Origin: Thermoanaerobaculia bacterium
GTDB taxonomy: Bacteria > Acidobacteriota > Thermoanaerobaculia > Thermoanaerobaculales > Sulfomarinibacteraceae
DNA: 64,000 nt
Direction: 5' to 3'
Assembly: GCA_027061805.1 (NCBI GenBank)
Contig: JAMOWA010000007.1
Span: forward strand, 1-64,000
Part shown: positions 1 to 64,000 of the stretch, one piece after another
Layout: every line of letters begins with the position of its first letter
How positions within the stretch are numbered: the stretch's first letter is position 1
Position numbers and translations under genes: made by a program
Notes under the pieces: model-generated
The model's input: the letters and a program-made list of their open reading frames with translations, nothing else
What the model was told of the DNA's origin: nothing
The model's database searches: none

Positions 1-807
1 AGATGGAGTACGAGCTCGTCCAGGGCACCGGGACCGGCATCGAGAGCGTGGAGCACGACGCCACCCTGACCGGCGACGGCACTCCCTCCAGCCCCCTGGG
101 CATCGCCGACCACGGCGTCACCAACGCCAAGATCAGCACCGCGGGCTCCAGCTCCGGCCAGGTCCTGATGAACCAGGACGGCGAGGTGGTCTGGAAGGAC
201 CCTCCCTCCGGCGAGGGCAGCGGCGACATCACCGGTGTCGCCGCGGGCGACGGCCTCGCCGGCGGCGGCGACACTGGAGATGTCACGCTCTCCGTCGCCA
301 CCGGCGGCGTCAACACCGACATGCTCCGCGATGACGCCGTCACCTCCGGCAAGATCGCCGACAGCACCATCACCCCCAAGGACGTCCAGCAGTCCACGGG
401 GTTCTACGTGTCGAGAGCCCAACTCTATGAAAGGGAGGCGTCGGTCACAATGTCTGGCATAGGGATCGGTCAAATCAACGTCTATTGCGACGACCTCAAC
501 GACCTGCCACTGGCCGGCTCGTGTCATGCAGAAATACTAAGGGGAACGAAACGCACCAGACTGAGCCACCAAGGCTCCGATGGCCAGTCATCGGTGCAAG
601 AACGCCCCGGCAGTCTTGAGATTGCCAGTTGTCTGTGTCGGGATGCTTTCCTTCGCCTTAGTAACAAAAGGCTTTGAGGTGATAGAGTCCTTAGCGTTGT
701 CGTGGGACAACGTCGCCGTTTCCGCAGGGTGGCGCTGTCACATAAATAATCCCCTCGGCGCCAGCGGCACAGGCTACGCTCGCATCGTCTGCATCTCGGT
801 GCAGTGA
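1..807 (+). pseudogene. Tail-fibre-like repeat protein, 5' partial with disrupted 3' part
   Basis: The reading frame is open from the window edge (first ATG at 3) to a stop at 675-677. Residues 1-130 are low-complexity Gly/Asp/Ser-rich blocks such as ITGVAAGDGLAGGG, a style seen in phage-tail-fibre-like and exported repeat proteins of large environmental genomes. The frame then reads a sensible segment (DDLNDLPLAGSCHA, about 490-535) and loses quality. A different frame ending at 807 carries AGWRCHINNPLGASGTGYAR, which looks like the expected C-terminal domain of the same protein. Head and tail in different frames, about 190 bases apart, indicate at least one frameshift or insertion between about 537 and 700. 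Composition drops in GC here (AAT and ATA codons). The 5' end probably lies outside the window. It could instead be an assembly indel. The function is unknown; a surface or adhesive role is only a guess. Confidence 0.5.
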
Positions 808-837
808 CCGGGAACCGCCGCTCCCGAGACCAGGCCC

Positions 838-870
838 GGAGCGGGCCGGCCAACCCGGCCGGCCCGCTCC
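838..870. terminator. Strong hairpin between convergent genes
   Basis: A perfect 14-bp inverted repeat (838-851 with 857-870) with a 5-base loop lies between the end of the tail-fibre-like gene and the end of the convergent FHA regulator. There is no clear T-run, so intrinsic termination is inferred from hairpin strength and position. Confidence 0.6.
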
Positions 871-961
871 TCAAACCCCCGTCATCCCGACCGAGCTAGC
901 AGAGCGAGCGAGCGGAGGGACCTACCCCACGACCGCACCGCACCCCGGCGCGCCCCGCGCC

Positions 962-2644
<1,683 letters not shown>

Positions 2645-2683
2645 CGTCAGGTCTCTTCGCCCACCATCATATCCGAGCGGCCG

Positions 2684-2786
2684 GGGGGCGCGGGGGCGCA
2701 GGGGCGCGACGGTGATGGAGAGCGCACGCCGCCGGAGCACCGTGGCGTCACACGATCTCGAATCCTCATTCGTTTCACGTTTCACG
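2684..2786. repeat. Modular intergenic repeat, copy 1 (short form)
   Basis: A G-rich run of GCAGGGGC-type units (about 2684-2708) is followed by the block CTCATTCGTTTCACGTTTCA at 2765-2784. The same block recurs at 25544 and, slightly diverged, at 32365. It lies between two minus-strand genes. Confidence 0.55.
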
Positions 2787-2852
2787 ATCCAGGCGGCCGG
2801 GTCCCGGCGACGGCCTTCTCCCCCTGCGCCCCCGCTCCCCTGCGCCTCCGCC

Positions 2853-3896
2853 TCACCTCCGGTCCAGCTCGAAGAGATCCTCGAAGCCGTCCTGCCGGTC
2901 GTCCACCTCCGTCCCGGGGACCGGGGCGCCCAGGGGGACATCCAGGGCGGCCGCGGTGGGCGAGGGCTCCGCCTTCACGGCGGTCCCGCCCCCGGGTACG
3001 GCGACCGGCGGCTTCTCCCCCCGCTCCACGATCAGCCCGGAGACCGGCGCGAAGGAGAGGAAGAGGCCCACGAGGCAGAAGGCGGCGGCGAGGTGGGACA
3101 CCACCGCCAGCGCGAACCAGCCGGGCGTCCCCCCGAAGCCGGAGGTGCGGATCCCGGCGAGCAGGGGCAGCAACGTGAAGCCCTTGAGGAAGACGCCCCA
3201 CAGGATGACCGTTCCCAGCGACCGCGGGAGGTCGGTGACGGCCCCGCGCAGGCCCCGCAGCCAGGCCATCACAGCGGAGCGCCTGCCCGGGGCGGCCAGC
3301 TCCCAGGCGCCCCGGAGGATGCCGATCCAGCAGAGCCAGACCACGAGGGCCGCCACGATCATCCCCGCCAGCTGGAGGTTGACCATGCGGGTCTCCTCCA
3401 TGGCCTTGCCGGCCTTCTTCGCCAGGACGAAGAACGGCGAGGCCAGGACGGCCGCCAGGACGCCCGTGCCCACGAGTCCCGCCAGGGCCAGCCTGAGGTA
3501 GCGGAACCACCGGAGCACGCCGAGCCCCACCATCTCCCCGAGGCGGAAGGTGCGCCCGCCACCGAGGCCGTACCAGCCGGTGACCCCGGCATGCCAGAGG
3601 ACGGACCAGAACCACGCCAGGGCCAGCGCGCTCATGGCGAGCACGCCCACCACCCCACCCAGCCGCCCCAGGGCCCAGAAGCCCACCAGGGCCACGTCGC
3701 CCGGCGCCGTGCCGCCGTCCACGGGCATGTTCTCCAACCAGGGGGCCAGGGCCCGGACGATCGCCAGGAAGGGCACGAGCAGCAGGAGGGCCGGGACGAG
3801 CCAGGCGGCGAGCACGAGCCGCCAGAGCTTCCGGGCCTGGGCGAAGCCCCACGCGGGCGAGACCTTTGTCCTGATCGTTGTGGTGTCGGGTGTCAT
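2853..3896 (-). CDS. Multi-spanning membrane protein of unknown function
   Basis: 347 aa. About six hydrophobic segments are visible (for example VLAAWLVPALLLLVPFLAIV, VVGVLAMSALALAWFWSVL, LALAGLVGTGVLAAVLA, MIVAALVVWLCWIGI, VILWGVFLKGFTLLPLLAG, VVSHLAAAFCLVGLFLSF). A Pro/Ala/Gly-rich hydrophilic tail of about 60 residues ends in an acidic stretch (DDRQDGFEDLFELD). The start is the ATG at 3896, two bases after the stop of the M1 peptidase, so the two are surely co-transcribed and probably translationally coupled. I do not recognise the family. The pairing with a secreted peptidase suggests an envelope role, but nothing in the sequence shows catalysis or transport. Confidence 0.75.
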   Translation of the reverse strand: MTPDTTTIRTKVSPAWGFAQARKLWRLVLAAWLVPALLLLVPFLAIVRALAPWLENMPVDGGTAPGDVALVGFWALGRLGGVVGVLAMSALALAWFWSVLWHAGVTGWYGLGGGRTFRLGEMVGLGVLRWFRYLRLALAGLVGTGVLAAVLASPFFVLAKKAGKAMEETRMVNLQLAGMIVAALVVWLCWIGILRGAWELAAPGRRSAVMAWLRGLRGAVTDLPRSLGTVILWGVFLKGFTLLPLLAGIRTSGFGGTPGWFALAVVSHLAAAFCLVGLFLSFAPVSGLIVERGEKPPVAVPGGGTAVKAEPSPTAAALDVPLGAPVPGTEVDDRQDGFEDLFELDRR

Positions 3897-3898
3897 GG

Positions 3899-5995
3899 TC
3901 AGCTCCAGGGAACGAGGTTCAGGCCCATCATCTGGAAGAGCTCCGCCATCCACCACAACCTGCGGCGGAGGGCGCCCTCCTGCGGTCCGGCGCTCCAGTA
4001 GTTGTCCTCACGCCGGACCTCCAGGGCCCAGTCGCCATCGGGGTCCACCACCACGCGGTCGAGCTTCCTCTCCGAGACCTCGGACCAGATGGTCCAACGG
4101 TCCTCGCCGTCCCAGATGCGGCGCCCGACGGTGCCATCGTCCCAGGCGAGCTCCACCTCCACCGGCCCCCGGAAGCTCCCCCTGCGGACCAGGTGGACCT
4201 CCACCGTCCACGGGCCCTCGTCATCCTTCTCCTCTCCAGTCTCGCCCGTGTCCCCGTCCGCATCCTCCTCCCCGGCCGAGGCGATCTCCACCCACTGGCT
4301 CCCGTCCCAGCGGAAGCCCTCGGGCTCCTCGACCTCGCGCTGCCGGACCCTGGCGACCCCGAAGTCCGGCACGGCATCCCCCTCGAAGGCCTGGTCGAAG
4401 AACCAGCTCCAGTCCCGGCCCGTGACCTCGTTGAAGGTGGTGAAGAAGTCCTGCTTGCCGGGATGGGCGAAGCGCCAGCGGTCCACGTAGGCCCGCATGG
4501 CCCGGAAGAAGGGGCCGGAGCCCGCCAGGCCCTGGAGCGTCTTGAGGATCAGGGCCGTCTTGGTGTAGCTGGCGAAGGAGTAGGTGCTCCGGGTCCGGTA
4601 CTCCCAGGCGAAGCGGTCGGTCTTCACCGGGAGCCGCCGGCCCAGGGCCTGGAGCCGGTTGCCGGTCCAGGGGTCGTAGGCCTTCAGCTCGGGGACCAGG
4701 TGGTCCCGCATGATGGCCGCCGAGCAGGAGGCGTCGGAGAAGCTGTTGAAGCCCTCGTCCATCCAGGCCTCCTCGAACTCGTTCGTGGCCACCAGGCCGT
4801 AGAAGTACTGGTGGCCGAACTCGTGGATGGTCACCATCTCCACCAGGGGGATCCACTTCATGGGGGGCCACCGCATCCAGCGGCTGCCACCCGTGGTGAT
4901 GAACATGGGGTATTCCATCCCGCCGGCCTCGCGGGCCGTGATGGGGGGGTCCACGATGGTGAGCTGCGGGTAGGGCCAGGGACCGTACTTGAGTCCGTAC
5001 CAGGCCAGGCCCAGCCGCGCCGCGCGGAGGGTCCGCTCCACGAGGACGTCCTGGGACCGGGGGATGATCAGGCGGAGGTGCACCGGGGGAAGCTCGAGCT
5101 CCGCCGCGGCCACGCCGAGCTCCTCCGCCGTCTCGGCCAGCCAGGTGTCCGGCACGTCCCTGCCGGGCTCGAACTCGGCGTCCACCACCATCATGAGGGT
5201 GTCCGGAGCGGTGGTCCAGGCGAAGTCGTGCACGTGCTCCGCGTGGAAGGTGACCCGCTGGTACCGGGAGGTCCCCTCGGCGATCGCCTCCCGTGACATC
5301 TCCAGGCCCGTGGCCCCGAGGACCCAGCCCTCCGGCACCTCGATGGTCACGTCCCAGGTGGCGAAGTCCGCGTAGAACTCGGAGGATGCGTGGAACTGGT
5401 GGCAGTTCCAGCCGGCGGTCTCCCGCCCCCGGACCCCGGCATCCTCGAAGACCCCCGGCTTGGGGAACCACTGGCCCACCAGGTGGAAATCACCCGCCCA
5501 CCCCGTCCGGGCCACCACCCGGGGAAGCTGGGCCTCGAACTCCAGGTGGAGGATCACCGCACCCCCGGCCGGCACGGGCGCCGGCAGCGGCGTTCGCGCC
5601 ACCGTGTAGTCGTCGGGGTTCCCGTCGTCGGGGCGCTCGAAGCTCAGCTCCGGCAGGAGGTCCGTCCCGTCGTCCAGGGTGAGCGACGTGATCCGGGTCC
5701 AGCCCCAGTGCGGGTCGTCCACCGTCCCGCCCCGGAGGTTCCGCTGCCCTCCCCCCACCTCCTTCATGAAGGTGGTCTCGCTGCCCGCGAAGGCGTTGAG
5801 GTAGAGGTGCCACCAGATCTCCCCCGTGGGAACCGAGGCGGTGTTGGTCCACCGGATCACCTCGGTGCCGGTGAGCCGGTGGGTGGCCGGGTCCAGGCGG
5901 ACCTGGATGTCGTAGGCCACGGCGTCCACCGGCGTGGCGGACCACCCCATGCTTGCAATCGTGAGAACGACGAACAACAGGCAGGCGTGTCTCAT
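3899..5995 (-). CDS. Exported M1-family zinc metallopeptidase
   Basis: 698 aa with an N-terminal signal peptide (MRHACLLFVVLTIASMGWSA). An aminopeptidase-N-like beta domain follows (VRLDPATHRLTGTEVIRWTN). The zinc site is clear: HEFGH (encoded near 4809-4825) with the third ligand Glu in NEFEEAWMDEGF, the M1 HExxH-x18-E arrangement. AGGMEYP just upstream matches the GxMEN exopeptidase motif, with Asn replaced by Tyr. The ATG at 5995 has a GGGAGGAAG ribosome site. The frame stays open upstream, but the region before this ATG does not look like protein. The C-terminal 100 residues hold an acidic linker (EEDADGDTGETGEEKDDEG) and a beta-rich end. It probably cleaves peptides in the periplasm or outside the cell; substrate unknown. 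It is followed by the membrane protein gene at 2-bp spacing. Confidence 0.9.
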   Translation of the reverse strand: MRHACLLFVVLTIASMGWSATPVDAVAYDIQVRLDPATHRLTGTEVIRWTNTASVPTGEIWWHLYLNAFAGSETTFMKEVGGGQRNLRGGTVDDPHWGWTRITSLTLDDGTDLLPELSFERPDDGNPDDYTVARTPLPAPVPAGGAVILHLEFEAQLPRVVARTGWAGDFHLVGQWFPKPGVFEDAGVRGRETAGWNCHQFHASSEFYADFATWDVTIEVPEGWVLGATGLEMSREAIAEGTSRYQRVTFHAEHVHDFAWTTAPDTLMMVVDAEFEPGRDVPDTWLAETAEELGVAAAELELPPVHLRLIIPRSQDVLVERTLRAARLGLAWYGLKYGPWPYPQLTIVDPPITAREAGGMEYPMFITTGGSRWMRWPPMKWIPLVEMVTIHEFGHQYFYGLVATNEFEEAWMDEGFNSFSDASCSAAIMRDHLVPELKAYDPWTGNRLQALGRRLPVKTDRFAWEYRTRSTYSFASYTKTALILKTLQGLAGSGPFFRAMRAYVDRWRFAHPGKQDFFTTFNEVTGRDWSWFFDQAFEGDAVPDFGVARVRQREVEEPEGFRWDGSQWVEIASAGEEDADGDTGETGEEKDDEGPWTVEVHLVRRGSFRGPVEVELAWDDGTVGRRIWDGEDRWTIWSEVSERKLDRVVVDPDGDWALEVRREDNYWSAGPQEGALRRRLWWMAELFQMMGLNLVPWS

Positions 5996-6116
5996 CTTCC
6001 TCCCAGGGCGGAATACGGATCCTCTCCCGAATGGTTCTCTTTCCATGGAAGGACCGTGTCGCGGAGCCACTGGCGCCGGGACGTCTTCCACTCTACAGTG
6101 TCCATGGAGGTGGGCC

Positions 6117-6542
6117 GTGCGGCGAATCCTGGTGGTGCTCGTGCTGGCCCTCGCGGCGACCGCCGCCGCGCAGGACCGCACCTTCACACTTGGCCTCGAG
6201 GCCATGCCGCTGACGCCGCGCGACATCAGGACGCAGACGCGGCTCGCACAGTGGAGCTCCCCCATGGGCCGGGTGCAGTACGAGATGTCCAGGGCACAGG
6301 CCGGCGCCGGGTTCACGGGGCTCGTGGGCGGGGCGACCCCGGGCATCGCCTTCCGCGTGAAGGTCCAGGAGGGGCTCCCACTGCACCTGGTGAGCTCGGT
6401 GAACGTCGCCGGCGTCCAGCTGCACGAGCAGGAGGCCCTGGTCATCCGCTGGCCCTGGGAGAAGGATGAGAAGAGGCCCGAGCCACCACCCCTTGACGAG
6501 CAGATCTCCCGCCAGCTGGAGAGGCGTCTCGGGCTTCGTTGA
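6117..6542 (+). CDS. Small exported protein of unknown function
   Basis: 141 aa starting at GTG 6117, eight bases after a GGAGG site. The start fits because it opens straight into a signal peptide (VRRILVVLVLALAATAAAQ). The mature part is unremarkable mixed sequence, with an acidic/Pro-rich stretch before the C-terminus (EKDEKRPEPPPLDEQ). No motif recognised. It diverges from the M1 peptidase gene with 121 bp between starts, so the two may share a regulatory region. Confidence 0.6.
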   Translation: MRRILVVLVLALAATAAAQDRTFTLGLEAMPLTPRDIRTQTRLAQWSSPMGRVQYEMSRAQAGAGFTGLVGGATPGIAFRVKVQEGLPLHLVSSVNVAGVQLHEQEALVIRWPWEKDEKRPEPPPLDEQISRQLERRLGLR

Positions 6543-6627
6543 GTCCGCGGACGTCCGGGCCGCCTCCCGAGTCATCCCCGGGAGCCGGCACCCCGGACCC
6601 CCACGTCCCCGCTGGACCTCCCGAAGA

Positions 6628-6900
6628 TCAGAGGATCTCCTTGAGGTTCTTGGACGGCTTGAACCGCACCGTCTTCGAGGCGGCGATCTGGATCGTCTCA
6701 CCCGTGGCGGGGTTCCGGCCCTGGCGCGCGGGCCGCTCGGAGACCTGGAAGGTCCCGAATCCGGGCACCGTCACCTTGTCCCCGGCAGCGAGGTTCTCGG
6801 CCATGAGCTCGAAGACCTTCTCGAACACCTGCGCCACGTGGGTCCTCGGGTACCCGGTCAGCTCCGTGATCCTGTCCACCATTTCACCTTTTCCAGCCAT
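6628..6900 (-). CDS. HU/IHF-family histone-like DNA-binding protein
   Basis: 90 aa, the normal length for the family. The HU signature is present: GFGTFQVSERPARQGRNP is the beta-arm with the conserved RxxRxGRNP and DNA-inserting Pro, followed by TGETIQIAASKTVRFKPSK. The ATG at 6900 follows an AGGAGG site. It bends and compacts DNA as a dimer. I cannot tell HU from IHF by eye; the N-terminus (MVDRITELTGYPR) is compatible with either. It is a single-gene unit flanked by short intergenic stretches. Confidence 0.95.
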   Translation of the reverse strand: MAGKGEMVDRITELTGYPRTHVAQVFEKVFELMAENLAAGDKVTVPGFGTFQVSERPARQGRNPATGETIQIAASKTVRFKPSKNLKEIL

Positions 6901-7101
6901 GTGACCTCCTTCATCACGTTGTCGATTCAACGTACACCGGCACCCGCGAACGGTCAACGCCAGGGCGGCGGGTTCTCCGGCTCCAGGCCGGCGTTCTCCA
7001 CCCAGAGCTCCGCCCGGCACGCCGCCGAGGTGCTCCGGGACCTCCGGGAGCTCATGGGGGCCGACGGGGCAGCGCCCGCCACGGACCGTCCCTGACCGGC
7101 C

Positions 7102-9960
7102 TCAGTCGCCACCGTCACCGTCGTCCGCATCCTCCCCGCCGGTGGCACCAACCCGCACGGCCAGGGCCTCCAGCCCCTCCGCGAGGGCTTCCCTGACCCG
7201 GGGAAGGAGCCGTCCGGCCTCCTCCAGCTCCCCCGTGCCCGCCGCCCTCTCCATGGACAGGGCGAGGTCGGCCACGGCCACCAGGCCGAGGTTCAGGCTG
7301 CCGCCCTTGAGCCCGTGGGCCGCCTCCCGCATCTTCCGGGCATCCCCCGTCTCCAGCGCCTCCTCCATGATCCCCACCTGCCGCGCCGAGTAGTCCTCGA
7401 AGAGCTCCACCATGCTCCTGAGGAGCTCGCTGCCCCCGACCCCCACGAGTGTCTCCAGGCGGTTCTCGTCCAGCACGGTCCCAGGGCTCTCCGGAGGCTC
7501 GTGGTGCTCCTCCGGGGTGGCCTCCGTGGCCTGGAGGACGGTGCGCAGGTCCTCCAGCCGGAGCGGCTTGGCGATGTAGCCGTCCATGCCGGCCTCGATG
7601 CACCGGTCCCTGTCGCCCCGGAAGGCCAGGGCCGTCATGCCGATGATCCGGGGCGTGCCGTACTCCGGACCCGACCGGATCCTGCGGGTGGCCCCGATCC
7701 CGTCCAGCTCCGGCATGTGGACGTCCATGAGCACCACGTCGAAGGTGCGGGAGCCGAGCAGCTCGAGGACCCGCGTTCCGTCCTCGGCCACCTCCACCTC
7801 GCATCCCAGCCGGTGGAGCATGAGGACGGCCACGTGCCGGTTCACGGGGTTGTCGTCCGCCACGAGGACGCGGAGCCCCAGGCTCTCGGGCTCCACCGCT
7901 GTCTCCGCAGACTCCCGGTCTCCCCCGCCCTCGAGCAACCTCCGGAGCTTGGCCGCCAGGCGCAGCGGCCCCACGGGTTTCGTCAGGGGCAGCCGCTTCC
8001 CCGGGGCCTCCGCGTCCAGGTCCTTCTTCGAATCGAAGCCGGAGAGGAACACGATGTGCGGGATCTCCGCGTTCTCCAGGGCACGGATCGCCGTTGACAA
8101 CCCGTCGAGCGCATCGTCCACCAGCGCCACCCGGGTCTCGGGAGCCTTCCGGAGGACACGGGTCACCCCCTTCCGGCCACCCTCCCCGGAGACGATGACC
8201 TCGCAGCCCCACCACTCGAGGAAGGAGCCCACGTTCCGGGCCAGAACCTCGTCCGGCGTCAGCAGCGCCACCACGCTGCCCTCGAAGCCCCTGAAGGGAT
8301 CCTCCTCCCACCAGGGACCCGCGCCGGTCTTCGGGCCGGGCACCCAGAACCGGAACGTGCTCCCCTCGCCCGGTGTGCTCTCCACGGAGATCCCGCCGCC
8401 CATGAGCTCGCAGAGGCGGCGGCTGATGGACAGGCCGAGCCCGGTGCCCCCGTGGCGGCGCGCCACCGAGGCGTGGGCCTGCACGAAGGGGTCGAAGAGG
8501 GTCTCGAAGCGCTGCGGCGCGATCCCCTCCCCCGTGTCGGCGACGCTGATCTCGAGCACCGGGCAACCCGCCGGGTTGGCGGAGGTCCCCAGCTCCACCG
8601 TCACGCTGCCCTCCTCGGTGAACTTCACGGCGTTGGACACGAGGTTGAGCAGCACCTGCCGGATCCTCAGGGGATCCCCGTGGAAGCGGGCCGGGACCTC
8701 GCGGTCCACCAGGATCCGGAGGTCGAGCCCCTTGTCCATGGCCTGGGGCACCACCACGGCCACGGCATCCTCCACCAGCCGGACGGCGTCGAAGGGACGC
8801 TCCTCGATCTCCACGGCCCCGGACTCGATCCTCGAGAAATCGAGGATCTCGTTGATGACGGTGAGGAGCGACTCGGCGCTCGTCCGGATGGTCTGCACGA
8901 GCTCGCGCTGGTCCTCCCCCAGGGGGGTGGTCTCCAGGAGGCTGGCCACGCCGAGGATGCCGTTCATGGGGGTGCGGACCTCGTGGCTCATGGTGGCCAG
9001 GAACCGCTCCCGGGCGGCACTGGCCGACTCGGCGGCCTTCCGGGCCTCCTCCACCTCCGTCACGTCGTGGCAGCTCAGGACCACGCCCGCCACGCCGATG
9101 GTCTCCAGCGCCCGGTGCAGGAGGCAGTCCAGCACCCGGGGGGTCCCGTCCCGGCGCAGGAACCGGACCTGGAGGGTCTCCTCCACCTCCGCCCCGGAGA
9201 TGCAGCGCCTGATGGCGGCCAGGACCTGGGCCACGTCGCTCTCGGGAACGAACTCGAGCACGCTCGTGCCGGAGAGCTCGGACGGCTGGTGGCCCAGGAC
9301 CCTCTGGGTGGCCGCGTTGGCGAAGCGGATCTTCGTGTCGAGGTCCACGATGAACACCACGTCCACCATGCGGTCCACGAGCGCCCGGAAGCGGTCCTCC
9401 TGGCGCTCGATCTGGTCGGCGAGGCGGCTCCGGATGGTCCGCTCCCTCCGGAGCTCCAGCGTCGTGAGGTAGGCCCTCAGGCTGCCGCAGAAGATGGCCA
9501 CCACCGAGTTCATGTCGTCCAGCCGGATGGAGGCCAGCGGGTGCTGCAGCGTGTCCGACCGGAGCAGGAGATAGCCCATGTCCCCGAGGGGCATGGCCAC
9601 CAGCCGGCCCTTCTGGCCCGCCGCGTCCCCCACCAGCGGAATGGCGGTGGGGTCGGGCAGGGTCAGCCTGGACAGGCCCTCGTGGGTCGCCCGGACGAAG
9701 AGGGGGTGGTCCAGGCGGACGGCCTCGGGTGTCGTGCTCCCCACCGGCGCCACGCACAGCTGGGCCAGCACGGTGGTGTCCCGGTCCCGTCCCGGGACGC
9801 CGTCCAGGGCGAGGAGCTCCCGGCGGACCCACACCGAGGCCTCCGAGACGTGGCGGAGCTCCAGCAGCCCGTGGACGAACGTGGCGCAGCACCGCTCGCT
9901 CGAGCCGCGGCCCGTGGCCGCCTCGAGGAGGGCGAACAGCGTCCTGTCGCGCGACACCAT
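7102..9960 (-). CDS. Hybrid sensor histidine kinase (GAF-like, PAS, HisKA, HATPase, REC, REC, HPt)
   Basis: 952 aa with no membrane segments, so probably cytoplasmic. A GAF-like N-terminus (about 20-170) is followed by PAS (190-302), HisKA with phospho-acceptor His326 in MSHEVRTPMNG, and HATPase (NLVSNAVKFT, DTGEGI, GGTGLGLSISRRL). A first receiver-like domain lacks the N-terminal acidic pair (VVALLTPDEV). The second receiver is complete (VLVADDNPVNR, DVVLMDVHMPELDG). An HPt domain ends the protein (AAHGLKGGSLNLG). The order is that of BarA-like phosphorelay kinases. The output regulator is not encoded beside it. The start at ATG 9960 follows a GGGAG element at slightly long spacing. The gene diverges from a second kinase at 10066. 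Confidence 0.93.
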   Translation of the reverse strand: MVSRDRTLFALLEAATGRGSSERCCATFVHGLLELRHVSEASVWVRRELLALDGVPGRDRDTTVLAQLCVAPVGSTTPEAVRLDHPLFVRATHEGLSRLTLPDPTAIPLVGDAAGQKGRLVAMPLGDMGYLLLRSDTLQHPLASIRLDDMNSVVAIFCGSLRAYLTTLELRRERTIRSRLADQIERQEDRFRALVDRMVDVVFIVDLDTKIRFANAATQRVLGHQPSELSGTSVLEFVPESDVAQVLAAIRRCISGAEVEETLQVRFLRRDGTPRVLDCLLHRALETIGVAGVVLSCHDVTEVEEARKAAESASAARERFLATMSHEVRTPMNGILGVASLLETTPLGEDQRELVQTIRTSAESLLTVINEILDFSRIESGAVEIEERPFDAVRLVEDAVAVVVPQAMDKGLDLRILVDREVPARFHGDPLRIRQVLLNLVSNAVKFTEEGSVTVELGTSANPAGCPVLEISVADTGEGIAPQRFETLFDPFVQAHASVARRHGGTGLGLSISRRLCELMGGGISVESTPGEGSTFRFWVPGPKTGAGPWWEEDPFRGFEGSVVALLTPDEVLARNVGSFLEWWGCEVIVSGEGGRKGVTRVLRKAPETRVALVDDALDGLSTAIRALENAEIPHIVFLSGFDSKKDLDAEAPGKRLPLTKPVGPLRLAAKLRRLLEGGGDRESAETAVEPESLGLRVLVADDNPVNRHVAVLMLHRLGCEVEVAEDGTRVLELLGSRTFDVVLMDVHMPELDGIGATRRIRSGPEYGTPRIIGMTALAFRGDRDRCIEAGMDGYIAKPLRLEDLRTVLQATEATPEEHHEPPESPGTVLDENRLETLVGVGGSELLRSMVELFEDYSARQVGIMEEALETGDARKMREAAHGLKGGSLNLGLVAVADLALSMERAAGTGELEEAGRLLPRVREALAEGLEALAVRVGATGGEDADDGDGGD

Positions 9961-10065
9961 GATGTCACCGGCTCCCTTCCCGGACAGTGTACCGTCCCCT
10001 GAGTCCCACCTGCATCCGGGCGCGGAGAACCCGGTCCGGGCCCGCGCCTCTGATATGCTGCCGCC

Positions 10066-12510
10066 GTGGCGGCTTCGACGCGGAATCTCGTCACGCCCCG
10101 GCCGGGGAGCCCCGGCGCCGCGGCCCTTGGCGCCGCGCTGGTTCTCGCCCTCACCGCAGGGATCACGGCTCTCCAGTTCGCGTATCCCTGGCACGGAACA
10201 CGGAACGAGCTTCTCATCCTCGACGGGGCGGCGGCCCTTCTCACGGTCCTGTCCACCGCATTCTTCCGCCTCAGGAGCCGGTACGTGGAGAGAGAGTCAG
10301 ATATCTGGATCGGGCTGATCTTCTTCCTGATGGCGGTCCACTTCTCACTCCAGCTGGCCATGGGGCTCGCCGGGGTGGACCCCGCCACGGGCCAGGCCAT
10401 CTCGCTGGTCTCCTGGTTCGCGACGCAGACCGCCTCGGCGCTCGTCCTCCTGATCTTCATGTCCCGCCAGCTGGGCGGCCAGCCGGGCACCATCGGGATC
10501 CTGGCGGGTGGGGGAATCGCGGGCAGTGCCGGGATCTACTTCCTGGTCAGGATCCTGCAGGGACGGGGCTGGACGGGCGTGCCCGATCCTCTCGGTGCGG
10601 CACTGGCGACGCTCTTTCTCCTGGCCACCGTCCTCACGCTGGTCAACGCCCTGGCCGAGCGCCGCCAGAGGGACATCTGGCTCGCCTCCGCCTTCCTGAT
10701 CATCACGGCCGCCCACATGGACATCGCGTGGACTCACGCGAACCTGGACCCGCCCTTCATGTGGGGCCACGTGCTCCTGATCCTGGGTCTGGCGGTCCCG
10801 CTGGCCGCGGCGGTGGTGGAGAACGTCCAGCTCGTGGCCTCCCACGCGGGGCTCGTCGCCCGCCTCCAGCAGCTGGGCCAGCGGGTCGAGGCGCTCCTGG
10901 ACAGCCTTCCCGTGGTGGTGCTCACCGTGAACCCCAGGGGCGCCCTGACCTACGCCAACCGGCGGGCCCACGAGATGCTGGGGGTCCCGGCGGGACGGAG
11001 CCTGAACCTGGCAGGCCCCACATGGCTGGAGAACGTCCATCCCGATGATGCAGACCGGCTCCGGCGCGTGGTCTCCGACGTGGCCCACGGCAAGCTCCAG
11101 CGGTCCAGCGATGAGATCCGCGTGGAACGGCCCGGCGGAACGACACACTGGCTGACCATCGAGGCCGAGGCCATCCACGATCCCGTGGCGGGGGAGGAGC
11201 GCGTCCTCGTGGCGGGCGCCGACATCACGGACCTGCTGGCGGCCCGGCGGACGGCGGAGGAGCGGCAGAGCCGGCTGGCCCTGCTGACCAACCTCGCCCA
11301 GACCGTGGGGGGGGAGACCGTGGAGGAGCGGATCCTGGAACGGCTCCTGGAGCTGGCCGGGCCCATGCTCTCCATCGACGCGGCGGTGCTGCTCCGCCCC
11401 TCCCCCGATGGGTCCTTCCTGGTCCCGGAGGTGTGGACCGGGGAGGCCACGAGCATCGCGATGGTGGGCCGGGTGGCCGCCGGGGACCACCCCGCCTGGT
11501 CGGCCTTCGAGGACGGCTTCCCGCGCTTCAGCCCGCCGGACGTCTTCGGAAGGCCCGCCGATGGGGCCCCCGCAGTCCACGAGCTGGTCCACCTGCCGCT
11601 CCTGGCGGCGGGCCACGTGGTGGGAGTCGTGGTGGCGTCCCGCACCCGGGACTCCAGGCTCTCCACGGAGGACCTGGACATCCTCATCCAGCTGAGCACC
11701 CTCCTGGGAAGCGCCGTCCACCTGGCCAAGCTGGTGCGGGAGCTGGACGAGCAGCGGGACCTGGCGCTGGAGGCCTCCCGGCTCAAGTCCGAGTTCCTCG
11801 CCAACACCTCCCACGAGCTCAGGACCCCGCTCACCTCGATCCTGGGGTTCCTCAAGCTCATCATCGGAGGGAACGTCCCGGACCCCGACAGGCAGCTCCA
11901 GTTCCTCAGGATCGCCCACGACTCGGGGGTCCGGCTCCTGCACATCATCAACGACGTGCTCGACCTGGCCAAGATCGAGGCCGGGCGCCTGGAGGTCCAC
12001 CCCCGGCCCTTCACGGTGGCACCGCTCCTGGGGGAGCTGGAGTCCGTCTTCCGCCACCAGATGGAGGGGGCGGGGCTCGAGTTCACCGTGGTCCACCCGC
12101 CGGCCCCCCTCGAGGTGCTGGCGGACCCGGACCGCACCCGGCAGATCCTCACCAACCTGCTCTCCAACTCCCTCAAGTTCACCCCGGCGCCGGGCGCCGT
12201 CCGGCTGACGGTGTCCGGGGATGGGGCGGAGGTCCGTTTCACCGTGGAGGACACGGGTATCGGCATCGCCCCCGCCGAGGTGGAGAAGGTGTTCCTGTCC
12301 TTCTACGAGGTGGACGGCTCCACCACGCGCGGCCAGGGGGGCACCGGCCTGGGGCTCACCATCTCCCGCCGGCTGGCCGAGATGATGGGCGGGTCGCTCG
12401 GCCTGGAGAGCGAGGGGCTCGGCAGGGGCACCACCGCCCACCTCGTCCTGCCCGTACCATCCGGGGAAGGGACGGCAGAAAACAGAGCGACCGGAACGGA
12501 TCCGTCGTGA
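10066..12510 (+). CDS. Membrane-bound sensor histidine kinase with PAS and GAF domains
   Basis: 814 aa from GTG 10066. The first 265 residues contain about seven to eight hydrophobic helices, forming a membrane sensor module. PAS follows (about 280-395, VVVLTVNPRGALTYANRRA), then GAF (about 405-560). HisKA has His583 in NTSHELRTPLTSILGF. The HATPase domain shows NLLSNSLKFTP, DTGIGIAP and GGTGLGLTISRRLAEMMGG. There is no receiver or HPt domain, so its partner regulator is elsewhere. An ATG at 10055 is out of frame, leaving GTG as the best start. It is divergent from the hybrid kinase with 105 bp between starts. The following RND operon has its own promoter, so a functional link is possible but not shown. 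Confidence 0.9.
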   Translation: MAASTRNLVTPRPGSPGAAALGAALVLALTAGITALQFAYPWHGTRNELLILDGAAALLTVLSTAFFRLRSRYVERESDIWIGLIFFLMAVHFSLQLAMGLAGVDPATGQAISLVSWFATQTASALVLLIFMSRQLGGQPGTIGILAGGGIAGSAGIYFLVRILQGRGWTGVPDPLGAALATLFLLATVLTLVNALAERRQRDIWLASAFLIITAAHMDIAWTHANLDPPFMWGHVLLILGLAVPLAAAVVENVQLVASHAGLVARLQQLGQRVEALLDSLPVVVLTVNPRGALTYANRRAHEMLGVPAGRSLNLAGPTWLENVHPDDADRLRRVVSDVAHGKLQRSSDEIRVERPGGTTHWLTIEAEAIHDPVAGEERVLVAGADITDLLAARRTAEERQSRLALLTNLAQTVGGETVEERILERLLELAGPMLSIDAAVLLRPSPDGSFLVPEVWTGEATSIAMVGRVAAGDHPAWSAFEDGFPRFSPPDVFGRPADGAPAVHELVHLPLLAAGHVVGVVVASRTRDSRLSTEDLDILIQLSTLLGSAVHLAKLVRELDEQRDLALEASRLKSEFLANTSHELRTPLTSILGFLKLIIGGNVPDPDRQLQFLRIAHDSGVRLLHIINDVLDLAKIEAGRLEVHPRPFTVAPLLGELESVFRHQMEGAGLEFTVVHPPAPLEVLADPDRTRQILTNLLSNSLKFTPAPGAVRLTVSGDGAEVRFTVEDTGIGIAPAEVEKVFLSFYEVDGSTTRGQGGTGLGLTISRRLAEMMGGSLGLESEGLGRGTTAHLVLPVPSGEGTAENRATGTDPS

Positions 12511-12547
12511 ACGGGGCCGGCCGGGGAACCGGCCCGACCCGCGGGGC

Positions 12548-12590
12548 TTGACAAGAACAAGAATTTTTGTATATTCCTAATTGGTTATAT
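12548..12590 (+). promoter_or_regulatory. Promoter with two overlapping palindromes upstream of the RND operon
   Basis: TTGACA at 12548-12553 and TATATT at 12570-12575 are separated by 16 bp. The spacer holds ACAAGAATTTTTGT (12557-12570), palindromic at 12 of 14 positions. A second AT-rich dyad fills 12571-12590 (ATAT and AATT cores mirrored). The patch is markedly AT-rich against its surroundings. Operator function is inferred. Confidence 0.6.
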
Positions 12591-12611
12591 TGAGTGCGAC
12601 GGGAGGCAGGA

Positions 12612-13976
12612 ATGCGAGCACTACGACATACCGTTCTGGTCCTCATGCTGGGAGGCCTCTCCACGGCGGCCGGTGCCGCCGACCTCCCGCTGGGCCTCGA
12701 GGACGCCGTTCGCCAGGCGCTCGAGAACAACCCGGCCGTCCACGCCGCCACGGCGCGGGCCCAGGCCGCCGGGGAGAGGACGAGGCAGGCCGGGGGGTTC
12801 CGGTTCCCGAAGATCGACCTCATGGAGGTCTACAACTACACCAACAACCCCGCGGAGACCTTCGCCCTCAAGCTCAACCAGGGCCGGTTCGACTTCGGGG
12901 AGTTCGTCTCGACCGACCCCAACAGGCCCGACCCCCTCACCACCTGGATCACCCGGATCGAGCTCCTGCAGCCCATCTACACGGGCGGCAAGCTCTCCGC
13001 CCGGATCGGCCAGTCGAAGGCCATGCTCGGCGCCGAGGAGCTCTCCGCCGCCCACGTGCGCGAGCAGGTGACCTTCGACACCGTCACCGCCTACACCAAC
13101 CTGGCCAAGGCCCGCGAGTACCTGGACCTGCTCCGGAAGGCCCGGGAGACCACGGCCCGGCACGTGGAGCTCGCCGAGAAGTACGCCGCCGAGGGCTTCA
13201 TCGTGGACGCCGAGGTCCTCAAGGCGAAGGTGTACCTGGCCCACATGGACGAGCTGGTGGAGCAGGCCGAGAACGGCGCCAGGCTCGCCGAGGCCGCCCT
13301 GAACTTCCAGATGGGCGCCGACCAGACCACCCACCGCGAGCTGGAGCGGATCCCGCCCCCGCCCGCGGTGAACGGTGACCTGGACCTGTGGATCGCCGAC
13401 GCGCTGGTCCGGCGGCGGGACCTGGAGTCCGCCCGGCGGCAGCTCGAGGCGGGGCGCCTGGAGGAGAAGGTGGCCACCTCGGGCTACCTCCCCGAGGTGG
13501 GCGTCATGGCCCGCTACGAGTGGTACGACAGGGTCGCCTTCGGCAACAACAACCGTTCCGGAAGCGTCATGGCCGTTGCGAAGATCAACCTGCTCCGCGG
13601 CGGCTCCGACAAGGCGGCCCGGGCCGCCGCCCGGTACCAGACGGCCTCCTTCGAGTCCGACATCCACCGCTTCGAGGAGGGCGTCCGCCTCCAGGTCCAG
13701 CAGGCCTGGCAGGACCTGATGACCTCTCGCGCCCGCCACACCACGGCCACGGCCGCCCTGGAGTCCGCCCGGGAGTCCCTCCGGGTGCGTGAGGAGCGCT
13801 TCAAGCAGGGCCTGGACAAGATGATCGACCTGCTGGACGCCGAGACCCAGCTCCGGGAGGCGCAGGTCCGCGAGCTGGTGGCCCGCCACGACATCGCCCT
13901 GGCCACCTACCGCCTCTACTTCAGCTCCGGCACATCGCTGATCGACACCATCCTGCCTTCGGAGGAGATCCAATGA
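12612..13976 (+). CDS. TolC-family outer membrane efflux protein
   Basis: 454 aa with a signal peptide (MRALRHTVLVLMLGGLSTAAGAA). Two repeated outer-membrane-factor halves follow, with Ala/Leu/Arg-rich coiled helices (LPLGLEDAVRQALENNPAVHAA; LESARESLRVREERFKQG). It forms the outer membrane channel of the tripartite pump encoded with the next two genes. The ATG at 12612 follows GGGAGG with six-base spacing; an in-frame GTG at 12594 is less likely because it lacks a ribosome site and would spoil the signal peptide. Its stop overlaps the adaptor start as ATGA. Confidence 0.92.
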   Translation: MRALRHTVLVLMLGGLSTAAGAADLPLGLEDAVRQALENNPAVHAATARAQAAGERTRQAGGFRFPKIDLMEVYNYTNNPAETFALKLNQGRFDFGEFVSTDPNRPDPLTTWITRIELLQPIYTGGKLSARIGQSKAMLGAEELSAAHVREQVTFDTVTAYTNLAKAREYLDLLRKARETTARHVELAEKYAAEGFIVDAEVLKAKVYLAHMDELVEQAENGARLAEAALNFQMGADQTTHRELERIPPPPAVNGDLDLWIADALVRRRDLESARRQLEAGRLEEKVATSGYLPEVGVMARYEWYDRVAFGNNNRSGSVMAVAKINLLRGGSDKAARAAARYQTASFESDIHRFEEGVRLQVQQAWQDLMTSRARHTTATAALESARESLRVREERFKQGLDKMIDLLDAETQLREAQVRELVARHDIALATYRLYFSSGTSLIDTILPSEEIQ

Positions 13977-15055
13977 GCCCGTCCAAGATTCTGACCGTCG
14001 CAACCCTCTCGTCCATCCTCCTGCTCTCCGCCGCCTGCGGCTCGAAGGAGGGCGAACGCGCCGAGGCCAGGCTCGAGCCGGTCCAGGGGCGCGTGACGGC
14101 CGTGGACCGCGTCCGCGAGGGCAAGCCCATCGAGGTGTACGGGATCGTCCAGCCCTCGCGGCAGTCCTTCGTCTCCACGCGGGTCGTGGGCCCCGTGGTG
14201 GCCGTGAAGGTGGTGGCGGGGGACGTGGTACGCAAGGGCCAGCCCCTGGTGATCATCCAGCCCCAGATGATGGAGGGCCAGGTCTCCCAGGCGAAGGGCG
14301 CCCTGGCCCAGGCCGAGGCCGCCCTGGCCCTGGCCGAGAAGAACTTCCAGCGCTTCAAGAACCTTCACGAGCAGAACGCGGCCTCGGACCTCGAGCTGGA
14401 CATGGCCCGCATGCAGTACGAGCGGGCCAGGGGCGCCGTGCAGCAGGCGAAGGGCGCCGTCAAGACCGCCAGCACCGTGGCCGACGACGCCATCGTGCGG
14501 GCGCCCTTCGCGGCCCGCGTGGTGGAGAAGCTGGTGGAGGTGGGTGACCTGGCCGCCCCGGGGCGCCCCCTGGTCCGGCTGGAGTCGCTCTCCGGGCGCA
14601 AGATCTGGCTCACCGTCCGTGAGGCGGACATCTCCCGCCTCTCCGAGGGGCAGTCGCTGAAGGTGCGCTTCGACACCCGGGCCGACCTGGGCTGGGTGGA
14701 GGGCATCGTGGACGAGATCGTCCCGGCTGCCGACCCCGCCACCCACACCTTCACGGTGAAGGTGTCCCTGGCGGGCATCGACGTGCCCTCCGGGATCTCC
14801 GGTCGCGCCGCCCTGCCCGGCGACGTGATCGAGCGTCTCGTGGTGCCCGCCTCCGCGGTCCACCACCGCGGCGGGCTGGAGCTCGTGGTGGTGCGCGCCG
14901 GGGACGGGACCGCAAGGACCCGCGCCGTGACCACCGGCGCCACCCTGCCCGACGGCCGCGTGGAGATCCTCTCCGGCCTCGCCGGTGACGAGCAGGTGGT
15001 CGTCGACCTTCCCGGCCCCGTGGCCGACGGCACGCCCGTGGAGGTGGTGTCATGA
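13973..15055 (+). CDS. RND efflux periplasmic adaptor lipoprotein
   Basis: 360 aa. The signal peptide ends in a lipobox (LLSAACGS), so the protein is probably lipid-anchored in the inner membrane facing the periplasm. It has a split barrel-sandwich hybrid/lipoyl fold (VVGPVVAVKVVAGDVVRKGQPLVII, then VRAPFAARVVEKLVEVGDLAAPGRPL) around an alpha-helical hairpin rich in Ala/Gln/Glu (about 95-165). A beta-barrel and membrane-proximal domain follow. It bridges the pump and the TolC-like channel. Start and stop both overlap neighbours by ATGA, as expected for a translationally coupled operon. Confidence 0.92.
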   Translation: MSPSKILTVATLSSILLLSAACGSKEGERAEARLEPVQGRVTAVDRVREGKPIEVYGIVQPSRQSFVSTRVVGPVVAVKVVAGDVVRKGQPLVIIQPQMMEGQVSQAKGALAQAEAALALAEKNFQRFKNLHEQNAASDLELDMARMQYERARGAVQQAKGAVKTASTVADDAIVRAPFAARVVEKLVEVGDLAAPGRPLVRLESLSGRKIWLTVREADISRLSEGQSLKVRFDTRADLGWVEGIVDEIVPAADPATHTFTVKVSLAGIDVPSGISGRAALPGDVIERLVVPASAVHHRGGLELVVVRAGDGTARTRAVTTGATLPDGRVEILSGLAGDEQVVVDLPGPVADGTPVEVVS

Positions 15056-18000
15056 GCGACCGCGACGACCTCAGTCCGGACACCAGCCCGGCCTGCGAGG
15101 TGCCGCCGGGGGAGGACCGCCGCGAGGAGATGGAGCGCGCCCGCAGGGAGGCCCTCCGGCTGAAGATGACCCGCCGTCCCCTGGGGATGTCGGGCCAGAT
15201 CGCCAAGGCCTTCCTGGAGTCCAAGCTCACGCCCCTCATCGTGGTCTTCTCCCTGCTGCTCGGCGCCTTCGCGGTGCTGATCACGCCCCGCGAGGAGGAG
15301 CCCCAGATCAAGGTGCCCATGATCGACGTGATGGTGGGCTACCCCGGCGCCACCGCCGAGGAGGTGGAGAACCGCGTCATCACGCCGCTGGAGAAGCTCC
15401 TCTACGAGATCGACAACGTGGACTACATCTACTCCACGTCCCAGCCCTCCGGCGGCATGATCATCGTGCAGTTCCTGGTGGGCACCGACCCCGACCAGGC
15501 CGCCGTCAGGGTGCACACCAAGATCCAGTCGGCCCTGGACGAGATGCCCGACGGGATGATGCCCCCCGTGGTGAAGCCCAGGACCATCGACGACGTCCCG
15601 GCCGCGGCCTACACCCTGTGGAGCGAGACCGCCTCGCCCATGGAGATCCGGAAGGTCGCCGACGAGCTCAAGGTGGAGCTCACCCGGCACCCGCGGGTGG
15701 CCCAGGTCTGGGTCCTGGGTGGCCAGCGGCGCGTGGTCCGCGTGGACTTCGACCGTGACCGCCTGGGGACCTTCAACGTCTCCATCCTCCAGGCCTACCA
15801 GGCGCTCCGGGGCTTCAACTGGCGGCTGCCCGCCGGCAACGCCGTGACCCTGGACACCGAGTACCAGGTGGACGTGGGCACCTTCCTCGAGGACGCCCGG
15901 GACATCGCCGACGTGGTGGTGGGGGTCTACAACGGCCGGCCCGTCTACCTGAAGGACGTGGCCACCATCACCGACGGACCCGAGGAGCCCGGCACCTATG
16001 TCTGGATGGGCTCGGGGCCCGCGGCGCCCGAGAAGGGCCTGGAGCACGCCGGACTCGACGCCCCGGCCGTGACGCTGGCCATCGCCAAGAAGCCGGGCAC
16101 CAACGCCGTGAAGCTCGTCCACGACCTGGACGCGCTCATCGGGAACCTGAAGGGGCGCCTCATCCCCTCGGACATCCACGTCACCAAGACCCGGGACTAC
16201 GGCTTCACGGCCAACGAGAAGTCCACCGAGCTCATCGACCACATGCTCATCGCCACCTTCGCGGTGGTGATCTTCATGGCCCTGGCCCTGGGCCGGCGCG
16301 AGGGCATCGTGGTGGCCGTGGCCGTGCCGGTGACCCTGGCGCTCACGCTGGCGGCCTCCTACTTCTTCGGCTACACCCTCAACCGGGTCACCCTCTTCGC
16401 CCTCATCTTCGCCATCGGCATCCTGGTGGACGACGCCATCGTGGTGGTGGAGAACATCCACCGCCACTACGAGCTCAAGTGGGCGCACCCGCGGCTGGCC
16501 ACGGTCTACGCCGTGGACGAGGTGGGCAACCCCACCATCCTGGCCACCTTCACGGTGATCGCGGCCCTCATGCCGCTGGCCTTCGTGTCGGGGCTCATGG
16601 GTCCCTACATGCGGCCCATCCCCATCAACGCCTCGGCGGCCATGCTCTTCTCCCTCTTCGTGGCCTTCGTGATCTCCCCGTGGCTCACCTTCAAGCTCTT
16701 CCACCGGAAGGCCGAGGCGGAGCTCGAGCACGCGGGCGGCTCGCCGGACCAGGAGACCGAGGAGGAGACCCGGCTGCAGCGGATCTACTCCAGGATCATG
16801 ACCCCGCTCATCCGCTCCAGGATGCTGCGGTACCTGTCGCTCCTGGGGGTCGGCGCCCTCCTCCTCCTGTCCATGGCCACCGTGGCCGTCCGCTTCGTGA
16901 TGGTGAAGATGCTGCCCTTCGACAACAAGTCGGAGCTCCAGGTGGTGATCGACGCCCCCGAGGGCTTCAGCCTGGAGGAGACCAACGCCGCCGCCCGCGA
17001 GATCGCCGCGGTGTTCCGGGAGATCCCCGAGGTGACCGACTACCAGGTGTACGTGGGCACCTCGGCGCCCTTCAACTTCAACGGCCTCGTCCGGCACTAC
17101 TTCCTGCGCTCGGGCGCCAACGTGGCCGACATCCAGGTGAACCTGGTGGACAAGCACTCCCGGGACATCAAGTCCCACCAGCTGGCCAAGGACATCCGGA
17201 AGAAGGTGGTCCCCATCGGGAAGCGGCTGGGGGTCAACGTGAAGGTCACCGAGGTCCCGCCCGGCCCGCCCGTGCTCTCCACCCTGGTGGCAGAGGTCTA
17301 CGGCCCCACCCTGGAGGGGCGCCTCCAGGTGGCCGAGCAGGTGAAGGAGATCTTCGAGTCCACCGACGGCGTGGTGGACGTGGACTGGTACGTGGAGAAC
17401 CCCGGCCCCCGCTGGGAGATCCACATCGACCGCGAGAAGGCGATCCGGTCAGGCATCACCCCCGAGCAGATCGTCCGGACCCTCCGGGTGGCCCTGGCCG
17501 GGGCCGACGCGGGCCTGGCCCACGTCCCGAGCTCCCGGGAGCCGGTGCCCATCGTGCTCCGCCTGGACCGCGCGCAGCGCTCCCACGTCCAGGAGCTCCT
17601 CCAGCTCACGGTGCACGCGGCCGACGGCCGCATGGTGCCCCTGGCCGAGCTGGCCACGCTCCACGAGACCACGCGGGAGCGCTTCCGCTACCACAAGAAC
17701 CTCCAGCCCGTGACCTACGTGCTGGGCGAGGTGGGCGGCACCGCCGAGGCCCCCGTCTACGCCATCCTGAACATGGAGGACCGCCTGGCCGAGATCGTGA
17801 CGCCGCTGGGCGAGAAGCTGCCCATCATCTCCACCCACCTGCCCGACGACCGGACCCGCTACATCATGAAGTGGGACGGCGAGTGGCAGATCACCTACGA
17901 GGTGTTCCGGGACATGGGGATCGCCTTCGGCGTGGTGATGGTGTTCATCTACGTGCTGGTGGTGGGCTGGTTCCGCTCCTTCGTCACCCCGCTCATCATC

Positions 18001-18423
18001 ATGGCGCCCATCCCGCTGACGCTCATCGGCATCCTGCCGGCCCACGGCCTGCTCGGCGTGTTCTTCACGGCCACCTCCATGATCGGCTTCATCGCCCTGG
18101 CCGGCATCATCGTCCGGAACTCCATCCTGCTGGTGGACTTCATCAACCTGGAGCTGCAGGCCGGTGAGACCCTGGAGAACGCCGTGCTCAAGGCCGGAGC
18201 CGTCAGGTTCCGCCCCATCGTGCTGACCGCGGCGGCCCTGGTGGTGGGCGGCATGGTGATCTACCTGGACCCCATCTTCCAGGGCCTGGCGGTGGCGCTC
18301 ATCGCCGGGGTGGTGGTCTCCACCATGCTCACGCTGGTGGTGATCCCCCTGCTCTACTACATGTACCTCGCCACCGTGGGACCCGAGAAGGTGGTCTCGC
18401 TGGGAGAGGACGACACCGCATGA
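15052..18423 (+). CDS. RND-family efflux pump, inner-membrane permease
   Basis: 1123 aa, about 70 longer than typical AcrB-like pumps; the extra is mainly a hydrophilic N-terminus of about 45 residues. Twelve hydrophobic helices in the RND arrangement are visible, with two large periplasmic loops. Helix 4 carries the proton-relay pair in IFAIGILVDDAIVVVENIHR. The C-terminal half shows the matching GFIALAGIIVRNSILLVDF repeat. It uses the proton gradient to expel substrates through the adaptor and TolC-like channel. Substrate cannot be read from the sequence; drugs and organic compounds are as likely as metals, since no Cus/Czc-specific methionine or histidine motif stands out. Two small genes downstream (DUF2892 and P-II-like) are known companions of such pumps. 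Confidence 0.93.
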   Translation: MSDRDDLSPDTSPACEVPPGEDRREEMERARREALRLKMTRRPLGMSGQIAKAFLESKLTPLIVVFSLLLGAFAVLITPREEEPQIKVPMIDVMVGYPGATAEEVENRVITPLEKLLYEIDNVDYIYSTSQPSGGMIIVQFLVGTDPDQAAVRVHTKIQSALDEMPDGMMPPVVKPRTIDDVPAAAYTLWSETASPMEIRKVADELKVELTRHPRVAQVWVLGGQRRVVRVDFDRDRLGTFNVSILQAYQALRGFNWRLPAGNAVTLDTEYQVDVGTFLEDARDIADVVVGVYNGRPVYLKDVATITDGPEEPGTYVWMGSGPAAPEKGLEHAGLDAPAVTLAIAKKPGTNAVKLVHDLDALIGNLKGRLIPSDIHVTKTRDYGFTANEKSTELIDHMLIATFAVVIFMALALGRREGIVVAVAVPVTLALTLAASYFFGYTLNRVTLFALIFAIGILVDDAIVVVENIHRHYELKWAHPRLATVYAVDEVGNPTILATFTVIAALMPLAFVSGLMGPYMRPIPINASAAMLFSLFVAFVISPWLTFKLFHRKAEAELEHAGGSPDQETEEETRLQRIYSRIMTPLIRSRMLRYLSLLGVGALLLLSMATVAVRFVMVKMLPFDNKSELQVVIDAPEGFSLEETNAAAREIAAVFREIPEVTDYQVYVGTSAPFNFNGLVRHYFLRSGANVADIQVNLVDKHSRDIKSHQLAKDIRKKVVPIGKRLGVNVKVTEVPPGPPVLSTLVAEVYGPTLEGRLQVAEQVKEIFESTDGVVDVDWYVENPGPRWEIHIDREKAIRSGITPEQIVRTLRVALAGADAGLAHVPSSREPVPIVLRLDRAQRSHVQELLQLTVHAADGRMVPLAELATLHETTRERFRYHKNLQPVTYVLGEVGGTAEAPVYAILNMEDRLAEIVTPLGEKLPIISTHLPDDRTRYIMKWDGEWQITYEVFRDMGIAFGVVMVFIYVLVVGWFRSFVTPLIIMAPIPLTLIGILPAHGLLGVFFTATSMIGFIALAGIIVRNSILLVDFINLELQAGETLENAVLKAGAVRFRPIVLTAAALVVGGMVIYLDPIFQGLAVALIAGVVVSTMLTLVVIPLLYYMYLATVGPEKVVSLGEDDTA

Positions 18424-18454
18424 CAGCCGCGGTCCGGACCACCCCGGCGGCGCA

Positions 18455-18479
18455 CCCCGGCCCGCAGTGCGGGCCGGGG
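18455..18479 (+). terminator. Hairpin between the pump gene and its small companions
   Basis: An 11-bp perfect stem (18455-18465 with 18469-18479) has a 3-base loop, 30 bp after the pump stop codon, and no T-run follows. It may partly terminate the transcript, lowering expression of the two downstream genes, or stabilise the upstream mRNA. Confidence 0.45.
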
Positions 18480-18532
18480 GCCCCGTCCGCCCCGGTGGAC
18501 CGGACCCCGGTGATCCACAAGGAGGTCGAGAC

Positions 18533-18733
18533 ATGACAGTGAACGAGGCACTCCGTGCCATGGCCGGCATCGTCATCCTGATCACCCTGGCCCTGGGCCA
18601 CTGGGTCAACGAGAACTGGTACCTCTTCACGGCCTTCGTGGGGCTCAACCTGCTCCAGTCGGCCTTCACGAAGTGGTGCCCTGCCATGGCCATCTTCCGC
18701 AAGATGGGCCTGAAGGACGCCGACAGGTGCTGA
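18533..18733 (+). CDS. DUF2892 (YgaP-like) small membrane protein
   Basis: 66 aa. Two hydrophobic helices (AMAGIVILITLALGHWV and WYLFTAFVGLNLLQSAF) flank the family signature ending in TKWCPAMAIFRKMGL. An AAGGAGG site precedes the ATG at 18533. DUF2892 proteins often accompany rhodanese or transporter genes; their exact role is not settled. Here it lies between the pump and a P-II-like protein. The conserved Cys of WCP and a C-terminal Cys are visible. Confidence 0.85.
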   Translation: MTVNEALRAMAGIVILITLALGHWVNENWYLFTAFVGLNLLQSAFTKWCPAMAIFRKMGLKDADRC

Positions 18734-18743
18734 GGGAGGTTCC

Positions 18744-19028
18744 ATGAAGCTGCTCATGATCATCGTGGAGAGCTCCTGCAAGGAGGAGCTCGAGGTCCTG
18801 CTCAACAAGAACGACGTGGTGGGCTACACGGAGATCCCCCAGGTCCACGGGGTGGGCGAGACCGGGCCCAGGCTCGGCTCGCGGGCCTTCCCCAAGACCT
18901 CCTCCATCGTCTTCACCGTGGTCCCCAGGGAGAAGGTGGACAGGGTCATCGAGGACATCCGGTGCTACTGCGATCACTGCCTGCGGGACATGAAGATCAT
19001 CGTCTGGAACGTGGAGCAGATCATCTGA
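18744..19028 (+). CDS. P-II-like transporter-associated protein (PG0541 family), Cys-rich
   Basis: 94 aa with the small ferredoxin-like P-II fold pattern (MKLLMIIVESSCKEELEVLL; SSIVFTVVPREKVDRVIEDI). It resembles the PG0541 family, named for its association with transporters. Three cysteines cluster at residues 74, 76 and 79 (CYCDHC), plus Cys12; ordinary GlnB proteins have no such cluster. The T-loop uridylylation Tyr of GlnB is not evident. It probably senses a ligand, possibly a metal, and adjusts the RND pump. The ATG at 18744 follows GGGAGG. It is the last gene of the operon; a strong hairpin follows. Confidence 0.8.
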   Translation: MKLLMIIVESSCKEELEVLLNKNDVVGYTEIPQVHGVGETGPRLGSRAFPKTSSIVFTVVPREKVDRVIEDIRCYCDHCLRDMKIIVWNVEQII

Positions 19029-19051
19029 CCACCCCACCGTCACGGGAGAGC

Positions 19052-19074
19052 GGGCCGCGCCGCTGGCGCGGCCC
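19052..19074 (+). terminator. Terminator of the RND operon
   Basis: A 10-bp perfect stem (19052-19061 with 19065-19074) with a 3-base loop starts 24 bp after the P-II-like gene. A CGGGAG/CTCCCG pair flanks it (about 19042 and 19082). No T-run follows. Confidence 0.6.
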
Positions 19075-19116
19075 CCCCACCTCCCGTATGCCCCCCCGGC
19101 CCCGGAGTGCCCGCCG

Positions 19117-19314
19117 ATGAACGACAGCCTGAGCATGTTCCTCGTGATCGCCGCCTGCCTCGCGGTGCAGCGCTGGCTGTTCCCGAGGCCGGGCGTGCCC
19201 CGGTGGTCCCGAACGGGGTCTCAGTGCCTCAGGGCATCGCGTGCTCCGGGGGGACCGCCGCCGTGGCGGGGTCCGTGGAGGGCCAGAGGTCCTCGAACTG
19301 CCCGATGGCGTTGA
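19117..19314 (+). CDS. Short ORF with one membrane helix, probably truncated
   Basis: 65 aa as it stands. Residues 1-28 look like a real small membrane protein ([20 protein letters not shown], then LFPRPGVPR). After about residue 30 the sequence becomes Arg/Pro-rich shadow-like sequence overlapping an opposite-strand gene fragment. The original 3' end has probably been replaced at a rearrangement joint near 19200-19230. No good ribosome site is visible. It may have been a further small companion of the RND operon. Confidence 0.3.
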
Positions 19315-19512
19315 GGTAGCACGCCACGTCGATCCACAGGCCGTCCACACCGGAACCCGCCAGCTCGCGGATCCGGTCCAGGTAGAACTCCCGGCACGAC
19401 GACTCGGGCGCGAGCCAGGCGTCGAGGTCGTCGGGCTCCAGCCAGAAGACCCCCTCCACGCCGGAAAACTGCAGGGCTTGCCCCTCCCGGTCAACCTGGA
19501 GCCAGTCCGGGT
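19229..19512 (-). pseudogene. Fragment of a glycoside-hydrolase-like exported protein
   Basis: About 94 residues in one frame read as real protein: [52 protein letters not shown]. The spacing of an Asp-rich strand-end (DGLWIDVA) after a helix is typical of a TIM-barrel hydrolase. There is no start; the frame continues upstream only as the shadow of the sigma-54 fragment, and a stop at 19229 comes early. The fragment is therefore the internal part of a lost gene, joined at about 19500 to an unrelated fragment. The family assignment is tentative. Confidence 0.45.
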
Positions 19513-19844
19513 GCTCCGCCGAGCTCCACGTGCCAGGCCCCGATGGTGCCGCCGCCGGCCAGGATCGCCGCCCGCTCCAGGACGTTGCCCGGCTCCCTGA
19601 CGTTGCCCGGCCAGTGGTGGCCCTCCAGGATCCGGGCGGCCTCCTCCGGCAGGGCCAGCTCCGGCATGCCGAGCCGCCGCCGGAGCCCGTCCAGGAGGTG
19701 CTGGGCCAGCAGGAGCACGTCAACCGGGCGTTCCCGGAGCGGCGGCAGCCGGACGGGGAAGGCGCCGAGCCGGAAGAAGAGGTCCTCCCGGAATCGCCCC
19801 GCGGCCACCTCGGCCTCCAGGTCGCGGTGGGTGGCCGGCAGACT
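19491..19844 (-). pseudogene. Fragment of a sigma-54-dependent AAA+ regulator
   Basis: The frame carries the second half of an enhancer-binding-protein AAA+ domain: [40 protein letters not shown], then [20 protein letters not shown] and [14 protein letters not shown]. Walker A, the GAFTGA loop and the C-terminal helix-turn-helix are missing. [12 protein letters not shown] departs from the normal GNVRELxNxLER. The frame ends at 19491 inside the neighbouring fragment. It is a remnant with no function expected. Confidence 0.75.
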
Positions 19845-19884
19845 CTCATCCGTTCTGCGGGCTGTCTCCGGGTCGGACCGTGAA

Positions 19885-19919
19885 CGGAAGAAAACGGCGC
19901 CCCGCCGGAGCAGGGCGCC
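19885..19919 (-). terminator. Intrinsic terminator of the SLH-protein gene
   Basis: Read on the minus strand, GGCGCCC pairs with GGGCGCC (19913-19919 with 19896-19902) across a 10-base loop. A GTTTTCTTCC tract follows. It starts 28 bp after the stop of the SLH gene. Confidence 0.65.
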
Positions 19920-19946
19920 AGGGGCTTTTCACGCCGCGGAACGGGC

Positions 19947-20777
19947 TCAGAAGGACGAACCCTCGTTCCCCGACCAGTACAGGCCGAGCGCGTCGGAGAG
20001 GAACACCGCCATCTGGGCGCGGGTGAGCGGGTCATCCGGGCAGTAGTTGCCGCCGCCGCATCCCCCCGTGATGCCCGAGGCCGCCAGCGCCTCCACGAAC
20101 TTGAAGGCCCAGTGGGTGGTGGGCACGTCGTTGAAGGTGGCGGTGGCCGGCGCAGGGCTCACCTGGAGGTAGTAGAGCAGCCGGATGCTCCGGATTGCCA
20201 TGTCCGCCGATGCGTCCGGGAGCCTGACGATGATGTTGAAGTTCTGCTCGTCCCCCGACGTGTCCCTGTAGGTGATGGTCTTGCTCACCGTGATGTAGGT
20301 CGAGGTGTACCCCGGGGTCCCCGAGCTCGACCAGTTCACGATGTCCTGGTAGTCGGGGTTCGTGTCGCCGTGGTACCTCGTGAGCCAGACACTGATGTCC
20401 GACGTCGAGTTGTCGTAGTAGAACACGCGGAAGCCGCCGAGAAGGGCGCCCGCAGGCAGCACCACGGGGGTCCAGACGTCGTGCAGATAGCTCCCCGAGC
20501 CCCCGCTGTGCCACAGGTACCCGGCGCCCATCTGCTGCCACGTCACGGAGGAGTTCCTGGGAACGAACGCCGGGGGCCCCAGGTGGACCATGGTGAAGTC
20601 CGACGTACCCCATGCCGGCGCCTCGCCCTGCGGGGCGAGTGCGGGATCGTCCCCGGCCACCGCCACCGGCGGGGGCGGCCCGCCGTCCGTGCTCGCCTCC
20701 TGAGCAACGGCCACTGGCGCCGAGAACAGAACGGCAGTACAGGCCACCGCGGCGAAAAGAATCAACGTATCACGCAT
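19947..20777 (-). CDS. Exported protein with a single C-terminal SLH domain
   Basis: 276 aa from ATG 20777, which follows AGGAGG. The signal peptide is [20 protein letters not shown] with cleavage after AQA-like residues. Residues about 45-215 are a beta-rich domain of unknown family (exposed Ser/Thr/Tyr). The last 60 residues are one S-layer-homology-like module: [20 protein letters not shown], then a Cys/Gly-rich turn ([19 protein letters not shown]) and [10 protein letters not shown] lone SLH of this Cys-containing type at the extreme C-terminus is a recurring style in Acidobacteriota-like genomes. It probably anchors the protein to the cell surface. It has its own promoter and terminator. 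Confidence 0.85.
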
Positions 20778-20828
20778 CGCAACCTCCTCATCTTTCAAGT
20801 TCACCTGCCCGGGGGTTTCCAGGTACGG

Positions 20829-20845
20829 TCAGAAACTCTTTCTGA
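20829..20845 (-). promoter_or_regulatory. Perfect inverted repeat in the 5' leader of the SLH gene
   Basis: TCAGAAA (20829-20835) and TTTCTGA (20839-20845) are separated by CTC. The repeat lies about 17-33 bp downstream of the predicted -10 element and 52 bp before the start codon. It may be an operator or a leader stem-loop. Confidence 0.45.
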
Positions 20846-20861
20846 GACACACTACCAATAA

Positions 20862-20890
20862 AGGGTAGCGGGGACGCCGACGGTTGTCAA
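20862..20890 (-). promoter_or_regulatory. Predicted sigma-70-type promoter of the SLH gene
   Basis: On the minus strand TTGACA (20890-20885) is followed after 17 bp by TACCCT (20867-20862). The -35 box matches consensus and the spacing is ideal; the -10 is weaker. Confidence 0.5.
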
Positions 20891-21132
20891 GGCGGCACCC
20901 CGATCCGCCGGGCCTTGCCGATCCCCCGGCTCGTCCAACTCCAGGCAACCTCGCGAAATCGTGAAATCGGTACCGGATGGGATGCGTGGGCCGGCCTGCT
21001 CACCCCATCTGGAGCCATTCATGTCCCCGATCCCATCCCTGGCCGTGTCCGTGACCCTGACGGTGATCAGCTCCCACGCTCCCCGGCTGGGCGGGGGACT
21101 CCACCCCCTCACGCCCTGACGTCCCCGCCTCC
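20891..21132. other. Intergenic stretch carrying an inverted copy of a dispersed repeat block
   Basis: No gene seen. At 21015-21068 the minus strand matches the block at 25285-25344 (same GATCACCGTCAGGG start, then GGACACGGCCAGGGATGGG and a similar end), with a 6-base indel between copies. The rest is unremarkable GC-rich sequence. Confidence 0.55.
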
Positions 21133-22179
21133 TCACCCCCTCCCCGGGCCCGCCGAGGGCAGCCCCACCCCCGGGGCGGGGCGCTCCAGCAGCACCTCGC
21201 GGCGGAAGCGGAAGAGCTCGGCGGGACGCCCCCCCGTGCCATGCTCACGCGAACCCGTACCCTCCACCAGCCCCCCGCGTTCCACAAGGCGGCGGAAGTT
21301 CTGCTTGTGGAGGCGAACACCGGCAAGCGCCTCCACCGCACGCTGGAGCCTGAGGAGGGTGAACCGTTCGGGGAGCAGCTCGAACACCACGGGCCGGTAG
21401 GTGATCTTGCCCCTGAGACGGCCCAGCGCCGTGGCCAGGATACGCCGGTGGTCCAGACGCATGGTCCGTCCCAGGGCACCGACGTCCCGGCCGGACTCTC
21501 CCACCAGGCCGAGCTCGTACAGGAGCTCGTACCGCTCCAGGACCCGGTCTCCATCCCAGGGTGCGCCTCCCAGTCCGAAGGCCACCGCGGCACGCTCCCT
21601 CCGGAGGGCCCGCTCCGCCCTCCCGGACGCCCGGCGGACCCAGTCCTCCACGGCGGGCACGACCACCGAGTCGAGCACGGTGGGCCGCCCCCTCCGCCAG
21701 TCCTCCCAGGGGAAGAACGAGTAGACGTCGCGCCAGCGGGCGGTCAGCTCCCCGGGAACCTTCCCTTCCCGTACAAGGGCCAGGTAACCCACGGTGAGGA
21801 CCCGCGGACCTCCCTCCCGTTCACGGGGATCACGGAAGCGGTCCCCGAAGGTGTAGAGCTGCTCCACGTAGCCGAGCTCCATGCCCGCCTGGCGAGTCAC
21901 CCACCGGCGGAGGGCAAGGTCCAGGGTCCGGTCACCGGCGGGGTCGAGGGGACCGGTGGGGAGACCCGGAGATGTCCGGCCGTCCGAAACTGTCAGCACC
22001 CTGGGCTGATCGTCCGTGACCGCCACGATCACGGCCGAAAGCTCCACCTCCACGCCGCCGGAGCCTCCACCTCGCGTGCTGGCCGTCAATGGCACCTCCC
22101 CCTCTTCGATGGTGGAACCATCCTCGGCCGCCGGACCGCCCCCTGTCAAGAAAGAGCGGCCCCCCTCCCGGACGCGCAT
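21133..22179 (-). CDS. NrtR-like Nudix-domain transcriptional regulator
   Basis: 348 aa. An N-terminal Nudix-like domain (about 43-190) lacks the catalytic box: where REXXEEXGX is expected, the sequence reads RRWVTRQAG. That loss fits regulators of the NrtR group, which bind ADP-ribose-type ligands rather than hydrolyse them. The C-terminal part is the winged helix typical of the family ([20 protein letters not shown], then [20 protein letters not shown]). NrtR proteins usually repress NAD metabolism genes; no such gene is adjacent, so the target is open. The start at ATG 22179 is the only reasonable Met; a GTG at 22095 is an alternative. It diverges from the fhs remnant with 42 bp between starts. 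Confidence 0.8.
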
Positions 22180-22221
22180 CCCCCGTCCGCTGCGCTATGG
22201 TGGAGAACCGAGGGGGTCCCC

Positions 22222-23019
22222 ATGAACGCACCATCGCTCCGACCCATCACCGAGGTCGCGGCCGGTCTCGGCATCCGGCCCGAGCACCTGGTCCCCTATG
22301 GCACCGACAAGGCCAAGGTCCGCCCGGAGGCCCGGGAGAACGGCCGCGCCCCCGGCCGGCTGATCCTGGTCTCGGCCATCACGCCCACACCGGCGGGCGA
22401 GGGAAAGACCACCACCTCCATCGGGCTGGCCCAGGGCTTCGCCCGCATCGGGGAGAGCGTCTGCCTGGCCCTGCGGGAGCCCTCCCTGGGGCCCACCTTC
22501 GGTGTCAAGGGCGGCGCCACCGGTGGCGGCATGGCCACCGTGGAGCCCGCCGAGGAGATCAACCTCCACTTCACCGGGGACTTCCACGCGGTGACCTCGG
22601 CCCACGACCTTCTCGCCGCCATGCTGGACAACCACCTGCAACACGGCGATCCCCTCCGCATCGACCCCCGGAGGGTGCTCTGGCGGCGGGTCATCGACCT
22701 CAACGACAGGGCCCTCCGGCACGTGGTCATCGGCCTGGGCGGGGCGCTCCAGGGCGTACCCCGGGAGACCGGCTTCGACATCACCCCCGCCTCGGAGATC
22801 ATGGCGGCCCTGTGCCTGGCCGAGGACGTGGAGGACCTCCGGGCCCGCCTCTCACGGATCATCGTGGCGCTGACCTTCGACCGGGAACCCGTCACTGCAG
22901 CCGACCTCAAGGCGGTGGGCGCCATGCTGGGCGACATCCTCAGGATGCCCGGCCTCCCCACCTCGCCCCAGGCCGAGCGCATGGACCTGGTGGACGGAAG
23001 GGTCACGGGGTTGCGGTAA
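22222..23019 (+). CDS. fhs: Formate-tetrahydrofolate ligase with an in-frame internal deletion
   Basis: 265 aa against about 555 for the family. Residues 1-234 match the N-terminal domain closely, with the P-loop [45 protein letters not shown] and [15 protein letters not shown]. After DLKAVGAM the sequence jumps to the family's last 30 residues ([20 protein letters not shown], then VDGRVTGLR). Domains 2 and 3, about 275-280 residues including much of the folate-binding region, are missing, yet the frame is preserved across the joint at about 22924-22935. The product can hardly carry out the normal ATP-dependent formylation of tetrahydrofolate. Possibilities are a pseudogene, an assembly collapse or a repurposed nucleotide-binding domain. 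Its stop overlaps the next start (TAATG). Confidence 0.9.
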
Positions 23020-24023
23020 TGGCGGAGGAGCCAGGGTTGCCGCACTCCGGGAGTGAAGGCCACCGGGAGGGCACCGGGACCGGTCCCGAACGGCGGTCCA
23101 TCACTCCCTCCCAGGCGGGAACCGTCAGCTGCCTTCTCTTCCTTCTCGTGTACCTCCTGACCAGGACGAGGGACCTGGCCGGGGACAGCATCGTCTACGC
23201 ATTGTCGGTGGATGGGTTCCTGAGCCGGGGCAACGTGGAGCATACGGTGGCCTCCATGCCGTTGCTGGCGGTGCTCGGGGTCACCGGGGCCGGATCCCTC
23301 CCCAGACGGTTGCCGGGATCGGTTCTCCTGGGCCTCACCGCCATTCTCATGGCGGTCGGGAACGGTCTCGGCTCGGCCATCCCCCAGTCCCGCCCGGAGA
23401 ACGGGAGGATCTGGGTGATCTCCGAGTTCATCCGCCGGGCCGTCCCGGAGGACGGGCTGCTCCTCGGCGTCGGTTCCGATCCCACCCTCCGCCTCGGGTT
23501 GCAGTACCTGTCGGGACGCCACGTGGTGGATCTCACACTGGCCGTTGCCAGCGCCCGCCGGCAGGGTCGCGAGGCACGGCTCGCCCTGGACTACTGGCTG
23601 GGCCGCGCACGGGCAGCGGGCACCGTCTGGCTCCTGCCGGATGTTCTGGAGAACGGGTCGACCACCGTCGTGGAGCGCCTCGGAATTCCACCTTCCGACT
23701 GGGCTCTGGCCCTGTCCCGTTTCCGTCCGCAGGCCACCAGGCGCCTGGAGCCCGACGGGGTGGTCATCCGGAGGACCTTCACGCTGGTCCAAGCGGAATA
23801 TCGCGATTCCCGGCAGGACCATCGTCCGGCTCACCACGCCCGGACCCGCGTGCCGCGGCCGGTTCCACATCACCGGCCAGCATCCGTCCCAGGTACCGTC
23901 CCAGCGCGAGGAGCGTCAGGGAGGGCGGCAGGCCCCAGGCCTCCGGGATCACCGAGCAGTCGCAGACGTGGAGGTTTGCCACCTCCGTCCGGAGGGAGGC
24001 GTCCACGACCTCGCCGAGCTTGA
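23019..24023 (+). CDS. Membrane protein, probably an internally deleted glycosyltransferase-like protein, running into the opposite gene
   Basis: 334 aa from ATG 23019. Residues about 27-44 form one membrane helix (AGTVSCLLFLLVYLLTRTRD) followed by LAGDSIVYALSV, the usual beginning of a many-helix membrane protein. It then jumps to two more hydrophobic segments (ASMPLLAVLGVTGAG; GSVLLGLTAILMAVGNGL) and a soluble C-terminal domain (WVISEFIRRAVPEDGLLLGV). This looks like head and tail of a larger PMT/ArnT-like protein without its central helices. From about residue 265 on, the frame is only the antisense of the GMC gene, so the original stop is lost; 23779-24023 overlaps that gene tail to tail. 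The family is uncertain. Confidence 0.5.
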   Translation: MAEEPGLPHSGSEGHREGTGTGPERRSITPSQAGTVSCLLFLLVYLLTRTRDLAGDSIVYALSVDGFLSRGNVEHTVASMPLLAVLGVTGAGSLPRRLPGSVLLGLTAILMAVGNGLGSAIPQSRPENGRIWVISEFIRRAVPEDGLLLGVGSDPTLRLGLQYLSGRHVVDLTLAVASARRQGREARLALDYWLGRARAAGTVWLLPDVLENGSTTVVERLGIPPSDWALALSRFRPQATRRLEPDGVVIRRTFTLVQAEYRDSRQDHRPAHHARTRVPRPVPHHRPASVPGTVPARGASGRAAGPRPPGSPSSRRRGGLPPPSGGRRPRPRRA

Positions 24024-25158
24024 CCGTAGCTCCCGGGTGGACCGCCAGGTACCAGCTCCTGTAGATCCTCCGGGCCCCGGCGCGCTCCAGGATCTCCCTG
24101 GCCCGGCGGTGGCCGGAGAGGAGTCGCTCGCGCTCGACCTCACCGAGACGCTTGCGGATCCCACCCCTCCCGGTGAGACGGCCACCGAGCTCGTCCCGGA
24201 TCTTCACCATCACGGGGAGCATGCGAGCGTGTCCCGCAAGGCGATCCACACGGCCCACCTGAGCGGTGAAGAACCAGTGGAGCCAGCGGGGCAGCACCAG
24301 GTCCGTCATCATGTACCCCTCCTCCACGAGGTGGACCCCCGCCGCCATGGGGAACTCGGCGCCACCCTCGAGGCCGGGCACCTCTCCGATGGTGAACAGC
24401 AGCGGATCGAAGAAGAAGTCGGTCCCGACCCCGTCGAAGCCGCTGGCGCGCAGGATGGCGGGCGTGCCCAGGCCACCCGCCGAGAGGACGACCCTCCCGG
24501 CCGTCGCCCTGTGGATCGACCCGCCGCAGGTGTACTCGACCCCGGTGGCCACCCAGCCGTCGTGCAGCACACGCCGCACCTGCGCACCCGTCATCAGCAC
24601 CGCCCCGTGTTCGCAGGCCTCGTCCACGAACTCCCGCGAGGTCCACTTCGCCCCGTGGGGACACCCCACCACGCACAGGTCGCATCCCGTGCGGCACCGG
24701 TCCTGGTGGACCATCTTGGGGAGCTTCTCCCAGGCGTGGCCCAGCTCCCGGGCGCTCTCCATGAGCCGCCGTGCCGCGGGTCCCAGCAGCCCGTCGTCCA
24801 ACGGTGCGATGGGCAGCTCCCGCCGGAGCGCCGCCACCTCGGGGCGCAGGTCGATGCCGTGGGCGTCGAACATGCCGTAGGGCGGCTCGAAGGCGGTGGC
24901 GTAGTAGAAGGCCGAGCTGCCCCCCACGGTGATCCCGTGGGCCAGCGCCAGGAGGTCGGGCGTGAAGTGCAGGCTCCTCCCGGGGACCATGGCCTTCCGG
25001 AGGAACTGGACGGCCGAGCCCCGCAACGGCTCCCCCGACCCCCGCTCCAGGATCAGGACCCGCCAGCCCTGCCGGGCCAGCTCCCGGGCCACGCTTCCCC
25101 CGCCGGGCCCCGTCCCCACCACGATGGCGTCGAACGCCGTCTTTCCGAGGATCTCCAT
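23779..25158 (-). CDS. GMC-family FAD-dependent oxidoreductase
   Basis: 459 aa. The FAD dinucleotide motif is at the start (FDAIVVGTGPGGGSVARELA, then RVLILERG). A second FAD contact region is GGSSAFYYATAFEPP, and the middle has a four-Cys cluster (CRTGCDLCVVGCPHGAK) as in the cholesterol-oxidase-like branch, where it may mark a ferredoxin-like insertion. The C-terminal GMC signature is present (LHVCDCSVIPEAWGLPPSLT). The ATG at 25158 follows GGAGG and opens into the FAD motif. The last 35 residues are Gly/Pro/Arg-rich and overlap the convergent membrane-protein frame, so the natural C-terminus may have been altered. It oxidises an alcohol or similar group; substrate unknown. Confidence 0.85.
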   Translation of the reverse strand: MEILGKTAFDAIVVGTGPGGGSVARELARQGWRVLILERGSGEPLRGSAVQFLRKAMVPGRSLHFTPDLLALAHGITVGGSSAFYYATAFEPPYGMFDAHGIDLRPEVAALRRELPIAPLDDGLLGPAARRLMESARELGHAWEKLPKMVHQDRCRTGCDLCVVGCPHGAKWTSREFVDEACEHGAVLMTGAQVRRVLHDGWVATGVEYTCGGSIHRATAGRVVLSAGGLGTPAILRASGFDGVGTDFFFDPLLFTIGEVPGLEGGAEFPMAAGVHLVEEGYMMTDLVLPRWLHWFFTAQVGRVDRLAGHARMLPVMVKIRDELGGRLTGRGGIRKRLGEVERERLLSGHRRAREILERAGARRIYRSWYLAVHPGATVKLGEVVDASLRTEVANLHVCDCSVIPEAWGLPPSLTLLALGRYLGRMLAGDVEPAAARGSGRGEPDDGPAGNRDIPLGPA

Positions 25159-25195
25159 GCCGCCTCCACCGTCCCGAGCGTCCGCTGGGCCCAGT

Positions 25196-25580
25196 CTACC
25201 CCCGCCCGCCCGGTGGGGAGGTGAAGACCTTCCCCACCCACCCCGGGGAGCAGGGGTGCAGGGGTGCAGGGGTGCAGGAGAGCCGATCACCGTCAGGGAC
25301 ACAGTCACCGACACGACCAGGGACGGGGTCGGGGACACGGACGGAATCAAGGACAGGGCCAGGGTCTGGGACACGGGTGGGCGGGTGGGGGTCGCACCTC
25401 GCACGGCAGGATGGGCGGGTGTCGCACGGACCGGCGGACCGGCGGGCGCCGCGGTCAAGACAACCGTAAAGACGTGAGGGAGTCAGGACGTGAAGACGTG
25501 AAGACGTGAAGACGGAGAAGCATCCCACATCAGCTGGAAGCGCCTCATTCGTTTCACGTTTCACGTTTCACGTTTCACGG
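25196..25580. repeat. Modular intergenic repeat, copy 2 (long form, about 385 bp)
   Basis: In order: CCCGCCCGCCCGGTG with GGTGAAGAC (25199-25230), CCCCACCCACCCCGG, three GCAGGGGT units (about 25251-25278), the GATCACCGTCAGGG block (25285-25344), a run of GGACAC-type units (to about 25380), GTGAAGAC tandem units (about 25494-25515), and CTCATTCGTTTCACG plus further GTTTCAC units (25544-25578). The same order of end blocks recurs at 32.2 kb. No gene is seen in this stretch. Confidence 0.75.
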
Positions 25581-25605
25581 ATGGCCGGGCGGGCGCCCTC
25601 CCCGC

Positions 25606-26835
25606 TCACCCTCGCAGAGCCTCCACCGGCGTCAGGCGCGCGGCCCGGAGCGAGGGGTAGGCCCCGGCCGCCAGGCCGATGCCCACGGCGAAGAGGGCCG
25701 CCAGGGTCACGGCGAAGCCCGAGATGGGGAGGCCGGCCTCGAAATGGGGCCCCAGCACAATGCAGAGTCCCGCCCCGAGCCCCGTCCCCACGAGCGCCCC
25801 CAGCACCGAGAGGAACACGGCCTCCACCAGGAACTGCACCAGCATGTCCACGTCCCGCGCTCCCATGGACTTGCGGAGGCCGATCTCGTAGAGCCGCTCG
25901 GCCAGCGAGATCTGGAGCACCGAGAAGATCCCCACGCCGCCCACCACCAGGGAGATGGCGGAGATGGCGAAGAGCACCACGGTCCAGCCCCGGAGCAGGT
26001 CCCCGATCTGGGCCTCCTCCCGCAGGATCTCGGCCGCCGTGTTCTCCACCTCGAAGTCCTCCACCCGGTTGTGGTGGCGCCACAGGTGGTTCTTGAGGGC
26101 GGCCAGCGTCCCGCCCAGCCCCTCGGTCCCGGCCACGCGGATGACCATGAGCGGCACCCGCTCGCCACCCCCGTGGACGTCAGCCCAGGTGCTGAGCGGG
26201 ATGATCGCGCTCCGCATCTCCCGTCGGGCGAAGCCGCCGTTGACGAAGGAGTTGCCGATCTTCGCCCCCACGCCCACCACCTGGAAGCGGTGGTCCCCGA
26301 TCCTGATCCAGCGGCCCACAACCTTGCCGGATCCGAAGAGCTCGGTGGCCAGCAGGTGACCCACCACTGCCACTCTCCGGTGCCGCTCCACATCCACCGC
26401 CGAGATGAACCGCCCCTGCGCCATCCTCCTCCGGAGGACCTCGCGGAAGTCCGGCGTGGTCCCCACCACGGGGACCGAGACCCCGGTCTCGCCCCATGCC
26501 ACCAGCCGGTGGGTCCTGGCGTAGGGGGCCGCGGCGGCGACCAGGGAGCTCGACGCCACGAGCCGCCGCGCATCGGAAATGGTGAGCCCCTCCGACAGGT
26601 GGCTCCGGCGCGCCTCCAGGGGCTCCCTGGGCTCGGCGTTGCTGATGAACATCACGCCGTCCAGGCCGAGGGAGGCGATCCCGTTCCACACCTCCACCTT
26701 CACGGCCTCGATGAGGCTGACCATGGTGACCACCGCCATGGTGCCCAGCACCACCCCCACCAGGGTCAGCAGCGAGCGGAGCTTGTGGCTCCAGACCTCC
26801 TCGAAGGTGGTGCGCAGCGCCTCTCCCAGTGCCAT
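25606..26835 (-). CDS. MacB-like ABC transporter permease (second of two)
   Basis: 409 aa. An N-terminal helix (LRSLLTLVGVVLGTMAVVTM) is followed by a periplasmic MacB-PCD-type domain (about 45-280) and the FtsX domain with three helices (VVLFAISAISLVVGGVGIFSV; FLVEAVFLSVLGALVGTGL; FAVTLAALFAVGIGLAAGAY). RLTPVEALRG is the standard family ending. It starts 7 bp after the stop of the sister permease. With its partner, the ATPase and the adaptor, it forms a MacAB-type mechanotransmission exporter. Cargo unknown. Confidence 0.9.
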   Translation of the reverse strand: MALGEALRTTFEEVWSHKLRSLLTLVGVVLGTMAVVTMVSLIEAVKVEVWNGIASLGLDGVMFISNAEPREPLEARRSHLSEGLTISDARRLVASSSLVAAAAPYARTHRLVAWGETGVSVPVVGTTPDFREVLRRRMAQGRFISAVDVERHRRVAVVGHLLATELFGSGKVVGRWIRIGDHRFQVVGVGAKIGNSFVNGGFARREMRSAIIPLSTWADVHGGGERVPLMVIRVAGTEGLGGTLAALKNHLWRHHNRVEDFEVENTAAEILREEAQIGDLLRGWTVVLFAISAISLVVGGVGIFSVLQISLAERLYEIGLRKSMGARDVDMLVQFLVEAVFLSVLGALVGTGLGAGLCIVLGPHFEAGLPISGFAVTLAALFAVGIGLAAGAYPSLRAARLTPVEALRG

Positions 26836-26842
26836 GGCGTCC

Positions 26843-28075
26843 TCACTCGTACCGCAGCGCCACCACGGGATCGAGCCGCGAGGCGCGAACGGCGGGGTAC
26901 AGGCCGAAGACCAGCCCCACGACGGTGGCGGCGCCCACGGCCGCCGCGATCATGGCTGGCGTCAGCAGGATCTTCACGTAGAGGAGCTTCGAGATGGTCC
27001 AGGTGAAGCCGATGCCCACCCCGAGTCCGATGGCGCCCCCGAAGACCGTGACCACCAGGGCCTCCACCAGGAACTGGACGAAGACCTGCCAGCCCGTGGC
27101 GCCCAGGGCCTTGCGGACCCCCACGTCGCGCATCCGCGTGGTGAAGGAGGCCAGCATGATGTTGGTGATCACGATCCCCCCCACGAGCAGGGAGATGATC
27201 CCACAGGCCAGGAAGGTGATGTTGTAGATCTGCCCCTCCCTGTTGCCCTGCTCGATGCTCTCCCTGCGGTCCCAGATCCCGAAGTCCTGCACACCGTGAC
27301 GGGCCAGCAGCAGCCGCTCCAGCCCCTGACGGGCCTCGGTGTGGGCGTCGAGGCTGGCCAGGCGGAGGTTCAGCTCGTCGATCCTCTCCTCGCCGGCCGG
27401 CAGGTGCCGCTTCTTGTAGGTGGTCACCGGCACGGTGATCAACCGGTTCATCCATCCGTGGGCGTTGTACTTCGATCGCGTGTTGAAGTGGAAGACCTTC
27501 TCCTTCGTCACCCCGATCACCGTGTAGGTCACTCCCCCGATGGTGAGGGGCTTCCCCACGGGGTCGGCGGTGCCGAAGAGCTGCCGGGCCCGGGTGGATC
27601 CCAGCACCACCACGGCCGCCGCCGTCTCCATGTCCCGGGCGCTCAGGTAGCGCCCGCTGGCCATCTCGAGCTTCCGCATCCGCTGGAACTCCGGTTCGAT
27701 GGCCGAGATCCGGCACCGCATCTCGGTGCGGCCCGCACGGACCCTGTGGGACCGCGAGATCTCCGCCACCACCAGGTCGAAGCCGGGGAGCGTCTCGCGG
27801 ATGGCCTCGGCGTCGGCGAGCTTCAGCCCCATGCGCGAACGCTGGCGGGCGGAGAGCGTGAGCTCCGAGGGCGTCCGGTTGTACACGCCCATGAGCCGGG
27901 TGCCGCCGCTCTCGCGGTAGTACTCCTGCCGGGCGGCGTCCTGGCCCGAGGTCAGCCCCAGCGTGGCCACCACCGAGGCCACGCCCAGGATCACCCCCAG
28001 GGTCTGGAGGAGGGTCCGGCCGGCGTGCTCCCGGATCTCCACGAATCCCTCGCGGGCGAACTGGAGGAGGTTCAC
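26843..28075 (-). CDS. MacB-like ABC transporter permease (first of two)
   Basis: 410 aa from GTG 28075, which overlaps the ATPase stop as GTGA. Topology matches its sister: N-terminal helix (LLQTLGVILGVASVVATLGL), large periplasmic domain, and FtsX helices (ITFLACGIISLLVGGIVITN; VGIGFTWTISKLL; AVGAATVVGLVFGLYPAVRA). It ends ASRLDPVVALRYE. Two non-identical permeases in the operon suggest a heterodimeric membrane part. The conserved FtsX motif TTRMRDVGVRKALGAT is intact. Confidence 0.92.
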   Translation of the reverse strand: MNLLQFAREGFVEIREHAGRTLLQTLGVILGVASVVATLGLTSGQDAARQEYYRESGGTRLMGVYNRTPSELTLSARQRSRMGLKLADAEAIRETLPGFDLVVAEISRSHRVRAGRTEMRCRISAIEPEFQRMRKLEMASGRYLSARDMETAAAVVVLGSTRARQLFGTADPVGKPLTIGGVTYTVIGVTKEKVFHFNTRSKYNAHGWMNRLITVPVTTYKKRHLPAGEERIDELNLRLASLDAHTEARQGLERLLLARHGVQDFGIWDRRESIEQGNREGQIYNITFLACGIISLLVGGIVITNIMLASFTTRMRDVGVRKALGATGWQVFVQFLVEALVVTVFGGAIGLGVGIGFTWTISKLLYVKILLTPAMIAAAVGAATVVGLVFGLYPAVRASRLDPVVALRYE

Positions 28076-28767
28076 GCCGCGGCCTCCCCCCTCCCGTCCA
28101 CGATCCGGCCGTCCACCAGGGTGATGGTCCGGCCCGCCCTCCGGGCGATGCCGGGATCGTGGGTCACCACGATGATGGTCTGGCCCCTGGCGTGCATGGC
28201 CTCGAAGAGCTCCAGGATCTCCGAGCCCGTCTGCTGGTCCAGGTTGCCGGTGGGCTCGTCGGCCATGATCACCGAGGGCTCCGTCACCAGCGCCCGGGCG
28301 ATGGCGGCACGCTGCCGCTGGCCTCCAGACAGCTCGCCCGGCCGGTGCCGGGCGCGGTGGACCAGCCCCACCATCTCCAGGGCCTCCATGGCCCGCCGGC
28401 GGCGCTCCTGGCGCCCCACGCCGGCGTACAGGAGCGGCAGCTCCACGTTGCGGAGCAGCGAGGCCCTGGGCAGCAGGTTGAAGCTCTGGAAGATGAATCC
28501 GATCTCCCGGTTCCGGAGGTGCGCCAGGTGCCGCGCCCCCAGCGAGGAGACCTCGGTGCCGTCCAGGAGGTAGGAGCCCGCCGTGGGTGTGTCGAGCAGA
28601 CCCAGGATGTGCATGAGCGTGGATTTCCCGGATCCCGAGGGTCCCATGACGGCCACGTGCTCGCCCCGCTGGAGGACCAGGTCCACCTCCCTGAGGGCGT
28701 GGACCGCCACCTCCCCGGCCCCGTAGACCTTGCACACACCCTGGAGGCGGATCAGGGGCTCGCTCAC
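28072..28767 (-). CDS. MacB/LolD-type ABC transporter ATPase
   Basis: 231 aa, normal for the family. Walker A GPSGSGKST, Q-loop FIFQSFNLLPR, signature LSGGQRQRAAIARAL, Walker B SVIMADEPTGNLD and switch His in VVTHD are all intact. The start is GTG 28767 with a GAGGAGGA site; the stop of the adaptor overlaps it (GTGA). Earlier in-frame codons would extend into adaptor coding sequence. It powers the two permeases encoded downstream. Confidence 0.95.
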   Translation of the reverse strand: MSEPLIRLQGVCKVYGAGEVAVHALREVDLVLQRGEHVAVMGPSGSGKSTLMHILGLLDTPTAGSYLLDGTEVSSLGARHLAHLRNREIGFIFQSFNLLPRASLLRNVELPLLYAGVGRQERRRRAMEALEMVGLVHRARHRPGELSGGQRQRAAIARALVTEPSVIMADEPTGNLDQQTGSEILELFEAMHARGQTIIVVTHDPGIARRAGRTITLVDGRIVDGRGEAAA

Positions 28768-29954
28768 GATTCCTCCTCCTCGGGCTTGCTGGGATCGGCC
28801 AGGGCCACGCGCTCGCCGGGCTGGAGGCCCTCCACGATCTCCACGTCGGTGGTGGAGGAGATCCCCGTCACCACCGTGCGCTCCTCGAACCACCGGCGCC
28901 ACTCCTGGCGGGGGTCGTCGTCCCATGGCACCTCGCCGTCCTGTCCCTCCGCGGGAAGGGGCTCGGCCCGCTTCACGTAGACGATCTCCTCGTCTCCCCT
29001 CAGGAACACACACTCCACGGGCACCGTCAGGGCCTCCTCGCGCTTCTCGCCCCGGACCTCGATGTTGGCGGTCATCCCGGTTCGCAGCTCGTGACCGAGA
29101 CGTTCGAGCGCGATCTCCACGTCGAAGACCTTCACCTGGTCGTCCAGTCGGGCCGCGGGGGCGATCCTACTGATGGTCCCGGGGAAGACCTCCCTCGGAA
29201 AGGCGTCCAGGGTCACCCGGACCGGCTGGCCCTCGCGGATCTTGCCGATGTCCACCTCGTTGACGCCCGCCTTCACCTGCATGGTACCCAGGTCTGCCAC
29301 GGTGGCGATCACGGTCCCCGCGTTGAAGGATCCGCTCCCCGTGACCGTCTCTCCCAGCTCCACGGGCCGGTCGATGATCACGCCGTCCATGGGCGAGCCG
29401 ATGTTCACCACCTGGCGGGGGTTGTCCCCCACGGGAATGCCAGAGGCCACCACCAGCTCCATCTTCTCCGTGGCGTCCCGGAGCACCTGCTCGGCCTGGC
29501 GGAAGCGGGTCTCCGCCTGGCGGTGCACCTCCACCGAGATCAGGCCGTGCTCGAAGAGCTGCCGCCTGGCCTCGTACTCCTGGCGGGCGTCCTCCAGAGC
29601 GATCCTCGCGGACCGGACGCGGTTCCGTACGGCCAGGAGGTCCTGGGCCTGGTTCACGTCGGGCTCGATCCTGGCGATGAGCTGCCCCTTCGCCACCCGG
29701 TCGCCCGCCCGGACCGGCAGCCCCACCACCCGCCCGGAGAGCGTGGACTTGATGTCCACCTTCACCTCGGGTTCCACGGTGCCCACCTCGCGGACCACCA
29801 CCTGGATGCTCCCGGTCCGTGCCTCGAGGCAGGGAATCCCAGGGCCCTGCTCCGGCTCCGGGTTCCTGACCCGCTCACGGCCCGCCAGGGCCACCGCAGC
29901 CGCAACCATCACCAGGACTGCCACCAGCACCCACCATCTCTTCCCGCGACTCAT
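28764..29954 (-). CDS. MacA-like periplasmic adaptor (HlyD family)
   Basis: 396 aa. One N-terminal membrane anchor (WWVLVAVLVMVAAAVALAG) is followed by a lipoyl half (KSTLSGRVVGLPVRAGDRVA), a helical hairpin (about 95-165) and the second half with beta-barrel (GSPMDGVIIDRPVELGETVT). A C-terminal membrane-proximal domain ends in an acidic tail (SKPEEEES). The ATG at 29954 has GGAGG upstream. It is the first gene of the four-gene exporter operon; it would join the permeases to an outer-membrane factor, perhaps the TolC-like protein at 12.6 kb. Confidence 0.92.
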   Translation of the reverse strand: MSRGKRWWVLVAVLVMVAAAVALAGRERVRNPEPEQGPGIPCLEARTGSIQVVVREVGTVEPEVKVDIKSTLSGRVVGLPVRAGDRVAKGQLIARIEPDVNQAQDLLAVRNRVRSARIALEDARQEYEARRQLFEHGLISVEVHRQAETRFRQAEQVLRDATEKMELVVASGIPVGDNPRQVVNIGSPMDGVIIDRPVELGETVTGSGSFNAGTVIATVADLGTMQVKAGVNEVDIGKIREGQPVRVTLDAFPREVFPGTISRIAPAARLDDQVKVFDVEIALERLGHELRTGMTANIEVRGEKREEALTVPVECVFLRGDEEIVYVKRAEPLPAEGQDGEVPWDDDPRQEWRRWFEERTVVTGISSTTDVEIVEGLQPGERVALADPSKPEEEES

Positions 29955-30133
29955 GCTTGCCTCCAGCCGGGGTTGCCACCCTGTCACAGGACACTACGGA
30001 AAACCGGCGAACGGGGTTCTCTGACGCCTCCGTCCCATCCCGGGATGGAGTCCTGTATACTCGGGCCAGCAGCCCCAGGAAGGAACTCGGGACGCCGCCC
30101 ACTCGCAAGGCGGTGGTCATCGGCTGGAGGATC

Positions 30134-32209
30134 ATGGCGACGCCATTCCACGATCAGGGCTTCCGGACCCCGCAGGACGCATGGTTCAGGGCACTGGCCG
30201 AACGCTTTGCCATCGCCCTGTTCGTCCATCACAAGGGACGGTTCGTCTACGCCAACCCCGCCACCGCGAGCCTCAGCGGCTACCCGGTGGCAGAGCTGCT
30301 CCGCATGGGTCTCAGCGAGATCGTGCATCCCGACGACTGGCCCATGGTGGTCGAGCTCGAGCGCGAGCTCCGTCACTCGGGAAACCCGGGATGGATCGAG
30401 TTCCGCATCGTCCGTTCCGACGGTACCGTCCGGTGGGTGACCTACTCGGTGACCACCATGGAGGTCGATGGACTGAACGTCGCCGTGGGGACGGCGGTGG
30501 ACACCACGCGCCGCGCCGAGGCCGAACGCGCGCTGCGGGAGTACCGGGAGTGGCTCGAGATGGCCCAGCGCGCCGGGCGCAGTCTTGCCTGGGAGTGGCA
30601 CCGGGACAACGACAGGCTGATCATCGCCGGTTCGCCCGCGGATGTCTACGGCACCGATCCGGACCAGGTCCCGCGGACGGGCGCCGAGCTGCTCCGGAAC
30701 ATCCCTGCGGAGGATATCTCGATCATCCAGGGAGCCATCCGGGAGAGCGCCCGTACAGGACGCCCCTTCGCCGTGGAGCACCGGTTGCTTCTCGGGCCCC
30801 GGGATCTCCGATGGATCACCGTCCGCGGCCAGGCCTTCCTGGGACCCGACGGCCGCCTGACCCGGGTGGCCGGCGTCTCCGCCGACGTCACGGACCGCAA
30901 GCGTGCCGAGAGCGAGCGCAACTACTACTCCACCCACGATCCGCTCACCGGCCTTCTCAACCGCCGGGAGTTCGAGCGCAGGCTGGAGGGTGCCGTCTCC
31001 AGGGCCCGCAGGGGTGGCATCCCCCATGCTCTCTGCTACGTGGACCTGGACGACTTCAAGGTGGTCAACGATATCTGCGGTCACGGGGCGGGGGATCAGC
31101 TCCTCCGGGGTCTCGCCTCGGCACTGGCCTCATCGCTGCCACCCGAGGACTCGGTGGGCCGTCTGGGCGGGGACGAGTTCGGTGCACTCTTCACCGACTG
31201 CCCGGAGACGGAGGCGCAGCGGCGCGCCGAGAACCTCCTGGAGGCCATCCGGAGCTACGGGTTCTCGTGGGAGGGCCAGGCCTTCGAGATGGGGGCCAGC
31301 ATCGGCATCGTCCTGATCGACAGGGACTGCGCCGAACCCCATGACCTGCTCCGGGCTGCGGACAACGCCTGCTACGTGGCCAAGAACAGGGGACGGAACC
31401 GGATCCACGTCTACCGGCCCGACGACACCGAGGTCAGGGATCGCACCGTCCAGGCCACCTGGATCCAGCGACTCAAGGCAGCCCTCGCCAGCGGCTCGTT
31501 TCGTCTCATGGCCCAGCCCATCGTTCCGCTGAGCAGCGAGACCCATCCTCCCATGGTGGAGATCCTCCTCCGGCTGCAGGAGCCCGGATCGAAGGCCATC
31601 CCCCCCACCGAGTTCATTCCCGCGGCCGAACGGGCCCAGCTCATGGCCTCCATCGACCGCTGGGTGATCCGCACCACCTTCCAGAGCCTCACCCGCAACA
31701 GCTCCCCCCAGAACGAGAATGCCATCCTGTTCACCATCAACCTCTCCGGCCAGTCCCTGAGCGACCCCTCCTTCATGGAGAGCATCGAGCGGGAGCTTCA
31801 GGGGACGGGTCTCCCCGCCCACCGGATCTGCTTCGAGATCACCGAGACCGCGGCCATCTCCGATCTCTCCAGTGCACGGTCGTTCATGGAGCGTCTCCGG
31901 GAGATCGGGTGCCGCTTCATCCTGGACGACTTCGGGCGGGGACTGTCGAGCTTCACCTACCTCCGGACCCTGCCCGTCCAGTACCTCAAGATCGACGGTG
32001 ACCTGGTGCGCGACATCGTCCACGATGCCGTCCGGCGTGAGATGGTGCTGGCCATCCACCGGATCGGGCGGGCCATGAACCTCACCACCATCGGCGAGTC
32101 CGTGGAATCGGCCGCCACCCTGGAGCTGCTCCGCGAGATGGGCATCGACTACGCCCAGGGCTCCCACACCGGGCGCCCCGCGCCCTTCCCCCGCCCACCC
32201 GCCCGGTGA
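30134..32209 (+). CDS. PAS-PAS-GGDEF-EAL cyclic-di-GMP signalling protein
   Basis: 691 aa with no membrane helices. Two PAS domains (about 15-135 and 145-265) lead into GGDEF (about 270-430), with an intact RLGGDEFGALF; no RxxD inhibitory site is seen just upstream. The EAL domain follows (about 440-680). Its first motif reads EILLR instead of EALLR; the metal-site residues in FEITETA, ILDDFGRG, LKIDG and TIGESVES appear kept, so phosphodiesterase activity is plausible though the motif is atypical. YAQGSHTGRP ends the domain, and the last residues (PFPRPPAR) are encoded by the start of a dispersed intergenic repeat. ATG 30134 follows GGAGG. A possible -10 (TATACT, 30056-30061) has no convincing -35. 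Confidence 0.9.
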   Translation: MATPFHDQGFRTPQDAWFRALAERFAIALFVHHKGRFVYANPATASLSGYPVAELLRMGLSEIVHPDDWPMVVELERELRHSGNPGWIEFRIVRSDGTVRWVTYSVTTMEVDGLNVAVGTAVDTTRRAEAERALREYREWLEMAQRAGRSLAWEWHRDNDRLIIAGSPADVYGTDPDQVPRTGAELLRNIPAEDISIIQGAIRESARTGRPFAVEHRLLLGPRDLRWITVRGQAFLGPDGRLTRVAGVSADVTDRKRAESERNYYSTHDPLTGLLNRREFERRLEGAVSRARRGGIPHALCYVDLDDFKVVNDICGHGAGDQLLRGLASALASSLPPEDSVGRLGGDEFGALFTDCPETEAQRRAENLLEAIRSYGFSWEGQAFEMGASIGIVLIDRDCAEPHDLLRAADNACYVAKNRGRNRIHVYRPDDTEVRDRTVQATWIQRLKAALASGSFRLMAQPIVPLSSETHPPMVEILLRLQEPGSKAIPPTEFIPAAERAQLMASIDRWVIRTTFQSLTRNSSPQNENAILFTINLSGQSLSDPSFMESIERELQGTGLPAHRICFEITETAAISDLSSARSFMERLREIGCRFILDDFGRGLSSFTYLRTLPVQYLKIDGDLVRDIVHDAVRREMVLAIHRIGRAMNLTTIGESVESAATLELLREMGIDYAQGSHTGRPAPFPRPPAR

Positions 32210-32387
32210 AGACGTGAAGACGTCCCCCGCCCTCCCCGGAGGGGGCAGGGGTGCAGGGGTGCAGGGGAGGGGGGGGGACGTCATCCCGACGCGGCCGGGC
32301 GCGCTTCGGCAACCAGATGGAGCTGGGGGCGCGCCCTGAAGGACGTGCCTACACCCGGAAGTGCCTCGTTCATTTCACGTTTCCAGG
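32188..32387. repeat. Modular intergenic repeat, copy 3 (short form)
   Basis: Blocks in order: CCCGCCCACCCGCCCGGTG, two GTGAAGAC units (32206-32221), CCCCCGCCCTCCCCGG, GCAGGGGT units (about 32246-32263), then CTCGTTCATTTCACGTTTCC (32365-32384). It matches copy 2 block by block but lacks that copy's central modules. It contains the stop codon of the GGDEF-EAL gene. Confidence 0.75.
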
Positions 32388-32396
32388 GTCACGGCC

Positions 32397-35300
32397 TCAC
32401 TTCCCCCACTCCGGAATGCGGCACGGGGTCCAGGGGGCACCGGCGGCCTCCAGCTGGCGCTCGATGGCCGCCAGGTCGGTCTCCACCAGGGTCCGGAAGG
32501 CCTCCAGCTGCTCCACGAAGCCCTGCTCCGCCCAGGCGTAGCCCTGCTCCTGGGTGGCCGTGGGCGGTGCCGCGGTGTTCCACTGGCTGTCCACGATGCG
32601 CTCCACCCGCCCCAGGATGGAGGGCGGCGTGAGCTCCCAGCGCCTCGCGCGCGTGCGGTCGCCCCGGAGCGCGGTGAGGATCCCATCCAGCCGGTCCTGC
32701 AGCCCCGTCACCGTCTCCAGCAGCGCCGGGTCCGCCGCGGGCGTCACCAGGAGCGTCCTGCGGATCCTGGCCAGGCGGTCAGCGGTCTCGTTGGCCGCCT
32801 CCAGAAGTCCGTGCACGGCGCCCCGCAGCCGGGCCACCTTCTTCCGGAAGGCCGCCGTGGCCGCCACGTCCACACCAGCCGTTGGATGCAGGGGCCGGAC
32901 ATGGAAGGACACCGGCTCGCCGGACTCCGTGAGCTTCCCGTCCACCAGCGTCCCCAGGGTCACGGAATAGGTCCCGGGCAGCACCAGCGGTCCCTTGTCG
33001 CCCTCGGACCACGGGGCATGCTCGCCACCCCCGTCCAGGCTCACGGGTGTGGACGGCGGGTAGCGGAGGTCCCAGGCCACCCTGTGGAAGCCCTTGCCCC
33101 GGGGCCCGGTCACCCGGCGCACCACGTTGCCGTCGGCGTCCCGCACCGTGAGCACCACGGCAGGCTCCTGCTCCCGGTCCTCGGCGCGGAGCTCCTCCCA
33201 GGACGGCCAGGCCGGCGGCTCGCCCGCCTCCTCGGCCTTCTTCTCCGCCGTGCGCCGGCGCTCGGCCCGCGTCTCGAGCCCCTCCTTCATCCACCAGGTG
33301 AACACGGCCCCGAAGGGGGGGTTGGGCGCGGCGTAGAAGGCATCGCCCTGGAAGCCGCGGCCGCGGATGCCCAGGGGGCGCCGCGGCACGTAGAGCAGCG
33401 CATCCTTCACCGGGAAGAGATGCCGGGGCTGCTTCAGGACGGCCTCGGAGAGCCCCCGGAGCGGCGAGTAGTCGTCCAGGATGTAGAACCCCCGCCCGAA
33501 GGTGGCCAGCACCAGGTCGTTCTCGCGCTCCTGGATGGCGATGTCCATGACCGCCACGGTGGGGAGCCCACCCTTGAGCTGGACCCAGCTGCCCCCGCCG
33601 TCCGTGGAGAACCAGAGCCCGAGCTCGGTGCCCACGAACAGGAGCTTCGGGTCCACGTGGTCCTCGGCCACGTCGTGGACGTAGTGGGGCGCCTCCAGGT
33701 TCGCAGCGATGGAGGTGAAGGTCCGCCCGCGGTCGCGGCTCACCATCAGGTAGGGGGTGGAGTCCCCCATCTTGTGGTTGTCGAAGGCCACGTAGACCGT
33801 GCCGGGGTCGTGGCGCGAGGCCTCCACCGCGCTCACGTAGGCCTTCTGCGGCACCCCGGGGAAGGTGTCCACCCTGCGCCAGGTGGCCCCGCCGTCCTCG
33901 GTCACCTGGAGCAGGCCGTCGTCGGTGCCCACGTAGATCAGCCCCTCCACGAGGGGGGACTCGCTCATGGACACGATGTTGCCGTACTGGGAGGTGGAGG
34001 CGTTCCTGGCCACGGCGTCCACGCTCCAGACCTTCCCCATCACGGGGAGGGCGTTGCGGTCGAGCTGCCGGGTCAGATCGGGGCTGATGGCCTTCCACGT
34101 GTCGCCCCGATCGTCGGAACGGAACACCCTCTGGGCCGCGAAGTAGAGCCGCGTGTGGCTGTGGGGGCTGATGAGGAGCGGCGAGTCCCAGTTCCAGCGG
34201 AGGGGCGGCTCGCCGGGGGCGGGTTGGGGCTGGATGTCCACCATCTCGCCCGTCCTCCGGTCGTAGCGCACCAGGCCGCCGTACTGGTACTCGCTGTAGA
34301 CGATGTCGGGGTCCTCCGGGTCGACGGCGGGCCGGAAGCCGTCGCCGAAGACCGTGACGAACCAGTCGCCGTTGGTGATGCCGGTCTCGTTGATGGTCCT
34401 CGCGGGACCACCGAGGGTGGCGTTGTCCTGGGTGCCGCCGTAGACGAAGTAGAAGGGTTCCGAGGTGTCCACGGCCACCCGGTAGAACTGGGTGATGGGC
34501 AGGTTGGCCGCGAACTGCCAGGTCGCGCCGCGGTCCCAGCTCTGGTACACGCCGCCGTCACACCCGGCGATCAGGTGCCTCGTGTCCTCCGGATCGATCC
34601 ACAGGGCGTGGTTGTCCACGTGCTTGAGCTTCTCGGGAACCTTCCTCCAGGTGGCCCCTCCGTCCTCGGAGACGTGCATGAAGGTGTCCATGGAGTAGAC
34701 CCGTCCCGGGTCCTTCGGGTCCACCACCAGCTCGTTGTAGTACTGGGGGCTCGCGCTCATGTGGTCCGACCGCTTCTCCCAGGTCTCGCCACGGTCGGTG
34801 GACCGGAACACGCCGCCCTCGTCACGGGCCGCCTCCACGATGGCGTAGAGAACGTCGGGATCCGAGGGGGCCATGGCCAGGCCGATCCGGCCCAGGTCCA
34901 CGTCCTTCGGCAGGCCGTTGGTGAGCTTGCGCCAGGTCGTGCCACCATCCGTGGACTTGTAGATGGCGGACTCGGGGCCGCCGTTGATGAGCGTCCAGAC
35001 GTGCCGGCGCCGCTGGTAGGCCGCGGCGTAGACCACGTCGGGGTCCCGCGGATCCAGGATCACGTCGGTGACCCCCGTCCTCGGGCTGATGTCGAGCACG
35101 AGCTCCCAGGTGGCCCCGCCGTCCGTGCTCCTGTAGAGTCCCCGGTCACCCCCGTCGTTCCACAGGGGGCCCTGGGAGGCCACCCACACCACGTCGGAGT
35201 CCCGGGGATCGATGACGATCTTCGCGATGTGCTCGGACCTCTCCAGTCCCATCCTCGTCCAGCTGACGCCACCGTCGGTGCTGCGGTAGACGCCATCGCC

Positions 35301-35696
35301 GAAGGAGACGCTCCGCTGGGAGTTGTTCTCCCCCGTCCCCACCCAGACCACGGAGGGGTTCTTCGGGTCCACGGTGATACAGCCGATGGAGTAGGACCCC
35401 TCCCCGTCGAAGACCGGCTCGAAGGTCACGCCCCCGCTGGTGGTCTTCCAGACGCCGCCGGAGGCGGCGGCGACCCAGAACTCCGCCGGGCGTTCGGGGT
35501 TGACCGCGATGTCGGCCACCCGGCCCGAGGTCAGGGCAGGACCGATGCCCCGGAGCTTCAGGCCTGCCAGGTTCCCGGCCGAGAGCAGGGTCTCCGGCTT
35601 CTTCGCCTCCACCCCCTTCTTCTCCCGGGCGGCACCCGTACCCGGGACCGAAACCATGATCAGCGTACCGAGCAACAGGACGGTCAGACGGCGCAT
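32397..35696 (-). CDS. Exported BNR/Asp-box beta-propeller protein (sialidase/VPS10-like fold)
   Basis: 1099 aa with signal peptide MRRLTVLLLGTLIMVSVPGT. At least ten Asp-box motifs (SxDxGxTW) are visible, among them YRSTDGGVSWTRM, YRSTDGGATWELV, YKSTDGGTTWRKL, FRSTDRGETWEKR, HVSEDGGATWRKV and LWFSTDGGGSWVQL. They fill about residues 45-760 and imply one large or two stacked propellers. A beta-rich C-terminal domain with an Ala/Leu/Arg helical stretch (residues about 960-1090) follows. This domain plan is common in Acidobacteriota, Gemmatimonadota and Bacteroidota; annotations such as glycosyl hydrolase are by fold only, and no sialidase catalytic set is evident. ATG 35696 follows GAGGAGG. 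Confidence 0.88.
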   Translation of the reverse strand: MRRLTVLLLGTLIMVSVPGTGAAREKKGVEAKKPETLLSAGNLAGLKLRGIGPALTSGRVADIAVNPERPAEFWVAAASGGVWKTTSGGVTFEPVFDGEGSYSIGCITVDPKNPSVVWVGTGENNSQRSVSFGDGVYRSTDGGVSWTRMGLERSEHIAKIVIDPRDSDVVWVASQGPLWNDGGDRGLYRSTDGGATWELVLDISPRTGVTDVILDPRDPDVVYAAAYQRRRHVWTLINGGPESAIYKSTDGGTTWRKLTNGLPKDVDLGRIGLAMAPSDPDVLYAIVEAARDEGGVFRSTDRGETWEKRSDHMSASPQYYNELVVDPKDPGRVYSMDTFMHVSEDGGATWRKVPEKLKHVDNHALWIDPEDTRHLIAGCDGGVYQSWDRGATWQFAANLPITQFYRVAVDTSEPFYFVYGGTQDNATLGGPARTINETGITNGDWFVTVFGDGFRPAVDPEDPDIVYSEYQYGGLVRYDRRTGEMVDIQPQPAPGEPPLRWNWDSPLLISPHSHTRLYFAAQRVFRSDDRGDTWKAISPDLTRQLDRNALPVMGKVWSVDAVARNASTSQYGNIVSMSESPLVEGLIYVGTDDGLLQVTEDGGATWRRVDTFPGVPQKAYVSAVEASRHDPGTVYVAFDNHKMGDSTPYLMVSRDRGRTFTSIAANLEAPHYVHDVAEDHVDPKLLFVGTELGLWFSTDGGGSWVQLKGGLPTVAVMDIAIQERENDLVLATFGRGFYILDDYSPLRGLSEAVLKQPRHLFPVKDALLYVPRRPLGIRGRGFQGDAFYAAPNPPFGAVFTWWMKEGLETRAERRRTAEKKAEEAGEPPAWPSWEELRAEDREQEPAVVLTVRDADGNVVRRVTGPRGKGFHRVAWDLRYPPSTPVSLDGGGEHAPWSEGDKGPLVLPGTYSVTLGTLVDGKLTESGEPVSFHVRPLHPTAGVDVAATAAFRKKVARLRGAVHGLLEAANETADRLARIRRTLLVTPAADPALLETVTGLQDRLDGILTALRGDRTRARRWELTPPSILGRVERIVDSQWNTAAPPTATQEQGYAWAEQGFVEQLEAFRTLVETDLAAIERQLEAAGAPWTPCRIPEWGK

Positions 35697-36047
35697 GGGA
35701 TCCTCCTCGGCCGGCGTCCGGCAGGAGGGTGGCCCTCCGCACCCGGGGCGCCGGGATCGCGATGCACCGATCCTAGCAGAGGCGGGTCATCCCGCCACAA
35801 CCAGCCTCCACACCGCCGCGGCGGCCAGCCCGGCCGCTTCCCCACGGCCTCCACCACGAAGAGCAGCCCGAAGGCAAGGCGCGGACGTGCGAGGCAACCG
35901 GCTCCACGAGCTCTCCCCGGCTCATGGCGCTCCGACCCCCTTCACCGGGACGGATTCCGATGCGGTTCCCTGCGGGGGAGAGCAGCACACCCCCACTCAC
36001 CGCGGGGCGAGCCCCGCGCCACCCGGCTCCGTCCCCACCTCCTCTCC
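35697..36047. other. Gene-free stretch of about 350 bp with a possible terminator
   Basis: No credible coding frame is seen. CGCGGGGC/GCCCCGCG (36001-36008 with 36011-36018) could terminate the minus-strand gene that ends at 36048. The remainder probably contains the promoter of the BNR gene, but no clear boxes were found. Confidence 0.4.
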
Positions 36048-36617
36048 TCAGAGGGAGAGGTTCACCAGGACAGGGGCCTTCCAGCCCTCGCCGGCCACCT
36101 CCAGCACCAGCTCGCCCCCGGTGAACCCCTCGGGCCGGGGCAGGTAGATCAGGTCTGCCGTCCAGTACCGTGGTGGAAGCTCCACCTCGGTGATCACGAC
36201 AGGGGTGCCCTCCACGAGCCCCGGGTAGAAGTGCGAGGGCACGGTCCCCACACCCCGTACACCGAGGATCCGGGCGGGTTCCACGCTCGCGAGCCATCGG
36301 AAGTCGTTCTCGAGCTTCGGGTACCCCTCCCGGATCTGCTGCACCGAGGCCGCCGGGAGCCGGGTTCCATCGGGCATGACGATCCGGAACGACTCACGGG
36401 TGAGCACCACCGACTGCTTCGAGTTGTTCATCACGCCCACCAGGAGCGGGATGAATGCCTCTCCGGTCCTCTTGCGGGCCAGGTCCACGTTGACGTAGAC
36501 CCACCCCTCGTCGGTCTTGGTGGTGAAGATGGCCGTCTGGCCCGCCCACGCCAGGGCGACCGCCGCGATGACGAGACAGGTGGCGCACGCCACCATTCTG
36601 GTTCGATGCCCTCTCAT
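36048..36617 (-). CDS. Exported protein of unknown function
   Basis: 189 aa from ATG 36617 with a GAGGAGGG site. A signal peptide (MVACATCLVIAAVALAWAG) precedes a beta-rich soluble domain (KTDEGWVYVNVDLARKR; SVVLTRESFRIVMPDGTRLP; TPVVITEVELPPRYWTADLI). No catalytic motif or membrane anchor is visible. It is not in an operon; a terminator of the upstream lipoprotein region and a gene-free stretch flank it. No family recognised. Confidence 0.65.
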   Translation of the reverse strand: MRGHRTRMVACATCLVIAAVALAWAGQTAIFTTKTDEGWVYVNVDLARKRTGEAFIPLLVGVMNNSKQSVVLTRESFRIVMPDGTRLPAASVQQIREGYPKLENDFRWLASVEPARILGVRGVGTVPSHFYPGLVEGTPVVITEVELPPRYWTADLIYLPRPEGFTGGELVLEVAGEGWKAPVLVNLSL

Positions 36618-36679
36618 GGCACCCTCCTCTCCCCATCGGCGATAGCAACATTCATACCAACCTCATCCTGTTCACGAAA

Positions 36680-36707
36680 GGGGGCCCGGCGCTCGCGCCG
36701 GGCCCCC
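36680..36707 (-). terminator. Terminator of the OmpA-family lipoprotein gene
   Basis: A 13-bp perfect inverted repeat (36680-36692 with 36695-36707) lies 21 bp after the stop codon. On the minus strand a CTTTCG tract follows, only weakly T-rich. Confidence 0.6.
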
Positions 36708-36727
36708 TGGTCTGGATCGTTCAGGAT

Positions 36728-38155
36728 CTACTTGAAGGGCTTGAACTCCACCCGCCGGTTCCTGGCACGGTTCTCCGCGGTATCGTTGGGATACCGTGGC
36801 ACGTTCCAGCCGTATCCCTTGGCGATCAGCCGCTCGGCCGCCACACCCTTGGAGACCAGGTAGTCGCGCACGGCCTCGGCCCTCTTCTGGGAAAGCCTGT
36901 CGTTGAAGGCCTTGGGACCGCTCCTGTCGCAGTGGCCCTGGACCTCGGCCTTCCAGTCGAGGTAGCGCGGGCTGTTGAAGCTCCTGGCGATCTCGTCGAG
37001 GAGCGGCTTGGCCTCGTCCCGGATCGTGGCCTTGTTCACGTCGAAGAAGACCTTGACCTTGACCTCCCAGGTTCCATCGTCATGGACCACGATGTTGGGC
37101 GGCGGGCACCCGTTCTCGTCCACGGGAACACCTCCCGGAGTCCCGGGGCACGTGTCCTTGAAGTCGGGCACTCCGTCACCGTCAGAGTCCAGGCAGCACC
37201 CGCTGGCATCCACCTTCACGCCCGCAGGCGTGTTCGGGCACGTGTCCTTGAAGTTCGGCACTCCGTCACCGTCGTCGTCGAGGCAGCACCCGCTGGCGTC
37301 CACCTTCACGCCCGCAGGCGTGTTCGGGCACGTGTCCTTGAAGTCGGGCACTCCGTCACCGTCGGAATCCGGCGGGCACCCGGTGGCGTCCACCGCCACG
37401 CCCTTGGGAGTCCCGGGGCACGTGTCCAGATGATCCGGCACACCGTCACCGTCGTCATCCGGCCACAGGAAGACATCGACAACGAACCTCGAGAGGGCGG
37501 TCCAGTCCGTGAGAGCGCTGGCATCGGTCACGTAGCCGTTGCCGCCGGCCTTGACCACGCGCTCCAGGAGGGCCCGGCCACCGGCATCGTTGCCCACCTG
37601 CACGGCGTAGATGTTCAGCTTGTCGCCGAACTTCCCCTTGAGGGCCGCGGCGGCCGCCACGTCGGGGGCGCCCATGTTCAGACCGTCGCTGACGATGACG
37701 ATGGCCGCCGTCTTTCCATCGGTGAGCGCATCGCCCGCGGCCGCGAGGCCCAGGTCCAGCGGGCTGTTGCCGCCACCGTACTTCACGGGCTCCAGTGCCT
37801 TGGCGAAGGCATCCGTCGTGTAGGTGGCAGGTCCCCACAGGGTGTTCACCTTGCCCTCGGGCAGGCCGGGGCCACGCCCGAAGATCACGAGCGAACCCTG
37901 GTACCCGACCTCGGGCAGGGCCGTGTTGAGCGCCTTGAGGAAGTTCTCCTCGATGGCGAGCTTCCGCTCCCGGTTCACCCTGTCGCCCATGGAGGTGGAA
38001 TCGTCGGCGACGATCACCCACTGGTCCACCTTGGCGACGTAGCGATCCGCAGGGAGGGCCTCACTCGTGAAGGTGGTTGTCGCAGTACTGGCACAGCCCT
38101 GGATGGCCAGGACCGCCACCGCAAGGAGTACGAGCGTTCGAGCTGTCATTTTCAT
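36728..38155 (-). CDS. Lipoprotein with VWA domain, four calcium-binding TSP3 repeats and OmpA domain
   Basis: 475 aa. The lipobox is LAIQGCAS. A von Willebrand A domain follows (about 40-225) with a complete MIDAS start DDSTSMG and Rossmann-type strands (SLVIFGRG; AAIVIVSDGLNMG). Residues about 233-352 are four 30-residue repeats of type DxDGDGVPDxxDTCPxTPxG, the thrombospondin type-3 style that binds calcium and has paired cysteines. The C-terminus is OmpA-like (VFFDVNKATIRDEAKPLLDE; GHCDRSGPKAFNDRLSQKRA), which binds peptidoglycan. The protein probably sits on the outer membrane inner face and grips the wall, while VWA binds a partner. TSP3-OmpA proteins are common; an added N-terminal VWA is unusual. 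Confidence 0.88.
   Translation of the reverse strand: MKMTARTLVLLAVAVLAIQGCASTATTTFTSEALPADRYVAKVDQWVIVADDSTSMGDRVNRERKLAIEENFLKALNTALPEVGYQGSLVIFGRGPGLPEGKVNTLWGPATYTTDAFAKALEPVKYGGGNSPLDLGLAAAGDALTDGKTAAIVIVSDGLNMGAPDVAAAAALKGKFGDKLNIYAVQVGNDAGGRALLERVVKAGGNGYVTDASALTDWTALSRFVVDVFLWPDDDGDGVPDHLDTCPGTPKGVAVDATGCPPDSDGDGVPDFKDTCPNTPAGVKVDASGCCLDDDGDGVPNFKDTCPNTPAGVKVDASGCCLDSDGDGVPDFKDTCPGTPGGVPVDENGCPPPNIVVHDDGTWEVKVKVFFDVNKATIRDEAKPLLDEIARSFNSPRYLDWKAEVQGHCDRSGPKAFNDRLSQKRAEAVRDYLVSKGVAAERLIAKGYGWNVPRYPNDTAENRARNRRVEFKPFK
37100..37459 (-). repeat. Four tandem 90-bp units encoding TSP3 calcium-binding repeats
   Basis: Within the lipoprotein gene, four 30-codon units follow each other without gaps. 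The two central units are nearly identical at DNA level over most of their length (differences mainly at DFK/NFK and one synonymous site), so duplication looks recent. Confidence 0.8.
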
Positions 38156-38340
38156 TCACTTCCTCCTTCTCTGGCGCCTCTGGCGCCCTTCGGCCCGGTC
38201 TGATTCGCTGCCTCTCATGATACCAGGGTCCCATTCCGGTGAGAAGTGCCTCCACCGGACACACCGGCACGTCCCGGGACGGTTCATCGTCCCGGATTCC
38301 CCCTCCAGGCCCACCGGTCCACCCGGTGCCGGCGGTCCCG

Positions 38341-39300
38341 TCAGCGTAGCCGCTTGAGGTAGCGGTAGAGCTCCGAATCGGTGCTCAGGAGCAGGACGCC
38401 CTTCTCGTCCAGGGTGGCCTCGTAGGTCCTCAGCGTCTCCACCAGCCTGTAGAACTCGGGGTCCCGCTGGTAGGCCCGTGCGTAGATCCGGGTGGCCTCG
38501 GCCTCGCCCTCGCCCAGGATCTCCTGGGCCTTGCGGTAGGCCTCGGACTGGATCGTCTTGGACTCCTCGGTGAGCTGCCCGGCGATCTCGGCCTTCTTGC
38601 CCTGTCCGAGGGCCCTGTACTTCTCGGCGATCCTGAGCTGCTGGGAGATCATCCGGTCGTAGACCTTCCGCAGCACCTTGTCGGTGTAGTCCAGCCTCTT
38701 GATCTCCAGGTCCACGAGCTCGATGCCCAGGTCCAGGTCGGCCAGCTTGGCCTGGGCGGCGGCGGTGATCTCGAGGGTCAGCTCGTCACGGAGCCCCTTG
38801 ACGCCGCCGGTACCCGCGGCACGGCCCTCGGCCGCAGCGGACTCCTCACTGGTGATCGCCTCCTCGCCGAGCTCCATCTCACGGTCGGAGGACCGGACGA
38901 TCTCCGGAAGCGAGTGGGCGGACAGCGTGTCGCGGACGAGCCCGTCGAGGATGTCATCGAGACGGGCCTGTGCACCCCGCTCGTTGACCACCTTCTTGTA
39001 CATGGTGAGCGCGTTGGAGACCCGCCACCGGGCGAAGGTGTCCACGTAGATGAACTTGGAGTCGTTGGTGGGCACCACCTCGGGATCCCCGTCCCACTCC
39101 AGGACCCGCTTCTCGAACAGGTGGACCTTCTGGATGAGGGGGATCTTGAAGTGGAGGCCGGCCTCGGTGATGGGTTCGCCCACAGGATTTCCGAGCTGGA
39201 CCACGATGGCCTGCTGCCACTCCGGGACCGTGAAGACGGCCCCGCCGAGAACCAGGAGAACCATCGCGACGATCACGACGATGACGACGGCGCGGTTCAC
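38341..39300 (-). CDS. hflC: HflC, FtsH-modulating band-7 membrane protein
   Basis: 319 aa from GTG 39300, overlapping the HflK stop as GTGA. One N-terminal membrane helix (VVIVVIVAMVLLVLGGAVFTV) and a band-7/SPFH domain are visible (EWQQAIVVQLGNPVG; KIPLIQKVHLFEKRVLEW), then a charged coiled coil (about 175-285: KLADLDLGIELVDLEIKRLD; AYRKAQEILGEGEAEATRIY). It pairs with HflK in a periplasmic-facing complex that encloses or regulates the FtsH protease. An insert near 145-172 (Glu/Ala/Gly-rich) lengthens it slightly relative to E. coli HflC. Confidence 0.93.
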   Translation of the reverse strand: MNRAVVIVVIVAMVLLVLGGAVFTVPEWQQAIVVQLGNPVGEPITEAGLHFKIPLIQKVHLFEKRVLEWDGDPEVVPTNDSKFIYVDTFARWRVSNALTMYKKVVNERGAQARLDDILDGLVRDTLSAHSLPEIVRSSDREMELGEEAITSEESAAAEGRAAGTGGVKGLRDELTLEITAAAQAKLADLDLGIELVDLEIKRLDYTDKVLRKVYDRMISQQLRIAEKYRALGQGKKAEIAGQLTEESKTIQSEAYRKAQEILGEGEAEATRIYARAYQRDPEFYRLVETLRTYEATLDEKGVLLLSTDSELYRYLKRLR

Positions 39301-40310
39301 CTGGCACCTCCCGTCCCGTTGCCCCTGAGGTCCAGCAGCGGCACCATCCCCTGCATGCTGTCATCCACGATGTAGACCTGGCGGAGCCTCGGCAGGATCT
39401 TCCGCATGGTCTCGAGAAACAGGCGTTGCCGCGTCACCTGCGGTGCCTTGCGGTACTCGGCCAGCTGCTTGAGGAAGAGGGCGGCGTCGCCCTTCGCCTG
39501 GTTGATGCGCTCCACCTTCCGGCCCTCCGCCTCCTTGATGGTCTGCTCCGCCTCGCCCTTCACCCTGTAGATCACCTTGTTGTACTCCTGGTAGGCCTGG
39601 TTGATGGCCTGGTCCATCTCCTGCCTGGCGCGGTTCACCTCGTCGAACGAGTCCTTCACCGGCGCCGGTGGGTGCACGTCCTGGAGCTGGACAAGCCGCA
39701 CGGCGATGCCACAGCCGTACTTGTCCAGCAGCTCCTGCATCTGGTCCTTCACCTGGAGCTCGATCTCCTGCCGGCGGAGCTTGATCACCTCGTTGAAGGA
39801 CATGTCCCCGACCACCGCCCGCATGGAGGCCTCCGAGACATCCCGGATGGTTCCCACCACGCCGCGGACGTTGAAGAGGTAGGCCCGCGGATCCTTGATC
39901 CGGTACTGCACGACCCACGTCACGGTGGCGATGTTGAGGTCGCCCGTGAGCATGTCCGACTCCCCGGTGAAATCGCCCTTGGCGTAGGAGGTCCTCACGC
40001 CGGCCCTGGCCGTCCGGAAACCGAACTCCTCCTTGAACTGGTAGTCGGTCTTGACCTTGAAGACCCTGTCGATGCCGAACGGGGCCTTCAGGTGGGGCCC
40101 GGACCCGGCGGTCCCCACGAACTTCCCGAACCGCAGGATGACCCCCGTCTCGTTGGGCTCCACCTGGTAGTACCCGGTCAGCAGGAAGATCAGCACCACC
40201 ACGATCCCGATGATCGCCCCGGCACCGCCCTTGAAGGGCAGCTTCGGTATTCTCGATCGCTGTTTCTTCATCTCGACGATGATGTCATCGAAGTCGAAGT
40301 TGTCCGGCAT
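39297..40310 (-). CDS. hflK: HflK, FtsH-modulating band-7 membrane protein
   Basis: 337 aa. A short cytoplasmic start precedes one helix (GAIIGIVVVLIFLLTGYYQV) and the SPFH domain (EPNETGVILRFGKFVGTAGS; GPHLKAPFGIDRVFKV; DLNIATVTWVVQYRIKDP). A coiled coil with Glu/Ala/Gln repeats follows (about 235-290). The C-terminus is LLDLRGNGTGGAR. The ATG at 40310 has GGGAGG upstream; a Met five codons earlier lacks a proper ribosome site. First gene of the hflKC pair, separated from the housekeeping operon by 172 bp. Confidence 0.93.
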   Translation of the reverse strand: MPDNFDFDDIIVEMKKQRSRIPKLPFKGGAGAIIGIVVVLIFLLTGYYQVEPNETGVILRFGKFVGTAGSGPHLKAPFGIDRVFKVKTDYQFKEEFGFRTARAGVRTSYAKGDFTGESDMLTGDLNIATVTWVVQYRIKDPRAYLFNVRGVVGTIRDVSEASMRAVVGDMSFNEVIKLRRQEIELQVKDQMQELLDKYGCGIAVRLVQLQDVHPPAPVKDSFDEVNRARQEMDQAINQAYQEYNKVIYRVKGEAEQTIKEAEGRKVERINQAKGDAALFLKQLAEYRKAPQVTRQRLFLETMRKILPRLRQVYIVDDSMQGMVPLLDLRGNGTGGAR

Positions 40311-40482
40311 CACGTCACCTCCCATCCCCGTCGCCGGGGCCTCGTTCGATCCCCCGTCCCGTGGACCCTACGCATGGCATTGTACCCGTGTTCCCCGCCG
40401 CCCCATCGCCACCCGGGGATCTTCCCCTCCTCCGGGGAACGGGACAAGGCGGCAGAGGCCAGGGGCCCAGGGGCCGGCGGGA

Positions 40483-41142
40483 TCACCCCAGCCTCTGCCT
40501 CACCAGCTTGAGGTCCTCCCACACCAGGGCCTTGTCCCGGGCGTTCCGCAGCAGGTAGGCGGGATGGTAGGTGGCCAGGAGGGGGATGCCCCGGTAGGAG
40601 GCCCAGCGGCCCCGCAGCGCCTTCATGGGCTTGGTGGTGCCCGCGAGGCGGTTGGCGGCCACCTTGCCCAGGGCCACGATGATCTCGGGACGGATGAGCT
40701 CGATCTGGCGATCCAGGAAGGGGGCGCAGGCCGCCATCTCGGTCTCCTGGGGGTTCCGGTTGCCGGGGGGACGGCACTTGACCACGTTGGCGATGTAGAC
40801 CTGCGACCGGGTGAGCCCCAGGGCGATGATCATGCCATCGAGCAGCTGGCCCGCCTGGCCCACGAAGGGCCGGCCCGTGCGGTCCTCCTCCGCCCCGGGG
40901 CCCTCCCCCACGAACATGAGCCGGGCCTCCGGGTCGCCCTCGCCGAACACGACGTTCCGGCGTCCCCGGGCGAGGCCGCACCGGGTGCAGCCCTCGAGGA
41001 GGGCCGCCAGCTCCTCCAGGGACCCGGCCTCCGCCGGTGAGGAGCCCTTCCCCGGGACACCGCTCCCTGCGGATTCCGGTGGATCCGGTGGATCCCTCCA
41101 GCCGAGTTCCGCCGTGTACCGGAGCAGGTCGCGCCGCTTCAC
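40483..41142 (-). CDS. Family 4-type uracil-DNA glycosylase (iron-sulfur)
   Basis: 219 aa from GTG 41142. Motif 1 is GEGPGAEEDRTGRPFVGQAG and motif 2 is HPAYLLRN, both normal for UDG families 4/5. Four Cys suitable for an iron-sulfur cluster are seen: two in CTRCGLARGR, one in VVKCRPPGNRNP and one in ACAPFL, matching the family 4 pattern. The enzyme removes uracil arising from cytosine deamination. Its start overlaps the coaBC stop (GTGA), and it is the last gene of the eight-gene operon. An N-terminal Pro/Gly-rich linker of about 25 residues is probably disordered. Confidence 0.92.
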   Translation of the reverse strand: MKRRDLLRYTAELGWRDPPDPPESAGSGVPGKGSSPAEAGSLEELAALLEGCTRCGLARGRRNVVFGEGDPEARLMFVGEGPGAEEDRTGRPFVGQAGQLLDGMIIALGLTRSQVYIANVVKCRPPGNRNPQETEMAACAPFLDRQIELIRPEIIVALGKVAANRLAGTTKPMKALRGRWASYRGIPLLATYHPAYLLRNARDKALVWEDLKLVRQRLG

Positions 41143-42344
41143 CGACCGCCGGTCCTCTCCAGGATCTCCCCCGCCAGGGCCAGCAGGATCTCCCGGGCGA
41201 CGGCCTCCTTGGGAGCTCGCGGAACGGCCCGCTCTCCACCGGAAGCCGTGATCACGGTGACCGCGTTGTCGGCGGCCTCCATGCCGAGGCCCTCCGCCGT
41301 GATGTCGTTGAGCACCACGGCGTCGGCCCCCTTGGTGCGCATCTTGGCCGAGGCCCGGTCCCGGTCCTCACCGGCCTCCGCCGCGAAGACCACCAGGTAC
41401 GGCCGGTCCTCCCGGGCGCCCAGCGCCGCGGCGAGGTCCGGCACGGGTTCGAGCTCCAGCGTTCCCCCACCCTCCCGGCGGTCCATCTTGCCCTCCACGG
41501 GACGGACGGGGCAGAAGTCGGCCACCGCAGCCACCAGGAAGGCCGCATCGTGCCGGGGTGCCATGCGCTCCAGGGCCGCACCCATCTCGGCGGCCGTCTC
41601 CACGCGGTGGCACGCCACGCCGAGGGGACGGGGCACGCCAAGGGGGCCGTGGAGCAGGGTCACCCTCGCGCCCAGATCGGCGGCAGCCTGGGCCAGCGCC
41701 ACCCCCATGCGCCCGGAGGACCGGTTGGTGAGCACCCGCACCAGGTCCACCGGCTCCCGTGTGGGTCCCGCCGTCACCAGGATCCCGAGCCCCGCCAGGG
41801 GCCCGCGCCGGGGCAGCAGCCGGAGCGAGGCGTCCACGATGCGCTCCGGATCGGCCAGACGCCCCTCGCCCTCGTCACCACAGGCCAGCTCGCCGGACCC
41901 CGGTTCCACCACGTGGGCACCGCGCTCCCGCAACACGGACAGGGCCTGCCGGACCGCGGGACTGGTCCACATGACCGTGTTCATGGCCGGGGCCAGCAGC
42001 AGGTCCCCCCGGTGGGCCAGGGCGTAGGTGGTGAGGGCGTCGTCGGCCACGCCCGCCGCCAGCTTGGCGAGGATGTTGGCCGTGGCGGGGGCGATCAGGA
42101 GCAGGTCGGCCCAGCGGGACAGCTCCACGTGGTCGACACCGGGCTCGGTGGGGCGGGACCACTGGTCCACCTCCACGGGATGTCCGGACAGGACCGCGAA
42201 GGTCCGGGGGTGGACGAACTCCGTGGCGTGGCGGGTCATGATCACCCGCACCCCGGAGCCCCGCCGGACGAGGGACCTCAGGATCTCCACCGACTTGTAG
42301 GCGGCGATGCCCCCGCTGACGCCGAGGACCACGTGGCCGCCCAC
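41139..42344 (-). CDS. coaBC: Bifunctional phosphopantothenoylcysteine synthetase/decarboxylase
   Basis: 401 aa, the usual size. The N-terminal flavoprotein decarboxylase (CoaC) shows LGVSGGIAAYKSVEILR, the active-site His in DHVELSRWADLLLIAPATAN, PAMNTVMW and the Cys loop ACGDEGEGRL. The C-terminal synthetase (CoaB) shows ILVTAGPTREPVDLVRVLTN, SSGRMGVALA, AAVADFCP and a Lys-containing KMRTKGADAVVLND. It makes 4'-phosphopantetheine on the way to coenzyme A. GTG 42344 is the start, 6 bp after the rpoZ stop, with a GGAG-like element inside rpoZ. Confidence 0.95.
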   Translation of the reverse strand: MGGHVVLGVSGGIAAYKSVEILRSLVRRGSGVRVIMTRHATEFVHPRTFAVLSGHPVEVDQWSRPTEPGVDHVELSRWADLLLIAPATANILAKLAAGVADDALTTYALAHRGDLLLAPAMNTVMWTSPAVRQALSVLRERGAHVVEPGSGELACGDEGEGRLADPERIVDASLRLLPRRGPLAGLGILVTAGPTREPVDLVRVLTNRSSGRMGVALAQAAADLGARVTLLHGPLGVPRPLGVACHRVETAAEMGAALERMAPRHDAAFLVAAVADFCPVRPVEGKMDRREGGGTLELEPVPDLAAALGAREDRPYLVVFAAEAGEDRDRASAKMRTKGADAVVLNDITAEGLGMEAADNAVTVITASGGERAVPRAPKEAVAREILLALAGEILERTGGR

Positions 42345-42350
42345 GGGGTC

Positions 42351-42854
42351 CTACTCCGTACCGTCGTCCGACGGCTCGGCCCCCGCAGCCTCCTCCCCGG
42401 ACTCCCCTTCGTCCGCGTCCGGAGTCTCCTCCCCATCGGACGCCTCACCAGATCCCGTCAGGCCGAGGCCCAGGAGATGGCGCAGGCGGGCGAGCTCCTC
42501 GTCGCCCTCGCCCCCCTCGTCCCCCTCGGCCGCCACGGGGACCGGGGCCGGCTCGGCGGACGGGCCCGTGGGCAGCACGTCGGGCAGCGGCCGCTCGGGG
42601 GCGCCCTCGGGCTCCGCGCCCATCTCGGCCCGCAGCTGCTCCACCATGGCCTGGCGCTGGGCCTCCAGCTCCTCCAGGGTGAGCACGCGCCACGTGACCA
42701 GGCCGGCGTCCACCTCGTCCTTGGCGATGAGCGTGGGCTTGAAGTGGCGGCTCTCCATGCGGGGGCGGGCCCCCTGGATGAGCTGCTCGGCTCTCTGGGA
42801 GACCACGATGATGTAGCGGAAGATGGAATCGAACCCTTCAGGTAGCGTGATCAT
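42351..42854 (-). CDS. rpoZ: RNA polymerase omega subunit with a long acidic C-terminal tail
   Basis: 167 aa; omega is usually 70-100. Residues 1-75 match omega (LPEGFDSIFRYIIVVSQRAE, then QLIQGARPRMESRHFKP, and the conserved E..AGLVTW segment). The remaining 90 residues are mostly Glu/Asp/Gly/Pro-rich and low-complexity (EGDEGGEGDEELARL; EETPDADEGESGEEAAG). Omega helps assemble and stabilise RNA polymerase around beta-prime. Its position between gmk and coaBC is the normal one and supports the call. Start ATG overlaps the gmk stop (ATGA). Confidence 0.9.
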   Translation of the reverse strand: MITLPEGFDSIFRYIIVVSQRAEQLIQGARPRMESRHFKPTLIAKDEVDAGLVTWRVLTLEELEAQRQAMVEQLRAEMGAEPEGAPERPLPDVLPTGPSAEPAPVPVAAEGDEGGEGDEELARLRHLLGLGLTGSGEASDGEETPDADEGESGEEAAGAEPSDDGTE

Positions 42855-43501
42855 TCGGTGAGATCCTCCTCCAGGGAGGCGGCAAAGGCCTCCCGGATCG
42901 TGTCCAGGCGGGGCTTCATGCGGGCCAGCCGGTGATGCTCGGCGGTGCAGATGCCGAACATGTCCTCCACCGCCCTCTCGAGCCGGTCGTTGATGATAGC
43001 ATAGTCGAAGTCCCCCACGTAGCCGAACTCCTTGAGCGCCAGCTGCAAGCGGCGCCGGATGGCCTCCGGGGGATCCTGCCGCCGCTTCCTCAGACGGTCC
43101 TTCAACACCTCGTACGATGGGGGGAAGATGAACACCTTCACGGCCTCGGGGATGGAGGTCTTCACCTGCTGGGCACCCTGCACGTCGATGTCCAGGAACA
43201 CGTCGACCCCCCGCTCCAGCCGCCCCGCCACCTCCGCCCGCGAGGTCCCGTAGAGGTTCCCCGCGTACTCGGCCCACTCCAGGAACTCCCCCCGGGCCAC
43301 CATGGCCTCGAAGGTCTCGCGGTCCACGAAGTGATAGTCGCGGCCGTCCTGCTCGGTGGGACGCGGCGACCGGGTGGTGTGGGACACCGAGAAGTAGCAG
43401 GGCCGGCCCCACGCCTCGAGCCGCTCCATGGTGGCCTTGATGATGGTGGTCTTCCCGCCCCCCGAGGGCGAGGACACGATGAAGAGGATCCCCTCGTCCA
43501 C
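42851..43501 (-). CDS. gmk: Guanylate kinase
   Basis: 216 aa. The P-loop is SSPSGGGKTTI, followed by the GMP-binding SVSHTTRSPRPTEQDGRDYH and FVDRETFEAM, then FLEWAEYAGNLYGT and FLDIDVQGAQQVK. RKRRQDPPEAIRRRL is the lid region. It phosphorylates GMP to GDP. GTG 43501 starts immediately after the TGA of the TrkA-like gene, with GAGGTGAG upstream as ribosome site. Confidence 0.95.
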   Translation of the reverse strand: MDEGILFIVSSPSGGGKTTIIKATMERLEAWGRPCYFSVSHTTRSPRPTEQDGRDYHFVDRETFEAMVARGEFLEWAEYAGNLYGTSRAEVAGRLERGVDVFLDIDVQGAQQVKTSIPEAVKVFIFPPSYEVLKDRLRKRRQDPPEAIRRRLQLALKEFGYVGDFDYAIINDRLERAVEDMFGICTAEHHRLARMKPRLDTIREAFAASLEEDLTE

Positions 43502-44155
43502 TCAGCTCACCTCGCGGAACTTCTCGAGGTCGTCCCTGGCCCCCAGCACCACCAGGACGTCCGAGTCCTTGAGCACGTCGCCCGCCTGGGGCATGAGGTT
43601 CAGGGTGTCGGTGAGGGCGTCCCGGATGGCCACCACCTGGACCCGGTACCGGTTCCGGATGCGGAGGTCCTGCAGCGTCTTGCCGATGAACGACGCCGGA
43701 ACCGAGACCTCCATGACGGAGTACTCGGGCCCCAGGGCCACGTAGTCCAGGAGGTTCGGGTGGGTGAGGCGATCGGCAAGACGCAGGGCCATGTCCCGCT
43801 CCGGGTTGATCACCTCGTCGATACCGATGGCCTCGAGGATCCTGCCGTGGTCCGGGGATACCGCCCTGGCGATCACCGTGACCCCCATCTCCTTGAGGTA
43901 GAAGGCCGCCAGCGTGGAGGCCTCCAGGTTCTCGCCCACCGAGATCACCGCCACGTCCACGTCCTTCAGGCCCAGCGCCTTGAGGCGTTCCTTGTCCCGC
44001 ACGTCCAGCACCACGGCCTGCGTGGCGCCGTCGCGCATGGCCTGGACCAGCTCGGGGTCCACGTCGATGCCGATCACCTCGTGCCCCTTCTGGTAGAGCG
44101 AACGGGCCAGGGTCGAGCCGAAGCGGCCCAGCCCGATGACGGCGAATCGGCTCAT
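43502..44155 (-). CDS. TrkA/KtrA-type potassium channel regulatory subunit
   Basis: 217 aa: one RCK N domain with NAD-binding GLGRFGSTLARSLYQKGHEV and acidic Asp at the end of strand 2 (IGIDVDPELVQ), then the RCK C domain (about 135-217: GPEYSVMEVSVPASFIGKTL; RNRYRVQVVAIRD). A single RCK pair is KtrA-like (full TrkA has two). It controls a membrane potassium transporter by nucleotide or c-di-AMP binding. No transporter subunit gene is adjacent; it must be elsewhere. It starts 2 bp after the ppdK stop. Confidence 0.9.
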   Translation of the reverse strand: MSRFAVIGLGRFGSTLARSLYQKGHEVIGIDVDPELVQAMRDGATQAVVLDVRDKERLKALGLKDVDVAVISVGENLEASTLAAFYLKEMGVTVIARAVSPDHGRILEAIGIDEVINPERDMALRLADRLTHPNLLDYVALGPEYSVMEVSVPASFIGKTLQDLRIRNRYRVQVVAIRDALTDTLNLMPQAGDVLKDSDVLVVLGARDDLEKFREVS

Positions 44156-44157
44156 GG

Positions 44158-46878
44158 TCAGCCCCCCCTGGGGTGGTTGATCTGGGCGTGGGCCGCCGCC
44201 AGCCGGGCGATGGGCACCCGGTACGGCGAACAGCTCACGTAGTCCATGCCCACCAGGTGGCAGAACTCCACGGAGGAGGGCTCGCCACCGTGCTCGCCGC
44301 AGATGCCCACCTTGAGGCCCGGCCGCACGCTGCGTCCCTTCGTGATCCCCATCTCCACCAGCCGGCCCACGCTGTCACGGTCCAGTACCTGGAAGGGGTC
44401 CACCGTCAGGATCTTCCTGTCCAGGTAGTCGGGCATGAAGCCGCCGATGTCGTCCCTGGAGAAGCCGAAGGTCATCTGGGTGAGGTCGTTGGTACCGAAG
44501 GAGAAGAACTCGGCCACCGAGGCGATCTCGTCGGCCGTGAGACACGCCCTCGGGATCTCGATCATCGTCCCGTAGAGGTGCTCCACCGTCTCGACCCCGT
44601 GGGCCTCCGCCACCTCGGCGTGGACCTTCCGGAGCAGTTCGAGCTGGAGCTCGAGCTCGGCCTTCAGGGCCACCACCGGCACCATGATCTCCGGGTGGAC
44701 CTCCAGGCCCTCCTTCCGGAGCTCGGCGGCCGCCTCCAGGATCGCCCGGAACTGCATCTCGGAGATCTCGGGGAAGGTCACGCCCAGGCGCACGCCCCGG
44801 TGCCCCATCATGGGGTTGTTCTCGTGGAGCTCGTCGGCCCGCCGCTCCAGCTCCTCCGCGGAGATGCCCAGGGCCGCGGCCAGCTTCGCCCGCTCCTCGG
44901 AGCTCACGGGAACGAACTCGTGGAGGGGCGGGTCCAGCAGCCGGATGGTCACCGGGCGTGGGGCCATCACCTCGAGGGTGGCCTTGATGTCCCGCTTCAC
45001 GTGGGGGTAGAGCTCGGCCAGCGCCTCCCTCCGGGTCTCCTCGCCGTCGGACATGATCATCTTGCGGAGCAGGAAGAGCGGCTCCTCGGAGCCCGCGCCG
45101 TAGAACATGTGCTCCGTCCGGAACAGCCCGATGCCCTCGGCGCCGAACTCGAGTGCGGTGCGGGCGTCCTCGGGGGTGTCGGCGTTGGTGCGCACACCCA
45201 GCACCCGGAAGCCGTCGGCCATGGTCATGAACTGCTGGAAGCGGGGGTTCTCCGTGGCGTCGATCATGGGCAGCTCGCCCTCGTACACCAGGCCCCGCGT
45301 GCCGTTGAGGGTGAACACGTCGCCCTCGCGGAAGACCTTGCCGTCCACGCTGACGGTCCTTGCGGCCAGGTCGATGTCCAGGGCGCCGGCGCCCACGATG
45401 CAGCACTTGCCCCAGCCCCGGGCCACCAGCGCCGCGTGGGAGGTCATGCCGCCCCTCGCCGTGAGGATGCCCACGGCGGCCCGCATCCCCTCCACGTCCT
45501 CGGGGTTGGTCTCCTCCCGCAGCAGGATCACCTGCTTCCCCTGCTTCGCCCAGGCCACGGCGTCCTCGGCCGTGAACACGATCTGGCCGGTGGCACCACC
45601 GGGACCGGCGGGGAGGCCCTTGGCGATGGGCTTCACCGCGGCCTCGGCCTGCGGGTCCACGATGGGGTGGAGCAGCTCGTCCAGCTGGTCGGGCCGCACC
45701 CGCAGCACGGCGGTGGGCTCGTCGATCAGGCCCTCGGCCAGCATGTCCATGGCCATGTTGAGCGCCGCGGTGCCCGTCCGTTTCCCCGTCCGGGTCTGGA
45801 GCATCCAGAGGCGGCCCTCCTGGATGGTGAACTCGATGTCCTGCATGTCCCGGTAGTGGTGCTCCAGGGTGTTCCGGATCTCCACCAGCTCCCGGTAGAC
45901 CTCGGGCATGGCCACCTCCAGCGAGGGCAGGTGGCGGTTCTGGTCATTCTTGGTCTCCTCGTTGAGCGGGTTGGGGGTCCGGATCCCGGCCACCACGTCC
46001 TCGCCCTGGGCGTTGGGGAGCCACTCGCCGTAGAACTTGTTCTCGCCCGTGGCGGGGTTGCGGGTGAAGGCCACGCCCGTGGCGGAGCTCTCGCCCATGT
46101 TCCCGAAGACCATGGCCTGCACGTTCACCGCGGTGCCCCACTCGTCGGGAATCCCCTCGATGCGGCGGTAGGCCACGGCACGCCGGCCGTTCCACGAGGA
46201 GAAGACCGCGCCGATGCCACCCCAGAGCTGGTCGAAGGGATCGTCAGGGAACTCCTTCCCCAGCACCTCGCGGACCCGGATCTTGAAGCGGTCCACCAGC
46301 TCCCGGAGCTCCTCCTCCGTGAGGTCGGCGTCGCTGGCGTAGCCCCTCGCCTCCTTGACCTCGTGAAGCATCCGGTCCAGCTGCTGGCGGATCCCCTGCC
46401 CCTCCTCCGGCTCGATGCCCGCCGCCTTCTCCATGACCACATCGGCGTACATCATGATGAGGCGCCGGTAGGCATCGTAGACGAAGCGGGGGTTCCCCGT
46501 CCTGGCGATGAGGCCGGGGATCGTGGCCGAGCAGAGGCCCACGTTGAGCACCGTCTCCATCATGCCGGGCATGGACTGCCGGGCGCCGGAGCGGACCGAC
46601 ACCAGGAGAGGGTTCTCCGGGTCCCCGAAGCGGGAGCCCATGACCTCCTCCACCCGGGCCAGGGCGGACTCCACCTCGGCCTTCAGGGACTCGGGATAGG
46701 TCTGGCCGTGCTCGTAGAACCAGGTACACACCTCGGTGGTGATGGTGAAACCGGCGGGCACGGGAATGCCCAGGCCCGCCATCTCGGCGAGGTTGGCACC
46801 CTTGCCGCCCAGCAGGTCCTTCATCCCGGAGTTGCCCTCCGCCGATCCGCCACCGAAAAAGTACACGTACTTGCTCAT
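44158..46878 (-). CDS. ppdK: Pyruvate, phosphate dikinase
   Basis: 906 aa, within the usual 870-910. An ATP-grasp N-terminus (YFFGGGSAEGNSGMKDLLGG, then KGANLAEMAGLGIPVPAGF) is followed by the phosphohistidine loop GGMTSHAALVARGWGK and the TIM-barrel PEP/pyruvate domain (GLFRTEHMFY; MIEIPRACLTADEIA; FSFGTNDLTQMTFG). The catalytic Cys lies in YVSCSPYRVPIARLAAA. It interconverts PEP and pyruvate using ATP or pyrophosphate. The start overlaps the glyS stop (ATGA), with AAGGAGG upstream. The glyQ-glyS-ppdK order is also seen in deltaproteobacteria-like lineages. Confidence 0.96.
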   Translation of the reverse strand: MSKYVYFFGGGSAEGNSGMKDLLGGKGANLAEMAGLGIPVPAGFTITTEVCTWFYEHGQTYPESLKAEVESALARVEEVMGSRFGDPENPLLVSVRSGARQSMPGMMETVLNVGLCSATIPGLIARTGNPRFVYDAYRRLIMMYADVVMEKAAGIEPEEGQGIRQQLDRMLHEVKEARGYASDADLTEEELRELVDRFKIRVREVLGKEFPDDPFDQLWGGIGAVFSSWNGRRAVAYRRIEGIPDEWGTAVNVQAMVFGNMGESSATGVAFTRNPATGENKFYGEWLPNAQGEDVVAGIRTPNPLNEETKNDQNRHLPSLEVAMPEVYRELVEIRNTLEHHYRDMQDIEFTIQEGRLWMLQTRTGKRTGTAALNMAMDMLAEGLIDEPTAVLRVRPDQLDELLHPIVDPQAEAAVKPIAKGLPAGPGGATGQIVFTAEDAVAWAKQGKQVILLREETNPEDVEGMRAAVGILTARGGMTSHAALVARGWGKCCIVGAGALDIDLAARTVSVDGKVFREGDVFTLNGTRGLVYEGELPMIDATENPRFQQFMTMADGFRVLGVRTNADTPEDARTALEFGAEGIGLFRTEHMFYGAGSEEPLFLLRKMIMSDGEETRREALAELYPHVKRDIKATLEVMAPRPVTIRLLDPPLHEFVPVSSEERAKLAAALGISAEELERRADELHENNPMMGHRGVRLGVTFPEISEMQFRAILEAAAELRKEGLEVHPEIMVPVVALKAELELQLELLRKVHAEVAEAHGVETVEHLYGTMIEIPRACLTADEIASVAEFFSFGTNDLTQMTFGFSRDDIGGFMPDYLDRKILTVDPFQVLDRDSVGRLVEMGITKGRSVRPGLKVGICGEHGGEPSSVEFCHLVGMDYVSCSPYRVPIARLAAAHAQINHPRGG

Positions 46879-48958
46879 TGCTCGCCTCCTTCGACATGGA
46901 GCCTGGAAAGGTCCGCCAGGGTCAGGAAGTCCCGACCAAGTTGCTTGAGAAGGGCGATCCGATTCGCCCGGATGGACTCGTCCTCGGCCATGACGAGGAC
47001 GTCGATGAAGAACCTGTCGAGCACCTCCGCCAGCCGTCCCATGGCGGCGAAGGCCTCCTCCACCCGCCCCGCGGCGAGCTCGGTCTCGAGTATCCCGTGG
47101 AAGGCCGCGGCCTCGCGGTGGAGCTCCCGTTCGGCCTCCTCCCGGAACAGGGCCGGGTCGACGCCGGCGTCGGGCTGTCCCCCGGTGATGTTGCGGACCC
47201 GCTTGAAGGCCAGGGCCAGCGCCAGGAACTCCGGACGGCCCCGCACGGCCTCCAGCGCCCGGGCCCGCACGGCCAGCGAGGGCAGCCGGGTCCATCCGGC
47301 GCCCATCACCGCGTCGGCAGTGTCGCCGGCCACACCCACCAGCTCCACCAGCCAGCGCCGCACCCGGTCGGCCAGGAAGGCCTCGAGCTGCTCCCGGACC
47401 ACAGCGGGATCGGCCCCGCCCAGCGGTGCCGTGGCCTCCACGGCCCGGCCCAGCGCCTCGCCCAGGTCCACCTCCCAGCCGGATTCCGCGACGATCCTCA
47501 CCAGGGCCTGGGCCGCCCGCCGGAGCCCGAAGGGATCGCGGGAGCCCGTGGGGATCTCTCCCACGGCGAAGAGTCCCGCCAGGGTGTCCAGCCGGTCGGC
47601 GGCTCCCACGAGCCGGCCCACCTCGGACTCCGGGATCGGGCCCTCGAAGCCCGTGGGAAGGTAATGGTCGCGGGCCGCCGTCCAGATCTCCTCCGGTTCG
47701 CCCGCCAGGCGCAGGTAGTGGCCGCCCATGATCCCCTGGAGCTCCGGGAACTCGCCCACCATGTTGGTCACCAGGTCGGCCTTCACCAGGGCCGCAGCCC
47801 TCTCGACCGTGCCGGGATCCGCGGCGGCGCCCACCTCACCGGCAAGCCACGCGGCGAGCTTCCCGGCCCGGCGCGCCTTCTCGCCCAGGGACCCCAGCGT
47901 GCGGTGGAACTCCAGGCGGTCCAGCTCGGGCACGAGCTCCGCCAGCGGCCGCTTGAGGTCCTCGGCGAAGAAGAAGCCCGCGTCGGCCAGCCGCGCACCG
48001 ATCACCCACTCGTTGCCCTGCCGGATCAGGCCCTCGGGGTCGTCGGCCCTGTCGATGACCGCCAGGAAGTGCGGTGCCAGGGCGCCCTCCGCGTCCTCCA
48101 GGATCAGGCACTTCTGGTGGTGGCGGAGCGTGGTCACCACCACCTCGGGTGGCAGCTCCAGGAAGCGCCCGGCGATCCTGCCGCGTACCAGCTCGGGGTA
48201 CTCCACAAGCTCCACATGCTCGGCCACCAGCGCCTCGTCGGGGTGCACCGTGCAGCCCACCTCGGCGGCCAGCTCCGCCGCCCGTGCCTCCAGCCGGCGG
48301 CGCCGCTCGGCGGGATCCACGATCACGAGGCGCCGCCCGAGCTCCGCGGCGTACTCCCCGGGTGACGGGATCTCGAAGGGTTCCGGGGCGTGCACCCGGT
48401 GGCCCACCGTGCTGCGGCCGGCCCGGATCCCGAAGAGCTCGAGGTCCGGCACCTCCCCGTCCAGCAGCGCCGCCACGCCGTGGACGGGCCGCACGAAGGC
48501 GTGGCGGCCCAGGCCCCAGCGCATGGTCTTGGGGAAGTGGAGCCCCGTCACCACCCCGGGGATCAGCTCCGCCAGGATCGCGCCGGTGGGACGCCCCTCG
48601 TGGTGGACCGTGGCCGCCAGGTACTCACCCTTCTCCGTGGCCTCGCGGCGGAGCTCCTCCACGGGGACCCCCACCTTGCGGGCGAAGCCCTCGGCCGCCT
48701 TCGTGGGCCTGCCCTCGCCGTCGAAGGCCACCCGCGCGGGCGGACCCAGGACCGTCTCCTCCCGGTCCGCCTGCCTCTCCGGAAGGTTGCCCACCAGGAC
48801 GACGAGACGCCGCGCCGTGGACAGGGCCGTGACGTCGAAGCCCTCGAAGCCCGCGGCCGCGAGGGCCGCGCCCAGGCGATCCTCCAGCTGCCGCCGGGCG
48901 CCCGGCAGGGCGTTGGCGGGAATCTCCTCGGTCCGGATCTCGAGCAGGAGCTCCGCCA

Positions 48959-48959
<1 letters not shown>
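46875..48959 (-). CDS. glyS: Glycyl-tRNA synthetase beta subunit
   Basis: 694 aa, the normal length. The start MAELLLEIRTEEIPANALPG, an HD-like middle region (NEWVIGARLADAGFFFAEDL; LVTNMVGEFPELQGIMGGHY) and RDPFGLRRAAQALVRI are all typical. A C-terminal DALR-like tRNA-binding region (FFIDVLVMAEDESIRANRIA) completes it. It works with GlyQ as an alpha2-beta2 enzyme. The ATG overlaps the glyQ stop by one base (TGATG). Confidence 0.96.
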
Positions 48960-49858
<899 letters not shown>

Positions 49859-49945
49859 GCGAATGCCTCCTACCGGACGGTTCCGAAGAATACCACGTCG
49901 CCCCCTCCGGGGCTCCGCAGCCGGGAAGACATCATCCCCGAGAGG

Positions 49946-49979
49946 GCACGGCCGGCCGGACTCCGCCGGCCGGCCGTGC
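49946..49979 (-). terminator. Terminator of the giant DUF11 gene
   Basis: A 14-bp perfect stem (49946-49959 with 49966-49979) with a 6-base loop starts 5 bp after the stop codon. It also insulates the glyQ operon just downstream. Confidence 0.65.
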
Positions 49980-49984
49980 GGGCA

Positions 49985-52900
49985 TCAGAATCTCCGGAGC
50001 ACCATCGGGCCACATCCCAGCAGGAGCAGCACCAGGACCACCGTCCCGAAACCACCCAGCATGGGGATGGGCACGCCCTGGATCATCACCACGGTGGGGT
50101 CGTCGTCGGGATCCGTGGCCGGGTCGTCCGAGACCACCTCCCGATCGCCCCCGAGGCTCAGGGTCGCCTGGTTGGCCACGCTCCCCTCGCCCGGGACCTC
50201 CGCGGGATGGGTGCGGGTCCGGAAGACCAGGGTGGAGCTCCCGCCCGCGGGCACGGGCGCCATGGAGACGTTGAGCGTCCCGGACACCACGTCGTAGCTG
50301 CCGGAATCTCCGTCCGCGTCATCGGTGAGCGGCACGCCATCCAGCACCATGCTCCCGGCAACGTAGCCCAGGCCCCGCGGGATCCGGTCCACCAGCGTTG
50401 CCGGGTCGGCGGCCAGGGTGCCGCTGTTGGTGGCGGTGATGGTCCAGGTCACCTCCTCGCCCGGCAGGAAGACCTCGCCGTTGGGCGGCGGGGAGGCCGT
50501 CTTCACCAGGTCCAGGTTGCTGTACAGCACCGTGGTGGTCTCGTCGTCGGTATCGTTGGACGGATCGGTGTCCCCGACCTCTCCCGAGACCGTGGCCGAG
50601 TTGGCCAGGGGACCCCGCTCGCCCCATGGCACCCCCACCACGATCTCCAGATCCTGCGAGCTGCCCGCGGGCACCGTACCCACGGTGCAGGTCACCGTCC
50701 CGCCGGCCTCCGTGCAGCCCGGCGACGCGGACACGAAGACGACCTGCGGCGGCAGGACGTCGGTGATGACGACGCCGGTGGCATCCGAGGGCCCTGCGTT
50801 GGCCACGTGGAGGATCCAGGTGAGCTCCTGACCCTCCTCCACCGGGTCCGGCGAATCGGTCTTGAGGAGGGCGAGGTCCACCTCGGCCAGCACCACGGTC
50901 GGCTCCGTGTCCGCGTCGTTGTCGGGCACGGGATCGGTGCCGTCGCCGCTGACGGTGACGGTGTTGGTCAGGGTGCCCGTGGCTGCCGGGTCCACCTCGG
51001 CCGTCAGCGTGATCCCCGCGGTCCCCGAGGGCGCAAGAACCCCCAGGGTGCAGGTGACCACGTTGCCCGCGGTGCTGCACGAGCCCTGGCTGGGTGTGGC
51101 GGACTGGAGCGTCACCCCCGAGGGCAACGTGTCCACCACCGTCACGCCCGTGGCGGTGGAGGGACCGTTGTTCACCACGGCAAGCGTGTAGGCAAGCCCC
51201 GTGCCCGCCACCACGGGATCGGGGAGGTCAGTCTTGGTCACGCCCAGGTCCGCGGTGGACACCAGCACGTCCACATCGGTGGAGGTGTTGTCGTCCGGAT
51301 CGGGGTCGACCATGCCCGGAGGCATTGTCACCGTGGCCGTGTTGACCAGGTCCCCGGTGGCGTCGGGGGCCACCGTGGACGTCACCGTGTAGGTGAGGGT
51401 GCCGCCCTGGGGGATGGAGACCACGTCGGTGATGTTCCCCGTCCCGCTGCCGCACGTGGCTCCGGCCGAGGCCACGCAGCTCCAGGAGGGGGCCAGCAGC
51501 GTGGCGGGGAAGACGTCCGTGACGGTGCCCCCCACCACGTCACCCGGGCCGGCATTGGCCACCACGATGGTGTAGGTGAGCGGCGTTCCGGGCACGGCGG
51601 TGGTGAGCCCGTCGTCCTTCACCACCGAGAGATCCGCCTCGGGGATGAAGTCCACCGTGGCATCGTCGGTATCATTGGTGGAATCCGTGTCCTGCGACGT
51701 GGTGGACACCGAGGCAGTGTTCACGATCGGGTCCACCCCCGCGTAGTCCGTGGGAACCTGGAAGCTGACCCCGACCGTGACGGCCGAACCTGCGGCCAGG
51801 TCTCCCAGGGTGCAGGGGAAGCCGCCGGTGCAGGGTGCCGAGGCCTCCACGAACACCAGGCCCGGCGGGGTGGTGTCGTCCAGCACCACGTCGAGCGCGC
51901 TTCCCGGCCCATGGTTGACCACGGTGAGGGCGAAGGTCAGGGTGCCGCCGGGGTAGGCCCGGGCCGGGCCGGCCTTCACCACGCCCACATCGGCCGCCGG
52001 GGCACCCAGGCCAGTGACCACTGCATCGTCGTTGTTGGTGGTGTCCGACTCGGGCTCGGTGCCGCTCACCACCACGCTGTTGGCCTGCGGCCCCGCCGCG
52101 GCCAGATCCACGTGGGCCGTGATCTCACAGGTGGCGGAGCTTCCCGCCGCAAGAGCACCGATGTTCCAGACCCCGTCCTGGAAGTCCCCTCCACAGGTGT
52201 CGGCGAGCCAGGTGACGTCACCGGGGAAGGTGTCGGTGGCCGCGACGCCCGTGGCATCACCCGGCCCCAGGTTGCTGACGGACACCGTGTAGACAATGTT
52301 GTCCCCCGGTGCGGCTGCCACCGGCCCCTGCTTGTCCACGGTGAGGTCCGTGGTCTCGGCCCCGATGGGCGTGGTCACGGTGCTGGAGTCGTTCCCCGGG
52401 TCGGTGTCGGCGGTGTCCGTGGACACCGTGGCCGTGTTGACGATCTGGGAGCCTCCGTGGCCCATCGGAACCTGGAAGGTCAGGCTCAGGTCCATCACGT
52501 CGCCGGGATCCAGGTCACCCAGCGTGCAGGGGAACCCAGCGGTGCATGGCGCCGAGGCCTCCACGAACACCAGGCCCGGCGGGGTGGTGTCGTCCAGCAC
52601 CACGTTCTCCGCCCCATCCGGACCGTTGTTGACCACGTGGAGGCCGTAGGTGACCGTGGAACCCACCGCCGCGGAGGGCGGGCCGGCCTTCAGCACGGCC
52701 ACGTCGCACTCCGGGACACGGTCCACCGCCGTGGCAGCGTCGTCCGCGTTGTCCTCCGGCCGCGGGTCCGGTGTGTCCGAGGACACCGAGGCCGTGTTGA
52801 GGATGGGGTCGGCCCCGGCGTAGTCCGCGGGCACGTGGTAGGTGACAGTGAGGCTCACCGACCCTCCCGCCGGGAGGTCACTCAGCGCGCAGGGAAACCC

Positions 52901-55900
52901 ACCGACACACGGTGCCGCGGCCGCCACGAAGACCAGGCCGCCCGGCGTGGGGTCGGACAGCACCACGTTCACCGCGTCCGACGGACCGGTATTGGTGACC
53001 ATGATGGTCTCGTCCAGGTCCGACCCGCGGGCCACCGTTGCCGGGCCCGTCTTGATCACCGCCAGGTCGGCCAGGGTGGTCACCGTGGTGTCCTCGCTGT
53101 CGCTGTCGTTGTCCGGTACGGGGTCCGTCTGGTCGGCAGTGACCGTGGCCGTGTTGCCGAGGGCCCCGGTGGTGCCGGGATCCACGGTGACCACGATGTG
53201 GAAGGTGACGGAATCGCCGTCGGCCAGGGTGGCCGTGGTGCAGGTCACCGTTCCCGAGCTCTCGGTGCAGGCCGGGTCCGCCGAGACAACGGAAACCCCC
53301 GCGGGCAGGACGTCGGTCACCGTCACGCCCGTGGCGTCAGAGGGACCGTTGTTGCTCACCTCCAGGGTCCAGGTGAGCTGTTCCCCCGCGCGGACGGGAT
53401 CCGGAGAGTCCGTCTTCACCACGGCCAGGTCGGCCTCCTCCACCACGGTGGTGTCCTCGGAGGCCGAGTCGTTGGCCGGAACCGGATCCGACTCGGAACC
53501 CGAGACGGCAGCCGTGTTGGTGTAGCTTCCGGCAGGGGTCCCCGAGGGGACGTCGCACACCACGGTGACCGTGGCGGCATCTCCCATGGCCAGGCTCCCC
53601 AGCGTGCAGGTGACCACGCCACCCGCGGCCGAGCAGCTGCCCTGGCCCGGCACCGCCGAGACGAAGGTGAACCCGGCAGGCAACGTGTCGGTGACCACGG
53701 CAGCGGGTTCCGTGGCCGGTCCGTTGTTCGTCACGACCAGCGTGTAGGTGACCTGCTCCCCCGCCCGGACCGGGTCGGGGGAATCCGACTTGGTGACGGC
53801 AAGGTCCGCGTGGACCAGGGTGTCGCTGTCGGTGGCCTCGTTGTTGCCCGGGTCGGGATCCTGCCCGTTGCTTCCGTCGTCCGCCGCCTGTGCGGTGTTG
53901 ACCACCGTGGCCTGGCCCGGCGGGGCGGGGTCGTCCACCAGGACCGCGAGCGTGCGCTGCACCGAGGTTCCCGCCGCAAGACCGAAGGCCGGCCAGGTGA
54001 CGATCCCACCGGACTCCGTCGCACCGTCCGAGGCGGAGACGAAGGACGTTCCCGGCGGCACGGTGTCGGTGAGAACCACGCCGGTGGCATTCTGGTTCCC
54101 CACGTTGGAGACCGTGAGCGTCCAGGTGACCGTGTCGCCCGGCCGCACCTCGGTCAGCCCATCGTCCTTGGCCACGGCGATGTCCGGGACGGCATCCAGG
54201 GGAACCACCGTCGGGTCGTCGTCGGCCGGGGTTCCCGGGTCGTCGGAGGGTTCCGCCGGCAACTGGTCGCAGTCGGCAGAGGCCCAGTTCACCAGCGTGT
54301 TCACGCCCGCCGCCACGGGGTCGGCCACCTGCACGTCGCAGGTGATGACCGCGGTGTTGCCACCGCCCGCGAAGGTGGCGTAGACCACCCTGATCGAGGT
54401 GTCTCCGGCCGTGTTGCCCGTGACCACCACGCCACCGCCCCCCGCCGTGACCGAACCGGTCACCAGGGTCAGGTTCGGATCGGTGATGGGATCGGTCACG
54501 GCAAGGCCCGTGGCTGTCCCCGGACCTGCGTTGCGCACCGAGATGCTGTACCGGAGCACATCACCTGGCGAGGGCGAGCCCGAGCCGTCCAGGTCTCCCC
54601 CGGGCGCGATGGACCAGCTCTTGTCAAGCTCGATGGAAGGCAGGAGGAGCTGGGCTGTGCCCTGCACGTCGGGCTCCTCCCGCTCGTCAGGATCGATCCC
54701 CGGAAGGGTGGTGGCCACGGTGTTGTCCGCGGTGTTGGTGAGCGTCGTGGCGGGAGGGTTGGCCCCGCCGGGCACCGCCGCGGTGAAGACGAGGACCACC
54801 GTCTCTCCGGGTTCCACCGAGGAATCCGGCGGCGAGGCGTTCGGATCCGAGGCCATGGTCACCGTGGCGTCGCCAGGCGCCCCCACGACCGAGAAGGTGA
54901 ATCCCACCGGCACGGAGACCGGCGAGATGCTGCCCGTGTCCCACATGGCGGCCGGCATGGCGTCACTCACCACCAGGTCGTAGGCCGGCGCGGTGCCCGT
55001 GTTGGCCAGCGCCACGGTGAGCGTGACCACGCCGTCCACGGGGCCCGCCATGGATTTGGTCACGGCCATGGCCGGTTCCACCACGTCCACGCTGGCATCG
55101 TCGTCCACCGGCCCACCCGTGGCATAGGCGAGCGTGCCGAAGTTCACCAGAGCCACACCGTCGGCATTGGCGGGCAGGTCCACGACACGGGCGGTGACCT
55201 CCAGGCGGATCCGGTCAGCCTCGTCCGCCACACCGTCCGCCGCGTTGGTGATGGTCCCGAAGTCGAAGGTCACGGTGTCGGCCAGGCCATCACCCAGGGC
55301 GTTGTCCGCAAAGACGGGCGTGCCCGGCAGGGAGGTGGTCAGGTTGGCCCCGATGGAGACCACCGTGGCCCCGATGGCCTCCAGCACGCCAGAGCCGTCG
55401 GCCTGCACGGCGTCGGTCACCACCGCACCCGAGGTGGTCCCCTCGGGAATCGCCACGGTGAGCTCGTAGGTGACCTGTTCGCCGATGGCAAGGTCCTCCC
55501 AGGCCGGATCGTGCTCGCCCGTGCCCGTGTCGCCCAGGCTGGTCACGCCCGTGATCTTCACCAGGGCCGGCGCGTTGATGGTGATGTCCGCGGTGTCCGT
55601 GTCCGTGACCGTCCGGTCGTCGGGACCGCCATCACCCGGGACCCCGGTGGGCAGGGTGTCCCAGCTCAGAAGGGCCGTGTTGCCGTAGCTCACGGAGGGC
55701 TCCACGGAGCCGTCCAGCTGGACGGTGTACTCGAAGATCACCGGGCTGTCGGCCAGGTCCAGCGTGCTCCAGGTGTAGGTCACCACCGAGGGCAGGCCCG
55801 AGGTGTCCTCCACGGGTGAAGGACCGCCCACCACGGTCAGTGAGCCCACCTGGTAGATCTCCTCGGGGGGGAGGAGGTCCGCCACGGTCACATCACAGGC

Positions 55901-58900
55901 CACTGCGGAGGAGGCCGCCGTGTGCTCCACGGTGATGCGGTAGGTGATCAGGTCACCGGCATCACCGAAGGGCGTGGCGGGATCCACCACCTCCTTGGTG
56001 ACCCGCAGCCGCGGTGCCGCCAGGTCCACGACGGCCGTGCCCAGCACGGGGTTGCCTCCCGTGTACAGGGTGGTGGCCGTGTTCACCAGGTCGTCCACCC
56101 CGCCCTGGTTCACCGGGACGTCGGGCACCACCGCCACCACCTCCACGGTGATGGTGTTGCTCCCCCCGACGCCGTTGGTGAGTGTTCCGAAGTCGAAGGT
56201 GACCCGTTCCGAATATCCATCGCCGTCGGGGTCGGTGGCCGTGCCCGTCGAGCCCACGCCCAGGCCCGTGCTCGAACCCATGTCCGGGTCCATGGCCGTG
56301 ATCCGTGAGCTCACCACACCCAGCAGCCCCGGGGCGGTGGGGAGATCATCCACGATCCGGGCGTCGGTGGTCGTGCCCTCGGGCATGGTGACGGTGATCT
56401 CGAAGGTCACCCGCTCGCCGATGGTGAGGTCCGGGTCGGGGTCGGTGCCCGTGCCCGTGGCGGGCACCGAGGTGGCGGTCACGGCCTTGGTCACGCCGGG
56501 CGCCGTGATGGTCACCTGGGCCTGGTCGGAGGCCGCACCGTCGCGCTCGTGGGGGTCGCCGTCGGCGGGGAGAGTGTCCCAGATGACCCCCGCCGTGTTG
56601 GTGATCACCTCCTCGGGCTGGACCGAGGAATCCAGGGTCACCTGGAAGGTGATCACCGTGGTCTCGCCGCGCAGGAACTCGTCCCACGCCGCGGCGATCA
56701 CGCCGCCCGATTCCGTGCAGCTGACGGGAACCACCGTTCCCCCGGTGCAGTCCAGGGAGCCGGCCACGTAGCTCATCCCGGCCGGGATGGTGTCGTCGAG
56801 GCCCAGGTCGAAGGCCTCGGCGGTGGAGGCGCCGGCGTGACGGAGGTCCAACGTGAAGGTGATCATGTCGCCGGCATCCCCCGTGGCGGGGCTGGCCGAC
56901 TTCTGCAGCGCGAGCACCGGTTCCACCAGCTCCACGTCCACCGTGGCGGAGGCCTGCAGACCGCTGCCGTACTGGAGGAGCGCCGTGTTGGTGAGCACGT
57001 GGCCGTCCGCGTTGGCGGGCACGTCCACGACCCTGGCCACGATCTCCACCACGATCCGGTCCCCGTCGTCCTCGACGCCATCCGGGTTGTTGACGGTGGG
57101 ACCGTAGTCGAAGACCACGGTGTCCTCGATCCCGTCCCCCAGGTTGAGATCGGATGTGGTGATGTCCGGCGGATCATTGGTGACCGCCAGGCTGCCCCCC
57201 ACGCTGACGGGCGTGGCCGATACCACCTGCAGCACGCCGGTGGCGTTGGCGGGCAGGCTGTCCGTGATCACGACCTGGGGGATGGTGCCCTCGGGCAGGG
57301 TGGCCGTGATGCGGTAGGTCACCGTCTCCCCGACCACCAGGTCCGTCAGCGACGTGTCGTGCTCTCCCGTACCCGTGGAGGCCTCCGAGGTGCTGGCCAC
57401 CACCTTGGTCAGGTCAGGGGAACGGACCGTCACCGTGGCCGTGTCCGCTGCAGCGTAGTCGTCCACCCCTCCGGAACCGTCACGCTCCGTGGAGTCCGCG
57501 TTGTGGACGGACCGCTGTCCCGGTGAGCCCGGCAGACTGGACCACACCATGGAGGCGGTGTTGGGGAGTTGCTGGTCGGGGTTCACCGACGGATCCACCA
57601 CCGCCTGGTAGGTGATCTGGCAGCTTGCGCCCACGGGAAAGGTGGACCAGGAGGCCGTGAGCGTGGGGGCCCCCGTGTCGTCCAGCACCGGGACCACGGT
57701 GCAGCTGCCGGCGGCAAGGCTTCCCGGCACGTAGGTCATGCCTGCGGGCACGGTGTCGCCGAGGAGCACGTCGTGGGCGTCCGCCCTGTCGGAACCCGCC
57801 GGGCCGGACACGGTGATCGTGTAGGTGATGGCGTCCCCGGCATCCGCCTCCGTGGGGGTCGCACTCTTGTCGATCATGATGGCCGGTTCCAGGATCCGGA
57901 CCACCGGGGCGGAGACCGCTCCCGTGGTCCCGCCCGTCCAGCTGAGCCGTGCCTCGTTGTTCCGGGCACCGCCCTCCTGGTTGATCACCTGGTCGAGGAC
58001 CACCGCACGGTAGACGATGGTGACAACCTCGTCCACGGTGTTGTCCCGGTTGGTGTTGACCACGTCTCCGAGGTCGAAGGTGACAAGTCCCCCGGAACCG
58101 TCCACGATCACGTTGGCGGGGTTCGTCCCGGTCCCGATGGGTGTTGCCACCGTCACGTCGGGGGACACCGTGAAGGCGAGCACGTCCACGAAGGCCAGCC
58201 CCCCGTCCAGGGTGTCCACGATGGCCGCGGCGGGCAGGGTGGCCTCGGGAACCCTGACCACCAGCTGGTAGATGACGTATTCCCCGATCACCGCATCGTC
58301 GGCGCCATTGGCCGCGTCCACGATCTCCGTACCCGCCAGGGTCTTTTCCAGCACCGGCGAGGCCAGTGTCGCGACGGCACTGTCCGTGAAGTCGGCGGGA
58401 TTGCCGGAGTCCACGTGGGACGGGCCGCCCTCCGTTCCTGCAAAGGACGTCACGCCACCACCGTTCACGAGGAGCGTCTCCGGCACCAGGGCCGGGTCGA
58501 AAATCTCCAGCTGGTAGGTGATGGTGAGGACGTTGGAGCCCGCCACCGGGTCATGGGGCTGGCAGAGTGGCTGGCCACCGCTGTCGTCCAGGAGCAGGCC
58601 GTCGCCGAAGAGGTCTCCATCGTTCCCCCCGGGACCCAGTGGAGTCCAGGTGGGGACGAACCCGTCGCCCCGCACGATGCTCAGATTCATCTGTGCCGGG
58701 TTGCTCCCGGGCATCCTCATCCCCGGGGGCATCACATCGTGGAGCGTGACATCGAATGCACCCGATCCGCCCTGGTTCTCGATGGTGATGGTGAAGGTCA
58801 GGAGATCGCCCACGTCCACACCGGACACGTCGGACCGGGCCAGGTCCGGGTCGGCATCGAGGTCCGACGAGGTGAGTGTTCCGGGACAGCCCCCTCCCGA

Positions 58901-61267
58901 CAGCGGCGGATCGAAGGTCTCGTCGGGGTTGTCCGTGTTGCAGACCCCCTTGCGGACCGCCAGGTACGGCTCCCGCAAGGTGAAGGGTACGGTGTCGTCG
59001 GTGGTGGCGTCCCCGCTGTTGGTGGAGCCCTCCTGGACCCGGACCAGGTTCACCAGCTGGAGGCCATCGGCAAAGGGCTCGTCGGTGACCGTGACCGTGA
59101 ACAGCAGGTCGATCACCGTGGCCGTGTCGCCCGTCGAATCGAAGTTCCCGAAATTCAGGATCACCGTGTTGGTCAGCGCATCGGTGGCAAGGGCCGGATC
59201 CAGGCCCGAGTAGGCATGGAAGGTGTCTCCCGGCCCGTACTTGACCGTCCCGGCAGGGGGGACCGTCCCGTCCACGGTGGAATCCAGCGTGGTCACCTCG
59301 GAGGCCTCGAAGACCGGCAACGGCAGGAAGTCCGTGACCACCAGGTTCTCGAAGTCCGAGGTGGCAAGGGCGTAGGAGATCCTGTAGGTCACGGTATCGC
59401 CAGGGGAGATCTCCAGCGGCGATGGCAGCGATGTGGAGCCGTTGACGGCGTAGAGCTCCTTGCTGACGGTGCCACGAGCAATCTCCACGGAGGCCGAGGA
59501 GTCGTCGGTGCAGGTCGAACCGGTCGGTGTGAGATCCACCGGATCCAGGAGCCTGCCGGCCACCGTCACCGTATCGCCGAGGACATCACCCTGATCCACC
59601 GAGGGATCTCCGGAGGGAAAGTCATCGGTGAATTCCTCCTGGATCACGGTCCGGAAATGCAGGACCGCCCTGGTCTGCCCCGAGGAGAAGACCGAACAGT
59701 CGGGATCGCCCCCCCCGGTGCCCCCGGGCGGAACACAGGCCCCCAGCAGGACCGCGCCGAGACCCTCGAGGACCATCTGATCGGAGACCCGGAACTCGAT
59801 CTCCTGGGTGCCATCCAGAGGCGGCACCTCGGGGGAACCTCCGGTGAAATGATCCATCACCGTGAAGTTCGTGGCATCGAAGGGCCCGGGACCGGTGGTG
59901 GCACCGTGCTCCCGGACCTCCAGTGTGGGGATGAAGGACGTGTCGAGGCGCTGGCCGTCCAGGACGATGTCGTTCACCACGAGCCCGTCGAAGGCCATCA
60001 CGTCGGAGACCTGGAACTCCAGTGTGTACTCCAGGACATCCCCGGGCGAGGGCCCTGCCGCTCCCCCGTCCACTGCCACTGTCACCGCCTTCTGGATGGG
60101 CAGGGTACGGGCCGTCAGGACAGATTCCGGACCCGGTGGATCGGCGGCGGCATTGTCCGTGCCTCCGGCGTCCCGGGGATCCACAGGATCCCAGTCCCCC
60201 AGGGCCGAGGCCTCGTTGGGGATCGGCGCAGAGGCGCAGGAGCCCGGAGGAATCACCGGCTGGCCCCCGGCATCCACCGGGGGCACGTACACTGCGACCG
60301 CCATCACCAGGTCGTCCTCCGAGGCGTCACCCGTGACTGGAGGAAAGCGGCGGGTGAGGGTTCCGCCAGGAACCGTGGTGCTCGGGGTGGAAACCGCGGT
60401 GGTGGACACCGGGTTGCCCTGGACGAGAGTCGCCTCCACGGCAACGAACTGAAGAGTGCCTGGCAGGATGTCGCTGAGCTCCAGATTCTCCATGGTCTGC
60501 CCGTCCGCCAGGTCCACCACCACACGGAAGGACCTGGGATAGGCGGGGCCCACCGTGCCTTCCGCCTCCTCGCCGAGGGTACCGGGGGTGAGGTAGATCT
60601 TGGACAGCCGCATGAGCACCGGGACCGTGGCCGCGCCGGGCCACGAGCCGCTGTCCGGGGTGGAGGGATCGGCTATGACGAGGTCACAGCAGGGGTTGTC
60701 CAGGGGGTCGGCGCCGTACTGAAACCCCCCGCGAGCATGGACGGCCAGCGGGTGTCCCGCGTCTGCCAGCTGCGACATGGAGGCCACCACCTCGACCGTC
60801 ACGGTGGGCTGCTGGGGAACCACGGATCCGAAGGGCAGGCGCAGGACCACCAGGACATCGCCCGTGGTTCCGCAGACCTGGAGCGGCTGATGGGCAGAAT
60901 CCACCGCGAAGGGGTGGTCCACGCAGCCAAGACCGCCGCCGTCATCCGGAAAAGCGAGGACAGTGGTGGCCAGCGGAACGCCGAGGTGGGTGGCGCTCAC
61001 GAAAGAGAGTCCGTCTGGAGTGTCCGTCCCCGCCGCACCGTCAGCCCCGTTGAGGGGCAGAACCAGGTCAATCCATGGTCCATAGCCGGGAGCATCACCC
61101 GCGTTGTCGAAGGTGAGGGTGAACCGGACCTGTTCGCCCAGCATGGATTCCGCCGGCACGTCCAGCGCCACCGAGGGTACCGGTGCGGCGCCGGCAGACA
61201 CCGCCAGCGTCAGGGCAATCACGGGGGCCAGAACGAAGAGTGGGTGTGGATGGCGTTTCCGTTGCAT
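49985..61267 (-). CDS. Giant exported DUF11-repeat surface protein with IPTL-like C-terminal sorting tail
   Basis: 3760 aa from ATG 61267 (GGAGG upstream). Signal peptide: FVLAPVIALTLAVSAGAAP. Three zones follow: an N-terminal zone of diverse Ig-like domains (about 25-970), four super-repeats of about 310 residues (about 970-2210) and twelve DUF11 units of about 120 residues (about 2210-3727, for example ADLAVTKSDSPDPVRAGEQV). The tail reads VPIPMLGGFGTVVLVLLLLG then LRRF, which resembles IPTL/PEP-CTERM sorting signals: Pro-containing motif, hydrophobic helix, Arg pair. The super-repeats resemble isopeptide-forming fimbrial D2-type domains, though bond-forming Lys/Asn pairs were not verified. 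The protein is acidic and very Asp/Thr/Val/Gly-rich. It is probably a fibrous surface adhesin or stalk. It diverges from the toroid protein gene at 61766. Confidence 0.9.
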   Translation of the reverse strand: MQRKRHPHPLFVLAPVIALTLAVSAGAAPVPSVALDVPAESMLGEQVRFTLTFDNAGDAPGYGPWIDLVLPLNGADGAAGTDTPDGLSFVSATHLGVPLATTVLAFPDDGGGLGCVDHPFAVDSAHQPLQVCGTTGDVLVVLRLPFGSVVPQQPTVTVEVVASMSQLADAGHPLAVHARGGFQYGADPLDNPCCDLVIADPSTPDSGSWPGAATVPVLMRLSKIYLTPGTLGEEAEGTVGPAYPRSFRVVVDLADGQTMENLELSDILPGTLQFVAVEATLVQGNPVSTTAVSTPSTTVPGGTLTRRFPPVTGDASEDDLVMAVAVYVPPVDAGGQPVIPPGSCASAPIPNEASALGDWDPVDPRDAGGTDNAAADPPGPESVLTARTLPIQKAVTVAVDGGAAGPSPGDVLEYTLEFQVSDVMAFDGLVVNDIVLDGQRLDTSFIPTLEVREHGATTGPGPFDATNFTVMDHFTGGSPEVPPLDGTQEIEFRVSDQMVLEGLGAVLLGACVPPGGTGGGDPDCSVFSSGQTRAVLHFRTVIQEEFTDDFPSGDPSVDQGDVLGDTVTVAGRLLDPVDLTPTGSTCTDDSSASVEIARGTVSKELYAVNGSTSLPSPLEISPGDTVTYRISYALATSDFENLVVTDFLPLPVFEASEVTTLDSTVDGTVPPAGTVKYGPGDTFHAYSGLDPALATDALTNTVILNFGNFDSTGDTATVIDLLFTVTVTDEPFADGLQLVNLVRVQEGSTNSGDATTDDTVPFTLREPYLAVRKGVCNTDNPDETFDPPLSGGGCPGTLTSSDLDADPDLARSDVSGVDVGDLLTFTITIENQGGSGAFDVTLHDVMPPGMRMPGSNPAQMNLSIVRGDGFVPTWTPLGPGGNDGDLFGDGLLLDDSGGQPLCQPHDPVAGSNVLTITYQLEIFDPALVPETLLVNGGGVTSFAGTEGGPSHVDSGNPADFTDSAVATLASPVLEKTLAGTEIVDAANGADDAVIGEYVIYQLVVRVPEATLPAAAIVDTLDGGLAFVDVLAFTVSPDVTVATPIGTGTNPANVIVDGSGGLVTFDLGDVVNTNRDNTVDEVVTIVYRAVVLDQVINQEGGARNNEARLSWTGGTTGAVSAPVVRILEPAIMIDKSATPTEADAGDAITYTITVSGPAGSDRADAHDVLLGDTVPAGMTYVPGSLAAGSCTVVPVLDDTGAPTLTASWSTFPVGASCQITYQAVVDPSVNPDQQLPNTASMVWSSLPGSPGQRSVHNADSTERDGSGGVDDYAAADTATVTVRSPDLTKVVASTSEASTGTGEHDTSLTDLVVGETVTYRITATLPEGTIPQVVITDSLPANATGVLQVVSATPVSVGGSLAVTNDPPDITTSDLNLGDGIEDTVVFDYGPTVNNPDGVEDDGDRIVVEIVARVVDVPANADGHVLTNTALLQYGSGLQASATVDVELVEPVLALQKSASPATGDAGDMITFTLDLRHAGASTAEAFDLGLDDTIPAGMSYVAGSLDCTGGTVVPVSCTESGGVIAAAWDEFLRGETTVITFQVTLDSSVQPEEVITNTAGVIWDTLPADGDPHERDGAASDQAQVTITAPGVTKAVTATSVPATGTGTDPDPDLTIGERVTFEITVTMPEGTTTDARIVDDLPTAPGLLGVVSSRITAMDPDMGSSTGLGVGSTGTATDPDGDGYSERVTFDFGTLTNGVGGSNTITVEVVAVVPDVPVNQGGVDDLVNTATTLYTGGNPVLGTAVVDLAAPRLRVTKEVVDPATPFGDAGDLITYRITVEHTAASSAVACDVTVADLLPPEEIYQVGSLTVVGGPSPVEDTSGLPSVVTYTWSTLDLADSPVIFEYTVQLDGSVEPSVSYGNTALLSWDTLPTGVPGDGGPDDRTVTDTDTADITINAPALVKITGVTSLGDTGTGEHDPAWEDLAIGEQVTYELTVAIPEGTTSGAVVTDAVQADGSGVLEAIGATVVSIGANLTTSLPGTPVFADNALGDGLADTVTFDFGTITNAADGVADEADRIRLEVTARVVDLPANADGVALVNFGTLAYATGGPVDDDASVDVVEPAMAVTKSMAGPVDGVVTLTVALANTGTAPAYDLVVSDAMPAAMWDTGSISPVSVPVGFTFSVVGAPGDATVTMASDPNASPPDSSVEPGETVVLVFTAAVPGGANPPATTLTNTADNTVATTLPGIDPDEREEPDVQGTAQLLLPSIELDKSWSIAPGGDLDGSGSPSPGDVLRYSISVRNAGPGTATGLAVTDPITDPNLTLVTGSVTAGGGGVVVTGNTAGDTSIRVVYATFAGGGNTAVITCDVQVADPVAAGVNTLVNWASADCDQLPAEPSDDPGTPADDDPTVVPLDAVPDIAVAKDDGLTEVRPGDTVTWTLTVSNVGNQNATGVVLTDTVPPGTSFVSASDGATESGGIVTWPAFGLAAGTSVQRTLAVLVDDPAPPGQATVVNTAQAADDGSNGQDPDPGNNEATDSDTLVHADLAVTKSDSPDPVRAGEQVTYTLVVTNNGPATEPAAVVTDTLPAGFTFVSAVPGQGSCSAAGGVVTCTLGSLAMGDAATVTVVCDVPSGTPAGSYTNTAAVSGSESDPVPANDSASEDTTVVEEADLAVVKTDSPDPVRAGEQLTWTLEVSNNGPSDATGVTVTDVLPAGVSVVSADPACTESSGTVTCTTATLADGDSVTFHIVVTVDPGTTGALGNTATVTADQTDPVPDNDSDSEDTTVTTLADLAVIKTGPATVARGSDLDETIMVTNTGPSDAVNVVLSDPTPGGLVFVAAAAPCVGGFPCALSDLPAGGSVSLTVTYHVPADYAGADPILNTASVSSDTPDPRPEDNADDAATAVDRVPECDVAVLKAGPPSAAVGSTVTYGLHVVNNGPDGAENVVLDDTTPPGLVFVEASAPCTAGFPCTLGDLDPGDVMDLSLTFQVPMGHGGSQIVNTATVSTDTADTDPGNDSSTVTTPIGAETTDLTVDKQGPVAAAPGDNIVYTVSVSNLGPGDATGVAATDTFPGDVTWLADTCGGDFQDGVWNIGALAAGSSATCEITAHVDLAAAGPQANSVVVSGTEPESDTTNNDDAVVTGLGAPAADVGVVKAGPARAYPGGTLTFALTVVNHGPGSALDVVLDDTTPPGLVFVEASAPCTGGFPCTLGDLAAGSAVTVGVSFQVPTDYAGVDPIVNTASVSTTSQDTDSTNDTDDATVDFIPEADLSVVKDDGLTTAVPGTPLTYTIVVANAGPGDVVGGTVTDVFPATLLAPSWSCVASAGATCGSGTGNITDVVSIPQGGTLTYTVTSTVAPDATGDLVNTATVTMPPGMVDPDPDDNTSTDVDVLVSTADLGVTKTDLPDPVVAGTGLAYTLAVVNNGPSTATGVTVVDTLPSGVTLQSATPSQGSCSTAGNVVTCTLGVLAPSGTAGITLTAEVDPAATGTLTNTVTVSGDGTDPVPDNDADTEPTVVLAEVDLALLKTDSPDPVEEGQELTWILHVANAGPSDATGVVITDVLPPQVVFVSASPGCTEAGGTVTCTVGTVPAGSSQDLEIVVGVPWGERGPLANSATVSGEVGDTDPSNDTDDETTTVLYSNLDLVKTASPPPNGEVFLPGEEVTWTITATNSGTLAADPATLVDRIPRGLGYVAGSMVLDGVPLTDDADGDSGSYDVVSGTLNVSMAPVPAGGSSTLVFRTRTHPAEVPGEGSVANQATLSLGGDREVVSDDPATDPDDDPTVVMIQGVPIPMLGGFGTVVLVLLLLGCGPMVLRRF
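50090..54640 (-). repeat. Twelve DUF11 units in the giant gene
   Basis: Units of about 120 codons share the frame ADLxVxKxDxPDPVxAGxxx, an NNGPSDATGV-type turn, DTxPPGLxFV and a closing NTAxVxxxxxDPxxxND. Two units share a 55-bp identical block (51837-51891 and 52551-52605), pointing to recent duplication or gene conversion. Confidence 0.8.
54641..58365 (-). repeat. Four super-repeats of about 310 codons in the giant gene
   Basis: Each unit has two sub-domains: one starting PxLxKxxxxTS..TGTGEHD with IGExVTYxxTVxxPEGT, and one starting EPxxxxxKSxxPxxGDAGD with a WDTLP-type motif near its end. Copies have diverged more than the DUF11 units. Confidence 0.75.
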
Positions 61268-61765
61268 GCTGCCTCCAGCAGATGGACTGAATCCGCAAGT
61301 TATCCCGGGGAAATCACAGAGCAGAATCCCGAGATCACGAATCTCTCCTGGCAAGAAACCTGCCAGCCATGGCACCGCTTCCGGGCCACATACCTCCAGG
61401 TGAAACGTCTCACCATGGAACACCTGTTCCAATGTGATGCGTTCGACACGGAACGGCCGGACCGGATCCCCGGGACCCTCTGTCACACGAGCCGGGATTG
61501 CTCCTGGGATCTTCTCGCCCTCCTGGCCATCACCGGTGCCACCAGGCACCCGGAGACGACACCCTCACCACCCCGGCAACCCGAGACGCGGTTGATCCCG
61601 CCACGGGGAAGTCCACCTGGTGACCGGGACCGGCGGAGGCCGGATACCATCTCCACTGGTCTCACTGGCCGCCTGCCACGGGCCCGGCAGGTCTCTCGAT
61701 CTCGATGTGTGATAGATGTGATAGAGTCGATGTACTGCGGGGAGTGCCATGAATGGAGGTGTGCC
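61268..61765. other. Divergent control region between the giant gene and the toroid gene
   Basis: About 500 bp without a credible gene. It must carry both promoters; no convincing -35/-10 pair was found. The side next to the toroid gene has the tandem TGTGATAGA repeat described separately. A riboswitch was considered; none recognised. Confidence 0.5.
61708..61725 (+). promoter_or_regulatory. Tandem TGTGATAGA direct repeat upstream of the toroid gene
   Basis: Two perfect 9-bp units abut, 40 bp before the start codon, in an AT-richer patch that includes GATGTACT. The spacing of about one helical turn per unit suits a dimeric activator. Role inferred. Confidence 0.35.
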
Positions 61766-63034
61766 ATGACCAGTCGTCGCAGGTTTTCCGGCCTCATGAT
61801 CGGCGGTGCCTTCCTCGGGCTGACTGTTCCAGGCCTTGTTCTCGCCGGTGGTACCCGGTTCGTGGTGACACCCTTCGATGGCTCCTCCGTCCCCGTCCGG
61901 ACCGTGAACCCTGGTCCCGTGTTCACCGTTCCTCATGCACCGGCCATCCGTCCCCAGGAGCTGGTCCCCATTCTCCAGGCGGGCGCTGACCACGTGGTGG
62001 CCCAGCAGTGTGCGGACGGGGGGTTCGGCTGGCCCCACGACGACTGCAGCACCACCTACCACAACATCACGGCGCCCATCCTCATGGGAGTGCTCAACGC
62101 CCACCGCTACACCATGGATCCGGCGCACCTGGCCGCCGCCGTGACCGGTGGCGATTTCGAGGTGGCCTACCAGTGGAGCAACGGGGAGCCCCGCTTCGGC
62201 ACCCAGACACCCCGCCTCCTCCAGGTGCTCTCCACACGATCCGGTGACCCCTCGTACGCCGAACACGCGGCCCAGTACTTCTTCGACACGCTCCAGGCGG
62301 GAACCTACGGCCCCAGTGACTGGGACACTGCAGGCTACATCGCCGCCATCTTCGCCTACCGGACGGGGGCGCTGGTGAACCTGCGGCCGTGGGAGTTCTG
62401 CACCCTTGTGACCGCCGCAGAGGCCAGGGGGAACCCGGGACAGGCCGACAGCTTCGCCCAGGCGGCGCTCGACGGCCTCGCGAGCCTCGACAATTCCGAT
62501 CCCGGCACCGTGTACTCGGACATCATCGGCCTGGCGGGTGGAATCATGGCACTGTCCCGGACCGGGTGGACCACCTTCCCGGCCATCTCCGCCCCGCTGC
62601 ACTCCGGCGTCAATGGGATCGATTCCCTGGCCGGCCTCGTTGGCCTGCTGCTCACCTATCAGAACGACGATGGCTCGTGGAACTGGCACTCGAACCTGGC
62701 CGTCCCGGATCTGAGCGACAAGGACCTCCAGACCACCGCCTACGCCATCCTGGCGCTGGTGTCCGCGGAGCCCCTGGTCGCGGGCAGCCAGGCTCCGGCC
62801 ATCCTCTCGGCCCGGGACTGGCTCGCCTCCATGCAACTCCCCGGCGGGGGGTTCCCGGAGTACCCCGGCGGGAACGAGAACACCGGGGTGGAGGGGGAGG
62901 TCCTCTGGGCCCTGGGGGCCAGCATGGACTTCAATGCCCTGCCAGTCCCGGCACTGGAGCGACCTGGCCTGGCGCTCCTGGGAGTCCTGCTTGCGCTGGC
63001 GGGAATCGCCGTGCGCCGGAAGACGCTCGCCTGA
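61766..63034 (+). CDS. Tat-exported alpha/alpha-toroid (prenyltransferase/squalene-cyclase-like) protein with sorting-like tail
   Basis: 422 aa from ATG 61766 with a GGAGG site. The N-terminus has a twin-arginine signal (SRRRFSGLMIGGAFLGL). The body has helical repeats with turns GGFGWPHDDC, NDDGSWNWHS and LPGGGFPEYPG, the QW-like repeats of alpha/alpha toroids related to terpene cyclases. The catalytic DxDD motif of cyclases is not evident, so an enzymatic role is uncertain. The C-terminus reads LPVPALERPGLALLGVLLAL then AGIAVRRKTLA, a motif-helix-basic tail like that of the divergent giant protein. It is probably exposed on the surface or retained in the envelope after sorting. Confidence 0.75.
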   Translation: MTSRRRFSGLMIGGAFLGLTVPGLVLAGGTRFVVTPFDGSSVPVRTVNPGPVFTVPHAPAIRPQELVPILQAGADHVVAQQCADGGFGWPHDDCSTTYHNITAPILMGVLNAHRYTMDPAHLAAAVTGGDFEVAYQWSNGEPRFGTQTPRLLQVLSTRSGDPSYAEHAAQYFFDTLQAGTYGPSDWDTAGYIAAIFAYRTGALVNLRPWEFCTLVTAAEARGNPGQADSFAQAALDGLASLDNSDPGTVYSDIIGLAGGIMALSRTGWTTFPAISAPLHSGVNGIDSLAGLVGLLLTYQNDDGSWNWHSNLAVPDLSDKDLQTTAYAILALVSAEPLVAGSQAPAILSARDWLASMQLPGGGFPEYPGGNENTGVEGEVLWALGASMDFNALPVPALERPGLALLGVLLALAGIAVRRKTLA

Positions 63035-63065
63035 CGCCACGGCTCCAGGGCCCCACCACGAACGA

Positions 63066-63091
63066 GACGGCGGGCCCCGGGGCCCGCCGTC
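63066..63091. terminator. Bidirectional terminator between convergent genes
   Basis: A 13-bp perfect palindrome (63066-63078 with 63079-63091) lies between the toroid gene and etfA. A second small hairpin follows at 63101-63118 (CGGCCAGC/GCTGGCCG), next to the etfA stop. Confidence 0.6.
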
Positions 63092-63121
63092 GTTGTGTCG
63101 CGGCCAGCAAGCTGGCCGGTG

Positions 63122-64000
63122 TCACGCCGCCTTGAGCTTCCTGATCTCCTCGACCATGGCGGGGACCACCTGGAAGAGGTCGCCCACCACCCCGTAGTCC
63201 GCCACCTTGAAGATGGGCGCGTCGGGGTCCTTGTTGACAGCCACGATGATCTTGGAGGAGCTCATCCCGGCCAGGTGCTGGATGGCCCCCGAGATGCCAC
63301 AGGCGATGTAGAGCGTGGGGCTCACCACCTTGCCGGTCTGCCCCACCTGGTGGGAGTGGTCGATCCACCCGGCGTCCACGGCGGCACGGGAGGCGCCCAC
63401 CGCGGCGCCGAGGAGCTCCGCCAGCTCGCGCATCAGGGCAAAGTTCTCCGGGCCCTTCAGGCCGCGGCCGCCCGAGACGATGATGTCGGCCTCGGCCACG
63501 TCGATCTCGCCGCCGCCCTCGGAGACCAGCTCCTTCACCATCGCACGGATGGAGAGGGACAGGCCGTCCAGGTTCACCACCTCCGCCGGGCCGCCCGCCT
63601 CATCGGCGGTGAAGACGTTGGGCCTGAGGCCGATCACCTGGGGCTTCTTGCCCGCGGTGTCCACGGTGGCGAAGGCCTTGGCCGAGTACACGGGCCGCCG
63701 GGCCACGAAGGTGTCACCCTCGAGCGTCAGGCCGGTCACGTCGGCCAGTCCGCCCACGCCCAGCTTCGCCGCCACGCGGGGCGCGAGATCGCGACCCATG
63801 GCCGTGGCCGAGAAGAAGATGGCGTCGGGCTCCATCTGGCCGGCCGCGGCCGTCACGGCCTCGGCGTAACCCTCGGCGGAGTAGAGCTTCAGGTTGGCGT
63901 CGTCGGCCACGAAGACCTTCGTGGCACCGTACTTCCCGAGCTCCGCGGCGAGTCCCGCGACACCCTGCCCCGGGAGCACCGCCGCCACCGGCCAGCCGTT
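63122..64000 (-). CDS. etfA: Electron transfer flavoprotein alpha subunit (5' end outside window)
   Basis: 293 residues are present and the frame is open to the window edge, so the start is upstream. The FAD-binding C-terminal domain is complete: [77 protein letters not shown]. The visible N-terminal part ([13 protein letters not shown]) belongs to the alpha-subunit Rossmann-like domain. With EtfB it carries electrons from acyl-CoA and other dehydrogenases to the quinone pool. etfB probably lies next to it, outside the window. Confidence 0.95.

Follow-up and report, generated by a model that had tools for sequence, protein, structure and literature searches.

Two divergent genes in the window (the whole stretch of DNA analysed, 64,000 nucleotides) encode exported proteins that, judging from their sequences, are very probably substrates of the single exosortase of this genome, XrtH. 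One is a giant secreted DUF11-repeat protein of 3760 aa (49985..61267, minus strand). The other, 498 bp away, is an exported protein of 422 aa with a predicted alpha/alpha-toroid fold (61766..63034, plus strand), referred to here as the toroid. Both have an N-terminal signal peptide, judged by eye, and a tripartite C-terminal tail consisting of [IV]P-x-L-x3-G, a hydrophobic helix and RR, which reaches the stop codon. An earlier note had pointed to similar tails on this divergent exported pair, and both the reading frames and the tails were found as it described them.

DUF11-type repeats make up nearly the entire length of the giant. PF01345 (DUF11) matched it with 878 bits over 16 stretches and TIGR01451 with 543 bits over 18 stretches, and the isopeptide-forming domain TIGR04226 was found in 10 stretches. 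The reading frame is open from 61549, and the likely start is the ATG at 61267 (MQRKRHPHPLFVLAPVIALTLAVSAGAAP), which begins a signal peptide of the Sec type (MQRKRHPHPLFVLAPVIALTLAVSAGAA; 61184..61267, minus strand, end approximate, judged by eye). In fibrillar adhesins, DUF11 domains build stalks that are locked by isopeptide bonds (PMC12617251). By analogy, the giant probably serves as the stalk of a fibrillar adhesin, and an adhesin role and a surface location are probable for it.

The two tails differ in how they score against the curated IPTL models. The tail of the toroid (PVPALERPGLALLGVLLALAGIAVRRKTLA-stop; 62942..63034, plus strand; the protein terminates in VPALERPGLALLGVLLALAGIAVRRKTLA-stop) passes PF18203 with 22.1 bits in a genome scan and 23.5 bits on the tail alone (cut-off 20.8), and TIGR04174 with 24.3 bits on the tail alone (cut-off 20.5); when the whole protein was scanned the scores were 17.0 and 18.0 bits, under the cut-offs. 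It was the only true tail found when the genome was searched with PF18203. Two further PF18203 matches, on contigs C68 and C59, were rejected since they are not C-terminal. The tail of the giant (VPIPMLGGFGTVVLVLLLLGCGPMVLRRF-stop; 49985..50074, minus strand) gave no match to PF18203 or TIGR04174. Because it is matched by a lineage profile only, we did not file the giant as a member of the curated family, and describe its tail as one that would work like IPTL-CTERM.

The lineage profile is an HMM of 25 IPTL tails from other genomes of the class, none of them from the genome of the window. Across the whole genome it gave five matches, namely the toroid, the giant (13.8 bits, with an E-value of only 0.30), a protein encoded on contig C36, plus two partial matches on C5 and C64, which were rejected as tails since they are not C-terminal. 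We also ranked 805 C-termini, obtained by translating 102 kb of this genome in six frames and keeping every open reading frame of 60 aa or more. The three highest ranks went to the toroid (E 7.6e-6), the C36 protein (6.1e-4) and the giant (8.5e-4), and the next-best C-terminus had an E-value of 0.096. The C36 protein (L086:9143-10726) is 527 aa long and has DUF11 repeats, a signal peptide and the tail PIPLLSRTGGALMLLLLGTAALILLRRAT. A second profile that included the tails of this genome revealed no fourth protein, its sole extra match being weak and partial (E 1.8). The gene adjoining that of the third tail protein on C36 encodes a tricorn-like protease (L086:10951-14385).

The C-terminal helices could simply anchor the proteins in the membrane, with RR as the stop-transfer end, and stay uncut by any enzyme. 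Hydrophobic helices with arginines after them are indeed common anchors, and the giant tail fails the curated models. However, when the tails were shuffled so as to keep the anchor composition and the tripartite plan, the real score was reached in 0 of 5000 shuffles for the giant, 2 of 5000 for the toroid and 3 of 5000 for the third protein. The likeness of the tails exceeds chance. The same tail is also present on a third protein, and the genome encodes XrtH and its partner gene, which would otherwise be left with no detected substrate. We therefore regard plain anchoring as very unlikely. Judged from the tails and from the known XrtH-IPTL pairing, processing by a rhombosortase or sortase in place of XrtH is very improbable. 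The GG that precedes the helix in the giant tail does recall GlyGly-CTERM tails, but no GlyGly or LPXTG model matched any of the tails above cut-off, the toroid tail scores above the cut-off of an IPTL model, and the partner enzyme of IPTL tails is XrtH. The third tail reached 18.6 bits (cut-off 30) against a streptococcal-type LAETG model, through its helix.

XrtH, the reading preferred here as the sorting enzyme, is the only exosortase-family protein in the genome and lies on contig C40 (TIGR04177, 115.5 bits, E 4e-33, cut-off 86). Beside its gene, and overlapping it, is one for the XrtH-associated membrane protein NF041730 (37.6 bits, cut-off 35). The exosortase active-site residues Cys98, Arg139 and His158 recur unchanged in each of 30 related loci, several entries among which represent one genome taken from two collections, and the NF041730 gene stands beside XrtH in nearly all of the 30. 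The EpsH-type exosortase with eight transmembrane segments (TIGR02602) had no match in the genome. Directly upstream of xrtH and on the same strand is a TPR/serine-threonine kinase gene (L085:9578-12301), with which xrtH may be cotranscribed. The earlier note had expected an exosortase-type enzyme elsewhere in the genome and further proteins with this tail. XrtH on C40 and one such protein on C36 were found, and the proposal thus withstands the check that its author had set for it.

The distribution of enzyme and tail over related genomes agrees with this pairing. XrtH was found in 49 of 60 relatives (30 of 33 genera), and 50 of 60 gave IPTL matches; those relatives that are named belong to the Acidobacteriota, Thermoanaerobaculales among them. 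The two occur together (47/2/3/8 for both, XrtH only, IPTL only and neither; Fisher p 2.6e-6), with the figures being raw match counts and the relatives treated as independent despite their kinship. Genomes without XrtH, such as those of genus g22, mostly have no IPTL tails either, and of the IPTL matches in genomes lacking XrtH at least one (L064) plainly does not form a C-terminal tail. Two XrtH-family matches each were present in G040, G041, G053 and G059, where more than one sorting enzyme may be active. In another relative an IPTL motif and helix are internal to an open frame (L037; G013:C32:16166-16249), and after them comes a cytochrome-like stretch containing CxxCH motifs, an arrangement that resembles the NCBIfam family 'midcut-by-XrtH' (NF033207). 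The open literature that we searched holds very little on XrtH/IPTL and almost nothing on exosortases in this lineage; the single paper to mention an IPTL-CTERM tail places it on the S-layer protein of Methylomirabilis lanthanidiphila (PMC8671808).

By analogy with the exosortase family, the observed tails, enzyme, conserved catalytic residues, partner gene and co-distribution over genomes suggest the following route. The giant would be exported through Sec and the toroid through Sec or Tat, each by means of its N-terminal signal peptide, and in both the C-terminal helix with its RR stop-transfer end would keep the protein in the inner membrane. XrtH would then cut at [IV]P-x-L-x3-G through its Cys98/Arg139/His158 centre, join an acceptor to the cut protein and deliver it to the envelope or the cell surface. 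There the giant would serve as a DUF11 stalk and the toroid as a surface-held alpha/alpha-toroid protein. Three points count against sorting by XrtH: the giant tail is missed by the curated models, the detectable substrates number just three, and xrtH lies on a contig other than that of the window, with no operon link to either the giant or the toroid.

The toroid gene starts at the ATG at 61766 (MTSRRRFSGLMIGGAFLGLTVPGLVLAGG), and the signal peptide (61766..61849, plus strand, end approximate, judged by eye) has a Tat-like SRRRF n-region. On its own the protein sequence gave just weak matches to squalene-cyclase models. An AlphaFold2 model built with six orthologs is all-helical and of moderate confidence (pLDDT 63, pTM 0.68). 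Using this model in Foldseek, the best solved neighbours were squalene-hopene cyclases and GH105/GH88 toroids, and the sequence profile also matched drimenyl-diphosphate synthase (E 1e-9). These matches point to a terpene-cyclase/GH105-like fold, so that the label 'toroid' in the earlier note is right as the name of a fold. Because the model is of only moderate confidence, the active site was left unassigned.

The six orthologs (G002, G004, G009, G010, G014 and G040) are 48-60% identical to the window protein. Those in G009, G004 and G040 keep IPTL tails despite differing surrounding C-terminal sequence. None of the six has a twin-arginine motif, and their signal peptides look like Sec signals; the SRRRF n-region occurs only in the window toroid. 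The earlier note had contrasted Sec for the giant with Tat for the toroid. Given SRRRF and the presence of TatC in the genome, this one protein may be exported through Tat, but the trait is not conserved, and because the twin arginine is missing in all six orthologs we limit the Tat reading to the window toroid.

The earlier note had further suggested that the giant and the toroid are two parts of a single surface structure with a common sorting route. In favour of this, the two genes are adjacent and divergent, their products share a tail type, and just three tails of this type were found genome-wide, two of them on this pair. However, among the six orthologs no DUF11 giant lies beside the toroid gene at any readable flank, and a conserved toroid-giant gene pair was rejected on this ground. 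The contig of the G004 ortholog begins just upstream of the gene. The neighbour in G009 is a large FN3/lamin-tail protein, and housekeeping genes are found in other genomes. Because the neighbourhood is not conserved, what speaks for one structure is adjacency and tail type, and we judge a joint structure unlikely; this part of the earlier proposal was not supported. The G009 neighbour (L078:3-2963) is secreted and divergent to the toroid gene, and is cut by the contig end.

The other three orthologs, from genus g3, have in place of the IPTL tail ends such as VDGFESGGLSLWGNVVP. These conform to [IL]F-x-DGFE[ST]G[DN]T-x2-W-(x0-6)-stop, a form noted at L080:1853-3043, L081:10344-11534, L082:10473-11663, L081:3679-4767 and L117-L156 and carried by many unrelated exported proteins, among them plastocyanin-like and CAP-domain proteins. 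A DNA pattern for DGFE[STC]G gave 80 to 91 sites each in G002, G014, G040 and G058, about 40 to 60 in several other genomes, 0 to 2 in most and none in the genome of the window; a reversed-pattern control gave 0 or 1. Genomes counted as rich in the tail are G001, G002, G003, G006, G010, G012, G014, G016, G040, G058 and G262, while G000, G004, G013 and G015 have none. Of 42 distinct sites retrieved from three rich genomes, 39 lie at most 12 residues from the stop, all with F-x-DGFE[ST]G-x4-W. Within a phylum-wide sample, genomes rich in this tail occurred only in this class. The tail has no name in NCBIfam or Pfam, and none of the open papers searched for DGFESG, FESGDT and GFESGN prints it. 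That members of one protein family carry different tails is an argument that was used for earlier sorting signals (PMC3237569). The secreted toroid appears to carry either an XrtH/IPTL tail or the helix-less F-x-DGFE[ST]G-x4-W, and from these patterns we lean slightly towards the latter, which is patchy in its distribution, being an undescribed signal for sorting or secretion, served by machinery of its own. We rate it a more novel lead than the XrtH pair, although it lies outside the genome of the window.

These results turn a guess made by eye into a concrete enzyme-substrate prediction of one XrtH and three substrates. With so few substrates, a genome of this kind would be a tractable test bed. 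The curated IPTL models miss two of the three likely lineage tails here, and the swap to DGFE[ST]G-x4-W may point to a sorting route not yet described.

Several known systems can be compared with the one predicted here. The giant resembles the DUF11/CLIPPER fibrillar adhesins (PMC12617251) in being very long and secreted, in its tandem DUF11-type domains, partly isopeptide-forming, and in its C-terminal sorting tail; unlike them it has no recognised separate adhesion domain, and its anchor would be of the XrtH type. The predicted fold of the toroid is like that of squalene-hopene cyclases and the GH105/GH88 alpha/alpha-toroids, at 12-17% identity, and no activity is assigned to it. A combined literature search on Tat signals, exosortases and PEP-CTERM found nothing. 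In Haloferax, an exosortase relative, ArtA, is reported to have both Sec and Tat substrates, according to the title of a reference cited in PMC11980579, as may be the case here; the ArtA/PGF-CTERM system is archaeal and differs in its motif and enzyme subfamily. The PEP-CTERM/EpsH system differs in that this genome has no TIGR02602 match and its tails have no PEP motif. Compared with the usual IPTLxxWG, the T and W are missing (VPALERPG, IPMLGGFG, IPLLSRTG), and unlike curated IPTL-CTERM proteins the giant and third tails score below the models, with only three substrates found. The XrtH (TIGR04177)/IPTL-CTERM (TIGR04174, PF18203)/NF041730 system itself has already been described, and the window pair illustrates it well without being unusual: the enzyme, the partner gene and the toroid tail fit the curated models, and the catalytic Cys, Arg and His of the XrtH family are conserved in the enzyme of this genome.
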